From contig JAKFVU010000002.1 in the NCBI GenBank assembly GCA_021732025.1, positions 62,001 to 126,000 of the forward strand: DNA of 64,000 nucleotides. The letters run 5' to 3'. This DNA comes from Candidatus Obscuribacterales bacterium. Lineage in GTDB: Bacteria > Cyanobacteriota > Vampirovibrionia > Obscuribacterales > Obscuribacteraceae. The notes under the pieces were generated by a model, which was not told where the DNA came from, did not search any database, and saw only the letters and a program-made list of their open reading frames with translations. Below are positions 1 through 64,000 of the stretch, piece by piece (position 1 is the stretch's first letter; each line of letters starts with the position of its first letter). Position numbers and translations under genes: made by a program.

Positions 1-1729
1 TTATGGGGTCAACAAAGCTTTCTAAAGGGTCTTGCACTCTAAGATAATTCAATCGTGCCAAAATTTTGTGCTTAGCGAATTCTTTGATACTGAAATCAGA
101 TCTCTTAAGTACCAGCATCTTTAGATGGGGAAGCTGGTCAATCAGGTTAAAGACTGCTTCATTCTCGTTAAAACCATCGAGGTTCATAGCGGTAAGACGC
201 GACCAGCTAGAGACAATCTTGAGTATCTCAAGCAATTGCTTCTGCGAGTTTTCAACTTGAGCAGTTCTGCCTAGACCATCGAAATTGAACTCTTTATTGT
301 AGGTTTTGTTGTCTTTTATGGTTACCAAACTTCCACGAGCTTTAAGCTCAAGACCGTAAAATTCATCCTTACCAATCTGCTCAAAGACTTGGGGGTACTT
401 AAACACAATTGGCGATTCGAATTCGTCGACAGATAAGGCTAAGAAATTGCGACTTCTCACCCGCACTGAACCACTTGCCTTGAGAGATTGACGGTGGTCT
501 AAGGGGACGACATAACCTATTTGATACTCTGGAAATTCGAATACTCTAGCCTCGGCCACCCCGGTGCTATGAGATTTGATAGGACCAAAGTTAAGTAGTG
601 AAACCGCCTCTGGTGGCATTGATACAACCTTCGGCTTGGGCAAGAGAATGTCTTTACAGGCAAAGGCAGCCACTGCCAGCACAGCCAAAGCCACACACAG
701 AGAGCCAACCAACAGCCATTTGGCATCGGCTCGAGCGGCCTTTGTAGTAGACTGACCAGAAGCAATTCCCGTACTGCTATCACTACTAAAATCAGAGCCA
801 TGCTCTCCGCGTGCACTATTACTCAATGAAAGCAACGGAGCACGCTTTTGCAAGCGCTCTAAGGCAGCAGCAACCTCTGCCATTGACTGGTAGCGATCGT
901 GCGGATTTTTTGCTGTCATTTTAGCTATAAGCGAATCTACTGCTATAGCTGGTTCTTCGCTGAATTTATCGGCCAATTTTGGCATTGCCGCATCGGTATG
1001 CATCATCAGAGTTTGTACAGCGTTGGCACCAACAAATGGTGGCTCGCCAGCGATACTTTCATATAAGGCGCAACCGAGCGAGTAAATATCTGAACGATGA
1101 TCGACACCTTCGCCCTGACACTGTTCTGGACTCATATAATAAGGAGAACCAAATACCTGACCTTTAGCTGTTATCGCTTGCAGACGAGAGCCAGCATCAA
1201 CTACTTTAGCAAGGCCAAAATCGACTATCTTTGCCTGAAAACTGTCATTATCTTTGAGCATAACGAAATTTCCTGGCTTAACGTCGCGATGAACAATTCC
1301 TTTTTTATGAGCATAAGCAAGGCCATGAGCCACTTGGCAGAAGATGTCTAGACATTGCTCGAAGGTTAGTCCCTCACCCCGATTTATGTATTCAGACAAG
1401 GGCTGTCCCAGCAAAAGATCCATCACATAATAAGGAGTATCGCGATCGATACCCATATCATAGATTTTGACAATGTTAGGATGATCGAGCTTGGCAATTA
1501 CGCGCCCCTCAATCTCAAAGCGCTGCCAACTGAAGTCATCCAATTTATCTGGCCGAATAATCTTTAAGGCATAATCTCTCTTAATGATTTTATGCTCGGC
1601 CAAAAAGACATAGCCCATGCCACCTTGACCGAGCAACGATTTGAGAGTGTAACCCCCAATATCGTCACCCGGTTTTATTGACCGGCTGCTGCCACCAAGA
1701 GACAAAAAATGGGTATCGTCGAAGCTCAC
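1..1729 (-). CDS. Serine/threonine protein kinase, C-terminus truncated by window edge; TM segment and LRR-like C-terminal region
   Basis: Absent from the ORF track because it has no stop inside the window. Reading the minus strand from GTG at 1729 gives SFDDTHFLSLGGSSRSIKPGDDIGGYTLKSLLGQGGMGYVFLAEHK..., GIVHRDV..., a hydrophobic segment near 660-730, and HKILARLNYLRVQDPLESFVDP at the edge; frame open to base 1. Confidence 0.85.
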   Translation of the reverse strand, partial: MSFDDTHFLSLGGSSRSIKPGDDIGGYTLKSLLGQGGMGYVFLAEHKIIKRDYALKIIRPDKLDDFSWQRFEIEGRVIAKLDHPNIVKIYDMGIDRDTPYYVMDLLLGQPLSEYINRGEGLTFEQCLDIFCQVAHGLAYAHKKGIVHRDVKPGNFVMLKDNDSFQAKIVDFGLAKVVDAGSRLQAITAKGQVFGSPYYMSPEQCQGEGVDHRSDIYSLGCALYESIAGEPPFVGANAVQTLMMHTDAAMPKLADKFSEEPAIAVDSLIAKMTAKNPHDRYQSMAEVAAALERLQKRAPLLSLSNSARGEHGSDFSSDSSTGIASGQSTTKAARADAKWLLVGSLCVALAVLAVAAFACKDILLPKPKVVSMPPEAVSLLNFGPIKSHSTGVAEARVFEFPEYQIGYVVPLDHRQSLKASGSVRVRSRNFLALSVDEFESPIVFKYPQVFEQIGKDEFYGLELKARGSLVTIKDNKTYNKEFNFDGLGRTAQVENSQKQLLEILKIVSSWSRLTAMNLDGFNENEAVFNLIDQLPHLKMLVLKRSDFSIKEFAKHKILARLNYLRVQDPLESFVDPI

Positions 1730-1762
1730 TTTGAGACACTTCTTCGATTAGATTTTTTCGCT

Positions 1763-3319
1763 CTAAACAGGTAGAACACTGCGTTTCTTCTTGAAGCCAG
1801 AAGCTTGCTTAGATGAATAAGCGTTGAAGCGATTGATCAACTCGTTGCGCAAAGCTAGTGGTTGAACAATGTCGTCAACTACCATTTCAGCAGCAAGTTT
1901 GTACAAATCAACGTCTTGACGATACTCATTGCGCAAGTTCTCAACATAAGCAGCACGCTCGGCTTCAGGCTGTTCTTGAATCTTGTTGAAGTAAACAGCA
2001 TTGACTGCGGCCTCTGGCCCCATCACGGCAATCCAGGCGGTCGGTAAAGCTAAACAAGCATCAGGTTCAAAGGCCGGTCCGCACATTGCGTACAATCCAG
2101 CACCATAAGCCTTTCTTACTACAACTGATATTTTTGGCACAGTGGCTGCAGAAACAGCGCCAACCATTTTGGCACCAGCGCGGATGATACCATCACGTTC
2201 GACTTTCGATCCGATCATAAAGCCTGGTACATCAGCCAAGAACAGTAGGGGAATGTTGAAGGCATCACAGAGCCAAACAAAGCGCGATGCTTTATCAGCC
2301 GAATCGACAAAGAGGGCACCACCCTTAACGCGTGGTTGGTTGGCCACAATACCAACGGCTCTTCCACCGATGCGACCAAAGCCCGTAATTAATTCAGGAG
2401 CAAAGAGCTTCTTCATTTCGAAGAAGGAGTCGGCATCGATTAAGCGCTCGATGACCAGGTTCATATCAAAAGGAATGTTCTCTTTCTCAGGAATCACTTC
2501 TTCAATATTTTTCTCAAAGGCCTTCGGTTCGCAGGCAGGCAAGGCCGGTACTTTCTGGTCGCAGTTAACAGGCATGTAGCGCAGATAATCTTTGCAAAGT
2601 TGAATTGCTTCTTCTTCTGACTTAACCAAGACATCACCACAGCCGCTGACTGAGCAATGCATTTTGGCACCACCCATTTCTTCGAGGGTGACTTTCTCGC
2701 CAATAACCATCTCGGCCATACGTGGCGAACCAAGATACATAGAAGCATTGCCATCATTCATGATGACAATGTCGCAGAATGCAGGAATGTATGCGCCGCC
2801 AGCGGCCGATGGCCCGAACAACAAACAAATCTGCGGCACATAGCCGGACATTTCTACTTGGTTGTAGAAAATGCGTCCTGCACCGCGACGACCTGGAAAC
2901 ATCTCAATCTGGTCAGTGATACGAGCGCCAGCGCTATCAACTAGATAGAGCATTGGCACTTTTAATTTACCAGCTGTTTCTTGAATGCGAATGATTTTCT
3001 CAACAGTGCGCCAGCCCCACGACCCAGCTTTAATAGTTGAATCATTGGCCATGAAGCACACTGTTTTGCCTTCAATTTGGCCAACACCGGTGACTACACC
3101 GTCGGCTGGCAAATCAGGCTGAGTGTTGTTTGCGAATCGGGCATCTTCAATTTCAAAACCAGGGTCAAGCAATAGACGCAGGCGATCGCGCACAAAGAGT
3201 TTTTTGTCTTCTTTGAGCTTCTGGTGATATTTGGGCGCCCCGCCTTTCTTGATGCGTTCGATGGCGGCGGTCAATTGCTCACTTTTACCAGTCACTTTGC
3301 CTTCCTTAACTGTGTCCAT
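1763..3319 (-). CDS. Acyl-CoA (propionyl/methylmalonyl-CoA) carboxylase carboxyltransferase beta subunit
   Basis: 518 aa; motifs GPSAAGGAYIPAFCD, DVPGFMIGSKVERDGIIRAGAKMVGA, KAYGAGLYAMCG typical of PccB/MmdA carboxyltransferases. Confidence 0.92.
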   Translation of the reverse strand: MDTVKEGKVTGKSEQLTAAIERIKKGGAPKYHQKLKEDKKLFVRDRLRLLLDPGFEIEDARFANNTQPDLPADGVVTGVGQIEGKTVCFMANDSTIKAGSWGWRTVEKIIRIQETAGKLKVPMLYLVDSAGARITDQIEMFPGRRGAGRIFYNQVEMSGYVPQICLLFGPSAAGGAYIPAFCDIVIMNDGNASMYLGSPRMAEMVIGEKVTLEEMGGAKMHCSVSGCGDVLVKSEEEAIQLCKDYLRYMPVNCDQKVPALPACEPKAFEKNIEEVIPEKENIPFDMNLVIERLIDADSFFEMKKLFAPELITGFGRIGGRAVGIVANQPRVKGGALFVDSADKASRFVWLCDAFNIPLLFLADVPGFMIGSKVERDGIIRAGAKMVGAVSAATVPKISVVVRKAYGAGLYAMCGPAFEPDACLALPTAWIAVMGPEAAVNAVYFNKIQEQPEAERAAYVENLRNEYRQDVDLYKLAAEMVVDDIVQPLALRNELINRFNAYSSKQASGFKKKRSVLPV

Positions 3320-3472
3320 ACTGCCCCTTTGGTCAGGAAAATAATGCTAATTGTAACCAGAGAATCTGAGCATCGGCCAAACCTAAAGGTTGATGCAAGA
3401 TTGGCACCCTTTACAACCGCAAAGTTCTTGAGCGCCTTAGCACTCAGGGGGAATAACATTGAAGGGGGTGCC

Positions 3473-4546
3473 ATGGCAGCGACTAATTTTTCCCGGCTTC
3501 AAATCAGACATAAACCAATAACCCGCATGGCTTTCAGAGCTTTTCTGGCAGTTTGTATCTCGCTGCTGCCTCTGATAGAAAGTCAACTTCCTGGCCAAGC
3601 CGCTCCTTCGACCCCCGTCAGACGCAACTGGGTTTATAGCCTCTCGCAGAAACAAGAAACCTCAGATGTCTTGAAAATTTGGGGGGTACCAGCCTGCGCT
3701 GCTGTCAACGGCGCCAACCCCAAAGGAACTTACGTCACAGGCCTGACCGGCTACGGCCTAGCCGAAGACCTCAAATTAGAAGTAGGCGATGTGCTCTTGT
3801 CAATCAATGGCCGCGTCATGACCAGCGCCAAAGACGCCGACCGCATCCTCAATAGTATGAAAGCAGGTGACGTCAAAGCAGTGGTAGCTCGTCAAGCGAA
3901 CGGCCGGGTGTTTCTGCTGCAACCCCATGCCATGTTTTATCCCAAAGTAACTGAAAGCGCTAGTTCTGGCTCTAGTTCAGGAGCTGGGTCTGGCTCTAAT
4001 AGCTCAGATTCGCAAGATGTAGATGTTACGGCTAAATCACGTGCCAATGGCAATGGTATGTATTCGTCTAGCTACACTGCCGCCCGCGAAAGCAAAAAGG
4101 CAGCTGTCAGTAACGAGACCATGGCAGGGCTTGAAAGTTATATGTTTGAGCTGATTAATAGCGACCGGCAGAAGAACGGCCAATCAAAAATTAGAATGAG
4201 CGCCCGGCTCAGCCAAGTTGCCCGGCAGTTTGCCCAAGATATGGCAACACGAAATTTCTTTGACCACACCGACCCAAACGGTGGCACCCCTCATTCAAGA
4301 GCGCAAATGGCCGGTTTGAATTGTCGCGTCTTTGAGAACATCTCAGTCAACTACGGCCCCCTGAGCTGGAAAGATATGATTAAAGGCGCGCAAGCTGAAA
4401 TGATGTCAGAACCAGCCAACAATCCTCATAATCACCGCGGCAACATTCTCAATTCGGACCATGCAGTAGTAGGGGTCGGCATGGCGGTGGTGATGCCAAA
4501 CAAAATTTACTGCGTGCAAGAATTTAGCAACGACGAAGTACCCTAA
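3473..4546 (+). CDS. Secreted PDZ + CAP (SCP-like) domain protein
   Basis: In-frame ATG at 3473 followed by a signal-like segment; PDZ-like YGLAEDLKLEVGDVLLSINGRVM; CAP-like LINSDRQKNGQ...FAQDMATRNFFDHTDPNGGTPHSRA...ENI...HRGNILN. Track start 3224 lies antisense inside the carboxylase gene and is probably too early. Confidence 0.85.
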   Translation: MAATNFSRLQIRHKPITRMAFRAFLAVCISLLPLIESQLPGQAAPSTPVRRNWVYSLSQKQETSDVLKIWGVPACAAVNGANPKGTYVTGLTGYGLAEDLKLEVGDVLLSINGRVMTSAKDADRILNSMKAGDVKAVVARQANGRVFLLQPHAMFYPKVTESASSGSSSGAGSGSNSSDSQDVDVTAKSRANGNGMYSSSYTAARESKKAAVSNETMAGLESYMFELINSDRQKNGQSKIRMSARLSQVARQFAQDMATRNFFDHTDPNGGTPHSRAQMAGLNCRVFENISVNYGPLSWKDMIKGAQAEMMSEPANNPHNHRGNILNSDHAVVGVGMAVVMPNKIYCVQEFSNDEVP

Positions 4547-4661
4547 CAGAAGTACCCTGCAGTGAATATTGTAAATTAGGTCGGTGACCACTCCCCCGAA
4601 CGGTCACCTATAATCTAATACGTATCGATAAGCAATTAAGTTCAATCTCAAAGGAAATTTA

Positions 4662-5780
4662 GTGAATAACATTTTGGTGCTCAATGCAGGCTCCGAGAGT
4701 GAAAAGATTGCTGTTTATACCAGTGAAAACAAAAAACTCAAGCTCGTACATCGTGGACAAGCTCGAATCGCCACCAAGAGCCCGGAAAATCGGCAAGATG
4801 TGATCGCCGACCTAATTTCTAAAAGCCCCATCAAAGCTGAGCAATTGAGTCACGTCGGCCATCGCATTGTCCATGGTGGCAACCGTCAACAAAGTATGCT
4901 TGCAGACCAAAAAGTTTTAGACGAACTGAGCGAACTAAACGAACTTGCTCCCTTGCACAACCCACCGGCAATTGCCGGTGTCGAAGCCAGTTTAAAGCTT
5001 TTTCCAAAGGCAAAACAGATTCTTGTTTTCGATACCGCCTTTCACAGCACCATTGATCAGGCTCATTATTTGTACCCGCTGCCCCTTGAGTGGCAAAAGT
5101 TCGCTATTAGAAAGTACGGCTATCACGGCATTTCCCATCAGTTTTGCAGTCAAACAGTGGCTGCACGTCTCAACAAAGACATAGCCGACCTAAATATGAT
5201 CAGTTGTCACCTTGGTGGAGGGTCTTCCGTTTGCGCCATAGCATCAGGTAAGAGCATCGATATCAGCATGGGATTCAGCCCCTTGGATGGCGTTATGATG
5301 GGCACTAGATGCGGTGCCATTGATCCGGCTATCATAATTTACTTACTAGAGAATAATAAGCTCACACTTGAAGAAATCGCAAGCGCTCTCCACACAAAAT
5401 CAGGCCTGTTTGGCGTTTCGGGCTTGAGTAGCGATATGCAAAAAATCGAACAAGCTATGGCTGAGGGTAACCAGCAAGCTCAACTTGCTCATCAAATGTA
5501 CTGTCTTTCAACAGCCAAGGCCATTGCCTCCATGTTCACCAATTTCACCAGGCTCGATGCCATAGCCTTTACCGGCGGCATCGGCTATCACGACCAGCAA
5601 ACGCGCTTGGCTATTCTTCCTCCAGATAACTTGCTCAATCTAAAAATTGATAGCGTTGCCAATCGCCAGCCTTCAACCGATGGCCTAATATCCAACCCCG
5701 AATCTCCAATTAAGATTTTCGCTATTGAAGCAAACGAAGAACTGATAATCGCCAACGAGTGCCTAGCTCATAGCTATTGA
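4662..5780 (+). CDS. ackA: Acetate kinase
   Basis: 372 aa; NAGS, GHRIVHGG, LAPLHNPPAI, DTAFH, YGYHGISH, HLGGGSS, MMGTRCGAIDP, FTGGIGYHD motifs; GTG start. Confidence 0.93.
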   Translation: MNNILVLNAGSESEKIAVYTSENKKLKLVHRGQARIATKSPENRQDVIADLISKSPIKAEQLSHVGHRIVHGGNRQQSMLADQKVLDELSELNELAPLHNPPAIAGVEASLKLFPKAKQILVFDTAFHSTIDQAHYLYPLPLEWQKFAIRKYGYHGISHQFCSQTVAARLNKDIADLNMISCHLGGGSSVCAIASGKSIDISMGFSPLDGVMMGTRCGAIDPAIIIYLLENNKLTLEEIASALHTKSGLFGVSGLSSDMQKIEQAMAEGNQQAQLAHQMYCLSTAKAIASMFTNFTRLDAIAFTGGIGYHDQQTRLAILPPDNLLNLKIDSVANRQPSTDGLISNPESPIKIFAIEANEELIIANECLAHSY

Positions 5781-5868
5781 GAAAGACTCTCTACTCATCC
5801 TTTAGGATGACTGCAGCAAAATAAATAGGCATTGATGATGATGCCGCCGCGGTGAAAATTGGCGACCA

Positions 5869-5884
5869 TATAGAAGGTTCTATA
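5869..5884. promoter_or_regulatory. Palindrome TATAGAA-GG-TTCTATA upstream of the HxlR gene (candidate operator)
   Basis: Perfect 7-bp arms with a 2-nt centre, 37 nt upstream of ATG 5922. Confidence 0.35.
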
Positions 5885-5921
5885 GGTTAGAAATGCTTGC
5901 ATGGGCATTCAGGAGAGAGGG

Positions 5922-6461
5922 ATGAACGGTAATAAGTTTTCCAGGGCTGATTTGCATATGTCAGACGTTGAAGCCATAGACTTTGGTCTGGCAGTTCTCT
6001 CACCACGTTGGACAAGTGAAATTCTCGTTGGCTTATCTGGTGGAGCGAGGCGGACAACCCATCTGCTTAGAGACCTACCAGGCATCAGTGCCAAGACGCT
6101 GTGCCAAAGACTGCGTCGGCTCTGTGAGTTGCGCCTCGTGAAGCGAACAACTTTTCCTGAAGTGCCACCAAGAGTTGAATATAATCTGACGGCCAAAGGA
6201 GAGGAGCTAACTTCGGTTCTGACTGCTCTAAAAGAACTTGGTACAGAGCTGCTGGTTATCCAAAAGGAAACTGGATTTAAGCGCAGTCTGAAAGACAAGA
6301 TAGAAGAGAAACAGACGTCAGTACCAAGCGAGTCTTGTCTTGACCATGAGCAAGAGCAAGAGCAAGAGCAAGAACATGAGAAAGTGCAAGAGCAAGAGCA
6401 TGCACAAGCGCCAGTCCACAATACTGAACACGAATTTCCGGTTCAGTTTTCGACCTTCTAA
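5922..6461 (+). CDS. HxlR-family winged-helix transcriptional regulator with Glu/Gln-rich repetitive C-terminal tail
   Basis: LSPRWTSEILVGLSGGARRTTHLLRDLPGISAKTLCQRLRRLCELRLVKRTTF...PRVEYNLTAKGEEL is HxlR-like; tail HEQEQEQEQEHEKVQEQEHAQ. Track start is 5901; ATG 5922 follows a GAGAGAGGG SD-like run. Confidence 0.8.
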   Translation: MNGNKFSRADLHMSDVEAIDFGLAVLSPRWTSEILVGLSGGARRTTHLLRDLPGISAKTLCQRLRRLCELRLVKRTTFPEVPPRVEYNLTAKGEELTSVLTALKELGTELLVIQKETGFKRSLKDKIEEKQTSVPSESCLDHEQEQEQEQEHEKVQEQEHAQAPVHNTEHEFPVQFSTF

Positions 6462-6488
6462 CTTCTAAACTAGAACTTATAGCTTCAG

Positions 6489-6941
6489 CTATTCAGCTTT
6501 AGCGCAATGCACGCTCTTAACAATGGTGACAGAGCAGGGCGACGATTTCATTACGTCTTCGGTGACTGAACCGAGAAGTAGTCGATTAAAGCCTTTGCGA
6601 CCGTGCGAGCCCATGATGATCAAGTCGGCTTTCCATTCGGTGGCTAAGTCGACGATCTCGGCTTTTGCTGGCCCAGCTATCACTTTGGTATCGATGGTGT
6701 TTGAGAGCACAGCGCTTAAATCTCCCACCACTACCTTGAGCAATGCTTCTGATTGAGTGAAGGCAGCACCATCGTCAGGTGTATAGGCGCCTGGTATATA
6801 AGCAATGCCAATATCGACTGGAATTGGCTCAACTACATGCACAAGCAAGAAAGCATCGTCTTTATGCCAAGGTCTTTCTTTAATGTAGTCAATAGCAGAT
6901 TTCGAACATTCTGAACCATCAATGGGAACCAATACGCGCAT
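6489..6941 (-). CDS. Universal stress protein (UspA family)
   Basis: MRVLVPIDGSECSKSAIDYI... and GSHGRKGFNRLLLGSVTEDVMKSSPCSVTIVK (ATP-binding G-x2-G-x9-G-S signature). Confidence 0.92.
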   Translation of the reverse strand: MRVLVPIDGSECSKSAIDYIKERPWHKDDAFLLVHVVEPIPVDIGIAYIPGAYTPDDGAAFTQSEALLKVVVGDLSAVLSNTIDTKVIAGPAKAEIVDLATEWKADLIIMGSHGRKGFNRLLLGSVTEDVMKSSPCSVTIVKSVHCAKAE

Positions 6942-6991
6942 ATAAACCTCTTTGCTTGGCGACTAAAGAATACCAATGGACGCCTATTATT

Positions 6992-7444
6992 CTACGAATT
7001 ATCTTCACGCCGACTAAACTTGCGCCTGACAATTTGCACCGAGCACGGTGCATCTCGTAAAACTTCCTCTGCGACACTTCCTAGAACCAATCGGTTCAGC
7101 CCTTGCCGTCCCTGAGATCCTAAAATGATCAAGTCGGCACTCCAATTCTTAGCACACTCAATGATAGCTTGCTTAATCGGGCCGCTCAGTGTTCGCGTCT
7201 CAAATTTATGTTGAGGTAGATAATTTTGCAGAGTCTCTTTGGCTTCGCCAACGATTCTTTGAGACTCAGCATTAAAGGTTTGATTAGGGCTAGTCATGGC
7301 ACTGGCCATGCTCATATCGCCGCGATCTGCGTCAATAACACTGACGATCAAGAATTGATCATCTTCAGCCCAAGGCCGAGCTAAAGCAAAATCAATTGCT
7401 CGTTGGGAACTGCTAGAGCTGTCAAGCGAAAACAGAATCTTCAT
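6992..7444 (-). CDS. Universal stress protein (UspA family), tandem paralogue
   Basis: MKILFSLDSSSSSQRAIDFALARPW... and GSQGRQGLNRLVLGSVAEEVLRDAPCSVQIVR. Confidence 0.92.
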   Translation of the reverse strand: MKILFSLDSSSSSQRAIDFALARPWAEDDQFLIVSVIDADRGDMSMASAMTSPNQTFNAESQRIVGEAKETLQNYLPQHKFETRTLSGPIKQAIIECAKNWSADLIILGSQGRQGLNRLVLGSVAEEVLRDAPCSVQIVRRKFSRREDNS

Positions 7445-7682
7445 GGGTGCCCACAGAAAGCGAATACTGTTGCATTCTACCCGATTGCTTCAATTCAACC
7501 CTTACAGAAGTCTATTAGGCAAAAGCATAAATTTGTACCCTATCAAAAACTCAAATCAAAGGCTGTAGTGGGGAAATCACTCTTACCGCCCGCCATCTTA
7601 TTAGCTAAAATCAATCAACAATTTAGCCAGGACTGAAGCCATCAACGAAGCAAAAGGCCATTCCAAATCTGCCACCTATGTC

Positions 7683-9071
7683 TTGGCCGCACTATGTGTG
7701 GCCGGGTACCTTGCCGAGATAGTCATGGGGGTCAACTGGCTCAATCCCGATAGCTCCAGCTTGATCAATGCCGGGGCCAACTTTGGACCAACCACCATTG
7801 GCCGCGCAGAGTATTGGCGATTATTTGCTTCAATATTTCTCCATGCGGGAATTTTCCACATAGCACTCAACCTCTACGCGCTAATTGGCTTTGGTCCCAT
7901 GGCAGAATCGGCATTGGGCCGTTGGCGTTTTGTATTCATCTTCATTTTGAGCGGTGTAGTCGGTGGCCTAAGCAGCATACTGGCTAATCCAATCACAACC
8001 TCTATAGGCTGTTCGGGGGCCAACCTCGGCATTATTGGCGCCCTGATGCTGTCGTCGTGGTTAAAACGAGCTGACCTTTCGGTACGGCTGAGCCGTCCCC
8101 AGCTGCTGCTTCTTGCTATATTTTTACTCTACAGCCTGGCGCTTGGCCTAGGCAGCACTTATATAGACAACGGCGCCCACCTAGGTGGTTTCATCACAGG
8201 CATACTGGCTAGCCTGCTTCTAACCGACAGACAAGCACTGAGCAAAGCCTATTTCTTTAGCTCGGCACCAGCAAAAGCGCTAGCTCTAACAGCTGTGGTG
8301 CCAGTACTGATAGCTATCGATCAAAAGCGCATAGAGAACAATAATGACGTCAAGTGTTGTATTGAGCATATGGACGCCATCGCTCTATTGAAAGAGAAAA
8401 AATACTTTCACGGCATCGAAAAACTAGACGCGGCCCACAGCTTCAAACCCGGCGATGCTTCAGTACTGGCAGATCGCGCCCGAGCACTGGTTGAGATTGG
8501 TCACTTTGACAAAGCTCTAAAAGATATCAACAAAGTCATAGAGCAGCACCCTAAAGATAGACTGGCTATTATGAATAAAGCCAGTATCTATCACAAGATG
8601 CAAAAAGACGATTTGGCTATCGCCGAGATGGATAAAGCCATTGCCTTAGAACCGAAAGCTACTGGTTTCATGGCTATGGTCAATGGTTTCAAGAATATGT
8701 TCTCCACCACTGCCAAGCAGGAAGATTCAACCTTTTACAATAATAGAGCGTGGTTCAAACTAGCCAGCGGCGAGCTTGAAAGCGCGGTGGATGACTGCAA
8801 TCAAGCAATTAAAATCAATCGTTCGTCTAGCACCGCCTATGACACCAGAAGTGTAGCCTATTACTTATTGGGTAAATATCAACTAGCCGATCAAGATTTA
8901 GTAGCCGCCATTCGTCGCAATAGCAAAGATGGTGCCTTCTACTACCATCGCACCCTTACACTTATTGCCCTTGGTAAAGCTGATGATGCCAAAGCGGCAC
9001 TGGCTAAGTACCGCGAGCTTGACTATAAGCCAGAGGCGTGGGAACCTAAAGTGCCGGCCAATATCAATTAA
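7683..9071 (+). CDS. Rhomboid-family intramembrane serine protease fused to TPR repeats
   Basis: FLHAGIFHIALNLYAL, GCSGANLGIIGAL (GxSG) and NGAHLGGFITG rhomboid motifs, followed by TPR-like repeats; TTG start in track, true start uncertain. Confidence 0.85.
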   Translation: MAALCVAGYLAEIVMGVNWLNPDSSSLINAGANFGPTTIGRAEYWRLFASIFLHAGIFHIALNLYALIGFGPMAESALGRWRFVFIFILSGVVGGLSSILANPITTSIGCSGANLGIIGALMLSSWLKRADLSVRLSRPQLLLLAIFLLYSLALGLGSTYIDNGAHLGGFITGILASLLLTDRQALSKAYFFSSAPAKALALTAVVPVLIAIDQKRIENNNDVKCCIEHMDAIALLKEKKYFHGIEKLDAAHSFKPGDASVLADRARALVEIGHFDKALKDINKVIEQHPKDRLAIMNKASIYHKMQKDDLAIAEMDKAIALEPKATGFMAMVNGFKNMFSTTAKQEDSTFYNNRAWFKLASGELESAVDDCNQAIKINRSSSTAYDTRSVAYYLLGKYQLADQDLVAAIRRNSKDGAFYYHRTLTLIALGKADDAKAALAKYRELDYKPEAWEPKVPANIN

Positions 9072-9082
9072 GAAGGAAAGCT

Positions 9083-9649
9083 ATGCAACTGCTCAAAGAC
9101 AAGATCCTCAAAGAAGGCAAATATTTGGGCAAGGGTATTCTCAAGGTTGATTCGTTTATGAATCACCAAATCGATCCAGCCTTGATGAACGAAGTGGGCA
9201 AAGAGTTTGCTAGACGCTTCAAAGACTTGAAGGCCACCCGCATTCTCACAGCAGAGACAAGCGGCATTGCTCCAGCCCTGGCCTGTGCCATGATTCTTGA
9301 GCTTCCTCTGGTATTTGCTAGAAAGCACAAACCTGTGACAATGGCTGCAAATCCATTTACCGAAAGAGCAGAATCACACACCAAAGGCTCTATCGTTGAT
9401 TTAATTGTTTCACCTGAATATTTGAAAGCAGAAGATCGAGTAATTATTCTCGATGATTTTCTCGCTAGTGCTCGCACAATTAAAGCTTTGGTATCAATTG
9501 TGGCAACAAGCGGAGCAGAGCTTGTCGCGATTGGAGCAGTAATTGAAAAGTCATTTGAAGGCGGACGAGACGCCCTCAAATACTTGAATATTCCCATTGA
9601 GTCATTGGCTGCAATTAAGAGTTTTGACAACGAACAGATAAATTTCTAG
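9083..9649 (+). CDS. xpt: Xanthine phosphoribosyltransferase
   Basis: MQLLKDKILKEGKYLGKGILKVDSFMNHQIDP and PRPP motif VIILDDFLASA. Confidence 0.93.
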   Translation: MQLLKDKILKEGKYLGKGILKVDSFMNHQIDPALMNEVGKEFARRFKDLKATRILTAETSGIAPALACAMILELPLVFARKHKPVTMAANPFTERAESHTKGSIVDLIVSPEYLKAEDRVIILDDFLASARTIKALVSIVATSGAELVAIGAVIEKSFEGGRDALKYLNIPIESLAAIKSFDNEQINF

Positions 9650-9669
9650 TGCGGTTTTCAGATCAACTT

Positions 9670-12600
9670 TTAGTGGAAGTTTCGAGACGGTAAATAAACG
9701 CCATCCAATAACTCTGGTAGTGTTTCAAAATGCCTGGCAATAACATTGCAGACACCTTGATCTAATTGCAATAAACCATAAACAGCAATAAGCGATCCGG
9801 TATTTACCAGCTCTCGATATACCTCAAATAGTTTTGGTTTGATAATGACATTGGCCATGCCGGTTTCGTCTTCAAGAGTAAGAAAGACAAAGCCTTTAGC
9901 TGTCTCTGGGCGCTGCCGACAAATGATACCGCCAGCTACAATGACATCATCACCGTCTTCTTGATTGTATAAACCAAGACAAGAATGAATTTTACGCGAC
10001 TTCGCCCAGTCTCGATAAAATGTCATTGGATGTTTATTGGTTGACAAATTCATCGTGCGATAATCTGCCACCACTTCCTCTAACTCTGACATTGGCGGCA
10101 GCACAACCGGCAGTTCATATAGACAATCAATCTCAGTATTTTCGATGTCATTATCATTAGCAATTAAGGCTTCAAGCAATGGCATTGCTCTCTTGGGCCG
10201 CAAGAGAGATAAGACGCGCCATAGAGCTTGTCTGCGTCCGGGGCAAAGAGTTTCAAAAGCACCAGCCTTAGCCAACATCTTCAAATCACTAGGAGTCAGT
10301 CCGCTACGTGATACCACGTCTTCTACAGAAGTGAATAAGCCTTTCTCTAGAGCAATGGCAAGAGCAGCCTGGCTAGTTGGCCCCAAGCCTTCGACAAAGC
10401 GTAAACCTAAACGTACAGCAAAACCGTAAGAATGTGTAGACTCAAGAGTCTCAAGAGGTTCAAGAGCCTCAAGAGTACAGTTCCACAAACTGTGTGCCAA
10501 ATCTACTGGCCGCACTTCTACGTCATGCCTGATAGCATCGCGAATCAACGAAGCTGGACTATAGAAGCCCATAGGTTGGGAATTAAGAATGGCGCAGCAA
10601 AACTCGACCGGATAGTAACGCTTCAAGTAAGCCGAAGCATAAACAAGCAATGAAAAGGAAGCGGCATGACTCTCAGGAAAACCGTAGTTTGCAAAAGCCT
10701 GCAGCTGATGAGTAATAGTCTCAATGGCTATTTCAGTAAAACCATTCTTCTTCATACCAATGGCTAAGTCACCACAGAGCTTTGCCATTTTCTCTTTGGA
10801 GCGTTTATGGCTCATCACTTTGCGCAACTGGTCAGCTTGCGAAGCCGTAAAACCAGCCGCCGTCACTGCCAATTTCATGCCTTGCTCTTGAAATAGCGGC
10901 ACACCAAGGGTGCGTTTGAGAATTGGCTCTAGACTTGGATGAAGATAAATCACTTCTTCCTCGCCCCGTCGTCTTCTTAAATACGGATGAATAATATTTC
11001 CTTGAATTGGTCCAGGACGAACAATAGCGATAGAAACAATAATATCGTAGAAACAAACGGGCTTAAGCTTGGGCAAAATATTCATTTGTGCCCGCGACTC
11101 TACTTGAAAGACTCCGACAGTGTCTGCCTTCTGCAACATCTGATAAATCTGTTCATCAGCCATATCAAGGCGTCCGATATCAATATTGATACCGCGGTGC
11201 TGGTTAACTAACTTCAATCCTTCTTGAATCATTGTCAGCATACCAAGGCCGAGTAAATCGATTTTGATTAATCCGACCAAATCAATATCATCTTTGTCCC
11301 ATTGAATCACTGTGCGCTTCTCCATAGCGGCACACTCAACTGGCACAATTTCACCAATGGGCTGACCAGATAAAACAAAGCCACCGACGTGAATAGAGCG
11401 GTGTCTAGGCAATTGATGAAGCCCGGCAATTACCTTAATCAGCATCTTCACTCGATGATCGTTCAAATCGAAACCAAGTCGGTCGAGACCACCATTGGCA
11501 AGTTTAAGAGCGGCATCATAGGCTTCACTATGACTGGCCTCACGCGATAGTAAGTCGGCTTGTTCTTGGGAGAAACCAAGCACACGAGCAGCATCACGTG
11601 TGGCGGAGCGGCCGCGATAAGTAATCACTTCACAGACCATAGCAGCATGTGCACGGCCATATTTCTCATAGACATATTGCAGAACCTGCTCTCTTTCTTG
11701 GTGAGCAATATCTAAATCAATGTCTGGTGGTTCATGGCGACCTTCAGAGAGAAATCTCTCAAAAAGTAAATCCATACCAATAGGGTCGACAGCTGTAATC
11801 ATCAGGCAATAGCAAACAGCCGAATTAGCAGCGGAGCCACGCCCCTGAACGGCAATACCCTTAGAGCGGGCAAAGCGAACAATGTCCCACATGATCAAAA
11901 AATAGGGGGCAAGCTTGAGTTTATTGATCAAACTCAGCTCATGATCAATTTGTTTACGATGTTGTTCGCTTATATCAACATAGCGCTTCTCAGCCCCAGA
12001 CCAGACTAACTGCTCTAATAAGCCCGGATAAGTAACCATTGTCGGGAGAAGCTCACCAGCAGACTCAATTTGCACAACATCAGATTTTTTATCGCTAGAA
12101 GAAGAAGAAGAAGAAGCTGTAATTCCACAATACTGGGCAACCTCTTCACTACAAGTAAATGACGGCAATGGCGGCTCTAGCCAACCAAGGCGAAACTGAC
12201 AGCGCTCTGAAATAGCTAGTGTATTCTTGATGCCAACGAGATTATCACGCCACAGATGAGTCATCTCTTCAGCCGATTTCATATACCAACTGCCATTTGG
12301 ACGCAGCCGTCTACCGGCATTTGCTAGTGTCACTTTATGCTTCAAGCAAGTAAGCACATCGTGCACAATGCGCTTCTCGCTGGTGGCATAATGAACATTA
12401 TTAGTGACTACCCAACTCACTCCAGTTGAGCTAGCCATCTCAATAATCTGACGAACTAACATGGCTTCTTGGGTAATAAAATGATTGCCAACTTCTAAAT
12501 AGAAGTCAGCTCCAAAAACTTCAACAAAACGCTTCAACAGCCTTCGTGCCGACATTGTGTCGTCACGTGCCAAAGCAGTAGGTATGGCCCCATGGTGACA

Positions 12601-12972
12601 ACCAGAAAGGGCAGTTAATCCACCAGCCCGGGCAAATAACTGATCATAAGTAATACGCGGGCTGCCACGCTCGCGTTCTAAACGGGCAAGTGTAACTAAT
12701 GCACAAAGATTGCGGTAGCCTGCTAGATCTTGCACCAAAACAATCAAGTGCGAATCATCTTCGAGGGTAAGCTCAGCACCAATGATGCCGTCAATAGACA
12801 GTTCCCGTGCGGCATGGGCAAAACGAGGAATGCCCCCCAAATCATCGTGGTCAGTAATTGCCAGAGCTGCTAAACCCAAGTCTTTTGCTCTGGCAACTAA
12901 TTCTTCTGGATTAGACGCACCGTCTAAGAAGGAGAAACCAGAATGACAATGGAGTTCGGCGTATCTGAACAA
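9670..12972 (-). CDS. dnaE2: Error-prone DNA polymerase DnaE2/ImuC
   Basis: 1100 aa; PHP domain YAELHCHSGFSFLDGAS...ITDHDDLGG; GRGSAANSAVCYCL; PDIDLDIAHQERE; located directly downstream of imuB. Confidence 0.95.
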   Translation of the reverse strand: MFRYAELHCHSGFSFLDGASNPEELVARAKDLGLAALAITDHDDLGGIPRFAHAARELSIDGIIGAELTLEDDSHLIVLVQDLAGYRNLCALVTLARLERERGSPRITYDQLFARAGGLTALSGCHHGAIPTALARDDTMSARRLLKRFVEVFGADFYLEVGNHFITQEAMLVRQIIEMASSTGVSWVVTNNVHYATSEKRIVHDVLTCLKHKVTLANAGRRLRPNGSWYMKSAEEMTHLWRDNLVGIKNTLAISERCQFRLGWLEPPLPSFTCSEEVAQYCGITASSSSSSSDKKSDVVQIESAGELLPTMVTYPGLLEQLVWSGAEKRYVDISEQHRKQIDHELSLINKLKLAPYFLIMWDIVRFARSKGIAVQGRGSAANSAVCYCLMITAVDPIGMDLLFERFLSEGRHEPPDIDLDIAHQEREQVLQYVYEKYGRAHAAMVCEVITYRGRSATRDAARVLGFSQEQADLLSREASHSEAYDAALKLANGGLDRLGFDLNDHRVKMLIKVIAGLHQLPRHRSIHVGGFVLSGQPIGEIVPVECAAMEKRTVIQWDKDDIDLVGLIKIDLLGLGMLTMIQEGLKLVNQHRGINIDIGRLDMADEQIYQMLQKADTVGVFQVESRAQMNILPKLKPVCFYDIIVSIAIVRPGPIQGNIIHPYLRRRRGEEEVIYLHPSLEPILKRTLGVPLFQEQGMKLAVTAAGFTASQADQLRKVMSHKRSKEKMAKLCGDLAIGMKKNGFTEIAIETITHQLQAFANYGFPESHAASFSLLVYASAYLKRYYPVEFCCAILNSQPMGFYSPASLIRDAIRHDVEVRPVDLAHSLWNCTLEALEPLETLESTHSYGFAVRLGLRFVEGLGPTSQAALAIALEKGLFTSVEDVVSRSGLTPSDLKMLAKAGAFETLCPGRRQALWRVLSLLRPKRAMPLLEALIANDNDIENTEIDCLYELPVVLPPMSELEEVVADYRTMNLSTNKHPMTFYRDWAKSRKIHSCLGLYNQEDGDDVIVAGGIICRQRPETAKGFVFLTLEDETGMANVIIKPKLFEVYRELVNTGSLIAVYGLLQLDQGVCNVIARHFETLPELLDGVYLPSRNFH
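10441..10476. repeat. 4x 9-bp tandem repeat (CTCAAGAGN) within dnaE2
   Basis: ctcaagagt ctcaagagg ttcaagagc ctcaagagt; encodes TLEALEPLETLE. Confidence 0.85.
12098..12115. repeat. (GAA)6 trinucleotide repeat within dnaE2 (poly-Ser on coding strand)
   Basis: gaagaagaagaagaagaa; codes for the Ser run in ITASSSSSSSDKK. Confidence 0.9.
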
Positions 12973-13002
12973 TTGACACCTAACATTTGTTAGAACGATG
13001 TT

Positions 13003-14766
13003 TTAGTCAAACACTCCTTCCACAAACCAACCTCTTTCTTGATGATCGTAGACTAGCAAAACGGTCATCAGAGCAGGCAAAATTGAACGAATACCACTCT
13101 TTACACCAGCTCTTGAAAGCATTGCCATTTCAGGCTTCTTCTCAATCAAAGCGACATAATATGATTTGCGAACAGGTTTTTCCCACCACATTCCTGAGAT
13201 CTTTTCAGGAGTAGTTATTTGATTAACGTGATACCAGTGTCCCCGATAAGTTATGGCAGCAGGTCGGAAAGGAGTATATTTATCTACTTCAGAGCTAGAC
13301 TCGCTCTTCTCTTTAAATTGAACAAATACTGGCATGGCCGGCATGTGACGCTTAAGAACCAATCCTGGCATCAAGCAGTCCTTTCTAGTTTTGTGTTTAG
13401 TAGTTTTCAGAACAGCGTGATTTACAAAAACCTCATTTACAGGAGTACAGGAACTAAAATTAGAACTTGAATTAGACTGTTGCCCAAATCCGACAACCGG
13501 AATCCAAACACCAGCCAATTCAGGTAAATACTGGTCATTTAGAACAGGCTTAACAAGAGCTTCTTCACCGAGTCGAGTGATAAAACGCTGCAACAGTAAC
13601 AATACAGGCTCAGAGCTATCATCGAGTTCGTCATCACCGGAGAGGAGCAACTCTTCTCTGGAAAAGTTTGAATTATCAGATTGGGCAATAGTTGCTTTAG
13701 TCTGTTCAAAATACTCTTTTGAAAATCTTGAAACGGCAAGATTTATTGCCGTGAACTCGCGAGTCAATTGTTTGGATTCAAGCGAAAGCCTTAATACATC
13801 TAACAAAAACTTACTGTTACTAGAGGAACGAATAAGCTTGATGGTTCGTTCATCAAATTTATCGTTATCATTAAAGAAGCAGACAGTAAGCTCGTCAGCA
13901 CAAAGGCCATCAATCTGTAAATCACGAGTCAAGCGCTCTAACATTGTTTTAAAAATGAACAATGTATCGCGCAATGACTCTGTTGCCGAGCCGATATCAA
14001 TAGTGCATTGATACTGTTTCTCTTGAACCGGCAAGGCTGGTTGAGTATTATCTCGACCACAGGCCAGCTCATAAGCATGCAATACGCTATTATCGAAACG
14101 ACCAATATAAGATGAGATTGGCACCTCCGTGAACTGACCAATGGTCCTAATACCTAACTCTTTTAAATTTCCCTTCGCCTCTTCCTCGACGGGCAGGAAG
14201 TCGATGGATAGAGGCGAAAGGAAAACTGTATCGCAGTCTGGGGTAACGATATACCAGCGCTTCGTCTTTGAACGACTGGCTACCCTTGCTGCAAAAGCGC
14301 TATCAGCGAGGCCAATATGACCGTCGACAAAACCGTAACGACTAGCCAACTTAAGTACATCTCGGCAAAGCTTATTTTCGCCGCCCAGGCGATTAAATCC
14401 TTCAGCGTCAATGTAGAAAAGTCCTGATTCACGAGTGCTAACACGTGGAGACGCGGCAATGAGTTCTCTTGCCAATTTCTTTTGCGCACTCTTGTAAAAC
14501 TTGTCATCGTACTCTCTCCAAACTAAGTGAGAACAAATTGCCCTTGCTTCAGTGAACGTCATGCCCGGATAAATATTGGCGCGCTCAGCTTCTCTCGAGC
14601 AAACTTGAACTTTTGCCCGACCAATACTGCTAGAAAACTGCAACGATTGATTTTGATTTTTCGAATTAGCGAGTAGAACTAAAGGTTTGCCTTTAAGCTC
14701 GGGCTCGAGTTTTTGATGTACTGCGATCTGGAACTTGGGGATGCGTAAACAAGCGATTCTGCACAT
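13003..14766 (-). CDS. imuB: ImuB, Y-family polymerase-like mutasome protein
   Basis: CRIACLRIPKFQIAVHQKLE...RAKVQVCSREAERANIYPGMTFTEARAIC; FYIDAEGFNRLGG; DNA-pol-IV-like C-terminal region; between imuA and dnaE2. Track start 14805; internal ATG 14766 looks more ImuB-like. Confidence 0.88.
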   Translation of the reverse strand: MCRIACLRIPKFQIAVHQKLEPELKGKPLVLLANSKNQNQSLQFSSSIGRAKVQVCSREAERANIYPGMTFTEARAICSHLVWREYDDKFYKSAQKKLARELIAASPRVSTRESGLFYIDAEGFNRLGGENKLCRDVLKLASRYGFVDGHIGLADSAFAARVASRSKTKRWYIVTPDCDTVFLSPLSIDFLPVEEEAKGNLKELGIRTIGQFTEVPISSYIGRFDNSVLHAYELACGRDNTQPALPVQEKQYQCTIDIGSATESLRDTLFIFKTMLERLTRDLQIDGLCADELTVCFFNDNDKFDERTIKLIRSSSNSKFLLDVLRLSLESKQLTREFTAINLAVSRFSKEYFEQTKATIAQSDNSNFSREELLLSGDDELDDSSEPVLLLLQRFITRLGEEALVKPVLNDQYLPELAGVWIPVVGFGQQSNSSSNFSSCTPVNEVFVNHAVLKTTKHKTRKDCLMPGLVLKRHMPAMPVFVQFKEKSESSSEVDKYTPFRPAAITYRGHWYHVNQITTPEKISGMWWEKPVRKSYYVALIEKKPEMAMLSRAGVKSGIRSILPALMTVLLVYDHQERGWFVEGVFD

Positions 14767-15490
14767 ATGAAGCCACAGATACCTCAATATTTTCAGCCAT
14801 ACCATCCCTCAAAATCGAACCATTGATAGTCGGCATAATGGTGGCAATGTCATCACTATGACCAGTTAAACCAAGTTCGAAATGTACAGGCTTAGAGAAA
14901 TTGAAACTCAATCTTGAATTTGTACCCCAGCTTGCCGATTGAGCAGAGGAATCATCATCTTTAAGCACTATTAGTGTGGCTTTCGATCGCTCTAAAGCCC
15001 TTTGCAATCTTGCATAAAAGTTGCTAGTTATGATGTTCCTCTCGCCCAAATCAAGAATGACCACATCAAAGACACGTGAACGAATCAATTGCTCGCATGC
15101 CCAGAGTGAATCTTTCAAATAGTCTCGCTTAATGGTTGAGTCGATATTACTTCTTAGAACCCAGAATCTACCTTGCTTTTCGTCTTTTGCATTATTCAAA
15201 AAGCACCAATCAGAGGCCAGTAATCTGTCAAAGGTATCTATATAAACTACATTCAAACCAGTGGCACACCAATTAGCGCAAATTGAGCGCAAAACTGTTG
15301 TTTTTCCGGAAGAAGATGCACCAACCCATTCAGTAACACGACGCTTAAGAAGACCAGCCGAACGACCAAAGTCAATCTGCTCTACACCGGTTTTTAGTGA
15401 GCGACCAACCTCACCTCCAGATAGCCACTTCCCGGGGAACAGATGTTCCAGCTCTTTCTTCAAATTAGCGACAGTAACTGCACCAACCAT
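14693..15490 (-). CDS. imuA: ImuA, RecA-like mutasome protein
   Basis: Walker-A-like GASSSGKTT, FSKPVHFELGLTGH; first gene of the imuA-imuB-dnaE2 run; SD AAGGAGG upstream. Confidence 0.85.
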   Translation of the reverse strand: MVGAVTVANLKKELEHLFPGKWLSGGEVGRSLKTGVEQIDFGRSAGLLKRRVTEWVGASSSGKTTVLRSICANWCATGLNVVYIDTFDRLLASDWCFLNNAKDEKQGRFWVLRSNIDSTIKRDYLKDSLWACEQLIRSRVFDVVILDLGERNIITSNFYARLQRALERSKATLIVLKDDDSSAQSASWGTNSRLSFNFSKPVHFELGLTGHSDDIATIMPTINGSILRDGMAENIEVSVASYVQNRLFTHPQVPDRSTSKTRARA

Positions 15491-15542
15491 AAGCGCTACG
15501 GCGGCCTCCTTTCTGTATTCAATTTCATTTCCCCGATGCAGT

Positions 15543-15572
15543 TATTAAACCATACGCTCGTATGGTAGTCAA
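15543..15572 (-). promoter_or_regulatory. Candidate imuA promoter with palindromic operator in the spacer
   Basis: Minus strand: TTGACT - ACCATACG AG CGTATGGT (18 nt) - TTAATA; palindrome occupies 15549-15566. Start codon of imuA at 15490. Confidence 0.6.
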
Positions 15573-15683
15573 CCTTTTTCTTTGCCCTCGTATGGTACCG
15601 CCCCGATATTTCATATACACAAGCGGGCGCGGCGATACATATTATCGCCCGTCTCTATATACCGACGCCAATCTTGTATGGTA
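15558..15683. repeat. Three copies of 11-mer CTYGTATGGTA (15558-15568, 15588-15598, 15673-15683)
   Basis: CTCGTATGGTA, CTCGTATGGTA (30 bp apart start to start) and CTTGTATGGTA, same orientation, upstream of imuA. Confidence 0.7.
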
Positions 15684-15859
15684 TCGAACATTGATTCCTT
15701 CTTTTATATACAAGAAAGGAGAATGGCAATTAATTTAGTTATCGCTAGATTGTCTTTGGGCAATCACCAATAAGGAGAGTTCATATCTAAAATTCGAAAA
15801 TTGAACACATATCTCATTTGGTAAAATACAATGACTGATTGCTGCCCGAGGATTCCCCG

Positions 15860-16396
15860 TTGATTAGCCAAACCACTGAATATGCCTTACGTGCTGTGGT
15901 GTTTTTGGCAATAAGCGACGGGCAAGCACACACCACCGCTCAGATTGCCGATGGCACAAAGGTACCCACAGCCTATTTATCTAAAGTACTGCAGTCATTA
16001 AGCCGTGCGGGCTTAGTATCATCTCAACGTGGTCTAGGCGGCGGGTTTACTCTATCTGTAGACCCATCAGAACTTTCCATTTTAGAGATCATCGAGACTG
16101 TTGATCCTATTGCGCGCATTCATTCATGCCCCCTCGGTATGGCTGAGCATGGTGGTGCGCTATGTTCTCTGCACAAGCAACTTGATGAAGCACTGGCGCT
16201 TGTCGAGATTTCGTTGAGCAGGTCAAGCATTAAAGACCTAATTGAAGCCCCTGCTAGAGTCGGCCTCTGCACCATGAAGAAAAAAAGACGCAAAGCAATT
16301 GCCAAAGGTTCAAAGGCAAGTGCCAAGGCAATAGATAAAGCCATTGAAAAAGTGAAAGAGAAGCGCACAAGTGAAATTAGCAAAGTTATTTTATAA
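15860..16396 (+). CDS. Rrf2-family transcriptional regulator with Lys/Ala-rich C-terminal extension
   Basis: LISQTTEYALRAVVFLA...TTAQIADGTKVPTAYLSKVLQSLSRAGLVSSQRGLGGGFTL is a classic Rrf2 domain; tail KKKRRKAIAKGSKASAKAIDKAIEKVKEKR. Track start 15839; probable TTG at 15860. Confidence 0.88.
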   Translation: MISQTTEYALRAVVFLAISDGQAHTTAQIADGTKVPTAYLSKVLQSLSRAGLVSSQRGLGGGFTLSVDPSELSILEIIETVDPIARIHSCPLGMAEHGGALCSLHKQLDEALALVEISLSRSSIKDLIEAPARVGLCTMKKKRRKAIAKGSKASAKAIDKAIEKVKEKRTSEISKVIL

Positions 16397-16955
16397 CTAT
16401 GCGACAACGTTTCTTTTTCTTCCAGCCTTTGCGGGTTTTCAATTTAAAGCAGACAAAGGCTTTTAACTGTTCCACAGTCAAATTGTTTGCCAGCACTTGC
16501 CAAAGAACTTTTCGCGGTTTGCTAGCATAGCCATAATTTAAGTCAAAATATTGCATCAACTCAAGTGCTTCTTCGCGCCACAGAAGCTGTGCCATGGCGA
16601 GAGGATCAAGCTCATAGCTGCGCCGAGCTGGCCAAATTTCGTTGGCGAATGGCTTACCGTCTTTCATGCCAACCGAAATCAATCCCCAACAATCGGGTAC
16701 GATTTTAACGGCATGTTCTACATGTCTTTCATCAGCAACCAAAGTCATCTTCTCGAAAACTTTGCGATAGTGTTCCTGTTGGTTGGGCAAACGAATCAAG
16801 TTATCCGAAGCTGATTTGATTTCATAACCATGCAGGGTGTCGCTTATAACAGCGACATCAACGCGCACCACCCCGCGCAATAGTTCTAGCTCGTCGACGA
16901 CACGGCTGTTAGGGTTTTCACCCAGCACCTTTTTGATCTCGGTGCGATACAGCAA
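16386..16955 (-). CDS. sce7726-like family protein (possible PD-(D/E)XK-like fold)
   Basis: RVDVAVISDTLHGYEIKSASDNLIRLPNQQEHYRKVFEKMTLVADERH resembles the sce7726 family. Frame stays open upstream (AEAFILKELDVRRL LYRTEIKK), so the true start may be further right. Confidence 0.6.
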   Translation of the reverse strand: MLYRTEIKKVLGENPNSRVVDELELLRGVVRVDVAVISDTLHGYEIKSASDNLIRLPNQQEHYRKVFEKMTLVADERHVEHAVKIVPDCWGLISVGMKDGKPFANEIWPARRSYELDPLAMAQLLWREEALELMQYFDLNYGYASKPRKVLWQVLANNLTVEQLKAFVCFKLKTRKGWKKKKRCRIVIK

Positions 16956-17020
16956 TCTTCGAACGTCTAATTCTTTCAGGATAAAAGCCTCAGCAAAGGC
17001 AACGCCACAATTAGACCATA

Positions 17021-17146
17021 CTAATAGCTAGACTGGTGAGAGTTGGCAATTAAATCGCTATCTTCCGGCTCCACAGTAACACTGTTTGTAGCCAAAACAA
17101 GCATGGCGAAAACGAGGCTCCAGCCGACTATTTTCTTCAACATCAT
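17021..17146 (-). CDS. Possible small secreted peptide (41 aa)
   Basis: MMLKKIVGWSLVFAMLVLATNSVTVEPEDSDLIANSHQSSY, signal-peptide-like; part of the longer 17021..17305 track ORF. Confidence 0.3.
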   Translation of the reverse strand: MMLKKIVGWSLVFAMLVLATNSVTVEPEDSDLIANSHQSSY

Positions 17147-17405
17147 AGTTCTTTCTAGTATTAGCGATATGCGGTTGTTTTTATTTGGCGAGGGTTCGAC
17201 CCTTACGGCAATAAATTGCGGCAGTGAGCGGGAAGCCCCTCTGCGAACAATATAAACCATAGCAATTGCCACCACCGACAGAGCCTGCCACCACTTGTCT
17301 ATCAAGAAGGTTATTTAGTGGCAACTTGCAGGGCTAATCAAGAGGATAGAATCTATTTTTAGTACTATTTTTATCGGATGCTGACTAGCAAAAGGTCTTA
17401 TATAG

Positions 17406-17861
17406 ATGATAAGGGTTCAAACAGTACCAATATCGACACTTGCGATGACACTAGTGATAATACTAGTGGTAACACTATCGGCAACGTTATCATCGCCGAT
17501 AAATAGTGCACGAGCCCAAGGATCGAGCCAAGAGATTACTGGCACCTTAACGATCAATGTCCAAGGTTTTCGGCCTGGCTCTGTCAACCTTGCTCTTTTT
17601 CAGCCCTCTAATCTGAAACAACCATTTCGCCAGCAGCCTGTAACCATAGCTGATGGCAAAACAACAGCCATCTTCACGCAAATACCAATGGGTGACTATG
17701 CAGTCAAAGTTCTTCGGGCAGGCAAAAAGGAAAGGCTGCGACTAACAGCTATCACTTACTCAAAAAATGAAGATCGTGTCTTTGGCCCCAGCTGGAAAAA
17801 GGGTTATTTCCACATGAACAAAGCAGAGATGATTGTCGAAGTTGCGGCCATAACTTTCTAA
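17406..17861 (+). CDS. Secreted DUF2141-like protein
   Basis: Signal-like N-terminus; GTLTINVQGFRPGSVNLALF...IPMGDYAVKVLR...FGPSWKKGYFHM pattern. Confidence 0.6.
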   Translation: MIRVQTVPISTLAMTLVIILVVTLSATLSSPINSARAQGSSQEITGTLTINVQGFRPGSVNLALFQPSNLKQPFRQQPVTIADGKTTAIFTQIPMGDYAVKVLRAGKKERLRLTAITYSKNEDRVFGPSWKKGYFHMNKAEMIVEVAAITF

Positions 17862-18667
17862 ATAAATTTCGGATAGAGCAAGGGAAAAAGCGGATGGTCC
17901 ATAGGTGCACCAGCCGGTAGCTGCTCTTGTAGACCGGGAAATTCTGGGGAGGTTACCCACGGCCTTGGTGCATGCACCACATCGTCGCCCAGAAAGCGAG
18001 CAGAGAAAACTCTTCGGCGGCGAGCCTCGACTGGCCCAGCAGCGTGGAGAGTAAGCATGTGAAAACAGACAACATCGCCGGGATCAACCTCCCAACCAAG
18101 AATAGGAAATTTCTCTGGTGCAGCATCTATATCAGGCAGCTCAGCTAAGCTACCATCAGGAAACCACTTAGCTTGATTATCACGAAAAGAGCGGGGCATG
18201 AGCCACGGGCCCAAATGCGATCCGGCCACTAATTCAAGAGTAGAATTTCTAGTGACAGAATCAACGGCAATCCACATACTGCAATTCTGCTTACCATCTA
18301 TATTGTAATAAGGCTGGTCTTGGTGCCAGGGAGTGCGTTGTCTAGTGCCCGGTTCTTTCACTAGCAAATGATCATGGTATAGCCTGGCAGTAGAACTCTG
18401 CATCAGCTTCGCAGCAACTTCGCCCAGCTCAGACTGCAACAGAAATTGGCTGTAATAAGAATTAGTCTGCCAGTTACAGAAGTCTTCGACAAAATATCCT
18501 GGATCATCGCTGCTGCTAGCCACTTTATGGCGGGGGCTAAGTGCTTGAAGATTGGCCTCAATACCAAGCTTTAGCAAATCAATTTGTTCAGCGTTGAGCA
18601 AACCACGAATGCAAACAGCACCATCTCGGGCATAGTCTTTTATTTGCTGCTCAGTAACATTTGCCAT
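17858..18667 (-). CDS. Phytanoyl-CoA dioxygenase (PhyH) family protein
   Basis: TPWHQDQPYYNIDG (HxD), LELVAGSH, PGDVVCFHMLTLHAAGP (distal His), RRRVFSARFLGDD. Confidence 0.88.
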   Translation of the reverse strand: MANVTEQQIKDYARDGAVCIRGLLNAEQIDLLKLGIEANLQALSPRHKVASSSDDPGYFVEDFCNWQTNSYYSQFLLQSELGEVAAKLMQSSTARLYHDHLLVKEPGTRQRTPWHQDQPYYNIDGKQNCSMWIAVDSVTRNSTLELVAGSHLGPWLMPRSFRDNQAKWFPDGSLAELPDIDAAPEKFPILGWEVDPGDVVCFHMLTLHAAGPVEARRRRVFSARFLGDDVVHAPRPWVTSPEFPGLQEQLPAGAPMDHPLFPLLYPKFI

Positions 18668-18674
18668 TAGATTA

Positions 18675-19520
18675 TTACTGCGCTAGATCGGCCCGACCTT
18701 TAGATAGCAAGTATTGGCTCAGGGCCTGCTGTAGATCAATACCGTTCATTTGCGGAACTGGAACAAATGGTCCAACACGAGTAAATTTACTCTCTAGAGT
18801 ACCATCGCGCACTGGTTGGCCACCATAGGTAAAGACGCGATTAGAGCTTCTATTTTCCATCTCACCATTGCCGACAAGAAAGTAGTGATTGAGAGACTCT
18901 TGTTGGAACATATCAGCAACCTGACCGGTGGGGTAGGTCTCGGTAATGACATAGTGAGTACGAGTAGAAAGATTGACCGGAGTAGACTGCTCACAAATTT
19001 GCTGAACAGTCATAAATTTCACTTGCTTGCCATTGGAGGTGCTGTCTTTTTCAGAAGGCAAAATGTTGACGTGCCATACGTTGCCAGCCTTATCAATTTG
19101 GTGCCCCATATGCACCACCATCTCATTGTCCATCCATGCACCAACTGGACGCTTCATACCGGTGCGCAGGTCAGTTACGTCAACGGTGACGTCGCCGCGC
19201 TTCGACCAAGACCCAGCCATAATTTTTGGTATTTGGAACCATTCAATCACTGGCTGTTGGCGTTGCATTGAAACTGATTGCTGATAAATATTTGAATGAG
19301 TTTGATCAGTCTGACTGGTATCAGCTTGATAGCCACCACGATAGTTGCCATTGCTCTGACCTTGAGAATAGCCACCGTGAGAATAACCAGGCACGTAGCT
19401 ATTTGAGACCGACGGCAAGTAGTCTGAGTGCTCAATGCCCGCTTGCAGAGTTTCAGCCATGGCTTGAGAGCTTAGGCTTAGGGCAAGAGCGAGAAGTAGT
19501 GAAACAATATTTTTCTTCAT
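18675..19520 (-). CDS. Secreted protein of unknown function with Ser/Gly/Tyr/Gln-rich N-terminal region
   Basis: Signal peptide MKKNIVSLLLALALSLSSQAMA; SYVPGYSHGGYSQGQSNGNYRGGYQ; no family recognised. Confidence 0.7.
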   Translation of the reverse strand: MKKNIVSLLLALALSLSSQAMAETLQAGIEHSDYLPSVSNSYVPGYSHGGYSQGQSNGNYRGGYQADTSQTDQTHSNIYQQSVSMQRQQPVIEWFQIPKIMAGSWSKRGDVTVDVTDLRTGMKRPVGAWMDNEMVVHMGHQIDKAGNVWHVNILPSEKDSTSNGKQVKFMTVQQICEQSTPVNLSTRTHYVITETYPTGQVADMFQQESLNHYFLVGNGEMENRSSNRVFTYGGQPVRDGTLESKFTRVGPFVPVPQMNGIDLQQALSQYLLSKGRADLAQ

Positions 19521-19527
19521 ACGATTA

Positions 19528-20412
19528 TTACCAGCGCTTCAGCCTTCCCAGGCCTTCTTCTACTTGTTTGATCAATTGGCGACGCTCGGGTGTTTCTGAG
19601 GTTTTCTTGGCTTGCTCAAGCGATTGCTTAAGCAGGTCTTTGGCTTTGCGATAGTTTTGCTGTTGCATATAACTACTGCCGAGGCCAGCAAGCACTTGGG
19701 CATAATTGAGAGTCATTGCTTCAACCACGCCCTGGCTACCTAGCTTTTTAGCAAATTTAGACTTTTCAATTGAGGCAAAAAACTTGGTGAATTGGTCAAT
19801 TGATTTTTCATTCCACTCAATCGACTTTGCTAGATCACCTTTGGCCTGATAGGACATACCAACATAGGTACAGAGAACAGCTAAGCTGTGATCTTTTGGA
19901 TTTTTAGAAGTTATGTCTTCAAACTGAGTGGTACCAAACTCAATGATTTGGTCAAAGTCTTGCTTAGCCATCATTTGTTGAATTATCGCTTGGCTGGCCC
20001 AGGAAGCGCGGTCTGGCAAAATAGACTTGTATTTTAGTGCCCAAGTACAAATTTTGTGTTGAGCGCTAAAGGCATTGGTGCGACCAGCCACTGTGGCTGA
20101 AACTACAAAAGCAGCGGTGAAAGCAGCTCTAAGGAAGAACAGCAGGCCAACGAGTGCGCCTGCTGCTAAAGCTGTGTTCAACCAGTTTTTGACGAGATAG
20201 GCTTGATAGAGATTCTGACCTACAAAATAGTAGAGCAAGCCAGTGGTCAGTGTTCCTAACAGCAAAATGGTGGCAAAAACAGCATAGACAACTCTGTCTT
20301 GAGTCGGGTTCTCGACAGGAACTGGTGGCAATTCCATCTGCGGCACCTTAGGCTGCTTAGCCCTGATTTGACGCCCGCCAGAGGGATGTTGCGACACTGA
20401 TTTTTTGGCCAT
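19528..20412 (-). CDS. Membrane protein with TPR repeats
   Basis: Two hydrophobic segments (YAVFATILLLGTLTTGLLYYF; LAAGALVGLLFFLRAAF), then TPR-like helices. Confidence 0.7.
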   Translation of the reverse strand: MAKKSVSQHPSGGRQIRAKQPKVPQMELPPVPVENPTQDRVVYAVFATILLLGTLTTGLLYYFVGQNLYQAYLVKNWLNTALAAGALVGLLFFLRAAFTAAFVVSATVAGRTNAFSAQHKICTWALKYKSILPDRASWASQAIIQQMMAKQDFDQIIEFGTTQFEDITSKNPKDHSLAVLCTYVGMSYQAKGDLAKSIEWNEKSIDQFTKFFASIEKSKFAKKLGSQGVVEAMTLNYAQVLAGLGSSYMQQQNYRKAKDLLKQSLEQAKKTSETPERRQLIKQVEEGLGRLKRW

Positions 20413-20445
20413 GAGATTTACCGTTTTTTTGATTCTAGTATCGAC

Positions 20446-22341
20446 TTAGCGTTTCTTTGCTTCTTTCTCTTTTTGCTTTGCAGCTTTATCTTTTAGCTTG
20501 ACGTTATCCTTGACCATTTTCTCGCGCTCTTTTGAGGGCATGTCAGTGCGCAGTGCCAAGTAATAATCGTATTGTTGAACTGCCTCATAAAGCATGCTCG
20601 AACTTGGATCTTTGCTTTTCTCTAAAGCGCGGGCCAAGCCTACTCGTGCATCAGCCAAGCGCGGATTATTTGCGATAGCTTGATGGTAGCGGTTGATAGC
20701 TCCATCCCACTGATTTTTCTTAGCCAGTTCATCAGCAACTTTACTGTCGGCCAAAGCTTGTTGGCGAATTGTGGCAATTTGACTGATACCACGATTTCCA
20801 CGCTCAGGCACTCCAGAAAGAGCAAGGCCTTTCTTGTAAGCTGCTTCAGCATTGTCGAGATCTTTGATCATCAAGGCAATGTCTGCCACTGCATAGGTTT
20901 GTTTAGCATCTTGCAAATCGGCAATCACTTGCTTAATTAGATCGGCAGCTTTCTGGAAGTCACCACTAGCCATCAAAGCTTCAGCGTATGCAATGCGCTC
21001 ACCGTCGGTCTTTGGCTCGGTCATGGCCGAAAGGTCAGGCTTGCTACCAGAAAGAGACATCAACTTGGCTTTAGCTAAATAAAGCTCCATGTCTTCAGGA
21101 CTGAGTTTGATAGCTTGATCTAAGGTCTTAATAGCGGTGTCATAATCGTTAGAAGCAAGCATGGCTCCTACTGCCGCTTTCTGTGCCTTCAAGAACAACG
21201 CCTGACTGAGACCTTTAACAGCTGCAGCGTTATTTGGACTCATCGAGAGAATAGTTGTATAGGCTTTAATTGCTTCGTCTGGTTTCTCCAGACGCAAATT
21301 TATATCGGCAATTCGCTGACGCAAATCAAGATTATATGGAGCTTGAGTCAAGCCAGATCTCAGATCTGCCAGAGCTAATTCAAGGTCACCGCGCTCTTCG
21401 CGAATGTCGGCCATGCGCAAATAAGGCTCAGCATTCTCAGGCTTGATCAAAGTTGATAGCTGAAACTCTTTGAGAGCACCAGCAGTATTTCCTTGAGTAG
21501 CATAGGCCTGGCCTAACATCATGCGAGTGGGCCAACTATTAGGAAACTGCGCCAATGAAGTATTCAGCTCATTGAGAGCATCATCAGTTTGACCGAGCTT
21601 GAGCAAAGTGGCACCGAGGCCAAAGTGAGCACTAGAGTTACCAGAATTGATAGCGATGGAACGTTTGAAATTCTCTTGCGCCTCAGCCAAGCTGCCTTGA
21701 TCAAGTTTGATTTGGCCTAGGGCCGCTAAGGCTGCTGAATGATTGGGGTCGAGGCTAACAGCTGTACGAAATTCGCTGCCCGCATCAACTACACGACCTT
21801 GCTCTTTATAAACTTGGCCTAAACTAAAATGAGCTTCGCCCGATGCCGGAGCCAATTGAACTGCTCGCTTAGAATATTCTTCAGCTTGCTGCAGCATCGA
21901 TTCTTTGTTAGCTCTAATGGTTCCAGAAGAGGATTGCAAGCGATTGAGTATGACAGTCGATTTGCCAGCATAAGCCAAGGCATTGTTAGGATCGGAGGCG
22001 AGCACTCGATCGAACAACTCATCGGCGCCATCAAGCTTGAACTGCTTGGCAAGGGCTGTACCAAGACCAATCGTGGCCGCGATATCAGCAGGATTGTTAA
22101 CAATTAGCTCACGAAACATGCCTTCAGCGTCAGCATACTTGCCTTGAGATAGAAGCTTTTCAGCAGGCATAATGTCGTGCTTGACCCGACCGGAGAGCAC
22201 GGGGTCAGAACTTGGAGAACCGTAGCTGGGGTAAGATCCAGTGCTGGGTACACCTGGAACCTGAGAACTTGCCGGCACATGGCAACCGAGCAATAGACCA
22301 GTAGCAGCTATGGCCGCCTGAGCACCTTTACTAACCTTCAT
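20446..22341 (-). CDS. TPR-repeat lipoprotein
   Basis: MKVSKGAQAAIAATGLLLGCHVPASSQ with lipobox LLGC; many TPR repeats (ALAYAGKSTVIL..., AHFSLGQVYKEQGR...). Track start 22383; ATG 22341 preferred. Confidence 0.85.
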   Translation of the reverse strand: MKVSKGAQAAIAATGLLLGCHVPASSQVPGVPSTGSYPSYGSPSSDPVLSGRVKHDIMPAEKLLSQGKYADAEGMFRELIVNNPADIAATIGLGTALAKQFKLDGADELFDRVLASDPNNALAYAGKSTVILNRLQSSSGTIRANKESMLQQAEEYSKRAVQLAPASGEAHFSLGQVYKEQGRVVDAGSEFRTAVSLDPNHSAALAALGQIKLDQGSLAEAQENFKRSIAINSGNSSAHFGLGATLLKLGQTDDALNELNTSLAQFPNSWPTRMMLGQAYATQGNTAGALKEFQLSTLIKPENAEPYLRMADIREERGDLELALADLRSGLTQAPYNLDLRQRIADINLRLEKPDEAIKAYTTILSMSPNNAAAVKGLSQALFLKAQKAAVGAMLASNDYDTAIKTLDQAIKLSPEDMELYLAKAKLMSLSGSKPDLSAMTEPKTDGERIAYAEALMASGDFQKAADLIKQVIADLQDAKQTYAVADIALMIKDLDNAEAAYKKGLALSGVPERGNRGISQIATIRQQALADSKVADELAKKNQWDGAINRYHQAIANNPRLADARVGLARALEKSKDPSSSMLYEAVQQYDYYLALRTDMPSKEREKMVKDNVKLKDKAAKQKEKEAKKR

Positions 22342-22481
22342 AAGACCTCCTCGCACAATCGAGTAGAGCATACAACGGCCCATGCACCTTCGGGCAAAGA
22401 TGACAGGATGTTTTAAAGAGTTGAAACTTAGGAGTGGAATAAGTAATTAAGTAAACGGCGCTTACTACGACTAGAATATTA

Positions 22482-24869
22482 GTGCCAGCTAAGTTGTCAG
22501 CAACAGGCCGTAGCATTTGTCGAGGAGTCCAATTGACTGAGCCGGAACTAGCCAAATCTCTGCCACCAAGGAAGGTTTGTCTTTCTTGCGCCAAAGAATA
22601 CACGACAGAGATGATCATCTGCCCTGATGATGATACTTTGCTCACTCCACTGTTAGTTGATACTTTGATTGGCACGACACTTGCTGACAAATATCAGATT
22701 CTCGAAAAGCTTGGTAGCGGCGGAATGGGCCTTGTATACAAGGCTAAGCACCTATTGATGAAGCGCTTGGTAGCGATCAAACTGATGCTGCCACAATTTG
22801 CCGCCAGCGCCACGGCCCTAAAGCGTTTCCGCCAAGAAGCGCAAGCGGCAAGCCATCTCAATCATCCTAATATTCTAAAAGTCTACGATTTTGGTGTTAC
22901 ACCGCAAGGTCTGCCCTACCTAGTAATGGATTTGCTTGAAGGCACCAACCTATCGGCCGAGTTAACGAAACACAATTACTTACCGCTAGACCGCTCGCTC
23001 AATATATTTGTGCAAACGTGTGCAGCCCTCCATCATGCTCACCAAAAAGGTGTAATTCACCGCGACTTGAAGCCCGGCAACATTATGATGGTCGACTATG
23101 ACGGCCAGCACGATGTGGTGCAAATTGTTGATTTTGGCATGGCCAAAATTCTTTCAGCTATGGACGGCGAAAACGAAGAGCTAACCAAGACTGGTGAAGT
23201 CTTCGGTAGCCCTATGTATATGAGTCCTGAGCAGTGTATGGGAAGAGAACTCGACGGTCGCTCTGACATTTACTCATTGGGTTGTGTCATGTACCGCACT
23301 CTGACAGGAAGACCTGCAGTGGCTGGTGCTTCAGCTATGGAATGCTTCAACAAGCACGCCACAGCGCTACCAGCAACTTTTGCAGAAGTGGCACCAGAGC
23401 TGATGTTGCCACCATCTTTGGAGGCCATCATATTCAAGGCCATGGCCAAAGAAGTAGAAGGCCGCCAAGAATCAATGGCTCAACTGCGGGACGAACTACT
23501 AACTGAGCTTGGTCAAGTAGTCGATATCAGCAGCTCAATGCAAACCGGCATACAGTCTCAACTGAAAATGAGCTCTAGTCAGTCGCTCTCTAATAGCAGC
23601 TCTACTGGTGAAAGTACTGGAGCAGGGGCAGGGGCAGGAACTGGAACTAGTTCTGGTTCTTCGAGTAATGCTAACACTACGAATGAAACATCACATACTC
23701 AACTGAGCAACATCGGCATGTCTCGATTGCCAGCACGGCAAGCACGTGTGCTTGAGACTTCAATGTCAATGATGCAACCAACCCCTAAGGTGGCACGCAA
23801 AGGCATGATTTATGCATCAGTTGCTGGCGTGGCCATAATTGCTGCAGCAATAGCATTCATGCCAAAAGGCGGTCCCAAAGACGGTAGCCCTGATCAGACT
23901 CAAGGACAAGGACAAAGTCAAACTGATTCAGGAAAAGCTGATGATTACACACAGCTGGTTAAACAAGGACAGTCTTCGTTTGATCACGGCGACTACACAG
24001 AAGCACTAAAAAAATTCAAAGCAGCTTTAGAGAAAGCCAGAAGCTCAGGTGATTATGATCACGTAGCTGAAGTAAGAATGGCTCTCGGTCGTACTTATGT
24101 AGAGATACAAGATTTAGACGATGGTCAAAAAGAGTTTCAAGAAATCTTGAAGATTCGCGAAAGCGAAAAGAAGCTCACCGCACTTGATGCCACTGAGTCT
24201 ATGAATGAGCTTGGTAAAATCTATCGCGCCAAAGGTCAGTATGGCCAAGCGCAGCAACTCTTCAATCGCGCTCTAGCTATTAGACAGAACTACACTGGCG
24301 CCGATCATGCAGCTGTTGCAGAAACGCTTGCCGATCTTGGTAATTTAGCATTAGCACAAAAACAGTTTAAGAAAGCTACCGAACTGCTGGCCAGAGCAGA
24401 GAAAGTAGCAAGTTCTACTCAAGGTTTGGCAGATCTCAATCAAGCCAATATTTTCAGCGCCATTGGCCAAGCTTACCAATTGCAAGGGCAGTTTGATAAA
24501 GCCACTGGTTATTATGAAAAAGCTCTGGCCATCAGAGAAAAGAGTCTCAATCCAGACAATCCGGCCATTGCTGACACGCTTACATATTTAGGCACATTAG
24601 CCTTTGTCAAACGCAACTTTGACAAAGCTGATTCATACCTACATAGAGCCTTGGATATTCAAGAAAAGACCCTCGGCAAAGACGATCCATCGATTGCCAC
24701 CACCGAATTTTGCTTGGGCGTACTCTACCAACAAACAAAAAAATATGACAAAGCCGAACCATTGCTCACCGATAGCTTACGAATTCGCACGAAAGCACTG
24801 GGAGCCGACGACCCTTCGACACAGCAAACTAAAGAGCTGCTAGACCAAGTCAAAGCTAAGCTGCGCTAA
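22482..24869 (+). CDS. Serine/threonine protein kinase with N-terminal zinc-ribbon-like motif, TM segment and extracytoplasmic TPR domain
   Basis: CLSCAKEYTTEMIICPDD; LGSGGMGLVYKAKHLLMKRLVAIKLM; VIHRDLKPGNIMMV; VDFGMAKI; TM YASVAGVAIIAAAIAF; kinesin-light-chain-like TPRs. Confidence 0.92.
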   Translation: MPAKLSATGRSICRGVQLTEPELAKSLPPRKVCLSCAKEYTTEMIICPDDDTLLTPLLVDTLIGTTLADKYQILEKLGSGGMGLVYKAKHLLMKRLVAIKLMLPQFAASATALKRFRQEAQAASHLNHPNILKVYDFGVTPQGLPYLVMDLLEGTNLSAELTKHNYLPLDRSLNIFVQTCAALHHAHQKGVIHRDLKPGNIMMVDYDGQHDVVQIVDFGMAKILSAMDGENEELTKTGEVFGSPMYMSPEQCMGRELDGRSDIYSLGCVMYRTLTGRPAVAGASAMECFNKHATALPATFAEVAPELMLPPSLEAIIFKAMAKEVEGRQESMAQLRDELLTELGQVVDISSSMQTGIQSQLKMSSSQSLSNSSSTGESTGAGAGAGTGTSSGSSSNANTTNETSHTQLSNIGMSRLPARQARVLETSMSMMQPTPKVARKGMIYASVAGVAIIAAAIAFMPKGGPKDGSPDQTQGQGQSQTDSGKADDYTQLVKQGQSSFDHGDYTEALKKFKAALEKARSSGDYDHVAEVRMALGRTYVEIQDLDDGQKEFQEILKIRESEKKLTALDATESMNELGKIYRAKGQYGQAQQLFNRALAIRQNYTGADHAAVAETLADLGNLALAQKQFKKATELLARAEKVASSTQGLADLNQANIFSAIGQAYQLQGQFDKATGYYEKALAIREKSLNPDNPAIADTLTYLGTLAFVKRNFDKADSYLHRALDIQEKTLGKDDPSIATTEFCLGVLYQQTKKYDKAEPLLTDSLRIRTKALGADDPSTQQTKELLDQVKAKLR

Positions 24870-24873
24870 AACT

Positions 24874-26868
24874 CTAGACTGGAATAATTGTGTGAGAGAA
24901 GACGCTCTCAGTCATTAACTGTCTGCGTTTTTCTAGATATTCCAGTACACAAGTAACAAAAGTGGCATGGCTCCACGTTAATGGCGAAACCGATAGTGGT
25001 TCGTTATTAAAAGGATGCACTTGCTCAGCAAGACAACCAGATGGCAGAGCATGGTCAGCTACCCACTCTAGCATTTCCACTGCATCTTTCAGGCCATCAG
25101 CACTATGGGCAGCGGCAATATCATATTGCGCTAACCACATGGTGCAAATAAACCAAGGATTACCTGGCACCTTTTCTACATCTTGCGAAATCTGGTGATA
25201 ATAATCGTTCTCATAGCGAGCCAAACCACCCACGTCGGTTTTAATCCAGAGTCGGTCGCGAATGGCCTTCATGGTCAAAACCACTTTCTCATCATGAGGG
25301 CTGAGACCACCAAAAGCAAAAATACTGTACATAGCAGCGTCAATGGTCATATCTAGTTCATAACCATCCTCGGTGCGCGTGGCCATGCGGCAGAAGCGCT
25401 TATCTTTCTCACTCCACATGTGCTTAATCATGGCTTCGCGAGTTTCGTCGATCGCCTTCTTATATACTTCGGCTCGCTCTACCTCACCTAAAGCCTGAGC
25501 AAAATTATAGGCACCAGTCAAACCAGCAATGACACTACAAACCGTGAACATATGCACGCCGTAGCGCTCTTCCCACAGATCATACGAGGGCAGCGGCAGC
25601 TTAGTTTCGGGGTCGCGATATTGCACCAGAAAATCGGCGCCATGTTTAATTAAGTGCACGAAGAGTGAGCGCACAAACTCAATATCTCTGAATTTTCTAA
25701 AATGCTGCCAGAGAGACCAAAGCACCAAGGCCGTCTCATCTTCTTGGATAGGTAAGTCGAGCTTACCGTCGCGAAGCCAGGGGTGCCAACTCGAAGCAAC
25801 AGATTGATCGGGATTATATTTATGCAGCAGGTAGCCTTCTTCTTTCATCACATCATTGCAGAAGCTAAAGAAGCGCTGAGTCAAATCTATATAACCAGCC
25901 TTAGTCAAGGCATGGGCCACCAAGGCACCATCGCGCGGCCACATATAAGAATATGTGTCGCGGGCAAACTGCGTGATGTCGTGGTCATTGGCAGCAATAA
26001 TTGCTCCGCCGTTATCAATTTGCGATCGAATAACGAGCAAACTACGTTTATACAACTCAACAACTTTAGGGGGCAAGCTCAAGAAATCTACGTGACCAGG
26101 ATTAACCCACAAGCGCCAATAGTTCTGATTCCGCGGCACGATGTGAGAGGCCTGCTGTTTCTTAACTTCTGCATCAAGGGCTACAACTTCTTCATAGTTG
26201 CGTCCAAAGCACATCCAGTAATAACAAACATTCTCACCATTGGCTGGCACATCTACATGTACAGCCACAGTAGAATCTACCGAGCCTTGAGCAATGGCAA
26301 AGCAGCCAAGAGTACCATCCTCAGCGTCTCTGAAGGTGCCTTCCAAGCCAGCCATATTTTTCTTACCAACGGCCCATTGCTCTACGCCAACTTTTTTAGG
26401 GCTAGTGGTATTAACCAAAAACCAGCGGTTTTTCTTATAGTGAATAACTGATGAGGTGCGCGGATCGTAAAAGGCAGTGTCGCCAACGTCATTTTCAGCG
26501 ATACTAAAATCTTGGTGGAAGAAAATTCTGACATCCCGCGCCTTACCGCTCAAGTCTTTAACATGCAGTTCGCGCAAAAAGAAATTGGCGAAAAAATCTA
26601 CCATGTCATGAATAACTAGTTCGAGCTTGAGTTTGTCGTGACGCAATAGAACATCGGTGACAAGGGTTTCTTTGCAATATTTCCGCTCAAGATACCAACC
26701 ATCTTGCACCCAGGCAAACTGACCGTCTACCCAGACGCCAAAGTGATTAACCCTGCCGACGGTCTGATTTTCTTGACCCACGTGAGGATAATAAATATCG
26801 CGCACGCGATACTGCTTATCGAAATTAATAAGAACATTGCCGTTTCCTATCGGTAGATCACGGGGCAT
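24874..26868 (-). CDS. Glycoside hydrolase family 15 (glucoamylase-like) protein
   Basis: MPRDLPIGNGNVLINFDKQYRVRDIYYPHVGQENQ; YMWPRDGALVAHAL; EDETALVLWSLWQH; YDLWEERYGVHMFTV. Confidence 0.88.
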   Translation of the reverse strand: MPRDLPIGNGNVLINFDKQYRVRDIYYPHVGQENQTVGRVNHFGVWVDGQFAWVQDGWYLERKYCKETLVTDVLLRHDKLKLELVIHDMVDFFANFFLRELHVKDLSGKARDVRIFFHQDFSIAENDVGDTAFYDPRTSSVIHYKKNRWFLVNTTSPKKVGVEQWAVGKKNMAGLEGTFRDAEDGTLGCFAIAQGSVDSTVAVHVDVPANGENVCYYWMCFGRNYEEVVALDAEVKKQQASHIVPRNQNYWRLWVNPGHVDFLSLPPKVVELYKRSLLVIRSQIDNGGAIIAANDHDITQFARDTYSYMWPRDGALVAHALTKAGYIDLTQRFFSFCNDVMKEEGYLLHKYNPDQSVASSWHPWLRDGKLDLPIQEDETALVLWSLWQHFRKFRDIEFVRSLFVHLIKHGADFLVQYRDPETKLPLPSYDLWEERYGVHMFTVCSVIAGLTGAYNFAQALGEVERAEVYKKAIDETREAMIKHMWSEKDKRFCRMATRTEDGYELDMTIDAAMYSIFAFGGLSPHDEKVVLTMKAIRDRLWIKTDVGGLARYENDYYHQISQDVEKVPGNPWFICTMWLAQYDIAAAHSADGLKDAVEMLEWVADHALPSGCLAEQVHPFNNEPLSVSPLTWSHATFVTCVLEYLEKRRQLMTESVFSHTIIPV

Positions 26869-26950
26869 GCAAAAATCCTCCAGCTGGCTATACACTATGC
26901 CAATGAAGAAGCCGCTCTAAACCCCCTAGTAGAATTTATATAGGGAAAAT

Positions 26951-27598
26951 TTAAAAGCGATACTGATCGAAGATTCTAGTATTTATCTCGCCGTCCAATA
27001 CTGTATCTTGCCAAACAAACTTAGCTGTCGAGGTCGGCCTGGCGACGATCATTTCAACGAAGGTTAAGCGCTCACTATCGACAAATAAATCGACCAAACC
27101 GTCTTTAATCTTGGCTCGCAAATGAATTTGCTCATCGCTATTCACAACTTCTAGATCGGTTAGTCGATTAAAGAACCATTGTTTATCAGAGACGATTCCT
27201 GAAAGCAGAAGTGAAGCACTGTAATACGAACCAGCAAACGATAAGGCCGCCGTATCAGCCACCGCAACAGCTAAACTTGAACTCGGGCTTAGCCCTTCTT
27301 CAGGTAACCGTTTAAAGACCCCTTCATGATTGTTGCAAATGAAATAAAGGTTGTCTTCTCTCAGTTCAGCAAAGTGCCCAGTACTAGTGAATTGATAGCG
27401 AAACAAATGGCGTTCGGCTGCCGAGCTAGGCAGAGCATTGCGCATGAAATTCGTGGCAAATACTGTACCAGTAAGAAGTTTTTTCTCACCGCTAAACTTT
27501 TTGCCAATTGATTCAACTTGAACGGTAACAATACCGCTATCACTATAACTTTGCAGGTCTCGGTACGTCTTTAAGACCGATTGCAGCACAGCGCTCAA
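26951..27598 (-). CDS. LolA-like / DUF2092-like protein
   Basis: VLKTYRDLQSYSDSGIVTVQ...TVFATNFMRNALPS...FRYQFTSTG resembles LolA-like beta-sheet proteins; weak. Confidence 0.45.
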   Translation of the reverse strand: MSAVLQSVLKTYRDLQSYSDSGIVTVQVESIGKKFSGEKKLLTGTVFATNFMRNALPSSAAERHLFRYQFTSTGHFAELREDNLYFICNNHEGVFKRLPEEGLSPSSSLAVAVADTAALSFAGSYYSASLLLSGIVSDKQWFFNRLTDLEVVNSDEQIHLRAKIKDGLVDLFVDSERLTFVEMIVARPTSTAKFVWQDTVLDGEINTRIFDQYRF

Positions 27599-28813
27599 CT
27601 AGACACCCACCGGCATTTGCATGTCTGTCTCTGGCTGCTCTGGCTCGCCAGTGCTTTGAATTTTTCTAGCTGTAATTTTGAGCAATAATAAATAAAGTGC
27701 GAGCATTGAGCTGCAAACCGCGAACAAGAAAAGCATGCCCATTTGCCAGCTCAAATGTGTAAAGCCATAACCAGCCAGAAGAGGCAAAGTGATACCACCC
27801 ACAGCACCAGTAGTAATCACAACACTGGAAGTGGTTGTTGTATCTGGCATGAAATGCTCATTAGCGGCAGCGAGTACATTAGGAAAAATCGGCCCATAGC
27901 CTAGACCCAAGAGCAAGACGATGGCGAGGGTGGCCACACCTAAATTGCTGAAACACGCTAAAGCCAATAGGGAACTAGCAGCAAGAGCCATGCCCATTAG
28001 AGTAATTTTGATAGACGAATAACGGCCGCAGAGAAAGACGCTTATAGTTCGGCCTAGAGTGAGACCTGCCCAGAGCACAGTCATGCTAATTGAGGCCAAA
28101 GCTAAATCAAGGGCACTGTATTTCTGCAAGAAAGTAAACAACCAAGCAGCAGAGCTAACTTCCATACCGACATAAAGATAAATAACCAAGGCAAATAGCC
28201 ACAAAACTGGTTTCTTAATATTGCCAGTTATCGGCTCACTTTCTGTTACTAACTTTTTACCGGGATTTTGAATCTTGAGCAGTAAGGCACAAGTGAAAGC
28301 AAAGGCAGCGCCAAAGAGATAAACAACGTGGTAAGACCAATGACTACTGAGCCCAGCCCATGCAATTAGAGGCCCAGCAAGGGCACCTATGCCAAAGAAT
28401 AGATTAACCCTGTTCAAAGCCGCTGCACTACTGGCAGTATCACTTAGTAAAACACTTGTGGTTGAGGCAATGCTATTAAGACCAGTGCCGCAGCCAATAA
28501 CAAAGGCACCGATCGCTAGAACCACAAGGCCAGGTCCGAAAGATACAGTGACCATGCCAATACCAGCGATTACTGCAGCTAAGCGCAGACTATTGCGGCT
28601 ACCAAGCTTCTCACACAGTAACTTACCGAGCAAAAGCATGAGCATGCTTCCGCATGCACTAACACTAACAATTGATCCAGCCAGATCTAAATCAATGCCT
28701 TTCGACTGAGCAATTTTAGGTATTAGTGGACCAGTCCACCCTGTATTCAACCCGGCAAGCAGTGTTAGCGCACACGCTGCCATGATAATTCGCATTCTCT
28801 GCTTGTCTTCCAT
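27599..28813 (-). CDS. MFS transporter
   Basis: 404 aa with about 12 hydrophobic segments; GLNTGWTGPLIPKIAQSKGIDLDLAGSIVSVSACGSMLMLLLGKLLCEKLGSR. Confidence 0.85.
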   Translation of the reverse strand: MEDKQRMRIIMAACALTLLAGLNTGWTGPLIPKIAQSKGIDLDLAGSIVSVSACGSMLMLLLGKLLCEKLGSRNSLRLAAVIAGIGMVTVSFGPGLVVLAIGAFVIGCGTGLNSIASTTSVLLSDTASSAAALNRVNLFFGIGALAGPLIAWAGLSSHWSYHVVYLFGAAFAFTCALLLKIQNPGKKLVTESEPITGNIKKPVLWLFALVIYLYVGMEVSSAAWLFTFLQKYSALDLALASISMTVLWAGLTLGRTISVFLCGRYSSIKITLMGMALAASSLLALACFSNLGVATLAIVLLLGLGYGPIFPNVLAAANEHFMPDTTTTSSVVITTGAVGGITLPLLAGYGFTHLSWQMGMLFLFAVCSSMLALYLLLLKITARKIQSTGEPEQPETDMQMPVGV

Positions 28814-28886
28814 AGAGAAAACAATACCAGCACGTGGCTACAGCATGGTGCTGTGTTATAAGACAAAAGACCATTTGTAACATCGC

Positions 28887-29606
28887 CTAGACACTGTATT
28901 GGCGATATTTTTCCCACAGTTCATTGGCTTCATCAGCGCGCGACTGTTCATTGAGAACTCGGGCCAAGCCATCAACAATTGACGTAATGAGAAAAGGATC
29001 GATTTGACCAGCCGCTTCATGGCAAGCGAGAGCTAACCTAAAAACAGACTCAGCCTTTTCATTTTGACCAGCTGTTTGCAACAAGCGGCCATATGAAAGA
29101 TAGTGCACTGCTTGGTCGTGGGCACTTACTTGCTCACGTTCTTGTTGCTCAAGAACATGTATGCCACTTTCAAGATACTGCAGAGCTTCATCTTTCTTGC
29201 CTGCTAGTAAGGCAATGCCAGCGGCATCCAGATAAACTTCCTCAGCTAAGTCGAATTCAAGGGCTTCGGTAATACGGCCTTGCGCCACTAGCATCTTAGC
29301 CAAAATTGCCGCCTGGGCCTTGATTAAGGTCTTGTCTTCAACAGCATTTGATGCGGCCAACTCATAGGCTTGACGATAACAATCTTCAGCTTGCTTGCAA
29401 TCGTCTTTAAGGCGGTACAACTCACCAAGGCGATTGAGGCTGAGTAAGACACTGTGCCCCGAATCAGGTAACTGGCGGGCCAGACTGAGAGCCTCTTTGA
29501 AGTGCTCTTCTGCTATTACAAGATTGCCTTGTACCTCAGCTTGCTGGGCGAGAATCAAAACATTGCGCCAGTGCGACTGCTGTTCTAAACCATTAACCTG
29601 TGACAT
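28887..29606 (-). CDS. TPR-repeat protein
   Basis: VIAEEHFKEALSLARQL..., QAEDCYRQAYELA..., KAESVFRLALACHEAAG. Confidence 0.75.
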   Translation of the reverse strand: MSQVNGLEQQSHWRNVLILAQQAEVQGNLVIAEEHFKEALSLARQLPDSGHSVLLSLNRLGELYRLKDDCKQAEDCYRQAYELAASNAVEDKTLIKAQAAILAKMLVAQGRITEALEFDLAEEVYLDAAGIALLAGKKDEALQYLESGIHVLEQQEREQVSAHDQAVHYLSYGRLLQTAGQNEKAESVFRLALACHEAAGQIDPFLITSIVDGLARVLNEQSRADEANELWEKYRQYSV

Positions 29607-29756
29607 TTATATCCCGCAGATAGGAAGCTAGCGACCTAATTCTAACAGCAGTGGCTGGCTAGAGGCCAAGAGTGGTAACTAAGGCTAGTGGCAAATTCAG
29701 ACAACATATGTCATGCTAGTCAACCGATATATTGCTGAGCAAAAAAAGGATAGAAC

Positions 29757-30104
29757 ATGAGTATTTCTTGGGGCAAGCGCCAACGGTTCAAGTTCAATCC
29801 AGGCGGAACCCTCAACAACTGGGCACCACCAATGCTACCAGCCGTCTATGCCATTACTTACAAGCAAGACCCTGCTAACAAACCGAAAGCCCACACTGTT
29901 TTGTACTTTGGGCAAGCCGACGATTTGTCGCAGCAAGCTCTTAGAAGTCACAACCATGTTTTAGATTTCTGGGCCAACAATGGCGGTGACGAAAGCGAAC
30001 TCTTTGTCTTCATTCTGGCCATGCCCGATTCAACCCGCTGGGAACGCGCTAGTGTTCAAGAGCAACTAGTTTCTGAATACAATCCTGACTGTAATCGCTA
30101 TTAA
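29757..30104 (+). CDS. Small GIY-YIG-like protein
   Basis: AVYAITYKQ...VLYFGQADDLS...RSHNHVLDFW...RWERASVQEQLVSEYNPDCNRY matches the spacing of GIY / YIG / R / E / N residues in GIY-YIG domains. Confidence 0.55.
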   Translation: MSISWGKRQRFKFNPGGTLNNWAPPMLPAVYAITYKQDPANKPKAHTVLYFGQADDLSQQALRSHNHVLDFWANNGGDESELFVFILAMPDSTRWERASVQEQLVSEYNPDCNRY

Positions 30105-30230
30105 ATAGTAGATTTAACCTATTATTGACATCCGAGGGCCTAAATTTGACTAAAGTGGCTACATTTGGGCCAATTTAGGCGGCCTGATTCTTAGATGTCT
30201 GTCATAATGCAAATAGATGGCAGCTTTGGC

Positions 30231-30249
30231 GCGCAGAAAAGTTCTGTGC
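30231..30249 (+). promoter_or_regulatory. Hairpin in leader of RRM gene
   Basis: GCGCAGAA AAG TTCTGTGC, 8-bp stem (one G.U in RNA), flanked by GGC / GCC. Confidence 0.45.
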
Positions 30250-30311
30250 AGCCGAATTCATGATGGAAAATGTTGGAATTGGCATTACTGTAGCTTCGAA
30301 GAACAATAATA

Positions 30312-30611
30312 ATGAATAACAAAATACTAGTAGGAAACCTGGCTACAGCAGTTACTGAGCATCAAATCAAAGAGCTATTCTCGACGACAGTGGGCACAGT
30401 GCTGTCTGTCGATCTACCTAAAGACCCAAGAACTGGCACCAATCGAGGCTATGCTTTTGTTGAGATGGGTAGTTCCAGTGAAGCAGCTGAAGCAGTCACC
30501 AACCTCAATGGTCACGATGTAAGCGGTCGTAGACTGAATCTCACCCTTACTGAGCAGCCTGGACAGAAGCAAAAGAGCGACCGTAAATGGTATCAATTCG
30601 GGTCAAAATGA
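30312..30611 (+). CDS. RRM-domain RNA-binding protein
   Basis: KILVGNLATAVTEHQIKELF (RNP2) and NRGYAFVEM (RNP1); 99 aa, similar to cyanobacterial Rbp proteins. Confidence 0.93.
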   Translation: MNNKILVGNLATAVTEHQIKELFSTTVGTVLSVDLPKDPRTGTNRGYAFVEMGSSSEAAEAVTNLNGHDVSGRRLNLTLTEQPGQKQKSDRKWYQFGSK

Positions 30612-30754
30612 GACCCAGCTTAGTTCACATAAGTTAGCTTGCAACAATTCTACATTGACATCCACTGATGATATGTGGCATGCTGCAACAGATTCTGAAA
30701 AAACGATGGTTTTTAAGCCATGAACTGGTCATCACCGTCGATTGCGCAGAACGT

Positions 30755-30852
30755 CCTTGCCTAAAGCCCCAGAGCAATAACTCCTTGAGTAATCAGGCAA
30801 GGTATCCATCCACTCTAAATGGATCGCAAATAGATAGGTAGGCTAATTAGCC
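30755..30852 (+). promoter_or_regulatory. Structured leader of DEAD-box helicase gene
   Basis: CCTTGCCT (30755-30762) / AGGCAAGG (30795-30802) perfect 8-bp arms; perfect palindrome GGCTAATTAGCC (30841-30852) just upstream of SD and start. Confidence 0.45.
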
Positions 30853-30874
30853 GTTGTTATATAAGGATTCTAAA

Positions 30875-32044
30875 TTGACCACATTTGCTGAACTTGGCTT
30901 GTCCAAGTCTACTCTCGCTGCGCTTGTAGATGCAGAGTACGTTGAACCAACCGAAATTCAACTAAACACTATTCCATTGTTATTGTCCGGCGTAGACATC
31001 ATGGGCTCGGCTCAAACAGGCTCAGGTAAAACTGCTGCCTTTGCTTTGCCTATCATTGAATGCCTGCAAGAACCAGAAAAAAGACCAAGAGCACTAGTTA
31101 TGGTGCCAACCCGCGAACTAGCACTTCAAGTAGAAGAACAGTTCGTCAAATTCTCTAAGTACAACAAATTGCGTTGTGTCACTCTTTATGGTGGCACAGG
31201 CTACGAGAAACAAAGCCGCGCTCTCAAGCGTGGTGTTGATATTATCGTTGCCACTCCTGGTCGTTTGCTCGACATGGTAGAACGCAGAATCGCTGATGTA
31301 TCAGGCGTTGAAATTTTAGTGTTAGACGAAGGCGACAGACTACTCGATATGGGCTTCATGCCACAGATTCGCAAAGTCATCTCCCAACTTAAGAAAGAAC
31401 GTCAAACAGTGATGTTCTCGGCTACCATCGACAATCGCGTACACAGACTGGCTGCTGAGTTCCTCAAAAACCCAATCACTGTTAAAGCGAAATCAAGTCA
31501 AATTGAGCCAACCGCTATCGATCAAAAGCTCTATCACGTAACTGAATTCGGCAAAGATGCCCTTTTGGTTAAGCTAATTGCCGAACTAGAAATGAGTTCA
31601 GTAATTGTCTTCACCAAAACCAAACGCAGAGCCGGTTGGGTTAGAGGAAGACTACGCGACGCTAATGTATTGGCTGAAGAAATTCACGGCGACATCAGCC
31701 AAAGCCAACGCGAAAAGACTCTATCTCGCTACCGCGACGGTCGCTTCAAAGTACTCGTTGCCACCGACGTTGCTGCCCGTGGTCTCGATATTCCATCGAT
31801 CTCACACGTAGTCAACTACGACTTGCCTGATTCACCCGAAGATTATGTGCACAGAATCGGCCGTACTGGCCGCGCTGGACGTGCTGGTGTAGCACTCTCA
31901 TTCGTTAATGACGAACAACGTTACTTGATTCGCGATATCGAAAAAGTAATGGGTCGCCAACTCGAGCAAGAAGGCAAGCCAGAACCACGCAAGGTTGTAC
32001 CGGCTCGTCGCTTCCGTAATTCAGGAAGAAGAAGAGTAGTCTAA
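30875..32044 (+). CDS. DEAD-box RNA helicase
   Basis: AQTGSGKTAAF, PTRELALQ, ATPGRLLD, VLDEGD, SATI, HRIGRTGRAGR motifs. TTG 30875 after AAGGA preferred over track start 30854. Confidence 0.93.
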   Translation: MTTFAELGLSKSTLAALVDAEYVEPTEIQLNTIPLLLSGVDIMGSAQTGSGKTAAFALPIIECLQEPEKRPRALVMVPTRELALQVEEQFVKFSKYNKLRCVTLYGGTGYEKQSRALKRGVDIIVATPGRLLDMVERRIADVSGVEILVLDEGDRLLDMGFMPQIRKVISQLKKERQTVMFSATIDNRVHRLAAEFLKNPITVKAKSSQIEPTAIDQKLYHVTEFGKDALLVKLIAELEMSSVIVFTKTKRRAGWVRGRLRDANVLAEEIHGDISQSQREKTLSRYRDGRFKVLVATDVAARGLDIPSISHVVNYDLPDSPEDYVHRIGRTGRAGRAGVALSFVNDEQRYLIRDIEKVMGRQLEQEGKPEPRKVVPARRFRNSGRRRVV

Positions 32045-32070
32045 GTCTTACTGACATAGAACCATAACCA

Positions 32071-32107
32071 AAGGCCAGAGTCGTTAATGATTCTGGCCTT
32101 TTGCTTT
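32071..32107 (+). terminator. Rho-independent terminator downstream of DEAD-box helicase
   Basis: AAGGCCAGA ... TCTGGCCTT 9-bp stem followed by TTGCTTT. Confidence 0.8.
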
Positions 32108-32125
32108 AGATCCGAGCCCAGAAAT

Positions 32126-32164
32126 TACAGACTAGTTACTACAGACTAGTTACTACAGACTAGA
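32126..32164. repeat. 14-bp tandem repeat (TACAGACTAGTTAC, about 2.8 copies) overlapping the 3' end of purK
   Basis: tacagactagttac tacagactagttac tacagactag read directly. Confidence 0.85.
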
Positions 32165-33304
32165 ACGGGCGCGCAGTGCCAACTCAATCGCTAACGAGCT
32201 TGATTCGGCCACAGTTGTAATGTGACCCATCTTGCGCCCTGCTCTAGCCTCGTCTTTGCCGTATAGGTGCAGATGAGCCTGACTGGTAGCTAAAGCACTG
32301 GCAAAGTTAGGTCTGTTGTTATTCTTCAACCAGAGATCGCCTAACAAATTGACCATGGCTGCTGAGTGAAAAGGCATGGTGGCACCGAGGGTGAGGCCGC
32401 AGACAGCGCGCACTTGTTGCTCAAACTGGCTTGTGGGGCAGGCCTCAATTGTGAGATGGCCAGAGTTATGGGGTCGTGGCGCCAGCTCGTTGACCATTAG
32501 CTGGCCTTTGTCGCTGAGAAAGAACTCAACGCAAAGAAGCCCTACGCAATCTAGCTTATCCATGATGGCAGAAGTGATGTTAGCCGCCTGTTCTACTAGA
32601 TGCTGCGATAGCTTTGCGGGAACAGATGAAACATCAAGAATATGATTAACGTGCTTATTCTCAATCGGCCCAAAGTATGTAAAAACACTTTGGTTTGATT
32701 GATAGTTGCGAGCACCTATGACCGAAAATTCTTTGTCGATACTAATAAGTGCCTCGGCCACTACTTCGGCTTGTTTACTGACTTTGCCCAGTTCAGCAAA
32801 GGCTAAGGCAGCTTCCTCTTGGTTGCGCACGACCCGCTGGCCCTTACCGTCATAACCAAAACCGGCGGTTTTTAACACTGCCGGAAAACCAACTTGATCA
32901 AGTGCGCTAAGATCTTCGGCAGTCTTAATTAGGGCAAAGGGCGCCACGGGAAAACCATTGTCTACTAAAAACTGTTTCTCGCGCTCACGGTTTTGCGCCA
33001 CATATAACGTCTCAGCACCTGGATAAACAGCAGTTGTACGCGACAAAATTCTAATAGTCTCAACTGGAATATTTTCAAATTCAAGAGTGACAACGTCGAC
33101 TTCAGAGGCGAAGTGTTCGAGGGCTTGTTCATCTAAATATGAGGCACAGACCAGCTTGTCACTAATATGACCGGCTGGACTCTTTTCTTCATCAGTATAG
33201 ACATGCACTTTGTAGCCCATTTCGCGAGCCGCGACGCAGAACATGCGACCTAGCTGTCCACCGCCAAGCATGCCGATAGTGGCCCCGGGTTGAAGCACTT
33301 TCAT
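32153..33304 (-). CDS. purK: 5-(carboxyamino)imidazole ribonucleotide synthase
   Basis: [33 protein letters not shown]-grasp motifs; [18 protein letters not shown]. Confidence 0.95.
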
Positions 33305-33789
33305 AGAGGCAAAACATCTCCCAGAACTTTATCAGTTTGCACTTGTCGATAGGCACGCAGTTTCTCTCGCAATGCCGGTCTCTTATTGGCCAAAATTGCC
33401 ACTGCCAGCAGTGCTGCATTTATTGCACCGGCGCGACCTATTGCTAAAGTTCCTGTAGGAATTCCCGCTGGCATCTGCACGATTGAAAGCAACGAATCAA
33501 GCCCTTTTAAGGCATGACTCTCGACAGGCACACCTAATACTGGTATCAAAGTCTGAGCAGCGATCATGCCAGGCAAATGGGCGGCTCCACCAGCGCCAGC
33601 AATTACCACTTCAATACCACGCTCTTCAGCTGTAGTGGCAAACTCAGTTAAAAGTTGTGGAGTGCGGTGAGCCGATACAATCTTGCACTCGTGAGCAATC
33701 TCAAACTCTTCAAGCACTTCGTTGGCATGACGCATGGTCTCCCAGTCAGACTTGCTGCCCATTACAACGGAGACAATAGCAGTGGACAT
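33301..33789 (-). CDS. purE: 5-(carboxyamino)imidazole ribonucleotide mutase
   Basis: [45 protein letters not shown]. Confidence 0.96.
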
Positions 33790-33949
33790 AGAAGGCCCTC
33801 ATAAACTCTTAGGAATCATTATTACTTAAAAAGTTGTGAAGGGGCAGTTGAAAAAATTTTCTAAAGGGATCTCATTAATAATTGAGCTAATCAACAGCTA
33901 ACTACGTATCAAGTGCAGTATTCTGGGCTTGTGCATCGAGGGATCACGT

Positions 33950-35401
33950 ATGTGCGGAATTATAGGCGTATCAGGCACTACTGACGCTGCTAGAGATGTA
34001 TTTGTCGGATTGATGAATCTTCAGCATCGTGGGCAGGATGGCGCGGGCATACTGACCCTGGCAGAAAGTGGCAGTGAGCTTTTCAATCTACAAAAAGGTA
34101 GCGGTCTGATTGAGAATGTCTTCTCTGAGCGCTCTTTTAAAAAGGGCCTTAAGGGCAAGACAGCCTTGGGACACACACGCTACGCCACCATCGGCAGGCA
34201 AGACCCCAACTTATTACAACCTTTCTTCGACGCCCGCTCTACCATCGGCATTGGCCACAATGGCAATATCGTCAATGTATATACTCTGCGCGATGAACTA
34301 GCTCAAGCCGGGCTAGAGTACACCCCCGCCAGTGAATCTGACTCAGAAGTCATTCTTAAACTCTTGGCCCTAGAACTAGATGGTCACGAACCAAGCGCGG
34401 CGACCATGTTCAAAGCCATTGAAGCCAGCATGCACCGTTTAGTGGGCAGCTATGCAGTGGTGGGAATTGACGGCACCGGTGGTCTCTTTGGCTTCCGCGA
34501 CCCCGATGGCATCAGACCTTTGGTACTTGGCAGTCGCGTCAACAGTGAAGGCATAGAGGTTTACTCTTTGGCCAGTGAGTCGATTGCCCTTACTTATTTA
34601 GGCTACACAGTTGTAAACGAAATAGCCCCCGGTGAAGCAATTTATATCGCTGCTGATGGGAAAGTATCGCGTCAGATACTCTTTCAGCATTCAATTTCAC
34701 CATGCATGTTCGAGTCTGTTTATTTCTCGCGGGTTGAGTCTGAGCTGGAAACACACTCTATATATGAAACTCGCTTTCAGCTAGGACTAGTTCTGGCCGA
34801 GCGCATTAGAGAGCTGGGAATTGTCGCCGATGTTGTGGTTCCGGTGCCAGAGACTAGCCGAAGTGCAGCAATAGCGATAGCTGAGGCCCTTGACCTGCCA
34901 TTTCGCGAATCACTAATTAAGAACCGTTATGTCAATCGCACTTTTATTCTAGACGGCCATGCCGCTAGACAAGAAGCAATTCGCCGCAAGCTCTCGCCTA
35001 TCTCTTCAGAAATTCGCGGTAAGCGTTGTTTAGTTATCGACGATAGTATTGTGCGGGGCACCACCGCTGCGCAAATCATCGAACTAATGCGCCAGTCTGG
35101 AGCTAAAGAAGTAATCATGGCTTCCACATGTCCGCAGATTCAATTCCCTTGTTACTACGGGATTGACTTCCCCAGCCAGGACGAACTAGTTGCTTACAAC
35201 TGTACCGACGAAGAAGTAGCAAAAAAACTAGGGGCAGATCGAGTTGTCTTCCAAACAATCGAGGGTCTAAAGAAAGCTCTGAAAAAAGATACTCTTTGCA
35301 CTGGTTGTCTCACAGGTATCTACCCGACCGATGTCGCTTGTGGCAGCGACTTCCAATCGCAAAGACTAAAAGACCGCACCACTCTCATTCGCAAATCATA
35401 G
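33950..35401 (+). CDS. purF: Amidophosphoribosyltransferase (Fe-S type)
   Basis: MCGIIGVSGTTDAARDVFVGLMNLQHRGQDGAG; PRTase loop VIDDSIVRGTTA; Cys positions SPCMFE, TCPQIQFPC, CTGCLTGIYPT. GAGGGA SD before ATG 33950. Confidence 0.95.
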   Translation: MCGIIGVSGTTDAARDVFVGLMNLQHRGQDGAGILTLAESGSELFNLQKGSGLIENVFSERSFKKGLKGKTALGHTRYATIGRQDPNLLQPFFDARSTIGIGHNGNIVNVYTLRDELAQAGLEYTPASESDSEVILKLLALELDGHEPSAATMFKAIEASMHRLVGSYAVVGIDGTGGLFGFRDPDGIRPLVLGSRVNSEGIEVYSLASESIALTYLGYTVVNEIAPGEAIYIAADGKVSRQILFQHSISPCMFESVYFSRVESELETHSIYETRFQLGLVLAERIRELGIVADVVVPVPETSRSAAIAIAEALDLPFRESLIKNRYVNRTFILDGHAARQEAIRRKLSPISSEIRGKRCLVIDDSIVRGTTAAQIIELMRQSGAKEVIMASTCPQIQFPCYYGIDFPSQDELVAYNCTDEEVAKKLGADRVVFQTIEGLKKALKKDTLCTGCLTGIYPTDVACGSDFQSQRLKDRTTLIRKS

Positions 35402-35416
35402 GTAAGGAGAAAAAAG

Positions 35417-36610
35417 TTGTCGGTTGACTTGCAAGACCTGATTCTGGCTTACGACGGTTCGGTAAAACGGGTCTGGCGACCAGAAGGCGACGACGGCTCT
35501 TACTGGTTTGAATTTACTGATGACTACTCGGTGTTCGACTGGGGCAAAATGCCCGATACCATTTCTAATAAAGGCAAAGCCCTGGTTGCTCTCGGTGCCT
35601 TCTTCTTTCAGCATCTAGCAGATAACAAGACTTGGATAAATCTGAGCGAATCAGTGCATCTCTCAATCTTCAACCAAGATTGGCTCAATAAAAGAGTAAA
35701 CCAACCACTATTTCAACGCCTCACCACCCACGGTGCGCGGCATCATTTTCAAGGTTTAGTCGGCAGCGATGGCAAAGCTCTTACCATCGAACAGATAGCC
35801 AACCACCAAGCCTACATGTCAGTGGTAAAAGCTGAAGTACAGCGGCCCGAGCCCACTTCGCTGCTTGATCAAACGGTCTTTTATTACAGCCACGACATAA
35901 CCGATGCTAGACGACTGGTTCCCCTAGAAGTTGTATTTCGCTTTGGCATGCCCCCTGGTAGCTCGCTGAAAAGCAGACTCGAAGCAGACCCGAGCTATGC
36001 CCAAACTCTTGGATTGAGCAAGGTGCCAGAAATAGGATGGTTCGAGCGGCCAGTGCTCGAATTTTATACAAAGCTAGAACCTAAAGACAGACTATTATCT
36101 ATTCAAGAAGCCCTGACCATATCTGGCCTTACTCCCAAACGATTTGAAGAGCTATGCGAATTAGCTTACGCTACAGCTCTAGCAATCTATCATCACTTTG
36201 CTGAGCGGGGCATCGAGCTATGGGACGGCAAATTTGAATTTCTCGAAGACCACAAAGGCTTGCTCTTAGCCGACAGCATTGGACCCGACGAATTAAGGCT
36301 CGTCTATAGCGGCCACAGTCTATCCAAAGAAATGATTCGTCAGTTCTACCGCGATTCTAGCTGGCAAAAAACCATTGCCAAAGCGCAAAAAATGGCCCTC
36401 AGTCAAAACAGGCTTGATTGGCAAGAAATTTGCACAAAAGATTTGCACGAGCAACCATCGCCGCTTTCTCCACAGTTCAAAGCTGTAGCTGACAAACTCT
36501 ACGGAGTGCTAGCCAACCACACCATTGGCTACGACGTCTTTCCGCAGCATCCGACTTTGCCTCAATTTGTAGACTCAATCAATGTTGCTGCGCAAAAAGA
36601 AGGTCAATGA
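35417..36610 (+). CDS. purC: Phosphoribosylaminoimidazole-succinocarboxamide (SAICAR) synthase, long form
   Basis: YDGSVKRVW...FEFTDDYSVFDWGKMPDTISNKGKALVALGAFFF; PLEVVFRFGMPPGSS; GIELWDGKFEF; DSIGPDELRL; pathway context. Confidence 0.85.
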   Translation: MSVDLQDLILAYDGSVKRVWRPEGDDGSYWFEFTDDYSVFDWGKMPDTISNKGKALVALGAFFFQHLADNKTWINLSESVHLSIFNQDWLNKRVNQPLFQRLTTHGARHHFQGLVGSDGKALTIEQIANHQAYMSVVKAEVQRPEPTSLLDQTVFYYSHDITDARRLVPLEVVFRFGMPPGSSLKSRLEADPSYAQTLGLSKVPEIGWFERPVLEFYTKLEPKDRLLSIQEALTISGLTPKRFEELCELAYATALAIYHHFAERGIELWDGKFEFLEDHKGLLLADSIGPDELRLVYSGHSLSKEMIRQFYRDSSWQKTIAKAQKMALSQNRLDWQEICTKDLHEQPSPLSPQFKAVADKLYGVLANHTIGYDVFPQHPTLPQFVDSINVAAQKEGQ

Positions 36611-36611
36611 G

Positions 36612-37937
36612 ATGAAAGTTCTGGTTGTGGGCGGCGGAGGCAGAGAGCATGCAATATGCTGGAAGCTTTCTTTGAGCACCAGAGTTAGACAAATATTCTG
36701 TGCCCCCGGCAATGGTGGCACTGCAAAATGTGACAAGACCGAAAATATTGATATTGCCGCAATGGACTTTGACAAACTCATTGCCTTTGCCAAAGACAAT
36801 GCCATCGACTTAGTTGTGATTGGCCCAGATAACCCATTAGCTGAAGGCATCGTCGATAGCATGGAAGCTCAGGGTCTGAGAGTTTTTGGCCCGAATAAAA
36901 GCCAGGCCAAGTTAGAGTGGAGCAAAGCTTACGCTAAAGAAGTTCTCAACCAACTGAACATCGCCACAGCCCGTTTTGCCACAGCTAATTCGCAACAGAC
37001 CGCCGAAGCAATTGTCAAAGCCAATCAATGGGCCCGAGTGGTAAAAGCTGATGGGCTGGCCTTAGGCAAAGGTGTCTTTGTCTGTGCCAGCGAAGACGAC
37101 GCCTTACAAGCACTCAATACAATTTATAAAAGCGGAAAATTCAGTGACAAAAAAGTCGTCATTGAAGAAATGCTCAGCGGCGAAGAAATCTCACTGCTCA
37201 CTCTTTGCGATGGCAAGACTTTGACACCATTGTTGCCTAGTCAAGATCATAAGCGACGCTTTGACGATGATCTAGGACCTAACACAGGCGGCATGGGCGC
37301 CTATGCACCGGTGCAGCTGTACGAGAAACATAAAGAAGCTATTCAAAGCAGAGTGTTAGAGCCCTTGCAAAAAGCTCTGGCTGAGGGCAAACTCAACTTT
37401 AAGGGTGTGCTCTACATCGGTCTTTTGATGCACCATGAAAAATCTAGTGCAGACAAATCGAGTAAAAACCAGCCTGAGCCCTATGTCTTAGAATTTAACG
37501 CTCGCTTTGGCGACCCTGAAACTCAAACAATATTGCCATTATTGCAATCTGATTTATTCGATGCTCTATACTCCTGCACCGATCAAACTTTAGACAAGCA
37601 ACAGTTATTGTGGTCTAAACAATCATCCTGCTGTGTTATCGGAGCCGCTCAAGGCTACCCTGATAGCTCTTCAAAAGGCGAGACAATAACTTTTCCAGCC
37701 AATGAATCTAATGATGCTAACGAAATCATATTTCAGGCTGGCACCAAACTGCTAAGTACAGAATCCGGTGAGCAAACTGTCACCGATGGCGGACGCATAT
37801 TTGCCGCCGTAGGCTTAGCAGACAATATGGCCGAGGCTCGCCAGCGCGCTTACAAACTTATCGCCACTGTAAACTGTCAATCACTTGATTATCGCCGTGA
37901 TATCGCAAAGAGGGAAGCAACGTGCCAATCAAAATAG
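36612..37937 (+). CDS. purD: Phosphoribosylamine-glycine ligase
   Basis: MKVLVVGGGGREHAICWKL; GPNTGGMGAYAP; EFNARFGDPETQ. Confidence 0.95.
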   Translation: MKVLVVGGGGREHAICWKLSLSTRVRQIFCAPGNGGTAKCDKTENIDIAAMDFDKLIAFAKDNAIDLVVIGPDNPLAEGIVDSMEAQGLRVFGPNKSQAKLEWSKAYAKEVLNQLNIATARFATANSQQTAEAIVKANQWARVVKADGLALGKGVFVCASEDDALQALNTIYKSGKFSDKKVVIEEMLSGEEISLLTLCDGKTLTPLLPSQDHKRRFDDDLGPNTGGMGAYAPVQLYEKHKEAIQSRVLEPLQKALAEGKLNFKGVLYIGLLMHHEKSSADKSSKNQPEPYVLEFNARFGDPETQTILPLLQSDLFDALYSCTDQTLDKQQLLWSKQSSCCVIGAAQGYPDSSSKGETITFPANESNDANEIIFQAGTKLLSTESGEQTVTDGGRIFAAVGLADNMAEARQRAYKLIATVNCQSLDYRRDIAKREATCQSK

Positions 37938-40900
37938 CTGTGCTTGTTTCAGGCCGTGGCTCGAACTTAGAGGCTATTCTTACAGCCATCGAGAAGAAAG
38001 AATTGGCTGCTGAAATCGCCGTGGTGCTTTCTAACAATCCCGATTCGTATGCCTTGAAAATTGCTAAGAAGCACAACATTCCCACTGCTAGTGTCGACCA
38101 CCGCGGTATCTCGCGTAAAGAACACGAGAAGCAAGTTTTTCAGAAATTGAAGAAATTCGCACCTGACTATCTTGTCTTAGCTGGCTACATGCGCATCTTA
38201 TCAGGCGATTTTCTTACCCACTTCAAAGATGACAATGGCTTATATCGTGTCATCAATATTCACCCATCGCTTCTACCCGCATTTCCAGGCAAATCGGCCT
38301 ACGAAGACGCATTCAACTATGGTGTGAAAATATCTGGTATCACTGTGCACCTTGTAGATGAACAGGTTGATCACGGCCCAATATTGGCACAAGCAGTTTT
38401 TGAACGAAAAGCCGGCGACACTCTAGAGACCTTCCAGGCTCGCGGACTTGAACTAGAACACAAGCTCTTTCCTCAAGTATTGGCTCAATTAGCAGAGTCA
38501 AGCTTAGCGGCCATGACCAACTTAAATGTAGAGAGCGAAGCTGACTTGCCGAAAGCCACTAAAGCTAATGCTCAGAGCGCTGAAACGGCCAATAATAGCG
38601 AAACTCTTTGTGTGGCCATAGTTCCCAAATCTAGTGCCTCAGCTGAATCAGGGGCAGACAGCAAGACCATGGCCTTGCCTCTCTATTGGCTAACAGGTGC
38701 GAACTTAGAGCAAAGCGAAAAGCTGACCACAGCACTGCAAGAAATATTGGCTGACCAACTTCTAGAAGATGTCTGGTGTGTTGTTTCTAGTGAACGCAGC
38801 GCCTGGCTTTCACAGTGGAAAGAACAAGGTTTCAAGTGGTTCGCCGAAAGACAATATTTGCCTGGTGTGACAGATAACTTGGCCCGCACAGTCGAAGAAG
38901 CAATTCGCCTCAGCGGCCTCAAAACTAAAATCAACGTAGCATCCGGTTCAGCTTATCTCTTTGATGATTCTTTCAACATCAAACAAGTAGAAACTCACTG
39001 CCGCTACAGGCACTACCATCCGGTAACCGATAAATTCCGCATCCATGACCTCACGGCTCCGCACTTCACCAAATTACTTGAGTTTCCCCAAGTGCACTTG
39101 CCGTCAACTCCGGATCCAGAAGTTGTAGCCTTAAACTTAAGCGATATTGACTTAGAAAACTTGAGCCGCTCGCGCACCTTGGCCTTAAACCTAACTGAGA
39201 TGCGAGCTATTCGTGAATATTTCGAACAAGCATCTGTCACGGCAGAACGGGCCACCTACGGCCTAAGCCAATGGCCAACAGATGTTGAACTTGAAGTTAT
39301 TGCTCAGACCTGGTCAGAACACTGCAAGCACAAAATCTTCAATGCCATCATTCACGAGAAAAGTGCTCACGTCAAAGCCGTGCAAACCCTGACCATGAGC
39401 ATGGCCGGCACCTCCGCCACCAAACCAACCAGAAAGACCGAAGCCCGCACTATCACCAGCTTGTATAAGAGCTACGTGCAAGCGGCCACTAAAAAACTAG
39501 CAGAGAAAAGGCCAGATTTGTTATCGGTCTTTGTTGACAATGCCGGTGTAATTAAATGGAACGACGATTGGGGTATTTGCTTCAAAGTTGAAACCCACAA
39601 TTCACCATCAGCCTTAGAGCCATACGGCGGCGCGCTAACAGGAATACTTGGAGTCAATCGCGACATTCTTGGCACTGGCCTTGGTGCCAAGCCAATTTGC
39701 AACACCGATGTCTTCTGCTTTGCCTATCCAGCCGCAGATTTAGCCAATCGTCCCACCATGCTACCGCCCCAATCAATTATTCAAGGTGTGCGCAAAGGCG
39801 TGCAAGATGGCGGCAATAAGAGTGGCATTCCTACTGTAAACGGTGCTGTCTATTTTCATCCAGGCTACCGCGCTAAGCCGCTAGTGTTCTGTGGCACCGG
39901 TGGTCTCTTGCCCTTAACCGTTGACGGCAAGTGCGGCTATGAGAAACATACTGAAAATGGTGATGCCATCATTATGGTCGGCGGACGAGTAGGTAAAGAC
40001 GGCATACATGGTGCCACTTTCTCTTCTGAAGCATTGAACGTAGACTCACCAGTTTCTGCAGTACAAATTGGTGACCCCTTTACGCAAAAGCGCGTGACCG
40101 ATTTTATTCTTGAAGCACGAGACCTTGGTTTGATATCGGGTATCACCGATAACGGTGCCGGTGGTCTCTCCTCATCAGTAGGAGAAATGGCCCAGATAAC
40201 TGGTGGTGCCACTCTTGAAGTTGATCACATTCCTCTTAAATATCCGGGTCTAGCCGACTACGAAATTGTCATCTCCGAATCACAAGAGCGCATGACTTTA
40301 TCGTCAACAAAAATCGCTGAACTGCAAGAGCTAGCAGAAAAGCACAGTGTTGAGCTAACAGTAGTTGGAAAGTTCGATGACAAAGGTTTCTTCCGTATCA
40401 CTAGAGAAGGTAAAACCATTGCCCTGCTCGATCTCAAATTCTTACATGATGGTGCCCCGCGCTTAGAACTTGAGGCGCACTGGCAAGCACCAGTGACCAT
40501 AGATGAAGTGGAGCAACCACCGAAAAAGCTGGGCGAAGCTCTACTTGCTCTTCTTGGTCATGCCAATATCTGTAGCCGCGAGCCAGTAATTCGCCAATAT
40601 GATCACGAAGTACAGGGCGGCAGTGTCATCAAACCACTGATGGGCCCTGACCAGACAGCTCCATGTGACGCAGCTGTGATTCAACCCCTACTGAGTGAAT
40701 CTACTGGCTTGGCGGTTTCAAATGGTATGTGTCCGCAGTTAAGTGATTTTGACTCTCATCTGATGGCAATCTGTGCCGTTGACGAAGCCGTACGCAACGC
40801 CGTATGTGTGGGAGCCGACCCCAATAGCTTAGCTCTGCTCGATAATTTCTGCTGGCCCGACCCCGTAGTATCGAAGTCAAACCCAGACGGCAAGCGCAAA

Positions 40901-41683
40901 CTAGCCCAACTGGTTCAGGCCTGCGAAGGTCTCTATGACGCGGTGCTAGCCTATAATGCTCCGCTAATTTCGGGCAAAGACAGCATGAAGAATGACTTTG
41001 ACGATGGCACCGTGCGCATCTCCATTCCTCCAACCTTACTGGTCTCGGCCATAGGCAAAGTGCCCGACATCGAGCAAGTGGTCACCATGGAGTTCAAATC
41101 AGAGGGTGACCACATCTTCTTGGTCTCGGCTGGCGCTCTTGGTCTAGCCGCCACCACCTATGCTGGCAACATGAATTGGACCTCGTCGCTGCTTCCAGAA
41201 CTAAATCTCGAACAAGCGGCTCTCTTGTACCAAACAATATTTAGTGCCATGCAAAGCAATCTGATTGAATCGTGCCACGATCTATCAGAAGGCGGCCTAG
41301 CCGTTACCGTGAGCGAGTGCATCATCGGTAGTGATTTAGGAGCCGAACTTAACTCTGAAGCAGTGGTGACAGCAGCCGAAAATGGTGCCAGATTCCACGA
41401 CATGTTGCGCGAGCGCATGGACGTCGCCCTCTTTGCCGAAGGGCCAGCTAGACTGCTAGTGAGCGTATCGCCTGCCAATGTCGAAGCTTGGTTAGCCCTG
41501 TGGCCAGAGCATAAAGAACTGGCAAGTGACAGCAAAATATCTGTAGTAGAAATCGGTAAAGTTACCGAATCAGGTCTAAAGCTTGTAGACAAAGCCAGAA
41601 AAAGCGATTTAATCGATCTCGACAACGCCACCCTAAAACAAGCCTGGCAAGCAACTCTCCCCTTTGAAGAGGACTTCAAATGA
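37922..41683 (+). CDS. purNL: Fused GAR transformylase (PurN) and FGAM synthase (PurSL-type)
   Basis: N-terminal KIAVLVSGRGSNLEAI...INIHPSLLPAFPGKSAYEDAFNYGVKISGITVHLVDEQVDHGPI = PurN; then Ala/Ser/Glu linker; then YLPGVTDNLARTVEEA (PurS-like) and QTWSEHCKHKIF, ETHNSPSALEPYGGALTGILGVNRD, NGAGGLSSSVGEMA, HDLSEGGLAV = PurL. Confidence 0.92.
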   Translation: MPIKIAVLVSGRGSNLEAILTAIEKKELAAEIAVVLSNNPDSYALKIAKKHNIPTASVDHRGISRKEHEKQVFQKLKKFAPDYLVLAGYMRILSGDFLTHFKDDNGLYRVINIHPSLLPAFPGKSAYEDAFNYGVKISGITVHLVDEQVDHGPILAQAVFERKAGDTLETFQARGLELEHKLFPQVLAQLAESSLAAMTNLNVESEADLPKATKANAQSAETANNSETLCVAIVPKSSASAESGADSKTMALPLYWLTGANLEQSEKLTTALQEILADQLLEDVWCVVSSERSAWLSQWKEQGFKWFAERQYLPGVTDNLARTVEEAIRLSGLKTKINVASGSAYLFDDSFNIKQVETHCRYRHYHPVTDKFRIHDLTAPHFTKLLEFPQVHLPSTPDPEVVALNLSDIDLENLSRSRTLALNLTEMRAIREYFEQASVTAERATYGLSQWPTDVELEVIAQTWSEHCKHKIFNAIIHEKSAHVKAVQTLTMSMAGTSATKPTRKTEARTITSLYKSYVQAATKKLAEKRPDLLSVFVDNAGVIKWNDDWGICFKVETHNSPSALEPYGGALTGILGVNRDILGTGLGAKPICNTDVFCFAYPAADLANRPTMLPPQSIIQGVRKGVQDGGNKSGIPTVNGAVYFHPGYRAKPLVFCGTGGLLPLTVDGKCGYEKHTENGDAIIMVGGRVGKDGIHGATFSSEALNVDSPVSAVQIGDPFTQKRVTDFILEARDLGLISGITDNGAGGLSSSVGEMAQITGGATLEVDHIPLKYPGLADYEIVISESQERMTLSSTKIAELQELAEKHSVELTVVGKFDDKGFFRITREGKTIALLDLKFLHDGAPRLELEAHWQAPVTIDEVEQPPKKLGEALLALLGHANICSREPVIRQYDHEVQGGSVIKPLMGPDQTAPCDAAVIQPLLSESTGLAVSNGMCPQLSDFDSHLMAICAVDEAVRNAVCVGADPNSLALLDNFCWPDPVVSKSNPDGKRKLAQLVQACEGLYDAVLAYNAPLISGKDSMKNDFDDGTVRISIPPTLLVSAIGKVPDIEQVVTMEFKSEGDHIFLVSAGALGLAATTYAGNMNWTSSLLPELNLEQAALLYQTIFSAMQSNLIESCHDLSEGGLAVTVSECIIGSDLGAELNSEAVVTAAENGARFHDMLRERMDVALFAEGPARLLVSVSPANVEAWLALWPEHKELASDSKISVVEIGKVTESGLKLVDKARKSDLIDLDNATLKQAWQATLPFEEDFK

Positions 41684-42456
41684 TCAGGCCAAGAGCGATT
41701 GTGCTCAGCGGAGACGGAATTAATTGCAGCAACGAAACTGCGTTTGCTCTAGAGCAAGCTGGTTTTGAAGCGGTAATAAGTCACACCAGTGAACTATTGG
41801 CTAAGCCCAAGCAGCTGCTCAAGTCAGAGCTGTTGGCACTGCCTGGTGGCTTTTCTTTCGGCGACGAAATTGCCAGCGGCAAAGTACTAGCAGTGAAGAT
41901 TAGACACCGCATGCTTGAAGTGTTGCACTCATACATTGAAAAAGGCAACCTAGTTCTCGGCATCTGCAATGGCTTTCAGACCCTGGTTCAACTAGGTCTT
42001 TTGCCCAGTTCTGAAGAAGGTAGCGAGAGTATAGTCAGCCTCACCCATAACTCTGGCGGTCGGTTCATAAACCGCTGGGTGGAGATGACAGTCAATGCAG
42101 ACAGTGCTAGCAAAACAAGTAGCCCATTTTTCAAAGGACTAGACAAAATCAGTCTGCCCATCAGGCATGGCGAAGGTCGCATACAAGTGAGACCAGACGC
42201 CAAAGACGAGGCAGTCGCCATCGTTAACGAGCGCGCCGCTCTAAACTATGACGAAGATGTAAACGGCAGCTTTGAGAAAATAGCTGCTCTCACAAATGGT
42301 AAAGGCAATGTGCTCGGCCTCATGCCCCACCCTGAAGCCTACATTCGCCATTCGCAACATCCCGCTTTTCCTTCACTGAAGCGTAAGGGCATCACCTTCG
42401 AAAGCATGCCAGACGGATTGGCCATTCTCAAAAATGCTCACGCCTCACTAAGCTAG
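41680..42456 (+). CDS. purQ: FGAM synthase glutaminase subunit
   Basis: LPGGFSFGDEI, GICNGFQTLVQLGLLP, MPHPEAYIRHSQHP; 4-nt ATGA overlap with upstream gene. Confidence 0.95.
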   Translation: MIRPRAIVLSGDGINCSNETAFALEQAGFEAVISHTSELLAKPKQLLKSELLALPGGFSFGDEIASGKVLAVKIRHRMLEVLHSYIEKGNLVLGICNGFQTLVQLGLLPSSEEGSESIVSLTHNSGGRFINRWVEMTVNADSASKTSSPFFKGLDKISLPIRHGEGRIQVRPDAKDEAVAIVNERAALNYDEDVNGSFEKIAALTNGKGNVLGLMPHPEAYIRHSQHPAFPSLKRKGITFESMPDGLAILKNAHASLS

Positions 42457-42464
42457 GAAATAAA

Positions 42465-43454
42465 ATGACTCCCGAAAAACAAACCTACGCAGCAGCAGGA
42501 GTCGACATCGACAAGGCCGATCGCTTCGTCGACCGCCTGAAGAAAATTGCCCGGCGCAAAGAGCATGAAGCCATGTGGCAAGCGGCTGGCGGCTATGCTG
42601 CGGTCTATCCTAGTTATAGCGGCAACGGCATCGCCGTCACTACTGACGGTGTGGGCACCAAGCTCTTGGTGGCACATAAGCTGAAAAAGTTTGACACTAT
42701 CGGCATCGACCTCGTGGCTATGTGCGCCAACGATTTAATTTGTGTGGGCGCCACGCCAAACATTTTTCTTGATTATTTTGCGGTAGGAAAACTTGACGAT
42801 ACTGCTGACGCGATAATGGCAGGCATAGTGGCTGGTTGCGACCAAACAGGTATGCTCTTAGTCGGTGGCGAAACCGCTGAAATGCCAGGTGTCTACGAGC
42901 ACGGCCACTTTGACTTAGCCGGATTCGCCGTCGGTCAAGTGCGCCAAGAAGAGCTTCTTACCGGAAGCGAAATTGCTCCGGGCCAGAAATTAATTGGTGT
43001 AGCTTCAAGTGGCATTCACTCAAACGGGCTCTCACTAGCAAGAAAAGTATTGCCCGACAACGATGAAACTTATTTAGCTCTTCTCACTCCAACAGAGCTC
43101 TATGTCAAAGCAGTGATGGAAATATTGGACAAACATCGCAGCAGCGTTAAAGGTATAGCCCACATCACCGGTGGTGGCTGGACTAATTTGTTTAGGCTAA
43201 ATAGCGAAGTCGGTTTCGTCATCGACAATGCCCTGCCAGTGCCTGCCATCCTCACGGCCATTAGTGAGCATGTCAATGAAGAAGAGATGTACAAAACCTT
43301 CAACATGGGCATGGGTCTAGCTTTGATAATCGAAGGCGCTAGTGAACCAATTATCGAAATATTTGAAAAGCATAAAATGAAAGCACAGACAGTAGGGCAC
43401 GTTAACGAACGTGCCAAAACACTTAGTATCTCGAATCTAACAATTAGTGGATGA
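42465..43454 (+). CDS. purM: Phosphoribosylformylglycinamidine cyclo-ligase (AIR synthetase)
   Basis: TYAAAGVDIDKADRFVDRLKKIA; TTDGVGTKLLVAH; VGGETAEMPG; HITGGGWTNLFRL. Confidence 0.96.
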   Translation: MTPEKQTYAAAGVDIDKADRFVDRLKKIARRKEHEAMWQAAGGYAAVYPSYSGNGIAVTTDGVGTKLLVAHKLKKFDTIGIDLVAMCANDLICVGATPNIFLDYFAVGKLDDTADAIMAGIVAGCDQTGMLLVGGETAEMPGVYEHGHFDLAGFAVGQVRQEELLTGSEIAPGQKLIGVASSGIHSNGLSLARKVLPDNDETYLALLTPTELYVKAVMEILDKHRSSVKGIAHITGGGWTNLFRLNSEVGFVIDNALPVPAILTAISEHVNEEEMYKTFNMGMGLALIIEGASEPIIEIFEKHKMKAQTVGHVNERAKTLSISNLTISG

Positions 43455-43483
43455 CACTAAATGGCTACGCAAGGAAATCAACA

Positions 43484-45100
43484 ATGAAAACCGTACTAGT
43501 TAGCGTTACCGACAAAACCGGCCTCGACAACTTCATAACTCGCCTAGAGCGCTTCGACACTCTGCGGCTGATAGGCACAACCAGCACAGCTAAGTATTTA
43601 GAAGAAAAAGGCTTCAAGTGCACCAAGGTTGAAGAGTTGACAGGCTTCCCTGAAATTCTCTCTGGCCGCGTCAAAACATTGCACCCTAAAGTATTTGCCG
43701 GCATTCTCGCTAGACCAATCACTGAAGACCGCAGCTGTTTGGCTGAAATGGAAATTTCAGAAATCGACTTAGTTGTGGTCAATCTCTATGCCTTTGAAGA
43801 TGCCTTGAAAAAAGACCTAGCTGAGCAACCGATGGTTGAACAGATTGATGTAGGCGGCGTTGCTCTGCTGAGAGCAGCAGCTAAGAATTTCGAGCGCGTA
43901 GCTGTTATTAATGAACCTAGCCAATACGATAGTGTTATTGCCGCGATGGACGCTAACAAAGGCGAGATTCCTCTAGCCTTCCGCAGAAAGTTGGCTTATC
44001 AAGCATTCGCCCGCACAGCCAGCTATGACCAAAGTATTTCTACTTACTTAGGCAAGCTAGTGCAAAGTGAAAGTTCAGATAAAGGCTCAGCAAAAGATGC
44101 TAGCGAAGCTTCAGTGCCAGACTTTGCCGATAAGCTCACTATCAACCTCAAGCGCCAAGAGACTCTGCGCTACGGTGAAAATCCTCACCAAGCAGCGGCT
44201 TGGTACCAGCTAGAAAGCCCCATTTCAGTTCCGGGTCTAACATCAGAACTGCAAGCTTTCCCACCATTTGAACAATTGCAAGGCAAAGAAATGTCTTCCA
44301 ATAACATCACTGATACTTACGCTCTAGTCAAAATATTGCGTGAGTTAGTGGCACCAGCAGTGGTTGTCATCAAACATAATAACCCGTGCGGTGTGGCCCA
44401 AGCGAAAACTCTTGCTGAAGCATACGAACTAGCCTACGAATGCGACCCGATGTCAGCCTTTGGTGGCGTCTATGGCTTCACCGGCAAAGTCGATGCCGCC
44501 CTGGCAGAGCGCATCACCCGCAACTTTGTAGAAATTGTTCTTGCTCCTGAATATGACGAAGCCGCTCTTGAAGTATTCAAGAAAAAGAAAAATGTACGCG
44601 TTCTCAAAAGTACAGTTGACACAAAATTGGCTAAGCAGCGCGACTATAAACTGAAGCATCTATCAGATTATGGCTTCCTTTTAGAAGTCGACCAAGACGC
44701 TCCAGTTGAAGCCAGTACATTTACCTGCGTCACTGAGAAGAAGCCAGACCCAGCCTTGCAAAAAGACATTGCCTTCACTTGGTCGGTGGTCAAGCACCTA
44801 ACTTCAAATGCCATATTCGTCGCTAAAGACGGCCTCTCGCTCGGTTTCGGCATCGGCCAAACCAGCCGCATCGCCAGTACCGGAATCGCCCTGCGTCAAG
44901 CCGGGGAGAAATCAAAAGGTGCTGTTATGGCTAGCGAAGCATTCTTGCCAGCAACAGACAATATTGAAGCAGCAGCGGAAGCAGGTATCGCCGTCATCAT
45001 TCAACCCGGTGGCAGTATCAAAGACGCTGATGTCATCGCCGCCTGCAACAAGGCCGGAATTGCCATGGTCTTCACGGGCCAACGCTGCTTCAAGCACTAA
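43484..45100 (+). CDS. purH: Bifunctional AICAR transformylase / IMP cyclohydrolase
   Basis: VLVSVTDKTGLDNF; ILSGRVKTLHPKVFAGIL; LRYGENPHQAAAWY; KHNNPCGVAQ; terminal FTGQRCFKH. Track start 43451; ATG 43484 matches PurH start. Confidence 0.96.
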   Translation: MKTVLVSVTDKTGLDNFITRLERFDTLRLIGTTSTAKYLEEKGFKCTKVEELTGFPEILSGRVKTLHPKVFAGILARPITEDRSCLAEMEISEIDLVVVNLYAFEDALKKDLAEQPMVEQIDVGGVALLRAAAKNFERVAVINEPSQYDSVIAAMDANKGEIPLAFRRKLAYQAFARTASYDQSISTYLGKLVQSESSDKGSAKDASEASVPDFADKLTINLKRQETLRYGENPHQAAAWYQLESPISVPGLTSELQAFPPFEQLQGKEMSSNNITDTYALVKILRELVAPAVVVIKHNNPCGVAQAKTLAEAYELAYECDPMSAFGGVYGFTGKVDAALAERITRNFVEIVLAPEYDEAALEVFKKKKNVRVLKSTVDTKLAKQRDYKLKHLSDYGFLLEVDQDAPVEASTFTCVTEKKPDPALQKDIAFTWSVVKHLTSNAIFVAKDGLSLGFGIGQTSRIASTGIALRQAGEKSKGAVMASEAFLPATDNIEAAAEAGIAVIIQPGGSIKDADVIAACNKAGIAMVFTGQRCFKH

Positions 45101-45128
45101 CTCAAAACTACTGATTGGGAGACATAGA

Positions 45129-46079
45129 ATGAAAACTGGAAGTAGCAAAAAAATCGGAACTACCCTTGCGGCAATTTTGACACTTGCTGCTTCCAGTTTT
45201 CTTATCCCTTCAGCAGAAGCCAAAAAGAGCGCACCAAGAAAAATGAGTGACGATATCGAAAAGCTTGAGAATGTCAGCTATATGCCAGGGCAACCAAATG
45301 CTGACGATCGCGCACACATGTTCTGTCTCTACACACCAAAAGCACCAGCTGGTAAAAGCTTTCCCCTAATCATCTATGTTCATGGTGGCGGCTGGACCTC
45401 AAGACCAAACTCAATACCCCGCTGGGTACCCGACTTTGTTCGCAAGGGCTATGGCGTGGCCATAGTTTATTATCGCCTAGCCCAAGAAGGCATCTTCTCT
45501 TCTCAAATTGAGGACCTCAACACCGCTCTGCGCTATTTCAAAGGTAATGCCGACAAACTGCACATAGATACTAACCATATTGGCCTCTGGGGCCATTCAG
45601 CCGGTGGCCATCTGGTTGCCTTAATGGGTGCCTCAGCCAATAGCCCAGCCCTAGACATCGGCGGAGACAAAACTATCTCGCGTGACGTGCAGGCAGTCTG
45701 CGATTTTTCCGGACCGGCAAACTTGTATGATTTGGGCACGAAGAAGTATCCCAAGATGGAATGGGATACAGTCAGCCCTACTTCTTCTCTGTCACTACTT
45801 TTAGGTGGCACAGCCTCAACTCAAAAAGCTCGCGCACTTGAAGCAAGCCCCGACACTTATGTCTCTCCTGGTGACCCTCCTTTCTTGGTCATGCATGGCG
45901 AAAACGACAAGGTCGTGCCCGTGGAGCAAAGCGACGATCTAGTGGCAGCATTGAAGAAAGCAAACGTCGATACTACTTATATTCGCCTTCCTCATGAAGG
46001 TCACGACATCGAACATAGCAAAAATATCGAAACTGCTCGCAAGTTCTTTGATAAGCACTTGAAGGGCGATAAGCACTAG
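45129..46079 (+). CDS. Secreted alpha/beta-hydrolase (esterase/lipase family)
   Basis: Signal peptide MKTGSSKKIGTTLAAILTLAASSFLIPSAEA; HGGGW; GHSAGGHLV; VMHGENDKVVPVEQ; HEGHDIEH. Track start 44808 lies within purH out of frame; ATG 45129 has SD GGGAG. Confidence 0.9.
   Translation: MKTGSSKKIGTTLAAILTLAASSFLIPSAEAKKSAPRKMSDDIEKLENVSYMPGQPNADDRAHMFCLYTPKAPAGKSFPLIIYVHGGGWTSRPNSIPRWVPDFVRKGYGVAIVYYRLAQEGIFSSQIEDLNTALRYFKGNADKLHIDTNHIGLWGHSAGGHLVALMGASANSPALDIGGDKTISRDVQAVCDFSGPANLYDLGTKKYPKMEWDTVSPTSSLSLLLGGTASTQKARALEASPDTYVSPGDPPFLVMHGENDKVVPVEQSDDLVAALKKANVDTTYIRLPHEGHDIEHSKNIETARKFFDKHLKGDKH
45131..45201 (+). repeat. 18-bp inverted repeat spanning the start and signal-peptide codons of the hydrolase gene
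   Basis: GAAAACTGGAAGTAGCAA (45131-45148) and TTGCTGCTTCCAGTTTTC (45184-45201): 17/18 complementary, the remaining position is G.U in RNA; 35-nt loop. Confidence 0.85.
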
Positions 46080-46190
46080 GGACAGATTTTCTCGGAAAAA
46101 TCGCGCTGTTTATTTTTGTATTTTCCATGCAATAAATGTCAGACTTTCTTGAGAAAATCGGACATTTTATAAGGCAGTTCGCGAAGACTA

Positions 46191-47219
46191 TCAAATATAA
46201 GCATTGTGGCCTGCTCCGCCGAGAGTCGTCAACGGCAAGCCGAACTTAGCCTCTCGACTTCCCTGATCAACAATAGTTCTTACTCTAAGTTCATTAGGCG
46301 AAGGCGTACTGAGAATACACGGACATAATTGAATACACTCCGAATGAGTTTCCCAGTATTTTCTCAACTGCAAAGCTTTGGCGTCATTCGAGTAATAGCT
46401 AACAACGAGTTCTTTTCGCACAAGCTGATAAGAAGCGGCATAGCCAATTGGCCTGCGGTCAGAATACAAACTATCATTAGCCGGATCGCCAATACTATTT
46501 GCCATCACAGCGCTATCCCCTTTCGCTTTGGTTGTATCTCGAAGTACAAATAAAGTAGCTGAGCGGGGAATGGCTTTCCACAGAAGAGGCTTGAGAAGCG
46601 CGGCCTGTGGCTCACCATTTTTAGACCTCTGCAAAACTGCTGTCAAATATGTTAGGTCCGTAGCCCAAAGTACTACATCTTTCTGTGGTGAACAGAAGTA
46701 GAAAGGAAGTAGATCATCTTGCATTTGCCTCTGAAAGCACAACAACTCTACGCCCTGCACTAATGTTTTACTACTGCAATTTGCTCGCGCAAAAGCAAGC
46801 ATTTGCGAGCTACTAACAGGAGATGATTTATCAACAAGAAGAATGGAGCAGCCATCAAAGGGGAACACTCCGAGATTCTTAGGACGACGAAAATTGCATG
46901 ATCCTGCCACAACTCGATTGAATTTGACACCGTCCCACCAGGCATAGTCGGGAAATAAACTTCCAATGCTCGTCATGCGATGCGCAAAAGATGTTGGCGT
47001 AGGTTCCGGGTATTTGGTTTTAACGTCAACTGTTACTGGCGTCTGGGTAACGATGAGAGTTTCAGTATTTGCCGGCAACCAACGGATGAATTCTGCCACA
47101 GGCTCTTCCAACCCCATAGAAAACTTTGGCAAAGCCTTGTTATCAACTTTGACTGGAGCGGCATAGGCTTGACTGCATGCCAAAACCCATAGAGTGACGA
47201 CAACCAATTTCAATTTCAA
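46191..47219 (-). CDS. Secreted protein of unknown function
   Basis: Signal peptide MKLKLVVVTLWVLACSQAYA; Cys-containing mature part; no family recognised. Confidence 0.65.
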   Translation of the reverse strand: MKLKLVVVTLWVLACSQAYAAPVKVDNKALPKFSMGLEEPVAEFIRWLPANTETLIVTQTPVTVDVKTKYPEPTPTSFAHRMTSIGSLFPDYAWWDGVKFNRVVAGSCNFRRPKNLGVFPFDGCSILLVDKSSPVSSSQMLAFARANCSSKTLVQGVELLCFQRQMQDDLLPFYFCSPQKDVVLWATDLTYLTAVLQRSKNGEPQAALLKPLLWKAIPRSATLFVLRDTTKAKGDSAVMANSIGDPANDSLYSDRRPIGYAASYQLVRKELVVSYYSNDAKALQLRKYWETHSECIQLCPCILSTPSPNELRVRTIVDQGSREAKFGLPLTTLGGAGHNAYI

Positions 47220-47389
47220 GTTTTTTCTCCAGAATGACCTGCAGTCATCCTAGCGACCTACCAACTAATTTCCGCACCAGGGAAAACACTTCGGCCACTG
47301 TGGGTAGTACATGTCGGCATCACTGCGGTCGACTATATTAATTACTACGCTAGTTCAAATTATCCTCTGGTATTTTTAGAGAGTAAGAA

Positions 47390-48058
47390 ATGTTTGAAAA
47401 GTTTCTCGCTAAAACGGGCAATGCCTTGCACTGGCTGATGATACTTTTCGTTTTTCAAGGGATCATCGGAGGATTTTCAATCCACCAAGGATATTGGCAA
47501 ATTGATTCACCATGGGCGGTTAACTTTCTAAACTATGCGAAGCAGGCATTGAGATTATTCATATGCTATCGCCTAATAAAACCTGCCGGCGTTCAGGATA
47601 TCAAGGCTTTAATCATTCTATTTCTAATACCAAGTAGTAGTGTCTTTTATGCCTGTTTCAACAATTTAGACATTGAAATTGCCTTAATTACCTGCCGGTG
47701 GCATCGATACTCGAGAATTCCTGCCGCACTCTGGGTGGCCTTAAGCTGCACGATTTGGTGCCATTGGCCAGCCTACATATTGGGTTGCAACCTGTCTACT
47801 TATTTGACGACCAAGGAAGGAGTGTTCGTCGGCACAACCGATGGTATCTATAATCTATACAAATATCCCAGGCACTATCAAGCTAAAGGCTATCCCTATG
47901 CTCTGTTCCGAGAGCTAACTTTATTTCCCGGAGTCAAGCTGGTCAAAGACTTAGATGACTGCCTAAGCAAAGGTGCTGTATCGGTCAGACGGTCAGAAGA
48001 TGGAAATTATCATATCGAAGGTGGCGTCCCATTTACGAAACAGCGATCTAAATATTGA
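47390..48058 (+). CDS. Membrane protein of unknown function
   Basis: Several hydrophobic segments (LHWLMILFVFQGIIGG, IKALIILFLIPSSSVFYA, IPAALWVALSCTIWCHWPAYIL). Confidence 0.6.
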   Translation: MFEKFLAKTGNALHWLMILFVFQGIIGGFSIHQGYWQIDSPWAVNFLNYAKQALRLFICYRLIKPAGVQDIKALIILFLIPSSSVFYACFNNLDIEIALITCRWHRYSRIPAALWVALSCTIWCHWPAYILGCNLSTYLTTKEGVFVGTTDGIYNLYKYPRHYQAKGYPYALFRELTLFPGVKLVKDLDDCLSKGAVSVRRSEDGNYHIEGGVPFTKQRSKY

Positions 48059-48062
48059 CGTC

Positions 48063-48704
48063 CTAAAATGACTTGATTGCGCTCAAGATTTTCTTTATAC
48101 GCGAAATATCGATTGTAGAATTTTGATTCTGCTTTTGTACCCATAGAAAAAGATATTTACCTGTTTTAGAACTTTGAGCAATACCGCAAAAGGTATTATC
48201 TACAATTAAATCAGGGCCCAATATTTCTGAGTGGCCAATCGAATAGTACATAGTCTCATTGCCAAAACTTAGTTGATCAGTTATATGAGGCTCTAACCGA
48301 TCTTTGCTAGCTCTGACCAAGGCTTGCTTAACCTCACTCACTTTTTCTTCGGTTCTAAGAGCTGCCGGATCTATACCGCGCTTCTTCATTGGATCGTCCG
48401 AAGATGTGAATGAATAGAATGCTTGAGTAACCTCATCGTCAAACTGCACGATTGGAAACCCTTTTACATCATAAGCAGACGAGTAGGTGAAGCCTTTCGG
48501 CAGAGGCTCTGCAATGGTCATAAAGGTTGCTGCCACCGATTTGACATGGGCAGGGTTACTTACCGACAAGAAAACAACTACGCCTGCAATTATCAGACCG
48601 GTCACACAAAGCGTTGCGAAAATGCCAAATCCAATGGCAACGTTAACAAGGATCTTCGTTTTGTTGCTCTTTTCCACGATTGCGTGCCTCACAATTTTTC
48701 TCAT
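48063..48704 (-). CDS. Single-TM protein of unknown function
   Basis: TM segment ILVNVAIGFGIFATLCVTGLIIAGVVVFLSV followed by soluble domain. Confidence 0.6.
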   Translation of the reverse strand: MRKIVRHAIVEKSNKTKILVNVAIGFGIFATLCVTGLIIAGVVVFLSVSNPAHVKSVAATFMTIAEPLPKGFTYSSAYDVKGFPIVQFDDEVTQAFYSFTSSDDPMKKRGIDPAALRTEEKVSEVKQALVRASKDRLEPHITDQLSFGNETMYYSIGHSEILGPDLIVDNTFCGIAQSSKTGKYLFLWVQKQNQNSTIDISRIKKILSAIKSF

Positions 48705-48889
48705 TTCGAAGCTTCGACAAGCCTGGCATGTTCACTATATCATTGGCTATAGCGCATATTTTGCCTGATCCAAAAGTCAAAATCACCAATTCTTGCGCAC
48801 CCGACCAGGCGTTAAGTGACCTAAACGTAGATTTAACGACCGCTCGATTACATTGCCATAAGAAGGACCCCCACCGAGGCAAGAATCAA

Positions 48890-49345
48890 ATGGTTGAATT
48901 AAAGGGCGACAAACCGGCCACACCAAGCGTAGCTCAAGAAGTTCCAGACAATGCGCTGTTTCAAGACTATTTGAAGTTGACCCGAGCTGGCGAAGTTGGT
49001 TCCGACGGCAAGGCGATATTTGTTACCCCACCTAGCAAACCAATGCCTGAGGCGGTCTTAGCCAAGGAGATCGGCCAACAGCTGAAAGAGAATGGCGATG
49101 CCAAATCAATCATGCCTTCAACACAGTACCTTTTATCTACGCTCTCAGAAGCTGATGAGATAGAAAATTCCCTCGATTGGTTGCAAGATAAGCTAGATAA
49201 ACAGTTGGAGAAAACGCCCTGGTCAGTCAATTTTAAGTACGACCGGGAGAACGACAGTCTTGAAATGAAGGCTACCAACAAAGATGATCCATCCAAAAAC
49301 TTGACTGTAAACGAACCTCGGGAGCACGCACGCTTAGAATTTTGA
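48890..49345 (+). CDS. Hypothetical protein
   Basis: In-frame ATG 48890 (MVELKGDKPATPSVAQEV...) after an AGGCAAG-like RBS; track start 48680 overlaps the divergent gene. Confidence 0.5.
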   Translation: MVELKGDKPATPSVAQEVPDNALFQDYLKLTRAGEVGSDGKAIFVTPPSKPMPEAVLAKEIGQQLKENGDAKSIMPSTQYLLSTLSEADEIENSLDWLQDKLDKQLEKTPWSVNFKYDRENDSLEMKATNKDDPSKNLTVNEPREHARLEF

Positions 49346-49419
49346 TGCTTCGACTGTTTGAGAAATGGCACAGATAAATGAGACTTGTGCATTTACTCAC
49401 AACTTGATAGCTTAGTTCT

Positions 49420-50388
49420 ATGATTGAGCAAGCTGTAAACCGCAAGAACACTTCCGACTTCCATTTAAGGCGAAGAGCGCTACAACATCTATTATTCACT
49501 GCCTTGATTCTCGTTACAGCAGGCCATGCGGCTCATGCAGTGCCACAGGAGACTAGACAACAAATTGCTGCAAGGCTGACAGAGCGCGGGATGAAAATGA
49601 TGGACCGCGGTGACTACAAAGGGGCGCGCGCACCGCTACTGGAGGCACTGCAGTATGAGCCAAAGAATCCCCGCATTTACTGGGGGCTGGCCCGCTCTAG
49701 TTACAACACAATGGACCGCTACAGCCAGGGCTTAGATGAAGCAGAAAAATATCTAAAAAAAGCTATTTCTCTTAATCCGGCTTACAGCAACTCTTATGTT
49801 CAGATGACCGAGATCAAGAACATACAAGGCAAATACGATGAAGCAATTACCTGGGCAGACAAAGGAATTGCTTGCCAGCCACCGCAGATGGAGTGCTACC
49901 CACACAAAGCTGTTGCTCTAAGCAATTTGCACCGCCACGACCAAGCCCTTGCTTGCATCGATAAATATCTATCTTACAAGGGAAAAGACGTAAGTTTTGA
50001 CGCTCTGGAAATTAGAGCTTCTGTACTCGAAAACGCAGGACGATACAGTGCGGCAATAGCCGCATACGAAACTTGCTATCAACTAAAAAAACAAGACACC
50101 TATCTCTTGCGCCAAGTTACCTGTTATGACTTACTAAATAAGCCGCTTGAAGCCGTTAAGGTCTTGGATAAGCTGATTGCTACTAACCCTAGCGACGACA
50201 CAGCGTTAGTAAAGCGCGCCAAGTTTTATATCAAAGCTGGAAAGCTGGAGCTAGCGTTGGCTGACTACAATAAAGCTATCAAAGAAATGTCTGGTGCAAC
50301 GTATTATAGAGAGAGAGCCGCTCTCCACAAAAAAATGGGACATATGGATCTTTATGCTAAAGATATGAAGGCAGCAGAGGACGATTAG
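49420..50388 (+). CDS. Secreted TPR-repeat protein
   Basis: Signal-like LLFTALILVTAGHAAHA; TPR repeats (GDYKGARAPLLEALQYEPKNPRIYWGLARSSY...). Confidence 0.75.
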   Translation: MIEQAVNRKNTSDFHLRRRALQHLLFTALILVTAGHAAHAVPQETRQQIAARLTERGMKMMDRGDYKGARAPLLEALQYEPKNPRIYWGLARSSYNTMDRYSQGLDEAEKYLKKAISLNPAYSNSYVQMTEIKNIQGKYDEAITWADKGIACQPPQMECYPHKAVALSNLHRHDQALACIDKYLSYKGKDVSFDALEIRASVLENAGRYSAAIAAYETCYQLKKQDTYLLRQVTCYDLLNKPLEAVKVLDKLIATNPSDDTALVKRAKFYIKAGKLELALADYNKAIKEMSGATYYRERAALHKKMGHMDLYAKDMKAAEDD

Positions 50389-50433
50389 AGGTTACCAGCA
50401 TTAATGCATAGGTAAAAGCGGAAAATACCCTAC

Positions 50434-52680
50434 CTAATGCGCCAATATGTGCCGCTTGGTCGTCCAGCCAACAAAGCGCTGAGCTGGTTCAATCTCTTCT
50501 GTCTGCGCCTGCTTTAGCGCTTTCAGTATAGGAGAAAATCTTTCACTAAAATCAGTGTCTTGTTTGAGCATGTGTTCGTCCATCCAAACAAAAAGCGAGT
50601 CTTGCTTCTGCTTGTCTAGCAGCGACAAGAAAAATATCATCTGGCGCCAGGCATATGCAGTGTTCTTAAGCACTCTCAGTTGCGCAGAATACTCGCATGG
50701 CCCCTGCTGCTCGCGACAAATCCATACGAAACAAACTTTGACTAACTCTTCAAGATCCAAAGATGGATCTTCTGATAGTTTCAGTTCGCTAAACAGTGCA
50801 GCTAAATTGTGGCTAGTTAAAATCTGTTCTTGCTCAATTACAGCACCATTGGCAGCTACTGAAAAGTGACCCAAAGCAACTCCAGCTCTTTGCTGACATA
50901 GTTTGGCAAAATGGTCACTTTTTGAATCTACCAGGGCAAAGTCTGAGAGAGAATAATAGTTGAAGTAGATGGTGCCTTTCAAATACTTAGCCGTGAGAGC
51001 TGCCGCAGCGGTAAACTTCGGGCTGAACTTGCCCATGAAAATATCAGCCGCCAACTCTTCCACTATGGGCAGAGTCAAACCGGCAGCCTTGGCCAATGAA
51101 GCAATTTCACCAATTAGTTTATTGGGCAAAAGTTGCTGCGGAAAACTCTTGAAGTTGGTGGCACATACCAATGTCAATTTTTCCTTTGCCAACTCTTTTA
51201 CTTCGCCCTTGTATTTCTCGAGTGCATTCACCCATGGCAGTTCAGATATTTGTACCTGCTTGGCTAAGTTGAAGAGCAAAAGAGAGCGGCGCGTTTTGAA
51301 CGCTGAATAAGTAGCAGCGTAAAGTGCTTGCAAAGCCTGGTCGTCAAAGGCACAGGCCTGTACCTGAGCACTAATTTGAGTAACAACTCCGGCTAACTGC
51401 TCAGATGAAGAAACAAGTTCACTCTCTATCAACTCATTAAGCGGCATCTTGACAGAGCGTAAAGCTTTGAACTTGAATGTCTCTGGTAACTCGCATCCAG
51501 ACAAAAGAGGCATAAACATTGCTTCTGAGCTTTCACTTTCGGCAGCAGTTATGGGATAAAAAATATCAGACAACGAGGTGAGGGCATCAACCTTTAACTT
51601 TTCAATTCTAGCTAACATTACCGGGGCTAGCTGGAAGGTGCCTGGCTGAGCAGCAACCACTCGCTGAACTTCTCTTATTTGCTCAGACTTGGTTGAGCCA
51701 GGCAGGCCTCTAGCCACTTCTATCTGTTGCAATATTGCCCGAATCATACCAACATCACGGCCGCTTAGTGATCTGCGATCTTTCACCGACAGACTAAGAC
51801 ACTTAAACAAATGTGCGGCATTGCCCTTGCCTGTAGACTTCTTGCGGGCAAATTGCAGCTGAGATTCAGCCTTTGTTAAATCGAACAGAAGCTTAGTAGC
51901 TCTATCATTCCAACTTTCTGGATAAGTTTGACAGGGCCAGCCATCTTCAATAGTTTCGGCAAAAAGCGAAACGGCTCGATCGTAAAGAGGAAGCAATGAC
52001 AATGCTTCTCTTTGGCATTCTACAGATCGACTGCCTTTAACATTGCTAAAGTCAGCGCGAGTTTTTGCCATGCTCTGTAGATAAACTAAATCGCTAGCAG
52101 TCAGAGGCTCTGTGCTAGGAATTGGGTAAAAGCGCAGCCGCGAAAAGAAGGGCGCAATATGCTCCACGACTACTTTGGCAGCCTCATTTGCACCTTGACT
52201 AAACAAGTATGCCACCACCAGTAAGGCGCTCTCTTCTGGAACATCGATACGATAACGCTTGCTGGCGAGCATTTCATTCAACTTAGCCATTCCCTCAGTG
52301 CTGAGAAAATAGGCATTGAGAGCTGCGCGCAGGGGTATACCAGATGCGATATTTAGGCCTTCGGCGAGCTTGAGCTCATGGTCTTGTATTTCGCCCTCCG
52401 CCAGAAGGCGACCTGTGGCAAAGCCACCTTGGGAAACTTCCAGAGTAGCCCAAGCAGGCACGTCAACTACAGGCACCCGACTGCCAATATTAAGCTGTCC
52501 AGTGAGTATTCCACTGGCAACACGCATCCACTTAGCTAATTTGCTTTTCGCCTGCTCTTCAGCTTTAAAATCAGATTTGCCGTCGGCACCAGTGCGTTGA
52601 GCTCGTGCGACAGCGCTGAGGGCGCGAGCTAACTGGGCAGAAACATATTCGGCATTAACCTCAATTCTTGTCTCATCCAT
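50434..52680 (-). CDS. Large conserved-looking hypothetical protein (748 aa)
   Basis: Single long ORF; N-terminal region VPVVDVPAWATLEVSQGGFATGRLLAEGEIQDHE; no domain confidently recognised. Confidence 0.65.
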   Translation of the reverse strand: MDETRIEVNAEYVSAQLARALSAVARAQRTGADGKSDFKAEEQAKSKLAKWMRVASGILTGQLNIGSRVPVVDVPAWATLEVSQGGFATGRLLAEGEIQDHELKLAEGLNIASGIPLRAALNAYFLSTEGMAKLNEMLASKRYRIDVPEESALLVVAYLFSQGANEAAKVVVEHIAPFFSRLRFYPIPSTEPLTASDLVYLQSMAKTRADFSNVKGSRSVECQREALSLLPLYDRAVSLFAETIEDGWPCQTYPESWNDRATKLLFDLTKAESQLQFARKKSTGKGNAAHLFKCLSLSVKDRRSLSGRDVGMIRAILQQIEVARGLPGSTKSEQIREVQRVVAAQPGTFQLAPVMLARIEKLKVDALTSLSDIFYPITAAESESSEAMFMPLLSGCELPETFKFKALRSVKMPLNELIESELVSSSEQLAGVVTQISAQVQACAFDDQALQALYAATYSAFKTRRSLLLFNLAKQVQISELPWVNALEKYKGEVKELAKEKLTLVCATNFKSFPQQLLPNKLIGEIASLAKAAGLTLPIVEELAADIFMGKFSPKFTAAAALTAKYLKGTIYFNYYSLSDFALVDSKSDHFAKLCQQRAGVALGHFSVAANGAVIEQEQILTSHNLAALFSELKLSEDPSLDLEELVKVCFVWICREQQGPCEYSAQLRVLKNTAYAWRQMIFFLSLLDKQKQDSLFVWMDEHMLKQDTDFSERFSPILKALKQAQTEEIEPAQRFVGWTTKRHILAH

Positions 52681-52749
52681 TTTTTCATCTCATCTAAGTT
52701 TGGTTCAAGAAATCAGTGGAAGTGAGCGAATTAATAAAAGCGAGCGATA

Positions 52750-54507
52750 TTAATAGAAGCGGGCAATTTTGCCATCATCGCGCAGTTCCATTACCACTGA
52801 TGCTGGCTTCTTAGGCAAGCCTGGCATGGTCATGATCTCACCAGTGATAGCTACAACAAATCCAGCACCGGCTGAAAGTCTAAGCTGGCGAATGTTGAGC
52901 TTGAAGCCTGAAGGAGCACCTAAAAGTGTCGGGTCATCACTAAACGAATACTGAGTCTTTGCCACACAAACAGGCAAATTGCCGTAGCCGTTCTTGTCTA
53001 ACCATTTCAATTCTTTCAAAGCTTCATTGGAATATTCCACACTGGCCGCACCATAAATCGCTGATGCGACAGTGGCCAATTTTTCTTTGATTGGTGCGTC
53101 TAGTTTATATAACGGAGCAAACTTACTTGGTTTAGCAGTCTGTGCCACAACCAGGTCGGCAAGCTCAAGAGCGCCGTCACCACCTTTGGCCCAAACATCG
53201 GCGGTAATAGCGTCAATGCCTTTGGTTTTGCAAAGCGAAATTAGGTGCGACAACTCTTCATCACTGTCTCCAGCAAATTTATTGATGCAGACAATTGCCG
53301 GCACACCAAACTTTTGCACATTGGCAACGTGACGCTCTAAGTTGCATAGACCGCGTTCAATAGCCGACAAGTCTTGTGTGGCCAGGTCGGCCTCAGAGAC
53401 TCCACCATGTAATTTCAAGGCCTTAACTGTCGCCACTAGCACCACTGCATCTGGTGCTAGCTCAGGGCGCAAATTAGCCACAATATCGCAGAATTTCTCC
53501 AAGCCTAAATCAGCGCCAAAGCCTGCTTCTGTAACGACATAATCGCTTGTATAAAGGGCAAGCAAACCAGAGAGCACACTAGAGGTGCCGTGAGCAATAT
53601 TGGCAAACGGACCGCCATGCACAAAGGCGGGAGTGCCATCAAGAGTCTGCACCAAATTCGGCTTGATGGCATCTTTCAAAATTATGGCCATCGCCGCGGC
53701 AGCATCAACTTGTTTGGCTGTAATAGGTGCAGCGGCCGTTGATTTAGCGACGACGATATTGCCCAAGCGCTCGCGTAAGTTAGCCATAGAATCGGCCAAG
53801 CAAAGGGTAGCCATAACTTCGGAGGCAGCAGTTATATCAAAACCAGTCTCGCGCACGATACCATTGGCTTTTCCACCCAAACCTTGCACCAAATTGCGCA
53901 AACTGCGATCGTTCATGTCCATTGCTCGTCTAAAGCTGATGGCGCGCTGGTCGATGGATAGGGCATTGCCGAAGTGAATGTGATTATCAATCAAGGCAGC
54001 AAGTAAATTATTAGCAGCACCAATGGCATGCAAGTCACCATTGAAATGCAGGTTGATGTCATCCATGGGCATCAACTGCGAGTAACCACCACCGGTGCCA
54101 CCGCCTTTTTGTCCAAAGACGGGCCCCATTGATGGCTCACGCAAAGCCACCGAGACTTTTCGCGCTTTTCCACCGTTTGCCTTGCAGCTCTTGCGCAGGG
54201 CTTGTGCCAGGCCGACAGAAGTAGTGGTCTTGCCTTCACCAGCCTTGGTTGGCGTAATCGCCGACACCAAAATCAATTTCCCTCTAACCTTATTTTTGTC
54301 AGTTAGAATGCGCTCAATGGCATCGTAGGCAATCTTGGCCTTATATTTGCCGTAAAGCTCAATGTCGTCTTCACTTAGACCAAGTTCGGCAGCAACGTCG
54401 ACTATCGCCCTCAACTTAGCATTGTTCGCCAAATCAATATCTGAAGGTTGAACACCTGAAGAAGTAGTAGAAGACGATGAAGTTGAGGCGCCGGTTGCTG
54501 TTTCCAC
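52750..54507 (-). CDS. fhs: Formate-tetrahydrofolate ligase
   Basis: TPTKAGEGKTTTSVGLAQAL; REPSMGPVFGQKGGGTGGGYSQLMPMDDINLHFNGD; TPAFVHGGPFANIAHG; EIMTMPGLPKKPA. Confidence 0.97.
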   Translation of the reverse strand: METATGASTSSSSTTSSGVQPSDIDLANNAKLRAIVDVAAELGLSEDDIELYGKYKAKIAYDAIERILTDKNKVRGKLILVSAITPTKAGEGKTTTSVGLAQALRKSCKANGGKARKVSVALREPSMGPVFGQKGGGTGGGYSQLMPMDDINLHFNGDLHAIGAANNLLAALIDNHIHFGNALSIDQRAISFRRAMDMNDRSLRNLVQGLGGKANGIVRETGFDITAASEVMATLCLADSMANLRERLGNIVVAKSTAAAPITAKQVDAAAAMAIILKDAIKPNLVQTLDGTPAFVHGGPFANIAHGTSSVLSGLLALYTSDYVVTEAGFGADLGLEKFCDIVANLRPELAPDAVVLVATVKALKLHGGVSEADLATQDLSAIERGLCNLERHVANVQKFGVPAIVCINKFAGDSDEELSHLISLCKTKGIDAITADVWAKGGDGALELADLVVAQTAKPSKFAPLYKLDAPIKEKLATVASAIYGAASVEYSNEALKELKWLDKNGYGNLPVCVAKTQYSFSDDPTLLGAPSGFKLNIRQLRLSAGAGFVVAITGEIMTMPGLPKKPASVVMELRDDGKIARFY

Positions 54508-54530
54508 GTTAATAATTCCACTTTGACTAT

Positions 54531-54560
54531 AAGAAAAGAGGCTAACCTATGGCTAGCCTC
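54531..54560 (-). terminator. Rho-independent terminator of the BI-1 family gene
   Basis: Minus strand: GAGGCTAGCCATAGGTTAGCCTC followed by TTTTCTT. Confidence 0.8.
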
Positions 54561-54589
54561 CCCAAGATTATACTTACTTATTCGCTAAC

Positions 54590-55309
54590 CTATTTCTTTA
54601 GCTCTCTTACGAGGCGCATCAAGTAAAAGGCGAAGTTGACGTAATCAAGAACAATATTGAGAGCGATGCTAGTCGCTTCTGGCCAGCTGTTATCAGTTGA
54701 CTTAGCCAAGCGGCAAAAATCAACCAAGAAGAAGCCGGTAAAGACAACCAAACCACCCACTGCATAAACAATATTGACGCCAGCAGAGAAGTGAATGAAG
54801 AACTGGCTTAACCCGACAAGAATCAGGCCAAACAGAGCAAACATAAGAAAGCGCTGCATCGGTCTGAAGTCAACGCCAGAGAAGGCACCGATTGAACCAA
54901 CCACGGCCATAGCGCCAGCAGTACCAGCTAAACAAACGGCAACTGTGTTAGCGCCGATAGTTTCGATATAGCCTTGCAAGCCGAAACCGACGATTACACC
55001 GAAGACAGCGTTCCAAACGGCCAGTCCAATCATTGAAGATACTGGCGAATTAACCCTCGGTAAGAAGAACAAACCGCCGAAAGTTATGGCAATCGAGGCG
55101 ATCCAGAGAAACATGTTCGGCTCAGTTTTGATGCCGAAGAACGAACCAGCCGCCAGAAACATGAAAGAGACGCTAGTGAGCAAAGCCACTTTGCTGACCA
55201 AGGTGCCCTGGGTTAAAGCCTGGGCATCGAAATCGGCAAGCCCATTTCCACCGCGCTTTGCCGTCTGCGTAGTTTCAGTATTAAATGATTCCGAGTACGG
55301 TTTTTTGTC
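54590..55309 (-). CDS. Bax inhibitor-1 / YccA family membrane protein
   Basis: Seven hydrophobic segments; FSAGVNIVYAVGGLVVFTGFFLVDFCRLAKSTD...ATSIALNIVLDYVNFAFYLMRLVREL. ATG 55309 preferred. Confidence 0.8.
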   Translation of the reverse strand, partial: DKKPYSESFNTETTQTAKRGGNGLADFDAQALTQGTLVSKVALLTSVSFMFLAAGSFFGIKTEPNMFLWIASIAITFGGLFFLPRVNSPVSSMIGLAVWNAVFGVIVGFGLQGYIETIGANTVAVCLAGTAGAMAVVGSIGAFSGVDFRPMQRFLMFALFGLILVGLSQFFIHFSAGVNIVYAVGGLVVFTGFFLVDFCRLAKSTDNSWPEATSIALNIVLDYVNFAFYLMRLVRELKK

Positions 55310-55422
55310 CATTGCTTTCACCTTAGAGGCCGATATCAATAACGATATACCTATACCAAGCTAGCAGCAACCTGCTGACAACCACAGGATATTCATTATT
55401 CCTTAGGGAAGGCGCAGAAAGC

Positions 55423-57144
55423 TTATCGGCCCTTCTTAGCTTCTTCTTTTACTTTCTGCTTGGCCAACTCTTTAGCGCGCTTGGCTGCTTGTTCAGCGGC
55501 TTTCTCGGCTGCTTTCTTAGCCTCCAGCTCACGCACACGCTCTTCTTCTTTGAGTTCTAGATAGTAGTTGTAATTGCCGTGATAAACGACCAACTGACCG
55601 TCTCTAATCTCGACAATCTTGGTGGCAATTTGCGAGATGAAATAGCGGTCGTGTGAGATTACTACAACTGTACCGTCGAACTTCTTCAGAGCGTCTTCTA
55701 GAGTCTCTTTAGCAGGAATATCGAGGTGGTTGGTCGGCTCATCGAGAATCAAGAAATTATTGGCACCAAGCAACATCTTGGCCAACGCCAAGCGCGCTTT
55801 TTCGCCGCCACTAAGGCTCTCAACTTTCTTGAATACGCTATCTCCGCCGAACAAGAATCGACCAAGCAAGGCGCGCACTTCTTCAGTCTTCCATAGCGGC
55901 ACTTCGTCTTGAATGGTATCGAGAACGCGTTTGTCTAGATCTAAGGCTTCAGCCTGGTTTTGCTCGAAATAAGCAGGGCGAACATTGTGATCACCAAGCT
56001 TGACCGAACCACCGTCTGGCTTTTCGCGACCAGTTATAAGCCTGAGCAAGGTCGACTTGCCAGCACCATTGGGGCCGAGAATAGCGATACGCTCGCCTCT
56101 TTCAATTTGCAAGTTGGCATCTAAGAAAAGAATGTTGTCGTTATAACCGTGTGTGAGATCGCGGATAGTGACAATCTCTCGCCCACTACGTGCTGCCGCT
56201 GGAAAATGGAATACCAGAGTGCGCTCACCGTCTTCGGGCTTCTCAATTAGTTCAATTTTGTCGAGTTGTTTTTCTCTACTCTTAGCTTGTGTACTGCGAG
56301 TGGCACTGGCTCTAAATCTATCAACGAAGCGCTGTTGCACTTCCATCTCTTTCACTTGGCGATCATAGGCAGCTTGTTGAGCGTCGCGGTTCTGTTCTTT
56401 CTGCAGCTGATAAGTAGAATAATTACCGAGATAGGTGGAAGATTGGCCCCGCTCCATCTCGACAATACTAGTGCATAGGCGATCGAGGAAGTGGCGATCG
56501 TGAGAAATAATGGCCATAGGCGTGGACAAATCACGCAAGAAAGTTTCTAACCACTCAATGGTGCGCATATCAATGTGGTTCGTAGGTTCGTCGAGCAGCA
56601 AGATATCAGGCTTCTGCAATAAGACCTTACCGAGGTTCATACGCATTTGCCAGCCGCCGCTGAACTCGCTAACGAAACGATCGCCGTCACCAAGGGCAAA
56701 GCCCATTTCGGCCATCATCTTTTCTACTTTAGACTCTTGAGCGTAGCCGCCTTTGGCTTCATACTCACGCTGCAAATTGTCCATCTTCTTCAAGAGCTTA
56801 TCTAGCTCTTCAGGTGTAGCAGTTTCAAGAGCTGTGTGCACCGCTGTCAGTGCATGGTGAATAGTATTTAGCTCAACGAACGAACTAGAGAACTCTTCGC
56901 GCACAGTGTTAGTCGGCGTCACGGCAAACTCTTGGTTGAGATAGCCAACCTGCAAACCGGCCTGACGGATGATCTGTCCAGAAGTGGGTTCGATCTCGCC
57001 GGTAATAATTTTGAACTGAGTTGATTTGCCACCACCATTTGGTCCGACAAGGCCAATACGATCGCCTTGTTTAAGCTCCCAGGTAACGTCTGTCAGCACC
57101 TCACCTTGAGGATAAATTTTGCTGATATTTTCGAGTCTTAGCAT
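55423..57144 (-). CDS. ABC-F family ATP-binding protein
   Basis: Two Walker A (GPNGGGKST, GPNGAGKST), two LSGGE-type signatures (EFSGGWQMR, SLSGGEKAR), LLLDEPTNHIDM; inter-domain linker; no TM. Confidence 0.93.
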   Translation of the reverse strand: MLRLENISKIYPQGEVLTDVTWELKQGDRIGLVGPNGGGKSTQFKIITGEIEPTSGQIIRQAGLQVGYLNQEFAVTPTNTVREEFSSSFVELNTIHHALTAVHTALETATPEELDKLLKKMDNLQREYEAKGGYAQESKVEKMMAEMGFALGDGDRFVSEFSGGWQMRMNLGKVLLQKPDILLLDEPTNHIDMRTIEWLETFLRDLSTPMAIISHDRHFLDRLCTSIVEMERGQSSTYLGNYSTYQLQKEQNRDAQQAAYDRQVKEMEVQQRFVDRFRASATRSTQAKSREKQLDKIELIEKPEDGERTLVFHFPAAARSGREIVTIRDLTHGYNDNILFLDANLQIERGERIAILGPNGAGKSTLLRLITGREKPDGGSVKLGDHNVRPAYFEQNQAEALDLDKRVLDTIQDEVPLWKTEEVRALLGRFLFGGDSVFKKVESLSGGEKARLALAKMLLGANNFLILDEPTNHLDIPAKETLEDALKKFDGTVVVISHDRYFISQIATKIVEIRDGQLVVYHGNYNYYLELKEEERVRELEAKKAAEKAAEQAAKRAKELAKQKVKEEAKKGR

Positions 57145-57174
57145 TGGATTCCCAAAAAAGGCGGAGAAAGTAAT

Positions 57175-57201
57175 TAAAGTAGCTAAAGTAGCAAAAGTAG
57201 C
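57175..57201. repeat. 3x 9-bp tandem repeat (TAAAGTAGC) upstream of ABC-F gene
   Basis: taaagtagc taaagtagc aaaagtagc. Confidence 0.8.
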
Positions 57202-57517
57202 AATTGATTAGCGAACAAGCAGCAAAGCGACCATTGCCACTTTGCCTGTACTACAGATTCTAGCACTTGGCAAGCCGCTTGTCAGAAGGAAATAATATTA
57301 GGTAGAAGCCCATCCGTCTATGTATACGAGCTAATCTCAATCTAAAGATTTCAAGAATTTGCTAGCCGCTGAGCCCGCCAAGCCGCTTTCATCCTCTTAG
57401 CTACTTAACAAGTTCGTGTACAAGAGGGTTTACACGGCGTAATTCTTCAAAGATCTGTCCAACTAAGGTACTCTTTCAAATATTGCATCCAAGTAAAACT
57501 GCGTCGGTAAGAGAATC

Positions 57518-58756
57518 ATGTCAGACAGGCCAGACAGTGTTAAGAAGCCCAACCAGCCCAGCAAAGCTACTGATGAAGTAATTGATCGCCAGGCCCTGAT
57601 CAAAAACAGTAAAAGAATCGTAATCAAGCTAGGCACGGCCGTCTTGATGAAAGATGAGGGCGGTATTGCTCTCAGCCGTTTCTATTCGTTTGTTGAAGGA
57701 ATCGCCGGCCTGGTAAAGTCTGGAAAAGAAGTCCTACTAGTCACTTCCGGCGCCATCGGTCTGGGGTCGCGTACCTTAGGTCTGACGGCAAAACCAAAAC
57801 TATTGCCTCTTAAACAAGCCTGCGCTGCAGTTGGACAAGGCCGCTTGATGGCCCTCTACTCGGATGCCTTCGAAAAAATGGACGTTATCGCCGCCCAGGT
57901 CTTACTGACAGAAGAAGATTTTTCCAACCGCCGCCGCTATCTCAATTTGCGTAGCACCATTACCCAGCTGCTTGAACTTCATGTGCTTCCGGTCATCAAC
58001 GAAAACGACACTGTCTCGACCGCTGAGCTAGAAATGCTGAAAGGCGACCACAAAGACGTTGATGTAAAAGTCAATTTTGGTGATAACGACAAATTATCAG
58101 CGCTTGTTGCCAGCAAAATCGACGCTGACCTACTGCTCATTTTGACCGATGTGGAAGGCTTGTATACCGCAGACCCTCGCTCAGGGCCAGAGGCTAAGCT
58201 CATTTCGGTGGTGGAGAATTTCACACCCGAAATCGAACAATTAGCTGAATCGAAAGTAGTGAGCGATAAGCCCGGTCGCGGTGGTATCAAAACCAAATTA
58301 GCAGCTGCCAAAATTGCCTCGCAAAGCGGATGCGCCACCATCATTGCTGGTGGCAAAACCGACAATGCCATTGGTCGTATCTTCAAAGGTGAAGACTTGG
58401 GCACCCTATTCTTGCCCCATGGTGGCTTGAGCGGAAAGCAAAAATGGATTGCCTTTGCCACCACAGTTAAGGCCACCTTGGTAGTAAACCCTGGAGCCAA
58501 AGAGGCTCTTAAAAAAGGCAAAGCTAGCCTACTTCCAGCTGGAGTAACCGAAGTAAAAGGAACATTTGAGCGTGGCGACGTGGTTAGCGTGGCCGCTCTT
58601 GATGGTCACGAATTTGCCCGGGGCATCGTCAATTATTCAAGCGATGAAGCCCGGTTAGTATCAGGGCAACACTCTGAAGCTCTAAGCGAACTGAAAGAAA
58701 GTCGCAACTATGACGCCCTAATTACTCGCGACAACATAGCTTTTCTTGACACCTAA
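57518..58756 (+). CDS. proB: Glutamate 5-kinase with PUA domain
   Basis: IVIKLGTAVLMKDEGG; LLVTSGAIGLG; NENDTVS; FGDNDKLSALVASKIDADLLLILTDVEGLYTADPR; C-terminal PUA-like region. Confidence 0.95.
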   Translation: MSDRPDSVKKPNQPSKATDEVIDRQALIKNSKRIVIKLGTAVLMKDEGGIALSRFYSFVEGIAGLVKSGKEVLLVTSGAIGLGSRTLGLTAKPKLLPLKQACAAVGQGRLMALYSDAFEKMDVIAAQVLLTEEDFSNRRRYLNLRSTITQLLELHVLPVINENDTVSTAELEMLKGDHKDVDVKVNFGDNDKLSALVASKIDADLLLILTDVEGLYTADPRSGPEAKLISVVENFTPEIEQLAESKVVSDKPGRGGIKTKLAAAKIASQSGCATIIAGGKTDNAIGRIFKGEDLGTLFLPHGGLSGKQKWIAFATTVKATLVVNPGAKEALKKGKASLLPAGVTEVKGTFERGDVVSVAALDGHEFARGIVNYSSDEARLVSGQHSEALSELKESRNYDALITRDNIAFLDT

Positions 58757-58778
58757 ATATTTGTAGCGGACAAACAAA

Positions 58779-60110
58779 ATGACAGCCAAAGAATCGAGCG
58801 ATACCAGCCAAGAGCAATATGTCATGCAACTGGCTCGCCAGGCCGCCTTAGCAGCTCCGGCTCTGGCATCAACCAGCCTTGAAAAGCGCAACGAAACCAT
58901 TTTGCAATTTGCAGAAATCTTAGACACGCGCCGCTCAGAAATTCTAGAAGCCAATGTACAAGACTCAAGCAAATTTGATGCCGCTGAATTTAAAAGCGGA
59001 AGAATGGCCATTGATGGCAGCAAAATAGACACAGTCATTGCCGGGTGCAAAGCCCTGGTGGCAATGAAAGACCCCCTTGGGCACATCGACTACGCCAAAG
59101 AGCTAGATGCTAATTTGCAACTGTTCCGCATCACCTGCCCAATTGGAGTGATTGGCATAGTTTTTGAAGCACGACCCGATGTACTGCCACAAATTGCTGC
59201 GCTCGCTCTTAAAAGTGGCAACGCTGTTTTACTCAAGGGTGGCCAAGAGGTTGAACAAACCAACAAAGTTCTATTCAGCTGTCTGCAAGAAGCATTGAAG
59301 CACTCGGGCTTGCCAGAAAGCAGTGCGGCATTGCTAGCCTCGCGCGCTGACGTGGCCGCTCTATTAAAAGCTGACAAGTATGTCGACCTGATCATTCCCA
59401 GAGGCTCAAACAGTCTGGTTTCTTACATTCAATCGAATACCAAAATTCCTGTACTCGGTCACGCTGAAGGAATTTGCCATCTTTATGTAGACAATTCAGC
59501 CGATATGGAACAAACAATAAAAGTAGTGGTCGATGCGAAGTGCGACTATCCAGAAGCATGCAACACCATGGAAACCTTGTTACTAGATAAAAATTTGGAT
59601 GAGTCTAAGCAGTTGGCGATTTTGGGCGCGCTCCTAGAAACAGGAGTGGAACTCAAAGTTGACGACGCTTTGCTCAAGCTTTGTCAGAAATCGAATTTGC
59701 CAGCGACCCTGGCAAGCGAAGCCGATTGGTCTACCGAGTACGGCAATCTTTGCCTGTCAGCAAAAACAGTTGACGACGTAGACGATGCGATAACACACAT
59801 AAATGAATTTGGCTCGGGCCATACCGATGCCATAATCTGCCAAGACCAAAGTGCCTGGATCAAGTTCTTTAACGGCGTCAAATCAGCTGGGGTTTATCAC
59901 AATGCCTCAACCCGTTTTGCCGACGGTTTTCGCTACGGCTTTGGCGCCGAAGTTGGCATCAGTACAAGCAAACTTCCACCCCGTGGCCCAGTCGGTTTAG
60001 AAGGTCTCGTTACTTACAAATATAAGTTAGAAGGAGCCGGTCACCGGGCCAGCGACTACCATGGTGCAGGCGCCAAGCCATTTACTCACAAAGATATCGA
60101 AAAAAGTTAG
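58779..60110 (+). CDS. proA: Gamma-glutamyl phosphate reductase
   Basis: CPIGVIGIVFEARPDVLPQIAALALKSGNAVLLKGG; DLIIPRGSNSLV; YPEACNTMETLL; FGAEVGISTSKLPPRGPVGLEGL. Confidence 0.96.
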   Translation: MTAKESSDTSQEQYVMQLARQAALAAPALASTSLEKRNETILQFAEILDTRRSEILEANVQDSSKFDAAEFKSGRMAIDGSKIDTVIAGCKALVAMKDPLGHIDYAKELDANLQLFRITCPIGVIGIVFEARPDVLPQIAALALKSGNAVLLKGGQEVEQTNKVLFSCLQEALKHSGLPESSAALLASRADVAALLKADKYVDLIIPRGSNSLVSYIQSNTKIPVLGHAEGICHLYVDNSADMEQTIKVVVDAKCDYPEACNTMETLLLDKNLDESKQLAILGALLETGVELKVDDALLKLCQKSNLPATLASEADWSTEYGNLCLSAKTVDDVDDAITHINEFGSGHTDAIICQDQSAWIKFFNGVKSAGVYHNASTRFADGFRYGFGAEVGISTSKLPPRGPVGLEGLVTYKYKLEGAGHRASDYHGAGAKPFTHKDIEKS

Positions 60111-60124
60111 AAGAGAGCAAAGAG

Positions 60125-63013
60125 ATGAAAGAGAACGGCGACCAACTGCTAGAGCGCATCAAACCATTACGTGACGATGTGCGCATGCTAGGGTTCATTC
60201 TAGGAGACACAATCAAACGCCTTGAAGGTGAAGAAGTCTTCAGTTATGTCGAGCAATTTCGCAGTCTTTTCAAAGAAATGCACCGCAATAAAAACGGCGC
60301 AGCTGAACTAAATGCACCGAGCCAGAAAAAACTAGAAGAGCTACTTAGCGCCCTCGATCTCGATACCGCTATCAAAGTGATCAAGGCATTCCTAACTTAT
60401 TTCGACATCATTAACATAGCCGAACAAAACCACAGATTGAGACGTAGAGCGCAGCACGACAGCAGTGGCGAGCGCAAATATGAGAAAGACTCACTCTCTC
60501 AATTTTTTGGTGACACCAAGTTAAAGTCTGAACAACTCTTAGATGTATTGAACAATCTCGATATTGAAATTGTCTTCACTGCACACCCAACAGAATTGAC
60601 CAGGCGTACAGTCATGCTCAAACAACTCGAGCTAGCCAAGCTTTTATATAAGCGTGATCATCCACCTCTTTCCAAAAACGAGGCCGCCACAATTGAGGCC
60701 GGGCTTAGATCTGTCGTAGAATCGCTCTGGCTCACCGACCACGTAATCTACTTCAAACCTTCGGTCAATGATGAAGTACGCTATGGCGTTTACCATTTTG
60801 ACCACGTAATTATTGATGCTGTAATAGACGTGCACCAAGCTCTTGAAGACGAGTGTTTGAAGCTTGAAGAAGCACTTGGCCAAAGTACCGAAAGTAACTC
60901 TAAAGCAGGTCGTAACTTCATAACCTTTGGCTCGTGGATTGGTGGAGACCGCGACGGCAACCCCTTTGTCACAAAAGACGTTACTCTGCAAACCCTCGAT
61001 TATCAGCGCACTGTCATTCTCAATCGTTATCTCAAAGAGTTAGAAGGGCTTTTCAATGAACTAAGCCAATCGGCCAACTGGACAGAAAAATCAGAAGCGC
61101 TGACCCGTTCATTAGAACAAGATACATTGGCACTGCCCGCAGTGACCGAAAAATATGCTCACCGCTATGCCCGAGAACCCTATCGCCTCAAGCTGCTCTA
61201 TATACAGGCAAAGTTGCGCAATACCCGCGACCACAACTTAGAGGCCGGCCAATCATATACCAGAGCTGAACAGTTCAAGGCCGAACTTCTAGAAATCAAA
61301 GATAGCTTGTTTGACGCAGGCTGCCGCGACAGCTTACGTAACTTGAGCCGCCTAATCGCTACTGTTGATATTTTCGGATTCCACCTAGCAAAACTAGACA
61401 TCAGGCAGCACAGTAGCCGCCACCGCGACGCCCTAGATGAAATTACCAAATCACAAGGTGTTGTAGAGAACGGCTACAAAGCTCTAACAGAAGACGAGAA
61501 AATGAAGTGGCTCACTAGCGAACTCTCCAGCAAACGACCTCTAATTCCTGGTGACTTACACTTCTCAGAACCGACCAATGAAACCATCGACGTATTTCGC
61601 ACCATGGCTCAGGGTCAAGACCTCTATGGCTCCCGTGCACTCGACACTTATATTGTCAGCATGACCGAATATTCTTCTGATTTGCTATCAATTCTTCTGC
61701 TAGCTAAAGAGGCAGGCATTTGGGCATCAGAACATCATCCTCATAGAAAAGTCAGCATTGTTCCGTTATTTGAAACCATTGAAGATTTGCGCCGCGCCCC
61801 GCAAATGTTTCAAGAACTGCTAGACAATCCAATTTATAAAAGCTATCTAGCAGAACTAGGCAACCTGCAAGAAATCATGATTGGTTACTCTGATAGTGGC
61901 AAAAATGGCGGCATAGTCGCTGCCAATTGGGAGCTATACAAAGTTCAGAAAAAGCTTGTTGCTATTGCCCAAGTGAACCACATTGAGCTGAGGCTCTTCC
62001 ACGGACGAGGCGGTAGTATCGGACGCGGTGGCGGCCCAACCCATCAAGCGATTTTGGCACAGCCACCAGGTACGGTAGCAGGACGAATCAAACTAACTGA
62101 GCAAGGTGAAGTAATTTCATCGAAGTACGCGTTGCATGACATTGCCGTGCGAAACTTCGACCAGCTAGCTGCAGCCGTGCTACAAGCCACTGCCACCCAG
62201 CCCGCTACTCAGAATGCCGCTAAGACGGCTACTCAGACGGCTACTAAACAAGAAGCTGAAAACCAGGTTGATAGCGAACCAGTGCACTGGTGGAATTTCA
62301 TGGAGAAGCTTTCGACCACATCGTTTAAGGCTTACCGCTCACTGGTTTATGAAGACCCTCAGTTTGTAGAGTTTTTCGGCCAATCGACTCCAATCGGTGA
62401 ACTCTCAAAATTACAAATGGGTTCGAGACCCACGAGGCGGACAGCTGGGTCGGGCTCGATCGATGACTTGAGAGCAATTCCCTGGGTATTTGCTTGGACC
62501 CAAAGTCGCTACATGCTCCCTGCCTGGTACGGTTTTGGCAGTGCCTTCCAGGCATGCACAGAAGCAGACAGCGAAACTCTTGCCATGGCCCAAGAAATGT
62601 ATGCCCAATGGCCATTCTTCAAAGGCTTAATAAGAAAGCTTGAAAATGCGCTGGCCGTGGCCGACATGGATATTGCCGCCTACTATTCAGCAAATCTGGT
62701 AGACAAAGCACTGCAAGAGAAATTCTTTAAGCGCATTTTGGCCGAATACGAATGCACCAAGAAATTTGTTTTGGCCATTTCGAAACACGAAGTTTTGCTC
62801 GAAGAAGTACCTTACCTGAAGCATTCAATTGCTATTCGCAACCCTTATGTTGACCCACTAAGCTATCTGCAAGTGCGGCTCATTGCCCAACTTCGCAAAC
62901 GCATTAGCGAAGAAACTGGCGAGTCGACGGCAACAGTCAGAGACGACAAATTGTTAGAAACTGTTTTGATGACCGTCAACGGTGTTGCAGAAGGCCTACA
63001 GAATACGGGCTAA
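60125..63013 (+). CDS. ppc: Phosphoenolpyruvate carboxylase
   Basis: VFTAHPTELTRRTV; GGDRDGNPFVT; GYSDSGKNGG; FHGRGGSIGRGGGP; terminal QNTG. Confidence 0.97.
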   Translation: MKENGDQLLERIKPLRDDVRMLGFILGDTIKRLEGEEVFSYVEQFRSLFKEMHRNKNGAAELNAPSQKKLEELLSALDLDTAIKVIKAFLTYFDIINIAEQNHRLRRRAQHDSSGERKYEKDSLSQFFGDTKLKSEQLLDVLNNLDIEIVFTAHPTELTRRTVMLKQLELAKLLYKRDHPPLSKNEAATIEAGLRSVVESLWLTDHVIYFKPSVNDEVRYGVYHFDHVIIDAVIDVHQALEDECLKLEEALGQSTESNSKAGRNFITFGSWIGGDRDGNPFVTKDVTLQTLDYQRTVILNRYLKELEGLFNELSQSANWTEKSEALTRSLEQDTLALPAVTEKYAHRYAREPYRLKLLYIQAKLRNTRDHNLEAGQSYTRAEQFKAELLEIKDSLFDAGCRDSLRNLSRLIATVDIFGFHLAKLDIRQHSSRHRDALDEITKSQGVVENGYKALTEDEKMKWLTSELSSKRPLIPGDLHFSEPTNETIDVFRTMAQGQDLYGSRALDTYIVSMTEYSSDLLSILLLAKEAGIWASEHHPHRKVSIVPLFETIEDLRRAPQMFQELLDNPIYKSYLAELGNLQEIMIGYSDSGKNGGIVAANWELYKVQKKLVAIAQVNHIELRLFHGRGGSIGRGGGPTHQAILAQPPGTVAGRIKLTEQGEVISSKYALHDIAVRNFDQLAAAVLQATATQPATQNAAKTATQTATKQEAENQVDSEPVHWWNFMEKLSTTSFKAYRSLVYEDPQFVEFFGQSTPIGELSKLQMGSRPTRRTAGSGSIDDLRAIPWVFAWTQSRYMLPAWYGFGSAFQACTEADSETLAMAQEMYAQWPFFKGLIRKLENALAVADMDIAAYYSANLVDKALQEKFFKRILAEYECTKKFVLAISKHEVLLEEVPYLKHSIAIRNPYVDPLSYLQVRLIAQLRKRISEETGESTATVRDDKLLETVLMTVNGVAEGLQNTG

Positions 63014-63046
63014 ACGGACCAAACAAATGAGGTCTTTCCAAACGAA

Positions 63047-64000
63047 TCAACTTGCTTTTTTCTGAGCGGCTTGCAACCGTGAAAGTGGCAGTGAAAACTG
63101 AGTAGTTGAGCCATCAGGCAGAGCCAAATCTAATCTCACGGCTGGTTTTCCATCTTGTCCTTTTTCTAGCTTAATGGCCGATGGAACAATGGTCATATTT
63201 GTCTTAAGACCAAAGACCTCAGATTGCATATTTACTTTTATGCCTTTTATGTTGGCCAATCCAACAGCATCATCGCCACTATGAATAGTGGCTGATACGT
63301 TTTTCTCTAAGTCTATAGAAGACACAGTCGCTTTATTCTCAATTTGCTTGTTAATTTCAATATGCTTGCCCTGAGTTGCCTCAGAGACAACATCAAATTT
63401 CCCTGGGCCATTTTTCTTCATGCTCATACGCTGAACATCATCAGTATTCTGGAACATCCGCATCACTTCCCCAACCTGTTTTAGTGAGTCAGGCTGATTC
63501 ATGATCGAACGCATTGGGCTATCTTTATTGAAATCATTTTCTCTGAGCGAAAGTGTATTAGTTCTCATTCTCAGCAAGCCCTGAGTGCTGGCGGTAGAAC
63601 GCAAATAGGCACCAGAATCGTCATGGCCCAAAGTCATTTCATTGGTATGACTAGTTCTGATTCGCCCTCTTGGTCCTTGCACATCAGTGGTAAAGCCGCT
63701 CATATTGGCGAGGCGAATGCCGTCGTTTGTTTTGCCCAAATCGAAACTAATGTTTCTATCCATATGACTCGCCACCGGTCGATGACGGCCAACACTAATA
63801 TTGGGTACATCACCGGTGGTGGCACTTTCCAGCTTAGCATTCACATGCTGCCAGCCGTTAGCACGCCGACTAATCTCAACAGATTCAAGGTTGCTTAACT
63901 TGTCTATGCCCTTACTAATTGCATTGATTGGATTGGGCGCTTCCACAATATCTCTCACGGCCGGAAAACGGACGCTATGCAATGAATCACCAAGAGTCGT
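63047..64000 (-). CDS. Hypothetical protein, N-terminus truncated by window edge
   Basis: Frame remains open from 63982 (TTG) to the right edge (TTLGDS...); no family recognised. Confidence 0.55.
   Translation of the reverse strand, partial: TTLGDSLHSVRFPAVRDIVEAPNPINAISKGIDKLSNLESVEISRRANGWQHVNAKLESATTGDVPNISVGRHRPVASHMDRNISFDLGKTNDGIRLANMSGFTTDVQGPRGRIRTSHTNEMTLGHDDSGAYLRSTASTQGLLRMRTNTLSLRENDFNKDSPMRSIMNQPDSLKQVGEVMRMFQNTDDVQRMSMKKNGPGKFDVVSEATQGKHIEINKQIENKATVSSIDLEKNVSATIHSGDDAVGLANIKGIKVNMQSEVFGLKTNMTIVPSAIKLEKGQDGKPAVRLDLALPDGSTTQFSLPLSRLQAAQKKAS

Follow-up and report, generated by a model that had tools for sequence, protein, structure and literature searches.

The question raised by this locus is which regulator, if any, acts on a perfect palindrome lying inside the promoter of an imuA-imuB-dnaE2 operon of Candidatus Obscuribacterales bacterium. 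The Melainabacteria are the non-photosynthetic sister lineage of the cyanobacteria, and the Obscuribacterales are non-photosynthetic relatives of cyanobacteria. The features of the window (the whole stretch of 64,000 nucleotides analyzed) on which the answer depends are as follows.

9670 to 12972, minus strand: dnaE2 (imuC), error-prone DNA polymerase (NCBIfam PRK05672, 1225 bits, cut-off 939)
13003 to 14805, minus strand: imuB-like gene, Y-family polymerase homologue (Pfam IMS, 57.8 bits), the true start of which may be internal
14693 to 15490, minus strand: imuA-like gene, 265 amino acids, RecA-like ATPase fold, weak RecA match
15505 to 15511, minus strand: AAGGAGG, read directly; taken as the probable ribosome-binding site of imuA, with a gap of 14 nt to the ATG
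15544 to 15549, minus strand: TTTAAT, -10 hexamer in the corrected register, with a 17-nt spacer; its first base is common to the palindrome
15549 to 15566, minus strand: ACCATACGAGCGTATGGT, candidate LexA operator; core CATAC-N4-GTATG at 15551 to 15564, supported by conservation and an unguided scan
15567 to 15572, minus strand: TTGACT, -35 hexamer, read directly
15590 to 15596, minus strand: ACCATAC, an extra half-site 30 bp (about three helical turns) upstream of the operator
15839 to 16396, plus strand: gene of an Rrf2-family regulator, divergent from imuA

The identity of DnaE2 is secure. The imuA-like protein scores only 19.6 bits with the ImuA family model (NCBIfam NF033429), below the cut-off of 150, and its name is therefore based on its position in an operon with imuB and dnaE2 and on its RecA-like fold rather than on a family score. 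Homologues of imuA were found in 35 of 60 relatives, and the closest named ones belong to metagenome-assembled genomes labelled Candidatus Obscuribacter, Obscuribacterales, Melainabacteria, and Cyanobacteriota.

The palindrome is perfect (8+2+8) and lies 58 nt 5' of the imuA ATG at 15490; its exact sequence occurs only once in the window and likewise only once in the 4.6-Mb draft genome (84% complete). Direct reading confirmed the description given in the first-pass annotation of a minus-strand TTGACT (15572 to 15567) followed by a perfect 18-nt palindrome, as well as the presence of the AAGGAGG Shine-Dalgarno sequence (15511 to 15505) ahead of the imuA ATG. The -10 hexamer had been placed at TTAATA, after a spacer of 18 nt; this sequence agrees with TATAAT in no more than 2 of the 6 bases, whereas TTTAAT, after the optimal spacer of 17 nt, agrees with it in 5 of 6, and the latter register, which was chosen by comparison with relatives, recurs in the 11 closest genomes. 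The palindrome, which had been said to fill the spacer exactly, does fill it, but the fit is off by one, the first T of the -10 hexamer being covered as well. A protein bound on the palindrome would cover the core promoter under either -10 register. In nearly all the relatives carrying the core, the box sits between and onto the -35 and -10 hexamers: of the 24 genomes in which the imuA core is exact, 22 have TTGAC 8–9 nt ahead of it, followed, past a spacer of 17 or 18 nt, by a -10-like hexamer. The promoter scan, which demands an A at the second position of the -10 hexamer, did not report the imuA promoter. Since the palindrome is located upstream of the predicted transcription start, its reading as an RNA hairpin was set aside. 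Each of the six genomes of the genus keeps the extra CATAC half-site, at -30 or -31 from the operator. The gap of 14 nt between the Shine-Dalgarno sequence and the imuA ATG is unusually long, and a conserved GTAGCGC/TAGCGC element lies within it (window positions 15491 to 15504; same place in L020-L028).

Conservation upstream of imuA orthologues, the lack of which the annotation had named as counting against its reading, was found: with at most 1 mismatch in 10 positions, which is the threshold used throughout for the core, CATAC-N4-GTATG precedes imuA in 25 of the 29 relatives (shuffles 0.17), one of these 29 regions being only 3 bases long and related genomes being non-independent samples in this as in all the conservation counts below. 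The core is exact in 24 of the 25 matching regions, and its conservation spans about 20 genera. In the more distant genera, the outer bases vary (ACC is replaced by ACA, GCC, or AAC) while CATAC-N4-GTATG stays unchanged, and it is for this reason that the latter is taken to be the core. An unguided palindrome scan, covering 1024 five-base half-sites and 13 spacers (0–12), placed CATAC-N4-GTATG first upstream of imuA (25/28) and tied first with TATAC-N4 upstream of lexA (35/36); upstream of umuD, this palindrome again comes out on top, although read in a shifted frame (CCATA-N6, 13/16; CATAC-N4, 11/16), and no comparable signal was seen for recA. The composite TTGAC-N3-box pattern, with at most one mismatch, was detected in Obscuribacterales genomes and in none of 12 genomes from other orders, and the controls were mostly zero.

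In the genome under study, the box occurs at several DNA-damage genes, namely lexA (GCCATACGTAAGTATAGT), umuDC (ACCATACGTAGATATGGC), and an ssb paralogue (GACATACGTTTGTATGGT), in addition to imuA-imuB-dnaE2. The lexA site lies just upstream of the gene, shows three mismatches to the imuA 18-mer, and belongs to a form, TATAC-TTAC-GTATG, which is nearly fixed in the order (TATACTTACGTATG in this genome). The core was found upstream of lexA in 35 of the 36 members of the order examined (shuffles 0.28), the sole exception (G010) keeping 8 of the 10 core positions, and the lexA box overlaps a -10-like sequence. Upstream of umuD, where the boxes are degenerate (CATAY-N4-RTATG), the core was found in 11 of 16 cases (shuffles 0.11), the other five falling below the threshold. 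The -35 hexamer (TTGACA) of the ssb paralogue (G000:C9:23492-23941) overlaps a perfect CATACGTTTGTATG box, which is kept in all five genomes of the genus where the gene was found with its start (L249-L253). A dnaE2 or imuB gene that stands apart from imuA carries a box of its own (L144, L146, L239, L232). The imuA-imuB-dnaE2 cassette again emerges as a core SOS target. With one mismatch allowed, the core occurs at 64 sites in this genome versus 48 for the reversed pattern, which is barely an enrichment, and lone one-mismatch sites away from known SOS genes are therefore mostly due to chance. When up to three mismatches to the 18-mer were allowed in this genome, the sites at lexA, umuD, and ssb were the only further ones that fitted; the remaining hits were discarded, most of them being intragenic and chance-like.

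Two readings that leave SOS regulation aside can be weighed against this distribution. The first is that the palindrome arose by chance in the promoter spacer and binds no regulator: by our own estimate, perfect 8+2+8 palindromes occur by chance in tens in a genome of this size, but the conservation over about 20 genera and the recurrence at SOS genes, as compared with about 0.2 in shuffles, refute this reading and leave its probability negligible. The second is that another repressor, unrelated to SOS, binds the palindrome, for example the divergent Rrf2-family regulator encoded next door, the gene of which lies across the same intergenic region from imuA in this genome and in the five others of its genus. 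Most relatives nevertheless keep the imuA box while no Rrf2 gene was detected in the stretch examined around imuA, and the boxes at lexA and umuDC have a common SOS function and no Rrf2 neighbor, so that regulation by another repressor of this kind seems very unlikely. The Rrf2-family protein was accordingly rejected as the regulator. The Rrf2 gene adjoins imuA only in this genus, and lies further off in G030.

The regulation by LexA which these boxes suggest does not involve any of the known operators that we compared. Seven LexA boxes, namely GAAC-N4-GTTC, GTAC-N4-GTAC, RGTACNNNDGTWCB, CTGT-N8-ACAG, GTTC-N7-GTTC, TTAC-N3-GTAA, and GGTT-N10-AACC, were found to be absent from all the imuA (28), lexA (36), and umuD (16) upstream regions examined, which agrees with the earlier remark that the site matches no known LexA box. 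The known boxes were therefore rejected as the identity of the palindrome, and there is strong support for the proposal of an SOS box specific to the lineage, since the core is present at imuA and lexA in the proportions given above and also at umuDC, dnaE2, imuB, and ssb.

The LexA protein itself was then considered as the possible partner of the box. The genome encodes a single LexA with a DNA-binding domain (TIGR00498, 172 bits, cut-off 111). It is an ordinary LexA consisting of an N-terminal winged helix and an S24 domain, and in its alignment with E. coli LexA (7b5g) the AAG at the cleavage site is kept, as are both catalytic residues, Ser and Lys. In E. coli LexA, the residues contacting the DNA are S39, N41, A42, E44, and E45 (PMC3091678); the residues aligned with them differ in the present protein. 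NRMT occurs in the recognition helix of all the LexA proteins examined in the order, mostly in the form [KR]NRMT[VI]xQH, and this motif is absent from the LexA proteins of three other families of the class, in which the helix differs. Judging from these sequence comparisons, the imuA palindrome is almost certainly a LexA binding site, and LexA is very probably the cognate repressor of the box, which would be an operator specific to the Obscuribacterales with CATAC-N4-GTATG as its core.

A second LexA-like or phage-type repressor might act at the imuA and umuD boxes, with the TIGR00498 LexA binding only TATACTTACGTATG at lexA. The site forms do differ (TATAC-TTAC-GTATG at lexA, CATAC-N4-GTATG at imuA, and CATAY-N4-RTATG at umuD), and extra short LexA-like matches are present in some genomes. 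The half-site and the spacing are the same in all the classes of sites, however, and one-base differences are normal within a regulon; in the genome under study, moreover, the only other S24 match is UmuD, which is followed by UmuC, and only one LexA has a DNA-binding domain. We hold this division of labor between two repressors to be highly improbable.

With LexA as the repressor, binding, repression by binding, and induction by damage are taken from the established biology of the SOS response. In the undamaged cell, a LexA dimer placed over the -35 and -10 hexamers would keep RNA polymerase off the imuA-imuB-dnaE2 promoter. Upon DNA damage, RecA filaments would stimulate the self-cleavage of LexA at its Ala-Gly bond, the operator would be freed, and the mutagenic translesion-synthesis cassette would be made. 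The same box would control lexA, providing feedback, umuDC and, in this genus, the ssb paralogue. In G001 and G005 (L187, L189), the lexA promoter has a second core (CATAGTAGGGTATG), placed upstream of the main core at a distance of 20 bp, or two helical turns, and a weaker second copy of the box is present at lexA in G000 and G004. That such phased extra sites (the imuA half-site and the tandem lexA cores) could aid cooperative binding is a guess.

The gene recA is a usual, though not required, target of LexA in the SOS response. The first-pass annotation had expected the box at both lexA and recA; this was borne out at lexA, including in the genome under study, but not at recA, where no box was found in any of 22 upstream regions (L100-L126; search over the 450 bp preceding the recA match; shuffles 0.27) and where the unguided scan gave nothing comparable to the CATAC-N4 signal. 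These sequences suggest that recA, the SOS inducer, may be outside the LexA regulon in this order. In several cyanobacteria, LexA boxes are present at only some SOS genes (PMC3091678).

Among the known LexA boxes, that of the cyanobacteria, RGTACNNNDGTWCB / AGTACWNWTGTACT (Nostoc PCC 7120; PMC3091678), shows several resemblances to the present one: both are 14-bp palindromes with a 5+4+5 layout and TAC/GTA at the inner positions, both lie upstream of lexA, umuCD, and ssb, and both go with an S24-type LexA, the binding of which is predicted here. They differ in the second base of the half-site, which is A instead of G (ATAC-N4-GTAT versus GTAC-N4-GTAC), in the outer base, which is C or T, and in that recA appears to be no target here; the cyanobacterial consensus RGTACNNNDGTWCB occurs in none of the imuA, lexA, and umuD upstream regions listed above. 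The Gram-positive (Cheo) box, GAAC-N4-GTTC, has the same half-site length, the same 4-nt spacer, and AC/GT beside the spacer, but the outer part of its half-site is GA instead of AT and it matches in none of the promoters tested. Like the palindrome described here, the E. coli box, CTGT-N8-ACAG, which represses SOS genes, is placed in the core promoter and is served by a homologous repressor, whereas its half-site and spacing differ, as do the contact residues of LexA. The Balneolaeota motif, a direct repeat (TTACACATATTTTWTACATA) validated by EMSA, with recA in its regulon (PMC7739468), is likewise a lineage-specific motif inferred from lexA promoters, in that case in a little-studied phylum, with polymerases and a radical SAM protein among the members of its regulon; the present motif is, in contrast, a palindrome, and no box was found at recA.

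A form closer to the cyanobacterial one is present elsewhere in the same class. The four lexA promoters examined in family f7 (L188, L190, L191, L193) all carry TTTGTAC-N3-TGTACAAG, which by its sequence has the cyanobacterial-type layout (AGTACWNWTGTACT), and the f7 LexA has a different recognition helix, YHNSVQHYL. The cyanobacterial-like box at lexA in f7 agrees with the operator having changed within the class. On balance, we favor the idea that in the Obscuribacterales the operator changed from GTAC-N4-GTAC to ATAC-N4-GTAT along with the new NRMT helix, that the regulon shrank to lexA, the translesion-synthesis genes, and a few others, and that recA went out of LexA control.

Seventeen distinct LexA-binding motifs were counted in a 2021 paper (PMC8565304). 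No SOS operator or LexA box for the Melainabacteria or Obscuribacterales was found in the literature searched, most subscription journals lying outside it. The LexA operator is well known as a kind, and its CATAC-N4-GTATG sequence form appears to be new. The box provides a means of annotating the SOS regulon throughout an order that is known mainly or solely through metagenomes, and a tractable case of a change in both an operator and a recognition helix, the cyanobacterial-like form having been kept in another family of the class.

Some further genes carry the box. Radical SAM genes with a box at or near their start were observed in three genomes belonging to three genera (L212, L218, L234), and these genes are likely SOS members; in Gram-positive bacteria and Balneolaeota, the listed members of the SOS regulon include this class (PMC7739468). 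In family f2, which belongs to the same order (Obscuribacterales), a well-conserved box of the ACCATACTCAAATATGGT type lies 24 nt ahead of the start of a gene for a 138-aa protein without Pfam matches in all three genomes (L229, L209, L243); this gene is a candidate new member of the SOS regulon.
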